DNA from: a bacterium | GTDB taxonomy: Bacteria; Caldisericota; Caldisericia; UBA6126 | Direction: 5' to 3' | Assembly (NCBI GenBank): GCA_021372585.1 | Contig: JAJFUD010000077.1 | Coordinates: 1-36,992, forward strand | Length of the DNA stretch: 36,992 nucleotides | Part shown: in pieces, positions 1-36,992 of the stretch | Position numbering within the stretch: the stretch's first letter is position 1 | How the letters are laid out: each line of letters begins with the position of its first letter | The notes under the pieces: model-generated | Told to the model about the DNA's origin: nothing | Database searches by the model: none | What the model saw: only the letters and a program-made list of their open reading frames with translations | Made by a program: the position numbers and the translations under genes

Positions 1-131
1 TGCCCGGCGATAAGATTAAAATGAATGTTACGTTGATCTACCCTGTTGCTATCGATGACAACCTTCGTTTCGCCATCCGTGAGGGTGGTCGTACCATCGG
101 TGCCGGTGTAGTGACTAAAATCATAGAATAG
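1..131 (+). CDS. tuf: Elongation factor Tu, 3' end (partial)
   Basis: This is the C-terminal end of EF-Tu, the GTPase that delivers aminoacyl-tRNA to the ribosome. The frame begins at base 3 and encodes [18 protein letters not shown], then [15 protein letters not shown] and TKIIE, the typical end of EF-Tu domain III; the stop is TAG at 129-131. The 5' part lies outside the window. A second tuf begins at 36866, so the genome has at least two copies. The fragment looks richer in G+C, with more C-ending codons, than neighbouring genes, as expected for a very highly expressed gene. rpmG follows after 15 nt and is probably cotranscribed. Confidence 0.96.
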
Positions 132-146
132 TGGGGCTGAATTGTA

Positions 147-311
147 ATGGCTAAAAGTAAAAACAGAGAAATTATTACTCTCGAATGCACCGTATGTAAA
201 AAGAGAAATTACACCACTAAAAAGAACAAAAAGAATACTACCGACCGTCTTTTGTTGAATAAATATTGCTCTTTCGACAAAAAGCATACAGAGCATAAGG
301 AGGCGAAATAG
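147..311 (+). CDS. rpmG: 50S ribosomal protein L33
   Basis: A 54-residue protein of the large ribosomal subunit. It has the L33 signature: [20 protein letters not shown] followed by [20 protein letters not shown]. The first zinc-type pair C14-x-x-C17 is present. In the second site only C41 remains, followed by SFD instead of a second CxxC, as in some Bacillus L33 copies, so zinc binding may be partial. The gene sits between tuf and tRNA-Trp/secE, the common bacterial order. Its TAG stop (309-311) overlaps the first two bases of the tRNA-Trp gene. No strong Shine-Dalgarno sequence is visible; GGGG at 133-136 is the nearest purine run. Confidence 0.95.
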
Positions 312-382
312 GCCCGTAGTTCAACTGGTAGAGCATCGGTCTCCAAAACCGAGTGTTGGGGGTTCGAGTCCCTCCGGGCCTG
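310..382 (+). tRNA. tRNA-Trp (anticodon CCA)
   Basis: A complete 73-nt cloverleaf. The acceptor stem AGGCCCG (310-316) pairs with CGGGCCT (375-381) and the discriminator is G382, the usual bacterial Trp identity base. The D stem is GTTC/GAGC with a GG-containing loop. The anticodon stem TCGGT/ACCGA holds the loop CTCCAAA with anticodon CCA at 343-345. The T arm is GGGGG-TTCGAGT-CCCTC with one G-T pair. CCA is not encoded (TGTTT follows), so the 3' end must be added. The 5' end lies within the rpmG stop codon and secE begins 9 nt after the 3' end. Confidence 0.97.
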
Positions 383-391
383 TTTGATAAA

Positions 392-598
392 ATGAGAGAA
401 AAAAGTAAAATAGAAAAGTTTCTAAGGGAAGTTTGGGTAGAGCTTACCCAAAAAGTAACTTGGTCAACCAAGAAAGAACTAATAGAAATGACCGCTGTTA
501 TTTTATTATTTATACTTTTATGGGGAACATTTATAGGTCTTGTTGATGCAACTTTTGCAAAAGGCTTACAAAAATTCTTGGAATTTGCTAACCCATAA
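392..598 (+). CDS. secE: Preprotein translocase subunit SecE
   Basis: A 68-residue single-span SecE, the clamp subunit of the SecYEG channel. The amphipathic helix (KIEKFLREVWVELTQKVTWS, about residues 6-25) carries the conserved E-x-x-K-V-x-W-P/S-type motif and precedes one membrane segment at about 34-56. The ATG at 392 was chosen because any upstream in-frame start would lie inside tRNA-Trp. There is no Shine-Dalgarno sequence: the 9 bases between the tRNA end and the ATG are TTTGATAAA. If RNase Z releases the tRNA, the secE message would have almost no leader. nusG follows after 26 nt. Confidence 0.94.
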   Translation: MREKSKIEKFLREVWVELTQKVTWSTKKELIEMTAVILLFILLWGTFIGLVDATFAKGLQKFLEFANP

Positions 599-624
599 AT
601 ATTGATTAGGTAGAGGAAGAAAAA

Positions 625-1170
625 ATGGCATCTGTAATTCAATCTTATAAAATGGAATGGTATTTAATTAATACCTATTCTGGATCTGAAGAAGATGTAA
701 AGAAGCATTTATTACAGAGAGTCCAAGCGCTTGGTTTTGAATCAAGAATTTTTAGGGTAGAGATACCCAAAGACCACCAGGTAAAATTGAAAAATGGCAA
801 ACGGGATATTGTAGAAGAAAAAGTTTATCCGGGTTATGTGCTTGTACAAATGTTGTTAGATGATGAAACATGGTTGGTAGTCAGAAAAACTCCCAAAGTA
901 ATCGGATTTGTAGGTCCTGCTGGAAAACCAACTCCGTTAACTCTTGACGAAGTAAAAGTCATGTTGAAACGAATCAGCAAAGAAGAAGCCAGGGCTCATT
1001 TAAACTTTTCGGTTGGCGATACGGTTCGCATTGTTACCGGACCTTTTACAGATATGATAGGCGTTGTGGAAGAAATCAATGAAAACACTGAGAAAGCTAA
1101 AGTCAGATTGACCATGTTTGGTAGAGATATGCCGGTTGATCTTGATTTTATCAATATCGATAAAGTGTAA
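625..1170 (+). CDS. nusG: Transcription termination/antitermination protein NusG
   Basis: A 181-residue NusG, which binds RNA polymerase and couples it to Rho or ribosomes. The NGN domain (about residues 10-115) opens with MEWYLINTYSGSEEDVKKHL and contains VYPGYVLVQM. The C-terminal KOW domain (about 125-181) contains FSVGDTVRIVTGPFTDMIGV. An AGAGGAAG sequence precedes the ATG at 625; M10 is a less favoured alternative start that would match the usual NusG N-terminus. The order secE-nusG-rplK-rplA is the standard bacterial one. Confidence 0.97.
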   Translation: MASVIQSYKMEWYLINTYSGSEEDVKKHLLQRVQALGFESRIFRVEIPKDHQVKLKNGKRDIVEEKVYPGYVLVQMLLDDETWLVVRKTPKVIGFVGPAGKPTPLTLDEVKVMLKRISKEEARAHLNFSVGDTVRIVTGPFTDMIGVVEEINENTEKAKVRLTMFGRDMPVDLDFINIDKV

Positions 1171-1187
1171 AGTAAGAGAGGATAAAG

Positions 1188-1613
1188 ATGGCAAAAAAAA
1201 TTACCGGTTATATTAAGCTTCAGATTCAGGCGGGTGCAGCTACACCAGCTCCACCAGTCGGACCAGCTCTGGGACAAAAAGGTGTGAACATCATGCAATT
1301 TGTCAAAGAGTTTAACGATAAAACAAAAGACCAAGCTGGACTGGTAATACCGGTCATCATTACTGTTTACGCCGATCGGACTTTTGATTTTATCTTAAAA
1401 ACTCCCCCTGTTTCAGCACTCATCAAAAAAGAACTCAAACTACAGACAGCTTCAGGAGAGCCGAACAAGAAAAAAGTAGGCAGATTATCGAAAACACAGG
1501 TTAAAAAGATTGCAGAAATGAAGTTAAACGATCTGAATACTGAAGATGAAGAGTCTGCAGAAGCAATGGTATTAGGCACCGCAAGATCCATGGGTGTTGA
1601 AATAGAAAAATAG
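1188..1613 (+). CDS. rplK: 50S ribosomal protein L11
   Basis: A 141-residue L11, part of the GTPase-associated centre of the large subunit. The N-terminal domain carries [20 protein letters not shown] with the conserved proline-rich hinge, and [17 protein letters not shown]. The C-terminal rRNA-binding domain contains [14 protein letters not shown] and ends [12 protein letters not shown]. Length is normal for the family. GAGAGG lies about 10 nt before the ATG. It is 17 nt downstream of nusG and 16 nt upstream of rplA, consistent with one transcript. Confidence 0.97.
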
Positions 1614-1629
1614 GGTATATAAGGGTGAA

Positions 1630-2328
1630 ATGATGAAAAACAAAAAATATTTCAAAGCAGATGCGTTGATTGAAGCAAAAGATTATGAGCTTGAAGAAGC
1701 AGTAGACCTTTTACCAAAACTAAAGACAGCAAAATTCAATGAAACCGTCGAAATGGTATTTCTTCTTGGAGTGGACCCTAAACAATCAGATCAGAATATC
1801 AGAGGTATGGTCAGCCTACCTGCCGGAACTGGTAAAGCCGTGAAAGTACTTGTTTTTGCTAAAGGCGAAAAAGTAAAGGAAGCAGAAGAAGCAGGCGCTG
1901 ATTTTGTTGGTAATGAGGAATTGGCTAAGAAAATTCAGGATGGGTGGTTTGGTTTTGATGTAGCTATCGCTACTCCTGATGCTATGGACATCGTTGGAAA
2001 ATTAGGAAGAGTGTTGGGGCCACGAGGATTAATGCCCAACCCAAAACTGGGTACTGTCACCAATGATGTTACAAAAGCAGTCAATGAGATGAAAGCTGGA
2101 AAAGTGGAATACCGTGTAGATAAATTTTCAAATCTGCACATTCCGGTTGGAAAAGTAGATTTTTCAAAAGAAAATTTGATAGCGAACATTAATACGATTG
2201 TAGACACGGTATTAAAAGCCAGACCTTCCTCTGCAAAAGGACAGTACATTAAAAAATGTTATCTGTCTTTAACGATGAGTCCATCAATCAAAATTAATGT
2301 ATCGAAGATTGTAAAAGCAGCAAAATAG
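1630..2328 (+). CDS. rplA: 50S ribosomal protein L1
   Basis: A 232-residue L1 (231 if the second of two adjacent ATGs is used). L1 forms the mobile stalk at the ribosomal E site, and in many bacteria represses its own L11-L1 message. Family motifs are present: [39 protein letters not shown] and [19 protein letters not shown]. An AAGGG sequence at 1621-1625 is spaced better for the second ATG at 1633. The gene is followed by the attenuator leader of rplJL. Confidence 0.97.
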
Positions 2329-2334
2329 TTTTTT

Positions 2335-2444
2335 TCCCGAAGAAAGTGAGTACTACTCTGTAGTATAAAGCTTACAGCGCTCACTGAGGGATAGCAATTA
2401 GCTAATAGATTGCCTTCCCTTATCGTTTGGGAAGGCATTTTTTT
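2335..2444 (+). promoter_or_regulatory. L10-type autoregulatory leader with attenuator, upstream of rplJL
   Basis: The rplA-rplJ gap folds into two competing structures. In the repressed form, TCCC (2335-2338) pairs with GGGA (2388-2391); AGTGAG (2345-2350) pairs with CTCACT (2380-2385); and TACTAC/GTAGTA (2351-2356, 2360-2365) caps it, with a purine-rich internal loop at 2366-2379. This resembles the kink-turn-bearing L10 leader of Firmicutes. In the permissive form, GAGGGA (2386-2391) pairs with TCCCTT (2416-2421) and GCAAT (2394-2398) with ATTGC (2409-2413), which would break the terminator. Pairings were read by eye; L10 or L10(L12)4 as the ligand is inferred from the known family. Confidence 0.8.
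2411..2444 (+). terminator. Rho-independent attenuator in the rplJ leader
   Basis: TGCCTTCCC (2411-2419) and GGGAAGGCA (2429-2437) form a perfect 9-bp stem with a 9-nt loop, followed directly by seven T residues (2438-2444). It lies before the rplJ ribosome binding site, so it acts as a conditional terminator, not an operon end. Its 5' arm is shared with the antiterminator described for the leader. Confidence 0.88.
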
Positions 2445-2461
2445 ATGAAAGGAGGGAAACC

Positions 2462-3001
2462 TTGTTAACAAAAGAAGAGAAGAGAGTGATTGTTGAAGAC
2501 TTGAAGCAGATGTGGACAGATTCAAAGTCATTCGTTTTTTACAGCTTTGAAAAAATGAATGCAGCCGACATAACAAAACTACGAAAAGAATTACGTGCTC
2601 AAAAAGTGAAAGCTTATGTTGCAAAGAACAATTTAATTGCTTTAAGCGCTAAATTAGCCGGTATTGATTTAGATAAAAATCTATCTGATTCAATATTTTC
2701 CGGACAAACCGGTATTGTGGCATCTCAGAACGATCCATTGACGGGTCCAAAAACGGTGAATAATTTTTATCGGGAGAACAATAAACCTGTTATAAAGGGT
2801 GGTTTTTTTGAAGGCAAACTGCTCACCATTGACCAAGTCATTATGCTTGCCTCTGTTCCACCGTTAGAAGTGTTACAGCAGAGATTAGCGTATGCTGTTC
2901 TATCACCAGTAACCAAAGTAGCTTCCGGTTTACAAAATGTAGCAGCGAAAATTGTGTATGTATTGAATGCTGTTAAAGAGCTAAAAGAAAAAATTAATTA
3001 G
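2462..3001 (+). CDS. rplJ: 50S ribosomal protein L10
   Basis: A 179-residue L10 that anchors the L7/L12 stalk to the ribosome. The N-terminal RNA-binding domain includes DSKSFVFYSFEKMNAADITK and LRKELRAQKVKAYVAKNN. The C-terminal helix (about 145-179) is where L12 dimers dock. The start is TTG at 2462, supported by GGAGGG at 2451-2456 with 5-nt spacing and by the absence of a nearer ATG. The gene is controlled by the leader at 2335-2444. rplL follows after 9 nt, with its ribosome binding site overlapping the rplJ stop. Confidence 0.96.
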   Translation: MLTKEEKRVIVEDLKQMWTDSKSFVFYSFEKMNAADITKLRKELRAQKVKAYVAKNNLIALSAKLAGIDLDKNLSDSIFSGQTGIVASQNDPLTGPKTVNNFYRENNKPVIKGGFFEGKLLTIDQVIMLASVPPLEVLQQRLAYAVLSPVTKVASGLQNVAAKIVYVLNAVKELKEKIN

Positions 3002-3010
3002 GAGGAAAGA

Positions 3011-3385
3011 ATGAATAAAGAAGAAATTATTACTGCTATTGAGAGCATGACTGTTCTCGAATTATTAGATTTAGTGAAGGCGATTGAAGATAAATTTGGT
3101 GTTTCCGCTCAAATGCCGGTTGCTATGGCTGCTGCACCGGTTGTCAGTGGCGGAGCTGCTGCACAAGCAGAAAAATCCGAGTTTGATGTTGTCATCACTG
3201 ATGCCGGTTCTCAGAAGATCCAGGTTATTAAATTAGTCCGTGAGATCACCGGATTAGGTTTAAAAGAAGCCAAAGAGTTGGTTGATGCTGCACCAAAAGC
3301 TGTTAAAGAAAAAATCAGCGAGAAAGAAGCCAATGATTTGAAGGATAAATTAGCTGCTGTCGGAGCAGTCATTGAGATAAAGTAA
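3011..3385 (+). CDS. rplL: 50S ribosomal protein L7/L12
   Basis: A 124-residue stalk protein that recruits and stimulates translational GTPases. The N-terminal dimerisation domain (1-33) is followed by an Ala/Val/Gly-rich hinge (about 36-55). The C-terminal domain contains [40 protein letters not shown] and a terminal [19 protein letters not shown] gives a strong ribosome binding site overlapping the rplJ stop. Unlike in most bacteria, rpoB does not follow: a hairpin and about 20 kb of other genes come first. Confidence 0.97.
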
Positions 3386-3393
3386 AGAAAGTG

Positions 3394-3434
3394 ACAATGC
3401 CTGGAAAGGAATACTCCTTCCCAGGCATTGTTTC
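3394..3434 (+). terminator. Hairpin terminator after rplL
   Basis: ACAATGCCTGG (3394-3404) pairs with CCAGGCATTGT (3421-3431) over 11 bp, continued after one mismatch by AAGGA/TCCTT around a 4-nt loop. The T tract is short (TTGTTTC), so termination may be leaky. The start codon of the next gene lies only 6 nt beyond the stem, an unusually tight fit. Confidence 0.75.
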
Positions 3435-3437
3435 ATT

Positions 3438-4172
3438 ATGATTGTAGCCATTTTTTCCGACATACATGGTAATCTGGAAGCATTAACAGTAGCCATCAAT
3501 TATATAGCCGACCTTGGCGTATCCAAGATTTACTGTTGTGGTGATATTGTTGGATATGGTCCAGATCCAAAACAGTGCCTTGATTTTCTGATGCGTTATC
3601 AGTTTATATCGGTATATGGCAATCATGATAAAGCGATCACGACAGAATCTTTAGCTATCTATTTTAATGAAGATGCTGTTTATGTTTTAAATGATCAGAA
3701 ACTTCAACTTACCCAACCTGACCTTCGATATTTAGAGAATCTTCCTATGCAAATTAATGAAAAGTTTTTTGTTATCACACATAGTTTTTTAGATAAAAAA
3801 AGACCTTTTAAATATGTTCTTGACAATGATACAGCCATTGAAAACCTAGCTTTTACCAGAAAACCGATAATATTTATTGGTCATTCCCATGTACCAGGCG
3901 TTTTTAGCTATAACGATCGCAGGATGCTTTATCAGGATGCAAAGTATGGATTAGATCTTGATCTGCAAAGCGCTTCCCGTTATATCATCAATGTAGGAAG
4001 TATCGGACAGAGTCGGGATAACAACCCGGATTTATCCTTTGTACTTTTTGATACGGTGACTCTTCAATTAAGGTTTGTCAGGCTGTCTTATCCCTTTACA
4101 AAAACGCAAGAAAAAATGAAACTGAGGGGATACCCGGATTTCTTGTATCAGAGATTATCCAGGGGAATATAA
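3438..4172 (+). CDS. Calcineurin-like metallophosphoesterase
   Basis: A 244-residue soluble protein with all the dinuclear-metal motifs of the calcineurin-like phosphoesterase fold: FSDIHGN (D8, H10), CGDIVGYGPDP (D36), YGNHD (N62, H63), THSFLD (H115) and GHSHVPG (H149, H151). The layout matches the YfcE/ApaH-like family of cytosolic phosphodiesterases; the substrate cannot be deduced. The ATG at 3438 is supported by the family-typical N-terminus MIVAIFSDIHGN. No ribosome binding site is free: the bases before the start belong to the rplL terminator hairpin. The gene converges on dprA with 1 nt between the stop codons. Confidence 0.9.
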   Translation: MIVAIFSDIHGNLEALTVAINYIADLGVSKIYCCGDIVGYGPDPKQCLDFLMRYQFISVYGNHDKAITTESLAIYFNEDAVYVLNDQKLQLTQPDLRYLENLPMQINEKFFVITHSFLDKKRPFKYVLDNDTAIENLAFTRKPIIFIGHSHVPGVFSYNDRRMLYQDAKYGLDLDLQSASRYIINVGSIGQSRDNNPDLSFVLFDTVTLQLRFVRLSYPFTKTQEKMKLRGYPDFLYQRLSRGI

Positions 4173-4173
4173 C

Positions 4174-5223
4174 CTATTTCCATAACGTATATTTTTGTTG
4201 AATATTTCTGATTAAGCCAATCATTTCCAAGTAACTTAACGCTTGCAGCACCTTTTCGATAGGTTCTTGAATATTGCCAAGTAGGTCTTCCAATGAAGAA
4301 TCTCCTGCAGATAAAACAGATAAAATACTCTTTTGTAAAGCATTCAAAGAGAGAGAAAAAGAGTTCTTATCTTGATATGATGGTATAAACAGAAGTTCCT
4401 CTTCAGGGAATAAAACTGAAAGTGAATCCAATAAAGCTGCACCGTTTTTAATTAATTTATTCGTTCCCTTGCTTGTCGGAGAGTCAATATTACCGGGAAT
4501 AGCATACACTTCTTTTCCTTGATCGAGAGCATAATCGACCGTTATCAGAGCACCGCTTTTTTCTGAAGCTTCCACTATCACGACGCTGGAAGCAAGACCG
4601 CTGATGATTCTATTCCTGACCGGGAAATTGTATTTATTTGGTGGAACATGAAGAGGGAATTCACTAACCACACATCCCTGATTGATGATCCTGTTATGTA
4701 AGGTGGTATTTGATATAGGATAAATTCTGTCTAATCCATTTCCAACCACTGCTATGGTGAATCCTCCGCCATCCAGGCATCCTTCATGCGCTTTTGTATC
4801 AATGCCATAAGCCAAACCGGAGATCACAGTAGTATTGTGCTGGGCTATGTTTTTAGCGAAAGTATAGGCTTGTTTGATTCCATAAGAAGAAGCCTTTCTT
4901 GAACCGACAATTGCAATTCCTTTCTTGTGTAATATATCTGAGTGTCCTTTCACGTATAAACAAGGAGGCATGCTCTTCTGATTCTTCAGCTGAAGCGGGT
5001 AATCGTTTGTATTATATTCGAGTAGGCTGATGTTGTTCTGTGCGCATAATGGAAGTTCTAGCCGTAAAAAATCTTCCACGTCTCTTTCGATGAGCCTGGC
5101 TCGTAAGGAATCCGGAAGATCGCGGAAAGAGAAGTCTTTGATTAATTCATACTCTTTATATTTTAGTGTTTTCTTAATATAGAGTAAGTACGCATAACGA
5201 ACATAAAGATGGGAAAGCATCAT
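4174..5223 (-). CDS. dprA: DNA-processing protein DprA (Smf)
   Basis: A 349-residue DprA, which binds incoming single-stranded DNA and loads RecA during natural transformation. The Rossmann-like core is clear: GIAIVGSRKASSYG (102-115), ISGLAYGIDTKAHEGCL (134-150), VVGNGLDRIYP, SEFPLHVPPNKYNFPVRNRI (187-206) and GALITVDYALDQGKEVYAIP (224-243). An N-terminal helical region precedes it and a winged-helix domain follows (about 294-349). The start ATG directly abuts the TAG of the upstream phosphorylase gene, and a second ATG follows immediately. It is the last gene of the eight-gene minus-strand operon. No other competence genes are in the window. Confidence 0.95.
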   Translation of the reverse strand: MMLSHLYVRYAYLLYIKKTLKYKEYELIKDFSFRDLPDSLRARLIERDVEDFLRLELPLCAQNNISLLEYNTNDYPLQLKNQKSMPPCLYVKGHSDILHKKGIAIVGSRKASSYGIKQAYTFAKNIAQHNTTVISGLAYGIDTKAHEGCLDGGGFTIAVVGNGLDRIYPISNTTLHNRIINQGCVVSEFPLHVPPNKYNFPVRNRIISGLASSVVIVEASEKSGALITVDYALDQGKEVYAIPGNIDSPTSKGTNKLIKNGAALLDSLSVLFPEEELLFIPSYQDKNSFSLSLNALQKSILSVLSAGDSSLEDLLGNIQEPIEKVLQALSYLEMIGLIRNIQQKYTLWK

Positions 5224-5949
5224 CTATAGAATCGAATCGATAAATCTTCCAACGATCTCCTGAAGCTTTAAAGAAGCTGTTTTCATGACTACTTCCACTT
5301 CAAGATGTGTCAGAGGTTTATCCGAAAATCCAGCAGCAAAATTGGTGGATATGCAGAGTGAAGAATATTCAATTCCCAGTTCATTGGCTAAGCTGACTTC
5401 AGGATAGCTGGTCATATTCACTGCGTCAGCGCCAAGTATCGAGAAAGCTTTAATTTCGGCTGGTGTTTCAAATCGAGGACCCTCCGTTACTGCAAGTATG
5501 ATCTCGCTTTTAAAGGAGTATCCTAACGAGATCAATACAGATTCTAAGATAGTATTTAACCTGACAGAGTAAGGATGAGTCATGTCTGTATGGTGGACTC
5601 CGTCTTCAAAGGAATGATAAAAAGTATGGTCCCGGTTTTTGGTAAAATCCATAAATTGTGTCACAATTCCAAATGTTCCTGGGGTAAAATCAGCAAGAAT
5701 AGACCCTGCGGCTGCTGTAGCCAGAATACTCTTTACGCCAATCTGCTGGAGAGCGAACAAGTTCGCTTTATAGGGAATTTTATGCGGTGGCAAGATGTGG
5801 TTTGCTCCATGTCTGGGAAGAAAAAACAAACGTTTCCCATGGAATTCAATCTCTTGATATACCGATACGCCATATGGAGTTTCAACTGTTTTTTCGCAGA
5901 GTTTAGATCCAAAGTCATACAGACCGGTTCCACCAATTATCGCTAACAT
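5224..5949 (-). CDS. MTAP/PNP-family phosphorylase, probably S-methyl-5'-thioinosine phosphorylase
   Basis: A 241-residue purine nucleoside phosphorylase of the MTAP/PNP trimeric family: IIGGTGLYDF at the N-terminus, FLPRHGANH (phosphate site), PPHKIPYKANLFALQQ, TEGPRFETPAEI and NMTSYPEVSLANELGI. Human MTAP recognises adenine with two Asp residues in a TDYD motif. Here the matching segment is STNFAAGF, with N203 and A205, a pattern expected for 6-oxopurines. The gene overlaps by 7 nt the upstream MTA/SAH deaminase gene, which would supply methylthioinosine. Inference: it cleaves methylthioinosine to hypoxanthine and methylthioribose-1-phosphate. A general inosine/guanosine phosphorylase remains possible. 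Confidence 0.88.
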   Translation of the reverse strand: MLAIIGGTGLYDFGSKLCEKTVETPYGVSVYQEIEFHGKRLFFLPRHGANHILPPHKIPYKANLFALQQIGVKSILATAAAGSILADFTPGTFGIVTQFMDFTKNRDHTFYHSFEDGVHHTDMTHPYSVRLNTILESVLISLGYSFKSEIILAVTEGPRFETPAEIKAFSILGADAVNMTSYPEVSLANELGIEYSSLCISTNFAAGFSDKPLTHLEVEVVMKTASLKLQEIVGRFIDSIL

Positions 5950-7229
5950 TTCGCTATGTCTCTGTAAATTTTAGTAAATTCTGTTTGAATCGCTTTTTCA
6001 TCAAAAGTAAGGATCTGTTTATCTTTCATGATCCACTTTCCATCAATCATGACATGTTCCACTTCATTTCCCTGGGCTGAATACATGAGATGAGACAGTA
6101 AGTTTTCCTGAGGAAATAAATGTGAATAATCTTTACGAATGAATATCAGGTCGGCTCTTCCACCGGGTTGAATCCCATAAGTCTGGTGCGGAAAGAAAAA
6201 GGAAGCAGGATTTTGGCAGAGAAGTGGGTAAAATAGCTTATGGGGAAAGAATGTTGCTTCTTTTTCCGATACTTTGCTCAGTAAGGAAGCCAGATGAATC
6301 TCTTTAAACAAGTTCAGTTGGTTGTTAGATGCAGCGCCGTCTGTGCCAATGGCCATGCGAATACCCATTTTCAAATACTGGTTAACAGGAGCGATACCGG
6401 AAGCCAATTTACAATTTGAACTCGGATTATGCACCACCAGAACCGTATGATCGCGTAAAATCATTTGTTCTTGTTCAGACGTAAAAACACAATGGGCTGC
6501 AACGACAGGCCGTTTGAACAGGCCAACCTGTTTAATTAACTCAATCGGTCGGCAATGATATTCTGCCTGTATATTCTCCACTTCCGATTCCGTTTCATTC
6601 AAATGGATATGAATTCCGGTATCTAATTTTTCTGCAGTCATGACTACCTTTTCCAGATAATCCGGTGAACAGGTGTAGGGTGCATGGGGACCCATAAAAA
6701 AGGAAATTTTCTGATTACCCGCCTCTTTAAGCTGATGGTATAGTTCTACACTCTGATGAAGTCCGGAATCACCTTTTGGATCCATCAAACCTAAGGAGAG
6801 ATTTGCTCTGATTCCGGCTACTGAACAAGCTTTAGCAATTTCCTCTACGAAAAAGTACATATCTGAAAAAAACGTACAGCCGTTATGCAGTAATTCAGCG
6901 ATTCCCAATAATGAACTAAAATAGACTGCTTCGTTATACAGCTTGTCTTCTAAGGGGAAGATTTTTGTGTGTAACCATTCTGAAAGCGGAAGGTCATCCC
7001 CTAATCCTCTGAAAAGAACCATTGGGATGTGGGTATGGCAATTCATTAACCCAGGCATAATTAGATAGGAGGAGGATGGAACTACCGTTTCAAAACGATG
7101 GTCTTTTAATGGGTCAATCTCTATCGGGTAAACAGACTGAATCAAATCATCCTGAATGGCAATATGTCCGGTTTTTAGATTGCCATAATGATCTATATAG
7201 GTAGAATCTTTGTATAATGTCGGAAGCAT
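5943..7229 (-). CDS. mtaD: 5-methylthioadenosine/S-adenosylhomocysteine deaminase (amidohydrolase)
   Basis: A 428-residue metal-dependent amidohydrolase of the MtaD/TrzN/SsnA group, predicted to deaminate methylthioadenosine or S-adenosylhomocysteine. Motifs in order: MPGLMNCHTHIPM (metal ligands H65, H67), FRGLGDDLPLSEWL, GPHAPYTCSP (H182), HIHLNETESE (H209, E212), AAHCVF (H246), HNPSSNCKLASGIAPV and GTDGAASNN (D297). All expected catalytic positions are kept. It starts with ATG 5 nt after the preceding gene and overlaps the phosphorylase gene by 7 nt, so the two are probably translationally coupled. The pairing favours methylthioadenosine as substrate; guanine or other deaminase activity is less likely. 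Confidence 0.92.
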   Translation of the reverse strand: MLPTLYKDSTYIDHYGNLKTGHIAIQDDLIQSVYPIEIDPLKDHRFETVVPSSSYLIMPGLMNCHTHIPMVLFRGLGDDLPLSEWLHTKIFPLEDKLYNEAVYFSSLLGIAELLHNGCTFFSDMYFFVEEIAKACSVAGIRANLSLGLMDPKGDSGLHQSVELYHQLKEAGNQKISFFMGPHAPYTCSPDYLEKVVMTAEKLDTGIHIHLNETESEVENIQAEYHCRPIELIKQVGLFKRPVVAAHCVFTSEQEQMILRDHTVLVVHNPSSNCKLASGIAPVNQYLKMGIRMAIGTDGAASNNQLNLFKEIHLASLLSKVSEKEATFFPHKLFYPLLCQNPASFFFPHQTYGIQPGGRADLIFIRKDYSHLFPQENLLSHLMYSAQGNEVEHVMIDGKWIMKDKQILTFDEKAIQTEFTKIYRDIAKC

Positions 7230-7234
7230 AATGG

Positions 7235-8248
7235 TTATACTTCCGGAATCGTGATCTGAATCTCTTCGTTAAGTTTTGTTAATGTGAAGGATAAGATGGT
7301 TTTCGTCATTTTTCCCGAATCGGTTAGGGTGTTGGCAGGCTGGGAAATATCCGTGAGGATACCTTTATAAAGGCGGAGGTTTTCTTCGCCTACAAATAAA
7401 AGGATATCTCTTTTTCCACTCAGAACGTTCCAACTTGCTTGGTACTTTAAGACTTTAATTTCCTTATACTTAATCTCTTCTCCCTGTTCATCAGTGGTTT
7501 GAGAGGGGAGTTCATTCTGTAAAAAGAGCCTTCCTGCTGGATCTTCAAATAGCGTGTCCAAACTAACATACAAAAAGCTGGACGGATCCTCGGTTCCCTG
7601 GAAAAGATTCAAAATATCGGTTGGTTCCTGGAGTTTTACCGGGGGGATTTTCTCCTCATCGATTTTTTGCCATTGAGCGTTTTCTTTATCGCGATAAAAA
7701 AGAAATTCTTTCGTTTTAATCATCTCTCGGGTAGCGATCAAACTACCAGCTTTATCATCTTGAAGCCATTTAAAATGCATGGCTCCTTCCGATGAGATCT
7801 CATACAGGGAATAAGCAACAGTCTCTTCCTCTTCTCCTTGATTGCTCACCCAAGTGCTTCTAAATGAGTAGCTTTTTGCCGATTGAAGGTCTTTTTGAGC
7901 CATGCGCAGTATATTCGCGAAAGTAATAGGCTCCAGTGTTACAATCAGTTTATTACTTTTTTGGATCGTTTGATAGTTTAAGATAGCGCTGTAGGTTTTA
8001 TAACCATTTTTCTCAATGACGAGTTTATGAGAACCAAACAAAGGAACGTTCGATTGAAAATATCCTTGATTATCGGTAAAATAGGATTTTTCATCTATCC
8101 TGACAGTGGCTTGCGCAAGAGGTTTTTCTTCGACCGAATCATATACTGTTGCTTCTATATGAAGACCAGTTGAAACGTAAAAATAGATACTAATCAGGAG
8201 CAATATAACAATACCAAAAATGATGAATAAAAGCGGCTTTTTTTTCAT
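7235..8248 (-). CDS. Membrane-anchored protein with carboxypeptidase-regulatory-like domain
   Basis: A 337-residue protein with one N-terminal membrane segment (about 5-26) and an extracytoplasmic body. Residues 29-108 resemble a carboxypeptidase-regulatory/transthyretin-like beta-sandwich: EATVYDSVEEKPLAQATVRI, then YFTDNQGYFQS and HKLVIEKNGYKTY. The rest (about 113-337) starts with a helix, FANILRMAQKDLQSAKSYSF, and is rich in beta-strand pattern, reminiscent of LolA/LppX-type lipoprotein-carrier folds, but that is a shape impression only. There is no lipobox. It lies in the operon between the two small paralogous membrane proteins and mtaD. Function unknown; a cell-envelope role is inferred. 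Confidence 0.8.
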   Translation of the reverse strand: MKKKPLLFIIFGIVILLLISIYFYVSTGLHIEATVYDSVEEKPLAQATVRIDEKSYFTDNQGYFQSNVPLFGSHKLVIEKNGYKTYSAILNYQTIQKSNKLIVTLEPITFANILRMAQKDLQSAKSYSFRSTWVSNQGEEEETVAYSLYEISSEGAMHFKWLQDDKAGSLIATREMIKTKEFLFYRDKENAQWQKIDEEKIPPVKLQEPTDILNLFQGTEDPSSFLYVSLDTLFEDPAGRLFLQNELPSQTTDEQGEEIKYKEIKVLKYQASWNVLSGKRDILLFVGEENLRLYKGILTDISQPANTLTDSGKMTKTILSFTLTKLNEEIQITIPEV

Positions 8249-8270
8249 CCAATCACGTCCTGTAAACTAT

Positions 8271-8684
8271 TTAATTTAGTGAATCAACAATCAACCATTT
8301 TTTTAGTGTTTTATTGTATTCAACCACATACGAACCATTTGCTTCGGTTTTACGACCTTTTTCTTTTGAATATAAAACAAATGCAACGATCTTTTGACTG
8401 ACTCTGCTTGTTTCCCTGACTTGGATGATTTTTATCCTCTCGTACACAGTTCCATGCTGTCTGGAATTATCAAATAAAGCAGAAAATTCTTCCAGAGTAC
8501 CTTTGTTGGCTTTAATAGCCCCATCAATTAGTGCGTAGGCTTTATCATATTTTTCTTCAATGATGTAGTTAAAATACTGTCTGACCGTTTTTTGAGGAGT
8601 GGGAATGAATGATTTGATAACAATAAATACTAATAGAAAGAGTAATATTGCGCCAACAAGATAGAGCCAAATATTCTTTTTCAT
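8271..8684 (-). CDS. Small membrane-anchored protein, NTF2/DUF4878-like
   Basis: A 137-residue protein with an N-terminal membrane segment (about 5-26) followed by a domain of about 105 residues. It begins PTPQKTVRQYFNYIIEEKYD and contains KAYALIDG, TLEEFSALFD and a C-terminal SYVVEYNKTLKKWLIVDSL. This pattern (P-x-x-T-V-x-x-Y-F, then K-A-Y-x-L-I-D) resembles small NTF2-like extracytoplasmic domains of the DUF4878 type. It is clearly paralogous to the product of 8694-9179, from which it is separated by 9 nt. It probably faces the outside of the membrane. Function unknown. Confidence 0.8.
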   Translation of the reverse strand: MKKNIWLYLVGAILLFLLVFIVIKSFIPTPQKTVRQYFNYIIEEKYDKAYALIDGAIKANKGTLEEFSALFDNSRQHGTVYERIKIIQVRETSRVSQKIVAFVLYSKEKGRKTEANGSYVVEYNKTLKKWLIVDSLN

Positions 8685-8693
8685 GTCACACTC

Positions 8694-9179
8694 CTAAGGA
8701 TTAGTTTGAGTAGTAGTTTCCCCCGTTTTTACCGAGGTGGCTTTTTTGTTTAAGTGAGAAATATTTTCAACAATTCGCCAACCCTTGGAAGGAATATTCT
8801 CTACAACATAGGTTCCATATGTCGGTGTAATTTTCCCGTTAAACAGAACCGTTACCTCTACTTCTACTGATCTTTGATTCGCTTTTTCCCATTTATCCAC
8901 GGATACAATCTTGATGCTTTTTGTTCTGGTACCACTTTCTAATGCTTGATAGTACTCTTGGGAAAATTTTTCAAAACTACCTCGTTTGATTTTGTACTGA
9001 CCATCAATTAAGTTATAGGCTTTTTCGTAATTCTGATCTCGTAGAGCAACAAAGAAGTTTCGCATAGTTTTAGCAGGAGTGGGGATAAATAGATAGACTA
9101 TGAAGGAAAATAACCCGATGATGAGAACGGCAACTACTAAATACTCAATAATCTTTAAAAATTGTTGAAAGGTTTTCAT
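8694..9179 (-). CDS. Small membrane-anchored protein, paralogue of the 8271-8684 product
   Basis: A 161-residue protein with a membrane segment (about 9-33) and a domain starting PTPAKTMRNFFVALRDQNYE that contains KAYNLIDGQYKIKRGSFEKF and TYGTYVVENIPSKGWRIVEN. It shares the same framework as its downstream neighbour (PTPxKTxRxxF, KAYxLIDG, G(S/T)xEx(F/F)S, YVVE...W.IV), so the pair arose by tandem duplication. It differs by a Thr-rich tail. Its start overlaps the stop of the upstream foldase gene as ATGA, suggesting coupled translation. An NTF2/DUF4878-like fold is inferred; function unknown. Confidence 0.8.
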   Translation of the reverse strand: MKTFQQFLKIIEYLVVAVLIIGLFSFIVYLFIPTPAKTMRNFFVALRDQNYEKAYNLIDGQYKIKRGSFEKFSQEYYQALESGTRTKSIKIVSVDKWEKANQRSVEVEVTVLFNGKITPTYGTYVVENIPSKGWRIVENISHLNKKATSVKTGETTTQTNP

Positions 9180-10249
9180 TCAATTTTCCCTCTGATCTTA
9201 TCCCACCAGTTCAGAAAGCTTTCCCAAGGGCTTCCCAGAACAACTCTGCTCTCGTATTTTTCAGTGAGTCGATACATGAAAGAATCTACGGCGCTGTTCT
9301 GTTTAATAGCGATTAAATCTTTTTTTACATCGTCTTTTACTTGTTCGTAGGTTTTAATTTCAGCCGCTTTTCTCTCTTTCACGATAAAAACATACCATGC
9401 ATCTCTACCTTGCATGACACTGGGTTTGTTTAAAGGCATATCGGGATGAAAAACATTGTCGCTGATTTCTTTATATAAAGAATCTCTTGTCTGCCAGCCG
9501 ATATCGCCACCATTTTGTGCCGCATCGCCGGATAATGACTTTTCTCTTGCAAGTTGTGTAAAGTCTTTCCCTTCCTGCAATTCCTTTAGAATCTTTTTAG
9601 CATCCTCTTCCGAATTGACAGAAATTAATAACACATGCGCTTGTTCTGGAACGTTATAGTTAGCTGCGTATTGGGAATAATGTTCTTTAAGTTCTTCTTC
9701 GGTAGCGGTTACCTCATTTTTAACCGGTTCCAATACTTTATTGTACAAAGACTGTTCGCGCATATCTCTCCTAAAGGATTTGTAAGAAATGCGGTACTCA
9801 GCCAAGGCAGATTTGACATCTACAACTCCATTAGGATCGCCATTATTGAGAGCAAGCTTAAAGGCGGCTATTTCTTTGTCAATATCAGCCTTGGTAACCT
9901 TGATATGCATTTCCTCCCTGGCATACAGGTAGAGGCATTTTAATTTAAGCAGGTTTTCCCAAGCTTTCGAATCGATCGTATTCTGCATATCCTGTTTTTC
10001 TTGTTCATCTGCATTTTTTAGCGTTTCTTCAAAATTGGGAGGGGTTAAGCGCTTTTTTTCAAGCTCTATTTCTGCTTTTGTGATAGTTTGCGATCCAATT
10101 CTTGCTACAATGTCTCTGGTTTGAAAAAGCCAGGTAAACACAATCGCAAAAACGATCAGTAATACAGCTGGTATTGCCAGGAACCAGTAACGTTTCGAAG
10201 CATTCTTTTGCTTTTTTAACAGAGAAGGTTGTTTTTTTCTTGCCATCAT
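9176..10249 (-). CDS. Membrane-anchored parvulin-type peptidyl-prolyl isomerase (SurA/PrsA-like)
   Basis: A 357-residue extracytoplasmic folding factor. A basic N-terminus and membrane segment (about 21-42) precede a SurA-N-like helical chaperone domain (about 48-190). One parvulin (rotamase) domain lies at about 200-296: VPEQAHVLLISVNSEEDAKK with H205 in the conserved position, FTQLAREKSLSGDAAQNGGD and GGDIGWQ (248-253). The late conserved His of parvulins is Y286 here (AWYVFIV). It is anchored by a membrane span instead of a lipid. It is 9 nt downstream of a related gene with two rotamase-like domains and overlaps the next gene by 4 nt. Clients are probably exported proteins. Confidence 0.92.
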   Translation of the reverse strand: MMARKKQPSLLKKQKNASKRYWFLAIPAVLLIVFAIVFTWLFQTRDIVARIGSQTITKAEIELEKKRLTPPNFEETLKNADEQEKQDMQNTIDSKAWENLLKLKCLYLYAREEMHIKVTKADIDKEIAAFKLALNNGDPNGVVDVKSALAEYRISYKSFRRDMREQSLYNKVLEPVKNEVTATEEELKEHYSQYAANYNVPEQAHVLLISVNSEEDAKKILKELQEGKDFTQLAREKSLSGDAAQNGGDIGWQTRDSLYKEISDNVFHPDMPLNKPSVMQGRDAWYVFIVKERKAAEIKTYEQVKDDVKKDLIAIKQNSAVDSFMYRLTEKYESRVVLGSPWESFLNWWDKIRGKIE

Positions 10250-10258
10250 TACTCTCTT

Positions 10259-11890
10259 TTATGGATTGTTTTCTTGTGGAGGTTGTTGCGAAAAATCTTC
10301 AGGATTGATCGGAATATCCACTGATTCACCGTTCATACCGGGTATGGTTACCTGTTGTGTTCCGTCAGCAGGGGTACCGGTGGTCTCTGCTTTTGGTTCG
10401 ACGGTATATTGTTTAATGAGACTCCCTATGTCCTCAAAAAATGCGCCTAATGTCGTATCATATAAAGAAACTAAACGATTCCAGGGGTTTCCAAAAGATG
10501 GTTTTACGATGTCTTTTTGTTCCTGAATCCAATCGGCACGGGCTTTTGTCTTGGCGGTGGAGATCATTTCTTCTATCACTTTGTCTTTTAAATTTTTAAA
10601 AACAGCGGGAACAGCAGGACTCTTGCTGATAAGCTGATAAATCTCATAATTGGTTCCGTTTAACAAAGCACCGGAAACCTGACCTGGTTTTAAGGAGCCA
10701 AATATCGCAGAATCAATCTCTGCTGGCAGTTGATTCTTGTATACTGTTTGAGGTGTCTTGCCGGATTCGGGAGTTTCCGAATACTGGTCAGCGATCACTT
10801 CAAACTTCTCTTTCCCGGATTGTAGTGTTTTCGCTAGTACTTCCGCTTTGGTTTTCAGTGTTGCTTTTTCTTCATCAGTAGCTGTTTCAGCAACAGCAAT
10901 GATAATCTTTTTTACTTGAGCGCTTTCGGGAATGTTGTATTTTTCTTTTATAAATGATTTTGCTGATACGGTGATAATACTAAATCCCCTTTTTGTTTTG
11001 ATGACGCTGCTTATCTCGTTGATATTCAATTTTTTGGCTGCTTCAAATAATTCCGGTTCATCAGGAAGAGCGCCTTCAAAAAGTGTGATAGATCCCTGAT
11101 TGGGCTTGGTGGCTACATCTTCAGAGATTGTTTCGACAGCTTTTTCAAAAGTGATCTCTTTTTTGATAAGTTGATTCTTTGTATCGTTCGCTTTTTTCTC
11201 GGCAGCAGCTTTGACCTCCTCTGTAGCATTTTCAGCGAACGCTACCAGGATTCTTTTTGCCTGCACCTGAGCAGGAGAGTTAAAATAAATCTCTGCATCT
11301 TGCTCAGTCACTTTGATTTTATCATACAAAGGCTTTAGGACAGCTTCTTCGAGTAATTGGGGCGTGATCGACTTTTCTATCTCTTTTCTCAGATTGTCTA
11401 TGTTTTTTAATTCAGTTTTCTCTATAGCAGCGATGAATTCTTGTTCAGTTTTGTATTGCTTTTTGATGTTATCAATCTCTTCCTGGACTTTTTTGTCCAG
11501 TTCCTCTTTATTAGGGGAGATGTTATTTGCTTTCGCATAGCTCTCAAATAATTTCTGTTCAATTAACATATTCACAATATCATCTCGGTATTGTTTTATG
11601 GTGCCTGCCTGTTCTTCTGAATCAGGGTCCATTCCTTGCTGGCGCATATTGGCTTTCACGTTTTCCAGCATTAGGTCAACAGCGCTTGAAGTGATCTTTT
11701 GACCTTTCACTGTCGCTTCAATATTCTTTGCAGAATAAGCCCAAATACCGAATATAAAACACACTACAATGATTAAGGCAGGGATCCAGATGAATATCTT
11801 CTTGAGAGTCGAGATCCTTTTTTTATCCAGTTTAACTGGCTCCAAAACTCCTTGTCTTCTTAACTGTTTGATTTTGCTCTCTCTACCCAT
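10259..11890 (-). CDS. Membrane-anchored SurA-like protein with two degenerate parvulin domains
   Basis: A 543-residue protein: basic cytoplasmic tail, membrane segment (31-51), SurA-N-like helical domain (about 57-190), two tandem parvulin-like domains (about 205-312 and 322-425), and a flexible Pro/Gln/Thr-rich tail (about 497-543). The two rotamase copies align with each other (VQAKRILVAFAENATEE with AQVKKIIIAVAETATDEE). The conserved first His of parvulins is R213 in copy 1 and K328 in copy 2, and the late His is Ser or Glu, so both may be chaperone scaffolds without isomerase activity. It is first in the eight-gene operon, with GGAGG 10 nt before the ATG and a promoter at 11968-11995. 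Confidence 0.9.
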   Translation of the reverse strand: MGRESKIKQLRRQGVLEPVKLDKKRISTLKKIFIWIPALIIVVCFIFGIWAYSAKNIEATVKGQKITSSAVDLMLENVKANMRQQGMDPDSEEQAGTIKQYRDDIVNMLIEQKLFESYAKANNISPNKEELDKKVQEEIDNIKKQYKTEQEFIAAIEKTELKNIDNLRKEIEKSITPQLLEEAVLKPLYDKIKVTEQDAEIYFNSPAQVQAKRILVAFAENATEEVKAAAEKKANDTKNQLIKKEITFEKAVETISEDVATKPNQGSITLFEGALPDEPELFEAAKKLNINEISSVIKTKRGFSIITVSAKSFIKEKYNIPESAQVKKIIIAVAETATDEEKATLKTKAEVLAKTLQSGKEKFEVIADQYSETPESGKTPQTVYKNQLPAEIDSAIFGSLKPGQVSGALLNGTNYEIYQLISKSPAVPAVFKNLKDKVIEEMISTAKTKARADWIQEQKDIVKPSFGNPWNRLVSLYDTTLGAFFEDIGSLIKQYTVEPKAETTGTPADGTQQVTIPGMNGESVDIPINPEDFSQQPPQENNP

Positions 11891-11967
11891 AAATTAAAAC
11901 CTCCAGAACCAATAAAATAATCACACTAAACAATATACACCCTTAAGAAAAAACAATTACATATGGA

Positions 11968-11995
11968 TTATAGGTTTATGGTTGAAAATGTAAAG
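11968..11995 (-). promoter_or_regulatory. Sigma-70-type promoter of the minus-strand operon
   Basis: Read on the minus strand, TTTACA (11995-11990) and a perfect TATAAT (11973-11968) are spaced by 16 bp. Transcription would begin near 11961, leaving a leader of about 70 nt before the ATG at 11890. It lies between the alr stop and the first foldase gene, so the operon below it can be expressed independently of alr. No strong terminator is visible after alr. Confidence 0.75.
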
Positions 11996-12015
11996 AAACA
12001 TGAATTGGACAAGAT

Positions 12016-13161
12016 TCAACTGTTTTTATAGATTCTTTTCATCGACTCAGACAGGCGACAGAGTATTTCATAGGGTAATTTATTAGTCAGAGCAGATAAG
12101 GAGCGCAAGGTGATGGATTTGTCGTTATCCTTGCCGATCAGGATCACCCGATCAAATAGACAGATATTCTCAGAATCAGTGATATCCACCACAAATTGGT
12201 TCATACAGATCGTCCCGATTATGGGATAAAAATTACCGTTGATCAGAACAGTGCCGATGTTTGAAAAATCATACATATAACCATCTGCATATCCGATTGG
12301 GATGATAGCGATTTTCGTACTCTTGGTTGTTTTATAAGTTCGGTTATAACTGACATAAGCATTTTTCGGGATCCATTTTATCATGGATACGTGGGAGTAT
12401 AATGACAGAACAGGTTCAAATGAAGGGTATTTATTTAACATATCCACCCCGAAAAGAAGAATGCCGGGACGGATTGCGTTGAAGAGATATTCCGGATACT
12501 GAAGGATTGCGCCGCTATTGGCTGCATGGATGTACGAAAAATGAAACCCTTTTTTTTCCAGAATTTCCAAGGTATGCTTAAATTCATTGGCTTGCTGGTC
12601 AGTGAATTTCCGATCAGGGGAGGAGGAATCTGAAAAATGAGTGCATATCCCATCTATGGTGATATTGGGTCGATTTTTTCGGAAAATTTCGAAAATCTGT
12701 ATGGCTGAATCTGGAAGAAAACCGATTCTGCTCATGCCTGTGTCTATTTTGATATGGATTGAAACCTGGTCTTCTTGAAAGAAATCCATTATACTGTTGG
12801 CTTCATCAATACAGCCTATTACCGGAGTCAGGTTAAAATGCAGGAGAAACGCATACAAACTAGGGTGTATCGGTCCGAAAATCAAGATTTGTCCTGTTAT
12901 CCCCGCTGACCGTAAATCTACCCCTTCTTTTACCGTAAATACACCAAAAGCGTGAACACCCATTTCATTGAGTTTGGTGGAAACCTGTATTAATCCATGA
13001 CCATAAGCATTTGATTTTACCATAGCGATAATGTGTTTGTCCGTTCCGGCTAGTTTTCTCACTTCATTGACATTATTTTTAAGGTGGGAAAAGTCAACAA
13101 GTATATAGTTATCCGGAATTAAATGATCTTTAATTTCACCAGTATACATGGAATCTAACAT
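12016..13161 (-). CDS. alr: Alanine racemase
   Basis: A 381-residue PLP enzyme that makes D-alanine for peptidoglycan. The cofactor Lys is K49 in AMVKSNAYGHG. The other catalytic base is Tyr272 in YVSYNRTY, followed by IPIGYADGY. Other motifs are HIKIDTGMSRIGF, GICTHFSDSS and RPGILLFG. The usual C-M-D-Q reads C-M-N-Q (319-322), an Asp-to-Asn change near the active site. The start at 13161 has no clear ribosome binding site; M5 (codon 13147-13149) is an alternative, and a TTGACA lies just upstream on this strand without a well-spaced -10. The gene diverges from the polysaccharide deacetylase gene. Confidence 0.93.
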   Translation of the reverse strand: MLDSMYTGEIKDHLIPDNYILVDFSHLKNNVNEVRKLAGTDKHIIAMVKSNAYGHGLIQVSTKLNEMGVHAFGVFTVKEGVDLRSAGITGQILIFGPIHPSLYAFLLHFNLTPVIGCIDEANSIMDFFQEDQVSIHIKIDTGMSRIGFLPDSAIQIFEIFRKNRPNITIDGICTHFSDSSSPDRKFTDQQANEFKHTLEILEKKGFHFSYIHAANSGAILQYPEYLFNAIRPGILLFGVDMLNKYPSFEPVLSLYSHVSMIKWIPKNAYVSYNRTYKTTKSTKIAIIPIGYADGYMYDFSNIGTVLINGNFYPIIGTICMNQFVVDITDSENICLFDRVILIGKDNDKSITLRSLSALTNKLPYEILCRLSESMKRIYKNS

Positions 13162-13206
13162 TAATAAGATTTATCCGGATTGTCAAGATGAAAAATAGAT
13201 TAGTTC

Positions 13207-13234
13207 TTGAAAAGACTATTTAGATGGATACTAT
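13207..13234 (+). promoter_or_regulatory. Candidate promoter of the deacetylase-sucCD-hutI operon
   Basis: TTGAAA (13207-13212) and TACTAT (13229-13234) are 16 bp apart. The predicted start of transcription falls at about 13241, within a few bases of the ATG at 13244, so the first gene would be read from a nearly leaderless mRNA. No Shine-Dalgarno sequence precedes that ATG, which fits. Confidence 0.5.
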
Positions 13235-13243
13235 TGAACCATA

Positions 13244-14923
13244 ATGATGAAGAATTTTGGTAAATTATTAATGGTGTCACTTCTGGTAACTATTTTTATC
13301 GGGAGCACCTATCACCAGATACCTGTTAATGCGAAGCCTTCATCACAGATTTCCATTATCAACCCAAAACCAGGCAGCATGATTGCAGATATTTTGACCG
13401 TTGAGATACAGGTACCCAATGAGAACCTTGAGTATACCCTCTTCATTATATCTATCTCAGGACAGCAGGAAAAATTTCCCCTGGTTTCAGATGAGGGGGG
13501 TTGTTTTGTAAACCTGGACACAAGAAACTTCAAGAACGGTAATTACTATTTATATATAGTTGGAAAGAGCAAGGAGCTTTTCATACTGGATTCCGATGTT
13601 TTACAAATCATGATTGATAACACTCAATCTAGTATAAAATCAGATGTAAAACCTGCCTATGTCTCCTCTGGTAACCTTATACATCTTTATCTTTATGCTG
13701 ACCTTCAATTGAATGAGGTTTACGCGGAACTGGAAAACGGGATTCGGTTAAACTTGATCTTTAATCAGGAAGCCAGCTGCTGGGAAGAAAACTATTTTGT
13801 CCCGATGACCTATCTAGATAGGACGTATATTGTGAGTTTTTATGCAAAAGATATACATAACAAATCCATTATTTGCCCCTCCTCCGCTTTTACCATTTGC
13901 AATGCAGAGCCTGTTATTGAATTTCCGCCGAATAAAGGTCAGTTTATTAAGTCTTCCACACAGATTTCCGGGTACTTTCGACCGGGGGAAACGGTGAATT
14001 TATTTAAGAAAATTCAGAATCCAACCAGTCCCGAAGAGGTTAAATATCAGTTCTTAGCTTCCACTGTCACGGATTCCACCGGAAATTGGTTGATAGAGAA
14101 TATTCCTTTAACAAAAGGGATAAATGAATTTTTAGTCTCCAACCGTAAAACGAATTCTGAAAGGGTGCTTTACCCAAAGCAAAAAACAAGTATTCAATAT
14201 TTTCCCGATGGATTGATCGTGCTGAATTACCACGACATTCAACCAAAAGGAGGAACCTATGCCAAGTCGAAAGAAGCATTCGAATTAGATATGCAGTACA
14301 TTCAAAAGAATGGTTTTAATCCTGTCAGCCCTACGGTATTTTTAAATTTTCTTGAAGGGAAAGCAGAGCTACCGAATAAACCTGTTTTGATTACATTTGA
14401 TGACGGTTTAAAAGGTGTCTATCAATATGCTTACCCAATACTAAAAGCCTATGGCTACCAGGCGATGTTATTTATTATTGTCAGTAGGATTGACAATAAC
14501 CCTGATTATTTAACCTGGAAAGAAATCTATGAACTTCAGAGTTCGCGTGTGTTTAGCATCGAATCCCATACGTTCAACTCTCACTTTTTTGTAGATGATG
14601 AAAATGGTAGGCATGCTGCTCTGGTCAGCTACCTTACTTTGCCTGACGGATCGATTGAAACGAATGATCAATACAAAAAACGAATTATTGATGATTTAAA
14701 TAAGTCAAAGGAGATGATAGAGGAAAAACTGGATAAAAAGGTTCATTTTCTATCCATACCATTTGGTATCGGAAACCAATCGTTGAATGTATTATTACTG
14801 CAAGCGGATTTTAAGGGTTCTTTTACTTCAGGCGGAGGAGTCAATCCTCTTCCATTCAATTCATGGGACATTAAACGAATCACGATTTTAAATACCGATG
14901 ATTTAGATGAGTTAATCCATTGA
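13244..14923 (+). CDS. Secreted polysaccharide deacetylase with N-terminal Ig-like domains
   Basis: A 559-residue exported protein. A signal peptide or membrane anchor (about 5-22) is followed by beta-rich Ig-like segments (about 34-125, 130-220 and 222-320). A NodB-type deacetylase domain occupies about 322-559: LNYHDIQPKG (329-330), LITFDDG with the catalytic Asp pair (D386, D387), ESHTFNSH with metal ligands H442 and H447, and LSIPFGIGN. YHD plus this spacing resembles PgaB/IcaB poly-N-acetylglucosamine deacetylases; peptidoglycan is another possible substrate. The start is ATG at 13244 or the next ATG, without a ribosome binding site. sucC begins 21 nt downstream. Confidence 0.9.
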   Translation: MMKNFGKLLMVSLLVTIFIGSTYHQIPVNAKPSSQISIINPKPGSMIADILTVEIQVPNENLEYTLFIISISGQQEKFPLVSDEGGCFVNLDTRNFKNGNYYLYIVGKSKELFILDSDVLQIMIDNTQSSIKSDVKPAYVSSGNLIHLYLYADLQLNEVYAELENGIRLNLIFNQEASCWEENYFVPMTYLDRTYIVSFYAKDIHNKSIICPSSAFTICNAEPVIEFPPNKGQFIKSSTQISGYFRPGETVNLFKKIQNPTSPEEVKYQFLASTVTDSTGNWLIENIPLTKGINEFLVSNRKTNSERVLYPKQKTSIQYFPDGLIVLNYHDIQPKGGTYAKSKEAFELDMQYIQKNGFNPVSPTVFLNFLEGKAELPNKPVLITFDDGLKGVYQYAYPILKAYGYQAMLFIIVSRIDNNPDYLTWKEIYELQSSRVFSIESHTFNSHFFVDDENGRHAALVSYLTLPDGSIETNDQYKKRIIDDLNKSKEMIEEKLDKKVHFLSIPFGIGNQSLNVLLLQADFKGSFTSGGGVNPLPFNSWDIKRITILNTDDLDELIH

Positions 14924-14944
14924 GCATCCACAAGGAGGATCACA

Positions 14945-16099
14945 TTGAAATTTCTTGAATATCAGGCCAAAGAAGTATTTAGGCAGTTTGGAATTAGCAC
15001 ACCGGTTGAAAAGTTGGCAATCAACTTAGATGAAGCTGTGCAACACGCTAACCAGATCGGATACCCTTGCGTATTGAAAGCCCAGGTTCCGGTTGGAGGC
15101 AGGGGTAAAGCAGGCGGAATCAAGGTTGCTAACAATGAAACGGAATTAAAAGAACATTATGCTAAGATTTACGGAATGCATATCAAAGAGTGTGTAGTTT
15201 CCAAGATTTTGGTTTCCCAAGTGATTCAGGTCACTAATGAAATTTACCTGAGTGTGACCTTAGACAGAAACTCCAGAAAACCGATGTTTATCCTGTCAGC
15301 TTCAGGTGGAATGGATATAGAAGAGATTAGCAGAACTCAACCTGATAAAATCCTGAGGTTTGACTATGATTTATTAGTCGGATTAAAAGATTACTCTCTA
15401 AAGGCTATCTATAAAAAGCTGATCCAGGATTTATCCTTAACCAAAGCACCTTCGTATGACGCTTTTAAGATCTTATTAAAACAATTAATCCGGATTTATT
15501 TTGATCTGGATGCTTCTTTGGTGGAAATCAATCCATTAACCATTCAAGGTGAAGAATTTATGGCTTTAGATGCAAAGCTGGTTGTGGATGACAATGCCGG
15601 TTATCTTCACCAGGATTTGGTCAAAATCACAGAAGGGAACAACGTAGAGACAAAACAGGAAACCATGGCCAGAGAAGCTAATCTGACCTATATTTCGCTT
15701 CAGGGGAATATTGCCTGTATTGTGAATGGAGCGGGATTGGCGATGGCGACGATGGATGTAATCAAGCATTATGGTGGAGAACCGGCCAATTTTCTGGATA
15801 TCGGTGGTAGTTCTAATCCACAAAAAATGGTCAATGCTTTGCAAATCATCCATAGTAATGAAAAGACAAAAGCGATTCTGATTAATATTTTCGGCGGGAT
15901 TACCCGGTGTGATGATATCGCCAATGGGTTAAAAATAGCATTAGAAACCATCAAGCTTCGAATCCCTATTTCTGTCAGGTTGGTAGGGACTAATGAGGAA
16001 GAAGCCAAAAAAGTGTTATCGTCTATCGGTATTACTGCTTTCTCGGATATGGACCAGGCAGTACAGCACGCCATACAGCTTACTTCAGGAGGTAACTAA
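14945..16099 (+). CDS. sucC: Succinate-CoA ligase (ADP-forming), beta subunit
   Basis: A 384-residue ATP-grasp subunit that, with SucD, interconverts succinyl-CoA and succinate with substrate-level formation of ATP or GTP. The N-terminus [33 protein letters not shown], the Mg-nucleotide segment [22 protein letters not shown] and [16 protein letters not shown] are all typical. Length is normal. The TTG start at 14945 is supported by AAGGAGG at 14932-14938. sucD begins 2 nt after the stop. The preference for ADP or GDP cannot be read here. Confidence 0.95.
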
Positions 16100-16101
16100 T
16101 C

Positions 16102-16965
16102 ATGAGTATTCTTATCGATGAAAACACCAAAGTGATTGTGCAGGGAATCACCGGAAGGGATGGCGCATTTCACACCCGGATGATGTTACAATACGGTACG
16201 AAAATTGTGTCCGGGGTGACTCCGGGTAAAGGAGGAACTGTTTTAGAGGGGGTACCGGTATTCAATACTGTAGCAGAGGCAAAACATGCGACAGGTGCTA
16301 ATGCTTCAGTCATCTATGTGCCGGAGAAATTCGCCATGGATGCCATGATTGAAGCGATTGATGCTGAAATCGATCTTGTAATATGTATTACAGAAGGCAT
16401 TCCTATTAATCAGATGATTCTTGTGAACCAGTACTTACAAGGAAAAAATACACGCTTAATCGGACCTAACTGCCCGGGTTTAATCTCACCGGGGAAATCA
16501 AAAATTGGTATTATGCCTGGACAGATCTTTAAGCAAGGTAATGTTGGCGTCGTATCAAAATCCGGAACGTTGACCTATGAAGTGGTTTATCAATTAACCA
16601 ATGCCGGTTTTGGTGAATCCACTTGTATCGGAATCGGGGGCGATCCCATCATCGGGACCAACTTCATTGATGTGCTCTCGCTTTTCCAAAATGATGCCCA
16701 GACTGAATCGATTGTTCTGATTGGGGAAATTGGCGGAGAAGCTGAAGAACAGGCGGCAGAATTCATTTCAAAACAGGTTACGAAAAAAGTGGTGACTTTT
16801 ATTGCAGGCAGGACTGCTCCTCCGGAAAAACGAATGGGTCATGCCGGTGCGATTATCTCAAACGGTAAAGGGACAGCAGAAGGAAAAGTGGCTGCTTTTG
16901 AAGCGGTGGGAGTGCCGGTTGCTAAATTACCCTCTCATATACCGGGACTGCTAGCATGCAAGTAG
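16102..16965 (+). CDS. sucD: Succinate-CoA ligase, alpha subunit
   Basis: A 287-residue CoA-binding subunit of succinyl-CoA synthetase. The Rossmann domain has [20 protein letters not shown] and [10 protein letters not shown]. CoA and interface motifs are [20 protein letters not shown] and [10 protein letters not shown]. The phosphorylated His lies in [15 protein letters not shown] sits 8 nt before the ATG, inside the end of sucC. The last 10 nt overlap the next gene, the YchF-like protein, implying coupled translation. Confidence 0.95.
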
Positions 16966-17957
16966 TCATTCTCGGTAAAGAAGAGAGTAAAGTAGCGGAT
17001 TTTTTTTCCATTATCTCACGAGGGAAGACCAGCACACAGAATAAGAAGTTGTTTGGTTCTGTTTCGGTACCGGATCAGAGAGTAGATGATTTATCCGCTT
17101 TTTTTAAACCCAAAAAAACTACGTACACCCAGTTATCGTTCTTTTCCGTAGATATGGAAACGCCTACTTTTTTTGAGGATGTCAAGACATCAGATCTGAT
17201 TGTGTATATCGTAAAAGCATTTTCAGCATACGAAGGGGATGAAGTGAATCCGCTTTCAGAGATAGAAAATTTTGTTACTTCCCTGAAACTGAAGGATATG
17301 GAAGTATTGGAGAGATTTATCCAGAAGAACAAAAAAGACCTGGGCAAAGCAAAAGAAGTTGAGTCTGCCAGCTTACTATTGTCCGAGATTGAACAATCCG
17401 GTCAGGTGAAAAAGGAAGCATTGTCCAAATATGAGTTTTTAAAACATACTTCTTTGTTGTCCACCCTGCCACTGTTTTTTGTCATTAACCGGGACGAGAA
17501 TGAAATTAAGGAAGAGAGTTTAATCAAAGAGTTGGAAACAAAGTATCGGGATTACCCGATGTTTTCGGTCTCGACTGAGATTGAAAAAGAGCTGATGGAC
17601 ATGGACCGGAACGCTTCCATGGAATTTTTGCAGGCATATCAGATTGAAAAACCCGCTTTAGAGATATTAATTCAACAGATTTACCAACATTTAGGGCTCA
17701 TCACTTTTTTTACGGTTGGTGAAGATGAAGTAAGAGCCTGGACAGTCAAAAAAGGGAGCAATGCCTTTGAGTCTGCCGGGAAAATACATACCGATATCCA
17801 GAAAGGATTTATCAGAGCAGAGATTGTTCATTATAGGGATTTTATAGCTAACCATTTTTCATTTAAAGAAGCCAAAGATAAAGGCGTTTTTTATTTGGAA
17901 GGAAAAGAGTACTTATTGCAGGATGGTGACATTATGCATGTGCGGTTCAATATTTAA
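16956..17957 (+). CDS. YchF/OLA1-like protein with TGS domain and degenerate GTPase motifs
   Basis: A 333-residue protein clearly related to YchF. Family-specific segments remain: [20 protein letters not shown] (37-56), a coiled-coil-like helical insert (about 95-165) and the whole C-terminal TGS/DUF933 region (about 250-333: [48 protein letters not shown]). The nucleotide site is gone: the P-loop position reads GKEESKVAD instead of G-x-x-N-V-G-K-S-T, the D-x-x-G region reads SVDMETP, and the N-K-x-E/D position reads VINRDE. It is intact and in frame, so it is a pseudo-enzyme, not a pseudogene. It overlaps sucD by 10 nt and hutI by 1 nt. Function unknown; ribosome or RNA binding through TGS is possible. 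Confidence 0.88.
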
Positions 17958-19210
17958 TGGCTTCTTACTTCTTATATAATATTGCCAATCTCGTAGTGGC
18001 GCAGTCAGAAAATGATAAACCACTTCGCGGAAAACGACAGGGAGAGCTGGAGACCATTCCTGATGCCTATATTTTAATCAAGGGGGGGCTGATTGAGGCC
18101 TTCGGCAGAAAAGAGACCTTACTCACTCCACCCCGGGAATATACACCGATGGATATGAAGCAAAGCCTGGTGATGCCAGCTTTTGTTGATCCTCACACCC
18201 ATCTTGTATTTGCCGGCACCCGGGAAAATGAATTTACGATGAGACTTCAAGGGACTTCTTATCTGGATATTTTATCCAAAGGATATGGCATTCATCAGAC
18301 AGTTCAACAGACTGAATCGGCTTCATTTGATGAATTATTGCATCTTGCACAAAACCGCCTGATTGATCTAGAACGATACGGAACCGTTGGTGTTGAAATA
18401 AAGAGCGGATATGGATTGAAACCTGCGGTAGAATTAAAACTGCTTCGTGTGATCCGCGAATTGAAGAAAAATACTCCTCATCCGATCTCCACCACATTTT
18501 TGGCGGCACATGCGCTCCCTATGGAATTTAAAAACAAGCGGGAAGACTATATTCGACAGGTTCTCGAGGAGACGATTCCGGAAGTAGCAAAAGAAGGATT
18601 AGCTGACTTTATCGATGTATTCTGCGAGAAAGATGTTTTTTCCATGGATGAATGCGAGAGAATTCTTCTAAAAGGGGCATCTCTTGGTTTGAGGCCAAAG
18701 CTTCACACGGACGAATTTTATTCCATCGGGGGCATACCGTTAGCTGCCAGAGTAGAGGCAGTATCTGTTGATCACATGATTACTGCGACCGATGAAGATT
18801 TGCAGTCACTTCAGGGGAAAGATACCGTGGCAGTTATTCTTCCCGGTACTTCTTTCAGTATACCTCATACAAAACGGGATTATGCCAGAAAAATCATAGA
18901 GGCTAATATTCCTCTGGCCATCGGTACTGATTTTAATCCGGGTACTTGTATGTGTTACTCTCAGCAAATGATGATGGAACTTTCGGTACTGCTTTATAGT
19001 TTAACTATCAATGAGGCAATCAATGCAATAACTGTCAATGCTAGTTTTGCTGCAGGGTTACACAATAGCACCGGGATGATGAAAGAAGGATATAGAGCGG
19101 ATCTGATCTCGATGAGGGTTAGAGAGGTTAATGAAATAGCTTACCATTGGGGAATTAACAAGATCCAGCGAATTTTTTTATCCGGAGTGAAGGTTGAATT
19201 TGAAGCATGA
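17957..19210 (+). CDS. hutI: Imidazolonepropionase
   Basis: A 417-residue amidohydrolase that opens 4-imidazolone-5-propionate to N-formimino-L-glutamate in histidine degradation. Motifs: FVDPHTHLVFAGTRENEF (metal ligands H80, H82), GVEIKSGYGL, TFLAAHALP (H185), LRPKLHTDEFYSIGG (H250), SVDHMI (H273), VAVILPGTSFS and AIGTDFNPGTC (D325). Length and motif order match HutI. The ATG overlaps the stop of the YchF-like gene by 1 nt (TAATG), so it belongs to the operon starting at 13244. No other hut genes lie in the window. The link to sucCD may be metabolic, since histidine yields glutamate and 2-oxoglutarate. Confidence 0.93.
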   Translation: MASYFLYNIANLVVAQSENDKPLRGKRQGELETIPDAYILIKGGLIEAFGRKETLLTPPREYTPMDMKQSLVMPAFVDPHTHLVFAGTRENEFTMRLQGTSYLDILSKGYGIHQTVQQTESASFDELLHLAQNRLIDLERYGTVGVEIKSGYGLKPAVELKLLRVIRELKKNTPHPISTTFLAAHALPMEFKNKREDYIRQVLEETIPEVAKEGLADFIDVFCEKDVFSMDECERILLKGASLGLRPKLHTDEFYSIGGIPLAARVEAVSVDHMITATDEDLQSLQGKDTVAVILPGTSFSIPHTKRDYARKIIEANIPLAIGTDFNPGTCMCYSQQMMMELSVLLYSLTINEAINAITVNASFAAGLHNSTGMMKEGYRADLISMRVREVNEIAYHWGINKIQRIFLSGVKVEFEA

Positions 19211-19291
19211 TGTTTTACAATACTGGTAAGAATTTAGTTAAACGAACTGATTTTGATGACAATTCTTGCTGAAATATTTTAGGGGGATTCA

Positions 19292-22237
19292 ATGAAAAGA
19301 GGGTTTTTTACGGTTTTAAGTATTTTGGTTGCTTTGGTAATTAGTTTTGGTTTTTTAACTTTTTATTCAAAGCCTGTTTCTGCCATCAATAATTTTAAGA
19401 TGGATGTTGTACCAAGAAAAGTAGGCGTCACTGCCACTTACAAATTTAAATTTTCGATCGAAAAAACAGTCAAAGTGCATGAATGGATAAAACTATGGTG
19501 GCCGAAAGAGTGTACATTGCCGCCATTACCAGAAGATGAACACAAGAGAAAAGAAGAACTCAAAAGAATTATTGAATCGATGAGTATCGGTCTCTCTCCC
19601 TGTTCTTCCTGCCAAGGTTTACCAATTATTGATTATGAGGAAAATTCTTTAAAGTTTAACTCCCATATTGAGTTGGATCCTTCCAAGGAAGGGTACAGAG
19701 ATATTACTGTTACAGTACCGGACATCGTGGGTATCTATAATCCTCAGCAACCTGGAAAGTACCAGTGTAAAGTAGCTACTCAACCGGAGCCCACCGCTGC
19801 GAAATCCGAACTTTTTGAAATTGTAGTCAGTAAGATCGGAGAACCTGAGGGTGCTCCGACTGTTACAGTGTTGCCGTCCACCTATAAATCTGTGGCCAAC
19901 TATAAAATTGGTTATAATGTCGGTTTGGGTGGTTTCCTGAAGGAAGTTGTCGGACTTTTAATGATCCGTTTCCCGGAAGGTACCGTTATGACCAAAACGG
20001 ATATTCCAACGAATGCAATTATCGTGAATGGCACACCTTTAGTGGCAAAACCATCGGTTTCGAAAAGAGAAAAAGCCGGATACCAATTAACCTTTAATAC
20101 CCCGATCATGATTCCGGACAGCGGAAGAGTAGAGATCGAAATTACTGATCGAGCCGGGGTGGTGAATCCTGCTAAGCCAGGCGCCTATAAGTTAGAAGTA
20201 GCGACTTCTGCTGATAAAGAATACGTTGCTTCCAATGAATACATCATTGAAAAGGGAGGCGCATTACTTAAAGTCATTCCACCAAAGGTCAATCGGAAGG
20301 CAGAGTATGCTTTTGCTTTTATTCTGGAAGAGAACACAACGCTGAATACTGGTGACCGTGTATTCGTGAAATTTCCCGAAGGGACTACTATTCCTAAAAC
20401 TTTGGACAAAGCGAATATCCTGATCAATGATACTCCGGTTTCTAATGTTAGTGTTAAAGACCTTGAAATATCAATTTATTCGCCGTTAAGTTTAAAAGCA
20501 GGCGATACCGCTGATATTAAATTCAGCGTGGATAATGGCATTACGAATACAGCAAAAGCGGGCGATATCAAGCTTGGTTATAAACTTCAGAGTGCTGGTG
20601 AATATCTCTATACTACCGCTGTGAATTTGACTGAATCCAAACTTGAACTAAAAGAAGTGGTCATTAATCCGAAAAATGCAAACTCCATCGCGTCATACCA
20701 ATTACCTTTAATCCTTGGTGACAATGGTGCTTTGAAAGACAATGATTTTATTGCGATTCAATTTCCTGAAACCACTAAGATTCCAGATTCTATCCAGACC
20801 AGCTCTATCAAAATAAACAACAGCACCCCTTCCAAAGTTTCCTCAAACGACACTATTCTGAAGATTTTCACCTCTCAAGCTCTTTCTGCAGGGCAAGAGG
20901 TGAATGTGATTATTGAAAAGACGGCCGGCATCAGAAATCCATCAGTTTCTAAAATTGATTATACACTTTCTGTATTTACTAGCCAGGAAGCTGATCAGGT
21001 CGTTTCAGAACCTTTCGAAATTACCCCTCCTCTACCGGAAACTACTGTTCAGATTACCGGAGGAAAGCAGATCCGGGATGATTGGTATGTAGAACCTCCT
21101 CTGGTGGGTTTTACCTGTTCTAATCCTGAAGCTACGGTATATGTTTATTGGGATAATAAAGTAGATCAAGTTATCAAATATAGCGGCATACCGCAACCAT
21201 TAGACCTCGGGCAGTTTGAATCCAAGCTCTATTACTGGGCCGAAGATTCTTTCGGTGTCGAAGAGACAAAGATGGTAATCGTAAAATTAGATACGGTAGG
21301 TCCTGAGATTGTGATTGAAAATCCTACTGAACCGAAAATCTTAACCACCAAGAATATTTTTGAGATTCAAGGCAGAACAACCCAGATCAAGACAGTTCTG
21401 TTCGGTGAGGATGTACTTCAATACGATAAAATTGTTTTTATCAACGGTACAAAAGTAAATGTCAATGATGCAGACGGTACTTTCTCCAAGAATGTAGATT
21501 TAAAAGCCGGAGAAAATACTATTACCATACGAGCAGAAGACATAGCCGGTAATTTTGTCGTGAAAGAGTATATGATTATTTCCGATAGTGTCGCGCCTTC
21601 AATTGAAATTACAAAACCAGCGCTTAATTCGGTAGTGCTGGACAGAAATACAAAAATAGAAGGAAAAACAGATGACCCAGCCGCTTCTATCACTGTCAAT
21701 GGGGAAATTGCCTATGTGGAAAGCGATGGCACTTTCAGTTTTGATTTGAATTTAGAAAAGGTTGGCTTACAGAATATCACTATAGAAGCTGTCGATCCAA
21801 TTGGAAACATCACCAGGAAAGAGACTACTTTTTGGTTTGGCTACACCATTATCCTTCAAATCGGCAATAAAACCGGAACGACGAACGGTGTTGAAAAAAC
21901 AATGAACGTCGCTCCTTTCATTCAGAATTCAAAGACATTGGTGCCCTTCCGATTTATCGGCGAACAACTCGTCGCAGAAATCGGTTTTACATCAGACCCT
22001 AAGACGAAATTGGTTAAAAATGTCACCTATAAATTGGGTATGACGAATATCCAACTGACGATTAATTCAAAGATTGCGTTAGTGAATGGTAAACAAGTAA
22101 CGCTGGATGTACCTGCCCAAATTGTCAAAGGCAGCACTGTTGTGCCTTTACGATTTGTTACAGAAGCCTTAGGCTGTAAAGTGGACTGGGAAAGCAAAGC
22201 CCAGATCATTACCATTACATTTCCTGCAATTGAATAG
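19292..22237 (+). CDS. Large secreted surface-type protein with repeats and copper-amine-oxidase-N-like C-terminus
   Basis: A 981-residue exported protein. The signal peptide is about 1-31 (cleavage near VSA-IN). Four tandem beta-rich repeats of about 125-150 residues follow (about 33-175, 189-316, 325-448, 453-577), each with a motif like VGIYNPQQPGKY or AGVVNPAKPGAY near its end. Next come Ig-like or OmpL47-like segments (about 578-845, including VAPSIEITKPALNSVV). The C-terminus (about 850-981) is a copper-amine-oxidase-N-like domain: LVPFRFIGEQL and VVPLRFVTEALGCKVDWE. Despite the name, that domain is a common wall or surface module in Gram-positive-type and deep-branching bacteria. AGGGGGA precedes the ATG. 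Likely surface layer or adhesive role (inferred). Confidence 0.85.
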   Translation: MKRGFFTVLSILVALVISFGFLTFYSKPVSAINNFKMDVVPRKVGVTATYKFKFSIEKTVKVHEWIKLWWPKECTLPPLPEDEHKRKEELKRIIESMSIGLSPCSSCQGLPIIDYEENSLKFNSHIELDPSKEGYRDITVTVPDIVGIYNPQQPGKYQCKVATQPEPTAAKSELFEIVVSKIGEPEGAPTVTVLPSTYKSVANYKIGYNVGLGGFLKEVVGLLMIRFPEGTVMTKTDIPTNAIIVNGTPLVAKPSVSKREKAGYQLTFNTPIMIPDSGRVEIEITDRAGVVNPAKPGAYKLEVATSADKEYVASNEYIIEKGGALLKVIPPKVNRKAEYAFAFILEENTTLNTGDRVFVKFPEGTTIPKTLDKANILINDTPVSNVSVKDLEISIYSPLSLKAGDTADIKFSVDNGITNTAKAGDIKLGYKLQSAGEYLYTTAVNLTESKLELKEVVINPKNANSIASYQLPLILGDNGALKDNDFIAIQFPETTKIPDSIQTSSIKINNSTPSKVSSNDTILKIFTSQALSAGQEVNVIIEKTAGIRNPSVSKIDYTLSVFTSQEADQVVSEPFEITPPLPETTVQITGGKQIRDDWYVEPPLVGFTCSNPEATVYVYWDNKVDQVIKYSGIPQPLDLGQFESKLYYWAEDSFGVEETKMVIVKLDTVGPEIVIENPTEPKILTTKNIFEIQGRTTQIKTVLFGEDVLQYDKIVFINGTKVNVNDADGTFSKNVDLKAGENTITIRAEDIAGNFVVKEYMIISDSVAPSIEITKPALNSVVLDRNTKIEGKTDDPAASITVNGEIAYVESDGTFSFDLNLEKVGLQNITIEAVDPIGNITRKETTFWFGYTIILQIGNKTGTTNGVEKTMNVAPFIQNSKTLVPFRFIGEQLVAEIGFTSDPKTKLVKNVTYKLGMTNIQLTINSKIALVNGKQVTLDVPAQIVKGSTVVPLRFVTEALGCKVDWESKAQIITITFPAIE

Positions 22238-22264
22238 ATAAGAAAACTATTTAGGAGGTGGAGT

Positions 22265-23650
22265 ATGCGTGTTAATTTTAGAAAGTCGAATAAAAAGCAT
22301 TGCTTAGCTTCTATACTGGCAATTAGTATGGTCTTCCTCTTTCTTTTCCAAGTTGACACAAAAAAGGTAGAGGCAGATGAACCTTTTACTCCATCTCCTG
22401 CCCCATTAATTATTGAACAATTTACTGGGGGAACATGCGGGTATTGTCCTTATGCATCAGCTTATATACAAATAGCGAAACTATCGAAATTTAAAAATGA
22501 AGAATTTGTGACAGCAGCCTACCATAGAGGTGATGCAATGGCAAATTCTGATACGCAAGGCAGAGAAATTTTTTATGGAATTACAGGGATTCCTGCCTTG
22601 GTTTTCAATGGCTCTCAATCTTTAGTTGGATACTCACAATCAGGCTATGGTGATAAGCTCATGAGCTTTATATCTAATGCGCTCTCATCAAGAAAAAACA
22701 TTGCTGATATCTACATTCAGGGTTATAAAGATCCAAAACAGTTTGATATAAAAGTTCGTGCCAATGAATCTTTTGGTAAACGAAAAATTAACCTGGTTGC
22801 TATTATTATGGAGGATTGGGTAAATATTGAAACACCGAATACAGAAGCGTTTCATAGAAATGTTGTGCGGAATATGCCATATGGATCCACAGGTCGGGGA
22901 ATTATATTAAAAGAAGGTGAAATCTTTTCTGAAACCAGAAAATTTGCTCTTCAAACAAAAGCATGGGATCAAGTGGCTGTACTCGCTTTCTTGCAGGATA
23001 TGGATTCGAAAGAAATAGTTGGTAGTGGGTATTTTAAATATAATCCAAAAAAACCAGCTGTTTATTTTTGGGGGAAAGAGCCGTCTTATGAAAACGTACC
23101 TGTTACCACATCGAAAAACAAAGTTAAATTTAATGTTACCGGTGCCTCTGATCTGAAAGAAGTATTTGTAAAAGTCCGTCTGGATAACAGTATTTATCAA
23201 TTAGACAACGTAGAGCTAATCGACGCAGAAATTTCAGAAGAAATGCAAAAAATTGCAACGATAGAAGTAAAGCAGAGTATTGGTGAAGTACGGGTAAAAT
23301 TCAGTGAACCGGTGAACGGCGACGCCACAATTTTTATTGCTACCCTACGCTTCAAAAAGAAAGCGGATAATATTCCTTTTCAAATTATGCGTTTTGGTGC
23401 GATTAATTCAGAAAACCAGACCGCTCCCTTTGAGCTGATCGATTTAAGGCTGCTGTTAGGGTTTAAAGTATCGGAGAATCCTTATGATCTTGATGCCAAC
23501 CTTTCAATAGATGAGGGCGACGTGGCGGTTTTAATGCAGAAATTTGGTTCTACCAAAAATGATAGGGATTTTAACAAAAAATGTGATTTCAATAAGGATA
23601 GTCGTATAGATATTGAGGATCTGGCAGAGCTTATACATAATTTGGAATAA
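22265..23650 (+). CDS. Secreted thioredoxin-fold protein with cohesin-like region and dockerin
   Basis: A 461-residue exported protein, 27 nt after the surface protein gene, with GGAGGTGG before the ATG. The signal peptide is about 1-37. A thioredoxin-like domain (about 45-150) has the redox motif EQFTGGTCGYCPYA (C58, C61) and a cis-Pro loop GITGIPALVFNG (P110). A middle beta-rich region (about 155-255) follows. Residues about 268-395 look like a cohesin-type sandwich (VYFWGKEPSY at its start and FIATLRFKKKADN near its end). Residues about 408-461 are a dockerin-like pair of calcium loops: DLDANLSIDEGDV and DFNKDSRIDIEDLAELI. Possible role: extracytoplasmic disulphide exchange tethered to a surface complex (inferred). 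Confidence 0.85.
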   Translation: MRVNFRKSNKKHCLASILAISMVFLFLFQVDTKKVEADEPFTPSPAPLIIEQFTGGTCGYCPYASAYIQIAKLSKFKNEEFVTAAYHRGDAMANSDTQGREIFYGITGIPALVFNGSQSLVGYSQSGYGDKLMSFISNALSSRKNIADIYIQGYKDPKQFDIKVRANESFGKRKINLVAIIMEDWVNIETPNTEAFHRNVVRNMPYGSTGRGIILKEGEIFSETRKFALQTKAWDQVAVLAFLQDMDSKEIVGSGYFKYNPKKPAVYFWGKEPSYENVPVTTSKNKVKFNVTGASDLKEVFVKVRLDNSIYQLDNVELIDAEISEEMQKIATIEVKQSIGEVRVKFSEPVNGDATIFIATLRFKKKADNIPFQIMRFGAINSENQTAPFELIDLRLLLGFKVSENPYDLDANLSIDEGDVAVLMQKFGSTKNDRDFNKKCDFNKDSRIDIEDLAELIHNLE

Positions 23651-23678
23651 TTTTTTTTTCAATAATCTGCTCAAATAA

Positions 23679-23707
23679 TTGATTATTTTCGATTTGTGAT
23701 GTAAAAT
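23679..23707 (+). promoter_or_regulatory. Candidate promoter of rpoB
   Basis: TTGATT (23679-23684) and TAAAAT (23702-23707) are 17 bp apart. Transcription would begin near 23714, giving a leader of about 100 nt that contains the hairpin at 23756-23775. An AT-only hairpin, AATAATC (23661-23667) with GATTATT (23681-23687), overlaps the -35 box and might weakly terminate the upstream genes. A promoter here is expected because rpoB is cut off from rplJL. Confidence 0.6.
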
Positions 23708-23755
23708 TTCCTTTTGTGTTTTTATTATATTGGTTTTATGGAAAAATATGTGGAT

Positions 23756-23787
23756 GAGGGCTGTTTTTGGCTCTCTTGTGTTTTTTT
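23756..23787 (+). promoter_or_regulatory. Possible attenuator hairpin in the rpoB leader
   Basis: GAGGGC (23756-23761) pairs with GCTCTC (23770-23775), including one G-T pair, around an 8-nt T-rich loop. TTGTGTTTTTTT follows. The 6-bp stem is short, so termination would be partial. It sits 37 nt before the GTG start of rpoB and may set or regulate the level of rpoB transcription. Confidence 0.45.
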
Positions 23788-23811
23788 GATTTTTTAATTA
23801 GGAGATTTATA

Positions 23812-26800
23812 GTGAGTTTAAAAGTTAAAATAAACAATTTAAACAAAATTAAGCGCGTCATCTCATCCCCAGATCTATTAGAAATCCAGAAAGATTCCTT
23901 TAAATGGTTTACTGAAAAAGGAGTCAAGGAACTGCTAGATGAATTCCGGGAAAGTGAAGATCAAGTTCAGACCAGCAAAGCTGTAGTTGATTTTGTTGAT
24001 TATGAAATTGAGAAGCCGAATTCCAATCCTGTTGAATGTAAAGAAAAAGGCAGGACTTACGCTGGAAAGCTTCGATTAAAAGTACGCATCACTTTCGTCG
24101 ATACCGGAGAAATGAAAGAGCAACTAATTATGGTAGGAGAATTTCCCTATATGACTCCGACCGGATCTTTTATTATCAATGGTGTGGAGAGGGTGGTTGT
24201 TGCCCAGCTAACTCGGTCTCCGGGAGTATACTTTGAATCGGAAAATTTAAGCCGATTTGGCAAAACGATCTATAAAGCAACAGTAATTCCTGATCGCGGT
24301 TCATGGCTTGAATTTGAAACTGATGTTGATGGAACTGTATTTGTCCATCTTGATAAAAGAAGCAAAAAAATTCTGGTATCCGTATTATTAAAAGCGTATG
24401 GACTAACAGAAGAACAAATCAGGGAAGCATTTATCAGAGATACGATTGTGACAATGGATCCAAAATCAGAAGAATTTTTACGGTCTACTGGAAAAATATT
24501 AGCGGAAACGATTTATGATTTCGAGACAGGTGAAGATCTGATTTTGAGAGGAACAACCTTAACCAATAAAGATATCGCTATGATCTCTAAAATGCCGATC
24601 AACAAAGTCAGAATCATTGATAAAGGTTTGCCGGAAAATGTAAAAACCACTTTAGAAAAAGATGATATTAAATCAACCGAAGATGCTCGAAAATTGATCT
24701 TTGTGAAATTAAGACCCGGCGAGAGATACACCGCTGAAAATGCTGACATTCAATTTAAAATGGTATTGACGGATGCGAAACGAAATGATCTTGGCGAAGT
24801 GGGCCGTTTTAAAATAAACAAAAAATTGGGTTTAAACTCAACTTCTCGTACAGTAACCTGGGAAGATATCGTTCAGATTGTACAGTATTTTACAAAGATT
24901 GAACAGCAGGAAGGTACGAAAGATAATCGGGATCATTTGGGAAATAAACGAGTCCGGTTGGTGGGTGAATTACTGAAAAACAGTATGAGGATCGGTCTTT
25001 TGCGTGTTACTAAAAACATGCATGAAAGAATCTCTATCACCCCTGAAGAAGAAATTTCAGTTCAGAGCGTTATTAATCCGAGACCGTTACTTGCCAGTAT
25101 CAATGAGTTTTTCAGTTTGGGTCAGTTGAGCCAGTTTATGGAAGAAACCAATCCATTGGCTTCCTTAACTCATAAAAGGAGGATTTCCTCGCTTGGACCT
25201 GGTGGTCTCCACAGAGAGAGAGCCGGCGCAGAAGTAAGAGATGTTCACCACTCTCACTATGGTCGTATCTGTCCAATTGAAACTCCAGAAGGTGAGAACG
25301 TTGGATTGATTAACTCCTTAACGGTATATGCCCGTATCAACCAGCAAGGATTTATTGTAACTCCTTATATTAAGGTGGTTGATTCTAAATTGACCGATGA
25401 AATTGTTGAATTAACTGCTGACGATGAGGAAGTTTATCATATTGCCCAAGCAAATACTCCCGTCGATGATGAGGGGAACATTACCAGTGATACTTGTGTT
25501 GTACTGTTTCACGGGGATGTTCTGGAAGTTCCGAAAGAAAATGTTCAGTTTATCGATGTATCCCCGCTCCAAGTCTTCTCCGCTTCCGCCAGTTTAATTC
25601 CGTTCCTGGAACACGATGATGCCAACCGCGCTTTAATGGGATGCAACATGCAACACCAGGCAGTACCATTAATTTCACCTGAAATTGCGTATGCCGGAAC
25701 CGGTATGGAGCAGCAAGTTGCTGTGGATAGCGGAGCTGCTATGATATCACCTGAGAATGGTGTCGTCGGGTATGTGGATTCCTGTAAAATGATAGTATCT
25801 TCCCCGGCTTACGGCACCGAAACCGTTAAAGTTGGCTCCTTCAATAAAAATGTAAAAAACGACTACCTGGGTGAAAATATACCCAACATCGCTCAAGTCG
25901 GTGACCTCATTACCGGTGTGATGATGAACGAGCTTTTCAAAGCCGGCGTAAAACGTGTCTGCCACACAAAACAAGAAGATTTGGAGATTATAGAATTAGC
26001 CGAATTAGTTGTCCATGATAAAAACGAAGCCTTGTTAGACAAAGAATTAGCAGAAAAAGTGCTTCTGCCAACTGGGAAAATCTTGGCGGAGGCTGGTAAA
26101 AAAATTACCGAAACATTATTAAACCGTTTTTTTACAGCGAAAATACCTGACGTTGCAGTTCTTCAACAGGACAATACGGTTGCACATGAGTCTGTTTCCA
26201 TTACCAGAATCATTCGAAAAGAAAACCTTCCCCAGGACCGTCTGTTGCTGGATACAAAACCATATTATGACGATTTACCCTATGGTCAATTGATCAATCC
26301 CTATATCATGCAGCTGATTAATTCCAAGATACTGCAATCCATTACCTTGATAAAACCAGATAAACTCAAAAACAGCGAGATTTTTATTCTGAACAAAAAA
26401 TTAATTCATCCTGTTGCTTTGGCTGACGATATTTTTTTGGATGGTCAACCTATCGCAAAAAAAGGACAAGCCGTTACCCAAGAAATGCTAGCGAAACTGC
26501 TTGAGAATGGGATTGATGAAATTACAATAGGAAAAGATAAAGAGCATCAAATAGATAAATTTAAGCGCACCAACCAAGACACAGTGATGAATAGGCGCCC
26601 TATCGTCCGAGCGGGTGATATAATAAAAAAGAACCAGGTGATCATGGACGGAGGTTCATGTGACCGTGGGCGTTTAGCGCTTGGCAGAAATCTCCTCGTT
26701 GCTTACATTCCATGGAGAGGCTATAACTACCAAGATGCTATCGTCTTATCTGAACGTATTGTAGAAAACGATGTACTGACTTCTCTTCACATTACTGAGT

Positions 26801-27939
26801 ATAAAGTGTTGGTGAGAGATACGAAGGTGGGACCTGAAGAAGTAACGCGTGACATTCCGAATGTTCCGGAAGAGCAATTGCGCAACTTGGATGAAACAGG
26901 TATTATCAGGATTGGTACGGAAGTTGGTCCGAATGATATCCTGGTAGGAAAGATTACCCCTAAAGCAGAGAGCGAATTTACGCCTGAGATGAAGCTTTGG
27001 AGAGCCATGTTTGACAAAAAGGGACAAGATGTTAAAGATTCTTCCCTACGTGTAGAACCCGGCGAACGCGGCACCGTAATTGGTGTACAAGTTTTATCCA
27101 GGGAAGACGAAGAAAATCTGCCTATCGGTGTGAATAAAACCGTGAAAGTGTATATTGGGCAAAAGCGTAAAATCCAAGTCGGCGATAAATTATCCGGAAG
27201 GCATGGAAATAAGGGTGTCATCTCAAGAATATTGCCTGTCCAGGATATGCCATTCCTTGAAGACGGTTCACCGGTGGATATTGTCTTGAATTCTCTCGGT
27301 GTCCCTTCCCGTATGAATGTTGGACAGATCATGGAATGTTTGCTTGGTTCCATCGCTGCCAGTGAAGGTTCTTATGCGTTGAATCCTCCGTTTTCCGGTG
27401 TCTCTCCCGAAGAGTTAATGCAAAAACTTGAGGAACATGATATTCACTCTTTTGGTAAACGTAAATTGTTTGACGGATATACCGGAGAGCCTTTCTATAA
27501 TGACATTACCGTAGGATATGCTTACATTATGAAGCTGAATCACATGGTGGAAGATAAAATTCATGCACGATCTACCGGACCTTATGCCTTAATTACACAG
27601 CAACCACTGGGTGGAAAAGCCCAATTTGGCGGGCAGAGATTTGGAGAGATGGAAGTTTGGGCTTTGGAAGCCTATGGAGCTGCTTATACGCTTCAGGAAA
27701 TGCTCACGGTGAAATCTGACGATACGGATGGACGATTGGTTGCCTATGAAGCAATTTGTACCCGACGATTGATTCCTTCCAGCAACAACCCTGAATCATT
27801 TCGAGTGATTATCAATGAATTAAAAGGATTAGGAATAAAACTGGAAACTGACCAGGAACAATATACCGCAATGGAAGAGAACCTGGACTTGAATCCATTC
27901 AAAGAAAACACTTCGGAGGTAGTGAATGAAGATTTATGA
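23812..27939 (+). CDS. rpoB: DNA-directed RNA polymerase subunit beta
   Basis: A 1375-residue beta subunit. The GTG at 23812 is chosen because TAGGAG lies 7 nt upstream and because the peptide after it (VSLKVKINNLNKIKRVIS) fits; an ATG at 23767 would add 15 odd residues. Core motifs: SPGVYFES, QLSQFMEETNPLASLTHKRR (rifampicin region, with Glu at E. coli position 516), RDVHHSHYGRICPIETPEGE, GRNLLVAYIPWRGYNYQDAI, KRKIQVGDKLSGRHGNKGVI and QPLGGKAQFGGQRFGEMEVW. Residues about 664-913, between VDSCKMIV and IDKFKRTNQ, hold an insertion of about 250 residues with repeated modules; B. subtilis RpoB has only a few dozen residues there. The end overlaps the EF-G-like gene by 14 nt. Confidence 0.97.
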   Translation: MSLKVKINNLNKIKRVISSPDLLEIQKDSFKWFTEKGVKELLDEFRESEDQVQTSKAVVDFVDYEIEKPNSNPVECKEKGRTYAGKLRLKVRITFVDTGEMKEQLIMVGEFPYMTPTGSFIINGVERVVVAQLTRSPGVYFESENLSRFGKTIYKATVIPDRGSWLEFETDVDGTVFVHLDKRSKKILVSVLLKAYGLTEEQIREAFIRDTIVTMDPKSEEFLRSTGKILAETIYDFETGEDLILRGTTLTNKDIAMISKMPINKVRIIDKGLPENVKTTLEKDDIKSTEDARKLIFVKLRPGERYTAENADIQFKMVLTDAKRNDLGEVGRFKINKKLGLNSTSRTVTWEDIVQIVQYFTKIEQQEGTKDNRDHLGNKRVRLVGELLKNSMRIGLLRVTKNMHERISITPEEEISVQSVINPRPLLASINEFFSLGQLSQFMEETNPLASLTHKRRISSLGPGGLHRERAGAEVRDVHHSHYGRICPIETPEGENVGLINSLTVYARINQQGFIVTPYIKVVDSKLTDEIVELTADDEEVYHIAQANTPVDDEGNITSDTCVVLFHGDVLEVPKENVQFIDVSPLQVFSASASLIPFLEHDDANRALMGCNMQHQAVPLISPEIAYAGTGMEQQVAVDSGAAMISPENGVVGYVDSCKMIVSSPAYGTETVKVGSFNKNVKNDYLGENIPNIAQVGDLITGVMMNELFKAGVKRVCHTKQEDLEIIELAELVVHDKNEALLDKELAEKVLLPTGKILAEAGKKITETLLNRFFTAKIPDVAVLQQDNTVAHESVSITRIIRKENLPQDRLLLDTKPYYDDLPYGQLINPYIMQLINSKILQSITLIKPDKLKNSEIFILNKKLIHPVALADDIFLDGQPIAKKGQAVTQEMLAKLLENGIDEITIGKDKEHQIDKFKRTNQDTVMNRRPIVRAGDIIKKNQVIMDGGSCDRGRLALGRNLLVAYIPWRGYNYQDAIVLSERIVENDVLTSLHITEYKVLVRDTKVGPEEVTRDIPNVPEEQLRNLDETGIIRIGTEVGPNDILVGKITPKAESEFTPEMKLWRAMFDKKGQDVKDSSLRVEPGERGTVIGVQVLSREDEENLPIGVNKTVKVYIGQKRKIQVGDKLSGRHGNKGVISRILPVQDMPFLEDGSPVDIVLNSLGVPSRMNVGQIMECLLGSIAASEGSYALNPPFSGVSPEELMQKLEEHDIHSFGKRKLFDGYTGEPFYNDITVGYAYIMKLNHMVEDKIHARSTGPYALITQQPLGGKAQFGGQRFGEMEVWALEAYGAAYTLQEMLTVKSDDTDGRLVAYEAICTRRLIPSSNNPESFRVIINELKGLGIKLETDQEQYTAMEENLDLNPFKENTSEVVNEDL

Positions 27940-30004
27940 TGCGAACAACATTCGCAATATTGCTTTAGTTTCTCACGGTGGATCCGGCAAGACATCTTTA
28001 TTGGAGTCCTTAGCCTATACTACTAAAAAAATTGACCGGGTTGGAAAGATTGTAGACGGTAACACACTCTCAGATTTTGAACCAGAAGAAGTCAAAAGAC
28101 AAATCAGCATCAATTTAAGTCTTATTCCTATCGAATATGAAAATACAAAGTTAAATTTTCTCGACACTCCAGGCTATTTTGATTTTGTTGGTGAGGTAAG
28201 ATCAGCTCTCCGAGTTGCAGACAGCGCTTTATTGTTAGTGGATGCTATGGCTGGGATACAAGCCGGAACTGAAAAAATGGTCAAAGCAACCGAAGAGTTC
28301 CGATTGCCGACTTCTGTCATTATCAACAAATTGGATAGGGAAAATGTAGATTTTGAAGATGTATACAATTCTATTCGCAATCAGTTTGGCAACAAATATA
28401 TTGCCGTTTTCTGGCCCTACTTTCAAAATAAAGTATTTACCGGCGTTATTGACATCTTGCAGAGAAAACTGGTTAAAGAGAATAACATTATGACAGATAT
28501 TCCTTCAGAGATGCAACCGCAGATCGATAAACTTTTCAACGAGATTGTGGAAGTAGTTGTAGAAGTGGATGACGGTTTACTTGAAAAATACCTTGGCGGC
28601 GAAACACTTACCCCTGAACAAGTGGAACAGTGTTTTAAACAAGCCCTTTTGACCAGAAAAATATTCCCCGTACTAGTTAGCTCCGGCTTTACTAACATTG
28701 GAGCAAAATCCATTTTAGATTTTGCAAAAAACTACTTACCCTCCCCGACTGATATAAAAGAGTACCCGGCACTGGATATGGCAGACAAAGAGATCAAAAT
28801 TACCGTCAGTAGCTCAAAACCGTTAAGCGCTCTGATTTTTAAAACGATGACCGATCCTTATGTGGGCAGAATATCAATGATCAGAGTATATTCCGGTATT
28901 CTTAGCTCTTCCAGCGAGATTGTCAATGTAAACCAGGAAAAAGAGGAGAAAATCGGTCAAATTTCTTCCATATCCGGTAAAAACCAGGAAAATATAGAAT
29001 CTATCCAAGCAGGTGATATTGGCGTCATCACCAAACTACTCTTTTCGAAAACTGGGGATACGCTCTGCGCTCCAGATCATAAAATTAAATTTAAGTGGAT
29101 ATCATTCCCCATTCCCAACGCCAGAATGGCATTGACGGCTAAAAATAAAACAGATGAGGATAAATTGAGTTCAGTACTCCCGAAAATTCAGGAGGACGAT
29201 CCCAGTATTAAAATTCTGAGAGATGATGATATCAAACAAACTCTGATTTATGCGATGGGGGATACTCATTTGCACGTCATCTCAGAAAAATTGAAAAGGA
29301 AATTTGGCGTTAACATTGAATTAATTCCTCCAGACATTCCCTATAAAGAGACTATTCGTAAATCCGTTAAAGTCGAAGGGAAACATAAGAAACAATCCGG
29401 TGGTCATGGACAATTTGGTCATTGTTGGCTTGAAGTAGGACCATTAGCTCGTGGGGAAGGATACCAATTTGAGAACAAAATATTTGGAGGATCTATCCCT
29501 AAACAATATATTCCAGCTGTTGAGAAAGGCGTAGTGGAAGCTATGCTGGAAGGTGTACTGGCCGGTTATAAGGTTGTAGACCTTAAAGTAACCGTGTACG
29601 ATGGTTCTTACCATCCCGTCGATTCGTCTGAAATAGCCTTTAAAATCGCTGGTTCGATAGCAATTAAAAAAGCATTGATGGAGGGTGACAGCATTCTGTT
29701 AGAACCGATTATGACTCTTAAGATCACCGCTCCGGAAGCTTATATGGGTGCTGTTATTGATGATCTTAACACTAAACGTGGACGCGTATTGGGAGTAGAA
29801 CCATTGGAAGGATGGCAAATTATCAATGCACAGGCACCCTTGAATGAACTCGGAAAATATATTACCGATATCAGTTCCATTACAGCTGCCAGAGGATTTT
29901 ATGAGATGTCTTTTTCACATTACGAAGAAGCTCCGCCAAAAGTGGTAAAAACCGTAGTTGAACAAGCAAAGCTGGAAAAAGAAACTAAGGAAAAAGAAGG
30001 ATAG
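27926..30004 (+). CDS. Elongation factor G-like GTPase (EF-G2 type)
   Basis: A 692-residue translational GTPase with the full EF-G domain order, distinct from the FusA at 34762. The P-loop is SHGGSGKTSL (16-25) instead of the [10 protein letters not shown] of EF-G; switch I reads DFEPEEVKRQISINLSLIPI; G3 is DTPGYFDF, with Tyr (Y83) in place of the usual catalytic His; and NKLDREN is G4. Domain IV retains [17 protein letters not shown] and [14 protein letters not shown]. These changes match the EF-G2 paralogue group known from Thermus and others, whose role is uncertain. The ATG at 27926 has GGAGG 6 nt upstream, inside rpoB. It lies between rpoB and rpoC, an unusual place. Confidence 0.93.
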   Translation: MKIYDANNIRNIALVSHGGSGKTSLLESLAYTTKKIDRVGKIVDGNTLSDFEPEEVKRQISINLSLIPIEYENTKLNFLDTPGYFDFVGEVRSALRVADSALLLVDAMAGIQAGTEKMVKATEEFRLPTSVIINKLDRENVDFEDVYNSIRNQFGNKYIAVFWPYFQNKVFTGVIDILQRKLVKENNIMTDIPSEMQPQIDKLFNEIVEVVVEVDDGLLEKYLGGETLTPEQVEQCFKQALLTRKIFPVLVSSGFTNIGAKSILDFAKNYLPSPTDIKEYPALDMADKEIKITVSSSKPLSALIFKTMTDPYVGRISMIRVYSGILSSSSEIVNVNQEKEEKIGQISSISGKNQENIESIQAGDIGVITKLLFSKTGDTLCAPDHKIKFKWISFPIPNARMALTAKNKTDEDKLSSVLPKIQEDDPSIKILRDDDIKQTLIYAMGDTHLHVISEKLKRKFGVNIELIPPDIPYKETIRKSVKVEGKHKKQSGGHGQFGHCWLEVGPLARGEGYQFENKIFGGSIPKQYIPAVEKGVVEAMLEGVLAGYKVVDLKVTVYDGSYHPVDSSEIAFKIAGSIAIKKALMEGDSILLEPIMTLKITAPEAYMGAVIDDLNTKRGRVLGVEPLEGWQIINAQAPLNELGKYITDISSITAARGFYEMSFSHYEEAPPKVVKTVVEQAKLEKETKEKEG

Positions 30005-30028
30005 CGTTTTTTTCCAAGGGGGAAAAAA

Positions 30029-33000
30029 TTGAATAAAAACGAAATGTTTAATTTGGATGATTACGAAGCCATATCTATCCATTTAGCTTCTTCACAGGAG
30101 ATAAAAGGATGGAGTCATGGTGAGGTAAAAAAAGCAGAGACGATTAGTTATAGGAACTATAAACCTGAACCCGAGGGTCTTTTCTGTGAGAAGATTTTCG
30201 GTCCAACTAAGAATTTTGAATGTCGCTGCGGAAAATATAAAGGGCAGCGTTATGAAGGTGTTATTTGCGATCGGTGCGGTGTTGAGATTACCACTTCCAA
30301 AGTCAGAAGAGAACGGATGGGACATATTGATTTAGCTGCTCCGATCGTGCATATTTGGTACTTGAAAACGGTACCTTTTATTTCGCTTCTTCTGGATGTT
30401 ACCTCTAAAACACTTCAGGAGATTGTCTATTTTGTAAAATATGTAGTGATCAGCCCAGGTGATACCGAAAAGAAAATCGGTGAAACATTAAGGGATGATG
30501 AATATAGGGAATTAAAAGACCAGGGATTTAATTTTGTCGCCAAAAAAGGGGCGGAAGCCATCCGGGAATTAATTCTGAACCTTGATTTACAGAAGTTATA
30601 TGATGAATTAAAACAAAACTTATCCACTTCCTCCTTTCAAAAAAAGAGCAAACTTTCAAAAAGATTAAGCGTAGTACAAGCGTTTTTAACCAATGAGAGA
30701 AGCCCTGCAGATATGATTATGAATACTATCCCGGTCATTCCACCCGATTTGCGGCCTTTGCTTCAATTAGAAGGCGGCAGGTTCGCTACTTCTGATTTAA
30801 ACACTCTGTATCAGCGTGTCATCAACCGAAATAATCGACTTCGTAAATTGATCGAGGTGAATGCACCGGAAATCATGGTCCAAAATGAAAAGCGTATGCT
30901 CCAGGAAGCAGTGGATGCATTATTTGACAATAGCAAACGCACAAGACCTATCCTGGGAACCGGAAACAGGGCATTACGCTCTTTAAGTGATATTTTAAAA
31001 GGAAAAGAAGGGCGTTTCAGGCAGAACCTTCTCGGAAAACGTGTGGATTATTCCGGTCGATCCGTTATTGTTGTCAACCCGGAGTTAAATATCGACCAAT
31101 GCGGTTTACCAAAAGAAATGGTTTTAGAGCTCTTCAAACCATTTGTCATGGAACGATTGGTCAGCAAAGGGATTGCGCAGAGCTTACGTTCAGCGAAATT
31201 AAAAATCGAAAAATTTGACTCTGCCATTTGGTCGGTATTAGATGAGGTAATCAAAGCCCATCCGGTATTATTGAATCGTGCTCCTACTCTACACAGGCTT
31301 GGTGTGGAAGGTTTTTATGTTACTTTATGTGAGGGGAAAGCTATTCAGATTTCTCCATTAGTCTGTCCGCCTTTTAATGCAGATTTTGACGGTGATCAGA
31401 TGGCTGTTCACGTGCCTTTATCTGTGCCTTCTATCATCGAGACCGAAACACTCATGCTCTCTTCTCGTAACATCATGTCTCCTCAAAATGGATTGCCGAT
31501 AATGGCGCCTATTCAGGATATCGTTCTTGGTGTGTATTACCTTACCCTTGATATCAATGAAGCAAAGGATGAGGAACAACTTCATTTATTCCACAGCCTG
31601 GAAGAAGCAAAAATTGCTTACCATCAAGGTAAAGTATCCGTCCATGATAAGATCAAAGTGTATTACAATAACCAAAAACCTTTCGTTACCACTGTTGGAA
31701 GGGTTATTTTCAACACTCAACTGAAAAGACTATTTGTCGAAATGAACCGAGATCCAAACGATCTGGAATATCTCAACGAGACCATTTCTTCTAAAAGCCT
31801 GAAGATATATATAAAGGATTGTTTTGACAAATTTGGAAGTGATATTACAGCCAAAATGATTGAAGAGATCAAGAAGCTTGGATTTGAATATGCGACAAAA
31901 CCTGGCATCACCATTGGGATAGATGACATGGTTCAGCCTTCTAATTTGACTGCTATGATTAATGAAGCTGACCAGATTGTAAAAATCATGAATGAGTCTT
32001 TCCATAATGGATTGTTGTCAGAAAATGAGCGTCACCAAAAAGTTGTAAAAACCTGGACAGAGACTACCAATTTGATCAGGAAAGAAGCTTTCAAGAATTT
32101 TGATAAACGAAATCCTCTTCACATGATGGCTATTTCAGGTGCTCGTGGTAATCCGGCTCAGGTCAGCCAGATGGTTGGTATTAGAGGTTTAATGCAGGAT
32201 CCTACCGGAAAAACGATTGAATATCCGATTAAAAATAATTTAAGAAGCGGACTAACTGTACTTGAGTACTTTATATCGACTCATGGCGCTCGTAAAGGAC
32301 AAGCTGATACCGCTTTAAAGACATCTGACTCTGGATATTTGACAAGAAGATTAGTAGATGTAGCTCATTCCGTTGTGATTCATGAAGAAGATTGTGAGCA
32401 TAGCACGAAACGTCGTAAAGTGATCGCTGGAAAAATAGATAAACCTTTATCTACCCAAGTAATTGGATTAATCGCTGATGAAACTTTACTCGATCCTCTG
32501 ACTGGCATTGAAGTGATTAAAAAAGGTGAGTTCATCTCCCCTGAAATCGGAGAGAAACTGGATGAATTAGGAATTGATCAGTTTAAAATCTACCGACCGG
32601 TTGAAGGAGTAGAGGTTTCAGAGATTGTGGATGAAGGAAATGTCATTGAAAAGTTAGAAGATAGGATTATCGGACGTTTTCTATCAGAAGATATCCGAGA
32701 TGAAAAAAAGAAATTGATTGCCAAAGCAAATGTGATCATTACCCCTGTAGTGGCTGAGAAAATAGTAAAAGCCGGTGTCAAGAAAGTTAAAATTCGTTCA
32801 CCCCTCTCCTGTCTTTCCGAGAATGGTGTTTGTGCCAGGTGTTACGGAAAGGACTTAGCAACCGGCAGGGATGTGCTGGTTGGCGAAGCGGTAGGCGTTA
32901 TTGCGGCGCAATCTATCGGAGAGCCGGGTACTCAGCTTACTTTGAGAACATTCCATACGGGTGGAGTATCCGGAGCCGATATTACTGGTGGTCTTCCCCG

Positions 33001-33757
33001 GGTTGAAGAAATTTTTGAAGCCAGAAAACCAAAGGGAGAGGCTGTAATTGCCGAAATCAGCGGGAAAATTCAAGTAAAGCATGAAAAAAACTTTGTGAAT
33101 TTATCCATTGATGGCGGACCGGAACACGAAGCTGAATATGAGGTTCCTTATTCCCACGCTGTACTATTTAAAGATGGCGAGCATGTCAACATAGGAGACC
33201 AGATAACACAGGGATCCTTAAATCCCCACATATTATTAAAAACACGTGGACAGCGCGATACAGAACAATATTTGATTTCAGAAATCCAAAAAGTGTATAA
33301 ATCTCAGGGTGTTGATATTAATGACAAACATACAGAAATTATTGTGAAACAGCTGTTAAAACGAGTAAAAATCAAGGAACCTGGAAACAGTGAATTCCTT
33401 CCTGGAGAGATTGTTGAAAAGAGTCAGGTAGACGAAAAAAACAGACTCTTGTTAGCGATGGATAAAGCAGTAGCTTCTTATGAACCATTACTTCTACGAT
33501 TGACCAAAGCAGCTACTATTTCGGAGAGCTTTTTGTCTGCTGCCTCATTCCAGGAAACCACGAAAATTTTAGCCGATGCAGCGATCAAAGAGAAGAAAGA
33601 CTATTTAGAAGGATTGAAAGAAGCTGTTATCGTTGGACATCCTATTCCTGCTGGTACAGGATTGCGTCAATATAAGAAGCAGTTGAATATCGATAATCAG
33701 AATTTATTTGTGGTTAGCAAAAAAGAGGATCAAGTTGATGGAATTTTTCACGATTAA
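30029..33757 (+). CDS. rpoC: DNA-directed RNA polymerase subunit beta'
   Basis: A 1242-residue beta' subunit. The N-terminal zinc finger has C65, C67, C80, C83 (FECRCGKYKGQ, VICDRCGVEI). The catalytic loop is NADFDGDQMAVH with D452, D454, D456. The second zinc cluster uses C789, C928, C935, C938 (EDCEHSTKRR, CLSENGVCARC). Bridge/trigger and C-terminal motifs are GVIAAQSIGEPGTQLTLRTF and HTGGVSGADITGGLPRVEEI. The start is TTG at 30029 with AAGGGGGA upstream, 24 nt after the EF-G-like gene. It has no large trigger-loop insertion. Segments at about 835-925 resemble the modules inserted in RpoB. Confidence 0.97.
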   Translation: MNKNEMFNLDDYEAISIHLASSQEIKGWSHGEVKKAETISYRNYKPEPEGLFCEKIFGPTKNFECRCGKYKGQRYEGVICDRCGVEITTSKVRRERMGHIDLAAPIVHIWYLKTVPFISLLLDVTSKTLQEIVYFVKYVVISPGDTEKKIGETLRDDEYRELKDQGFNFVAKKGAEAIRELILNLDLQKLYDELKQNLSTSSFQKKSKLSKRLSVVQAFLTNERSPADMIMNTIPVIPPDLRPLLQLEGGRFATSDLNTLYQRVINRNNRLRKLIEVNAPEIMVQNEKRMLQEAVDALFDNSKRTRPILGTGNRALRSLSDILKGKEGRFRQNLLGKRVDYSGRSVIVVNPELNIDQCGLPKEMVLELFKPFVMERLVSKGIAQSLRSAKLKIEKFDSAIWSVLDEVIKAHPVLLNRAPTLHRLGVEGFYVTLCEGKAIQISPLVCPPFNADFDGDQMAVHVPLSVPSIIETETLMLSSRNIMSPQNGLPIMAPIQDIVLGVYYLTLDINEAKDEEQLHLFHSLEEAKIAYHQGKVSVHDKIKVYYNNQKPFVTTVGRVIFNTQLKRLFVEMNRDPNDLEYLNETISSKSLKIYIKDCFDKFGSDITAKMIEEIKKLGFEYATKPGITIGIDDMVQPSNLTAMINEADQIVKIMNESFHNGLLSENERHQKVVKTWTETTNLIRKEAFKNFDKRNPLHMMAISGARGNPAQVSQMVGIRGLMQDPTGKTIEYPIKNNLRSGLTVLEYFISTHGARKGQADTALKTSDSGYLTRRLVDVAHSVVIHEEDCEHSTKRRKVIAGKIDKPLSTQVIGLIADETLLDPLTGIEVIKKGEFISPEIGEKLDELGIDQFKIYRPVEGVEVSEIVDEGNVIEKLEDRIIGRFLSEDIRDEKKKLIAKANVIITPVVAEKIVKAGVKKVKIRSPLSCLSENGVCARCYGKDLATGRDVLVGEAVGVIAAQSIGEPGTQLTLRTFHTGGVSGADITGGLPRVEEIFEARKPKGEAVIAEISGKIQVKHEKNFVNLSIDGGPEHEAEYEVPYSHAVLFKDGEHVNIGDQITQGSLNPHILLKTRGQRDTEQYLISEIQKVYKSQGVDINDKHTEIIVKQLLKRVKIKEPGNSEFLPGEIVEKSQVDEKNRLLLAMDKAVASYEPLLLRLTKAATISESFLSAASFQETTKILADAAIKEKKDYLEGLKEAVIVGHPIPAGTGLRQYKKQLNIDNQNLFVVSKKEDQVDGIFHD

Positions 33758-33782
33758 AAGTGAAATTAATACGCATGAAAAT

Positions 33783-33811
33783 TTGACAGGACAATAGTTA
33801 TTTAGTAAAAT
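33783..33811 (+). promoter_or_regulatory. Consensus promoter of rpsL-rpsG-fusA-tuf
   Basis: A perfect TTGACA (33783-33788) and TAAAAT (33806-33811) are spaced by 17 bp. Transcription would begin near 33818, giving a leader of about 70 nt before rpsL. The region between rpoC and rpsL (33758-33886) shows no clear terminator, so this probably adds to read-through from rpoBC. Confidence 0.85.
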
Positions 33812-33886
33812 CAAACATTGTGCCTTTTTAGAATTTTAGCGAATAATGGTAAAAATTTATTTTGAAGGGATGATATGAGGTGAGGA

Positions 33887-34273
33887 ATGCCTACTATTAA
33901 TCAATTGGTGAGAAAGCCAAGGAAATTGGCAAAACGAAAATCGAAAACTCGTGCCCTGGATGGTAATCCACAAAAAAGAGGTGTTTGTACTATTGTTCGA
34001 ACGATGACACCTAAGAAACCGAATTCTGCCTTGAGAAAGATTGCAAAGGTTCGGTTAGTGAATGGATTTGAAGTAATGGCTTACATTCCTGGGATCGGTC
34101 ATAATTTACAGGAACATTCTGTTGTGCTCATCCGGGGCGGTCGTGTAAAAGATTTACCGGGTGTGCGTTACCATATAATTCGTGGAATCTTAGATGCCGA
34201 AGGAACTCAGAATAGACGTCAGGGTAGATCCAAATATGGTGCAAAGAGACCTAAAGAAGGAGCAAAAAAATAA
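33887..34273 (+). CDS. rpsL: 30S ribosomal protein S12
   Basis: A 128-residue S12 of the decoding centre. The N-terminus [40 protein letters not shown] (with the Lys whose mutation gives streptomycin resistance) and [17 protein letters not shown] (second such Lys, and the Asp that is often methylthiolated) are all conserved. GNPQKRGVC replaces the more usual GCPQKRGVC. A purine-rich GAGGTGAGG sits just before the ATG. rpsG follows after 3 nt. Confidence 0.97.
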
Positions 34274-34276
34274 ACC

Positions 34277-34747
34277 ATGCCCAGAAAAAAATTAGTTAAC
34301 AAACGTATGCCGCAACCAGATCCAATTTATGGCAGTACCTTGATCACTCAATATATTGGAAAGTTGCTTAAAGAAGGGAAAAAAGACCGGGCGATGAATA
34401 TCCTCTATACATCCCTTGAAATGGCTTCCAACAAACTAAAGATCAAGCCGATGGAAGTAATAGAGACAGCTACAGATAGGTGCAGACCGCTTATTGAAGT
34501 ACGTCCGCGTCGTATTGGCGGTGCAACCTACCAGATTCCTACCGAAGTACCTGCCAACAAAGGCATCTCCATTGCGATTAAATGGATTATTACTGCCGCT
34601 AGAAAAGCGAAAGGCAAGCCTATGGTTGAAAAATTGACTACCCAGTTAGTGGATGCAGTCAATAAAACCGGTGATGCCTATAAAAAACGTGAAGAAACTC
34701 ATAGAATGGCGGAAGCAAATAAAGCTTTCTCCCATCTGAAATGGTAG
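34277..34747 (+). CDS. rpsG: 30S ribosomal protein S7
   Basis: A 156-residue S7, which nucleates assembly of the 30S head and often represses its own operon. Motifs: MPRKKLVNKRMPQPDPIYGS, the rRNA-binding segment EVRPRRIGGATYQIPTEV, and a C-terminal KREETHRMAEANKAFSHLKW. Length is the usual 156. It starts 3 nt after rpsL; a GGAG in the end of rpsL lies somewhat far upstream (about 15 nt), so translation may depend on coupling. Confidence 0.97.
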   Translation: MPRKKLVNKRMPQPDPIYGSTLITQYIGKLLKEGKKDRAMNILYTSLEMASNKLKIKPMEVIETATDRCRPLIEVRPRRIGGATYQIPTEVPANKGISIAIKWIITAARKAKGKPMVEKLTTQLVDAVNKTGDAYKKREETHRMAEANKAFSHLKW

Positions 34748-34761
34748 GCTAGAAGCTGTAA

Positions 34762-36885
34762 ATGAGTGTAGTTAATCCTCTTTTACCTATTAGACCGGAA
34801 GTGGAATCCCAGATTCGCAAGATCAGGAATATCGGGATTATTGCTCATATTGATGCTGGAAAAACCACAACAACAGAGAGAATTCTGTTTTATACAGGCA
34901 CGATTCATCGTATGGGAAATGTAGATGATGGTAATACCACCACTGATTGGATGGTTCAAGAGAAAGAGCGAGGAATTACCATCACTTCGGCTGTTATTTC
35001 ATGCAAATGGAAAGACAAGAATATCAATATTATCGACACTCCGGGTCATGTGGATTTTACTGTTGAGGTAGAAAGATCTTTAAGAGTTCTTGATGGTGCA
35101 GTGGTTATCTTTTGTTCAGTTGGCGGCGTACAGCCTCAGTCAGAAACAGTGTGGCGTCAAGCTGATAAATATAAAGTTCCCCGTTTAGTTTATATTAACA
35201 AACTGGACCGTATGGGAGCTGATTTTGACAGAGTAATTCATGATATTAAAGATAAATTGGGCGCCAAACCCATTATTATGCAAATACCGATTGGGAAAGA
35301 AAGTGCTTTCGAAGGCATGATAGATCTTATAACCATGAAGGCTTTTATTTATACAGATTCCGAGTCCGGGGAATTTACTGTCTCTGATATTCCCAAAGAT
35401 CTCGAAGAACGTGCAATTTTCTATCGAAACGAGATGATTGAACAAGCTTCTGAGGTAGATGATTCTCTTCTGGTAAAATACTTGGAAGGAAAAGAGATAA
35501 CCAACGAAGAACTGATGGATGTTGTCCGTAAGGGATGTCATGAGTGTCTTTTCTTTCCAGTGTATTGTGGTTCTTCCTTTAAAAATAAAGGTATTCAACC
35601 TCTATTGGATGGTGTTTGCGAGTTTCTTCCCTCTCCTTTGGATATTCCGCCGGTAAATTGCATCAATCTTAATACCGATGAGAAAGAAGTCCGGCATGCA
35701 AATCCGGATGAACCTCTTGGCGCCTTGGTTTTTAAAATTGCTACCGATCCTTATATCGGTGCTCTGGCTTTCACGCGAGTCTATTCCGGTGTGATTAAAT
35801 CCGGAACTTATGTAATGAATGCTTCTACCAACACTCAGGAACGAGTCGCGAGAATTATCCGTTTGCACTCCAACCAGCGGGAAGATATTGACGAGATCAT
35901 GGCAGGCGATATTGCTGGTTTAGTTGGCCTGAAAAAAAGTTTTACCGGCGATACACTTTGTAACAAAGAAAACCCTATTGTGTTTGAGAATATATCATTT
36001 CCTGAGCCAGTCGTATCTTCCGTAGTAGAACCAAAAACCAAACAGGACCAGGATAAATTGATCAATGCGCTTTCCAAGTTTCTGATGGAGGATCCCACTT
36101 TCCGATACCGTTATGATCAAGAAACAGACCAAGTGGTTATCTCCGGAATGGGTGAATTGCATCTTGAAATTATTGTTGACAGATTGCTTAGAGAATTTAA
36201 TATCCAGGTGAATGTCGGTAAACCAGATGTTGCCTATAAAGAAACCATTCTGCAGGCAGCCACCGGGGAAGGAAAACATATAAAACAATCCGGTGGGCAT
36301 GGACAATACGGTCATGTTGTTTTAGATATATACCCTCTTGAAAACGGACAACGATTTGTGTTTGAGAATAAAATCAGACAAGGCGTGATTCCAAAAGAAT
36401 ATATTCCCGCAATTGAAACGGGCGTGAAATATGCATTAGAGAGCGGGTGCGTTGCCGGGTATGAAGTAATCAATGTCGGGGTCGCTGTTACAGATGGTTC
36501 TTTCCATGCAGTCGATTCCTCCGAAATTGCTTTCCGACTCGCAGCCGCAAAAGCTTTTCAGCATGCTATGGAAAAAGCCTCTCCTATTTTGCTGGAACCG
36601 ATTATGAAAATCACTGTTATCGTGCCTGAAAGCTATTTAGGAGATTCTATCTCTCTGATCAGTTCCAAAAGAGGAAAAGTACTGAAGATGGAAGCTATCG
36701 GCATTACTCAAATCGTCAGCGCTCATGTTCCATTAAAATATATGTTCGGATTTGCTACTGATTTACGTTCTATAACTCAAGGAAGAGGCAGCTATTCTAT
36801 GGAGTTTAATTCCTATGAACGAATTCCGGATGCCTATCTAAGTGAAATCAAAGGAGGAAGAGATAATGGCGAAACAAAAATTTGA
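34762..36885 (+). CDS. fusA: Elongation factor G
   Basis: A 707-residue canonical EF-G, the ribosomal translocase. GTPase motifs: [35 protein letters not shown] (switch I), [20 protein letters not shown] with the catalytic His, and [12 protein letters not shown]. Domain IV has [20 protein letters not shown] and [13 protein letters not shown]. The N-terminus has about 20 residues before the first G-domain strand. No strong ribosome binding site precedes the ATG at 34762. The last 20 nt overlap the start of tuf, whose AAGGAGGAAG ribosome binding site is inside fusA. Confidence 0.97.
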
Positions 36886-36992
36886 ACGAACGAAACCGCA
36901 CGTTAATGTGGGGACCATTGGTCACATTGACCATGGCAAGACTACCCTGACAGCCGCAATTACCAAAACGCTGGCTACCCTGGGGAAGACCG
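36866..36992 (+). CDS. tuf: Elongation factor Tu, 5' end (partial)
   Basis: Start of a second tuf: [20 protein letters not shown] then [20 protein letters not shown], the canonical EF-Tu N-terminus with P-loop GHIDHGKT. The ATG at 36866 is preceded by AAGGAGGAAG and lies 20 nt inside the end of fusA, in another frame. The gene runs off the window. Codon choice shifts towards C/G-ending codons compared with fusA, as in the tuf fragment at 1-131. Confidence 0.96.

Follow-up and report, generated by a model that had tools for sequence, protein, structure and literature searches.

A Caldisericia thioredoxin-like protein with a cohesin-dockerin tail suggests a redox component of a protease-rich surface complex

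In the window, by which we mean the whole stretch of DNA analysed here (36,992 nucleotides of a Caldisericia MAG), we found a gene whose product combines an Omp28/thioredoxin-like domain with a cohesin and a dockerin. Since the same kind of tail is found mainly on the secreted proteases of this class, our data suggest a redox protein that is plugged into a protease-rich cell-surface complex. We lean towards the view, with somewhat better than even confidence, that it is a Sec-secreted thiol-disulfide protein in which a redox cargo is carried on an exchangeable cohesin-dockerin address tag within a protease-rich docking system. The tails themselves are a class-wide device, borne mostly by subtilases, and the protein is not an isolated oddity.

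Results

Domain organisation of the protein

The gene starts 27 nt past the stop codon of a large surface protein. Its parts and the upstream gene are as follows.

22265..23650, forward strand: gene of the 461-residue protein, ATG start; signal peptide, Omp28/thioredoxin-like domain, cohesin and dockerin (open reading frame and profile searches)
22265..22375, forward strand: probable Sec signal peptide, residues 1-37, with basic start, hydrophobic core and putative cleavage between VEA and DE (read from the sequence)
22385..23029, forward strand: Omp28/thioredoxin-like domain, residues 41-255 (NCBIfam and Pfam)
22436..22447, forward strand: CGYC active-site-type motif, residues 58-61 (sequence)
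22592..22594, forward strand: P110 of the cis-Pro-type loop (GIP, residues 108-110; sequence)
23120..23443, forward strand: divergent cohesin, residues 286-393 (clean class HMM, hhalign and tail profile; without a Pfam match)
23483..23644, forward strand: type I dockerin, residues 407-460 (Pfam and class HMM)
23486..23521, forward strand: dockerin calcium loop 1, D408-D419 (sequence)
23585..23620, forward strand: dockerin calcium loop 2, D441-D452, with C440 just before it (sequence)
19292..22237, forward strand: upstream surface protein of 981 residues, with repeats, two Glucodextran_B/Ig-like domains and a C-terminal Cu_amine_oxidN1 stalk (profile searches)

The sequence-only reading had proposed an extracytoplasmic redox domain followed by a cohesin and a dockerin, and profile searches bear out this order, including the middle region that it had labelled tentatively. 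Reading of the putative signal-peptide cleavage site reveals no lipobox cysteine. The closest named relative is an 89%-identical orthologue, truncated by its contig, from 'Caldisericia bacterium isolate STF2_161'. AlphaFold2 models of the full protein and of the tail, based on an alignment of only the window protein and L035, were poor (pLDDT 36.8 and 48.3, respectively), so that the nine-strand jelly roll of a cohesin is a prediction for this protein.

The dockerin and the divergent cohesin

The two calcium loops noticed at the C-terminus belong to a genuine dockerin match: Pfam Dockerin_1 (PF00404) scored 27.1 bits, above its cut-off of 22.9, and a class HMM built without the family of this protein gave 57.4 bits. 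Both 12-residue loops are intact at the well-known ligand positions of dockerins, with acidic or Asn ligands (D408-D410-N412-S414-D416-D419 and D441-N443-D445-R447-D449-D452). The cysteine directly before loop 2 (C440, 23582-23584) recurs in many dockerins of the class, where it is usually the sole Cys of the dockerin and is not matched by a second one in the cohesin. We therefore rejected C440 as a redox switch; it probably occupies a small buried position.

None of the five family members matches Cohesin (PF00963) in Pfam, and sensitive profiles do find a cohesin in the middle region. A clean 22-seed class HMM, from which the family was excluded, matched residues 286-393 with an E-value of 9e-7. 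When the mid-region alignment of the five members was compared with 20 class cohesins by hhalign, the probability was 96% and the score 56.7, whereas one reversed and 30 column-shuffled decoys reached 20.2 at most. Moreover, an 18-row profile of the cohesin-dockerin tail, again without the family, gave an E-value of 8.6e-26 over positions 29-205 of its 208. The domain has to be regarded as divergent, because a 103-seed cohesin HMM scored only 18.5 bits and barely exceeded shuffled sequences (maximum 16.6). Single-sequence phmmer searches with the middle region found matches only within its own family. As judged from these profile comparisons, the middle region is a divergent cohesin, homologous to the Pfam-confirmed cohesins of the class.

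A class-wide tail

The sequence-only reading depended on further modules of this kind in the genome, and both the own genome and most genomes of the class carry dockerins and cohesins. Dockerins occur in at least 46 of 49 Caldisericia genomes and in at least 2 of 14 control genomes; for cohesins the numbers are 40 of 49 and 2 of 14, one of the two above the cut-off. The tail profile matched at least 71 of the 243 genomes searched, including at least 45 of the 49 Caldisericia genomes. As it also matches genomes outside the class, the tail is not unique to Caldisericia. The own genome has 13 dockerin matches (9 above cut-off) and 6 cohesin matches (3 above cut-off), and its dockerins are carried by S8 subtilases, M28 peptidases, a PQQ-propeller protein and the protein described here, as well as, below cut-off, by a periplasmic binding protein.

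In all, 162 3'-complete ORFs bore a cohesin, a dockerin or both: 63 combine cohesin and dockerin, 52 combine cohesin and a Cu_amine_oxidN1 stalk, 46 have a dockerin alone and one has a dockerin and a stalk, while a cohesin with neither was never found. These numbers describe sampled loci chosen for a cohesin, dockerin or redox-domain match, not whole genomes, and near-identical genomes (e.g. G021/G025) were counted separately. The HMMs behind the counts were made from class sequences and then iterated a single time, with the family of this protein included; the clean tests are hhalign, the 22-seed HMM and the tail profile without the family. Three of the 46 ORFs with a dockerin alone are members of this family in which the HMM detected no cohesin. 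Dockerins end 3-20 residues and stalks 3-35 residues from the C-terminus.

The class has two cohesin lineages, one in tails and one on stalks. In a tree of 104 cohesins, the state beside a dockerin or beside a stalk requires 2 changes compared with 35 in shuffles, although three branches are long and the alignment is short, which leaves the details unsure. For dockerins, a tree required 12 changes between architectures versus 31.6 in shuffles and has no clean split. Hence, it tells nothing about partner specificity and gives no support to a second dockerin class for hierarchical assembly, which we had considered.

The tail may also be paired with itself. The cohesin would then be a built-in support or cap for the dockerin, forming one rigid, calcium-stabilised unit that offers no socket to other proteins, comparable to the X module that accompanies some cellulosomal dockerins. 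In 53 of 54 ORFs a short stretch of steady length, 4-25 residues, separates the two domains, and the tail cohesins are not only a separate lineage but also more divergent than those on stalks (mean pairwise identity 17% versus 21%). In addition, the tail profile matches chains such as 3kcp and 2b59, which we take to be cellulosomal X-dockerins. However, the tail cohesins of the class match the solved cohesins 2xdh, 3l8q and 1anu as well and not X modules only, and several of them are called Cohesin above cut-off in Pfam. We consider self-pairing somewhat unlikely.

The thioredoxin-like domain

The CGYC motif and the cis-Pro loop from which a thioredoxin fold had been proposed are in place at residues 58-61 and 108-110, and Omp28/thioredoxin profiles match significantly. 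In NCBIfam these were Omp28_seleno (8.9e-14, residues 48-254), lipoprot_Omp28 (3.5e-8) and an MJ0307-family thioredoxin (7.9e-8), and in Pfam Omp28 (3.7e-5). Since all of these scores lie below the curated cut-offs, we regard the protein as a relative of Omp28 and not as a member or equivalog of a named family. The thioredoxin-type loop around Pro110 is read as the cis-Pro loop, and its proline is present in all five family members aligned. CGYC is found in the orthologue of genome G001, CGAC in those of G003 and G004, and the Pro loop is kept.

Whether the domain acts in redox chemistry can be questioned, given that two paralogues (L046 and L049) retain the domain and the same tail without a CxxC motif. 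Because of these paralogues, redox chemistry appears dispensable for the persistence of the domain, and the domain might serve for structure or binding only. We think this unlikely for the protein itself, as the CGYC or CGAC motif and the Pro loop are preserved in it and in the three orthologues.

Two sister redox proteins on contigs C53 and C63 of the own genome end in a stalk and not in a dockerin. We infer that secreted proteins are held at the cell either by a stalk or by a dockerin, the present protein being the dockerin-tagged redox member.

Several further Omp28-like or thioredoxin-like sequences were seen. Four Omp28_seleno matches in 729-aa frames, each with exactly one in-frame TGA, may be selenoproteins (G013:C11:19066-19704, G017:C149:7698-8324, G021:C41:85248-85988 and G025:C10:95402-96049). 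In the own genome, an Omp28-like match with one in-frame TAA (G000:C38:677-1468) reflects either a broken gene or an error of the assembly. Another thioredoxin-like protein of this genome (L196:3375-4544, G000:C54) is cut by the contig end, and its last part weakly resembles the cohesin region described above.

Stalk proteins as candidate receptors

The class cohesin profile found nine cohesins in the own genome, six of them on stalk proteins (contigs C52, C73, C15, C85, C50 and C75). From these sequence matches, the receptor of the dockerin is more likely to be one of these six proteins, which are encoded at other sites in the genome, than the product of the adjacent gene. Across the sampled loci, a stalk gene lies on the same strand within 150 bp of 32 of the 106 dockerin ORFs; it bears a cohesin in 28 cases, in 21 genomes. 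The protein and its orthologues in G003 and G004 are among the four dockerin ORFs whose stalk neighbour has no cohesin. With 106 matches to Cu_amine_oxidN1 (PF07833) in 1.88 Mb, stalk-type surface proteins have expanded very strongly in the own genome, considering its small size.

A tail with one socket and one plug could in principle give rise to linear head-to-tail chains with a stalk-anchored cohesin at their end and no need for a multi-cohesin scaffoldin. This would suit the 63 sampled ORFs with both modules and the 52 stalk proteins with a socket only, which are often encoded next to each other. Nevertheless, tail and stalk cohesins are of different lineages, so that a dockerin that fits one may not fit the other, and the dockerins do not form a clean second class. 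Such chaining is therefore distinctly unlikely in our view. Its fuller form, in which scaffold-free chains of secreted Caldisericia proteases and the thioredoxin-like protein end on a stalk cohesin of the second lineage and the redox member opens disulfides for digestion by the proteases, we regard as highly doubtful.

The upstream gene

It had also been proposed that the protein and its neighbour form one surface assembly. The genetic side of this proposal stands: the order hutI, stalk protein, protein of interest (and rpoB) recurs in G001, G003 and G004, the G001 contig stopping inside the gene, and dockerin genes elsewhere are often found beside stalk genes. The physical side fared less well, as neither the HMM nor windowed hhalign detected a cohesin in the 981-residue stalk protein, in which no dockerin was found either, and the related genome G002 has the stalk protein (48% identical) directly before rpoB and no copy of our gene at this locus. 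A CxxC pair within the stalk protein's first repeat (C104/C107) could have served as a redox partner, but it is kept in 10 of 10 sequences read, namely four orthologues, that of the window included, and six further homologues, among them the one of G002; we rejected it as a dedicated partner. Docking on the adjacent stalk protein in a dedicated two-protein assembly is thus very improbable, despite the 27 nt spacing and the retained gene order.

Discussion

We favour the reading of the tail as an exchangeable address tag. The protein would be exported by the Sec pathway, with the thioredoxin/Omp28 domain as cargo. With calcium, its dockerin would bind to the cohesin of one of the six surface proteins (cohesin, Ig-like domains, Cu_amine_oxidN1), for which the stalk is the presumed cell anchor. 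The same receptors would be shared with dockerin-tagged subtilases and M28 peptidases, and the redox domain would thereby be placed beside these enzymes. There it may reduce or rearrange disulfides of substrates or of proteins of the complex and so act as a putative helper of the proteases. A CcdA/DsbD-like membrane carrier might supply the redox domain; a DsbD_TM gene is located on contig C102 of the own genome. All of these steps are predicted from sequence comparison.

If this is true, a plug-and-socket surface system for breaking down proteins extends across a little-studied class, follows a strict rule for the tail and has a redox enzyme among its cargoes. It would broaden the known use of cohesin-dockerin assembly and would provide a small set of cloneable pairs with which to ask if complexes form without a multi-cohesin scaffoldin. 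In our literature search, no title or abstract opening reported a cohesin-dockerin system of Caldisericia or joined dockerin, cohesin and Caldisericum.

As in the clostridial cellulosome, cohesins are combined with calcium-loop dockerins, and we propose surface-anchored receptors here. In contrast to the cellulosome, the cargo consists mostly of peptidases. No glycoside hydrolase was found among 18 proteins of the own genome that were scanned, and no multi-cohesin scaffoldin of the cellulosome type was noticed among the listed class matches, which have at most two cohesins per ORF. Cohesin-dockerin proteins outside cellulosomes were reportedly described by Peer et al. in 2009. Among solved structures, the Caldisericia stalk-cohesin profile matches 2xdh best (E 5.1e-10); we take this entry to be the cohesin of Archaeoglobus fulgidus, archaeal and distant in sequence.

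In ANME archaea, cohesins and dockerins are reported on varied secreted proteins other than cellulases, including a dockerin on a periplasmic binding protein, and chains have up to five cohesins (PMC9012536). The below cut-off dockerin on the periplasmic binding protein of contig C1 is similar to this. Chains of up to five cohesins were not seen in the class, two (G003:C248) being the most per ORF among the listed class matches. In Ca. Stygibacter (Cloacimonadota), peptidases of family S8 and others are described as carrying a dockerin at the C-terminus; a polypeptide-degrading peptidase/glycosidase complex was proposed, and a scaffoldin of 3,755 residues has tandem cohesins (PMC8542988). Caldisericia dockerins are likewise found on S8 and other peptidases, whereas the sampled loci have stalk proteins with a single cohesin in place of such a scaffoldin.

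Unlike in the non-cellulosomal and ANME systems, all 3'-complete cohesin chains in the sampled Caldisericia loci terminate with a dockerin or with a stalk of the Cu_amine_oxidN1 type, and the cargo includes a thioredoxin-like protein. Like Omp28-related proteins (Omp28_seleno, lipoprot_Omp28), this cargo protein has a CxxC domain of the thioredoxin type with an Omp28-like part after it, but it scores far under their curated cut-offs and adds a cohesin-dockerin tail.
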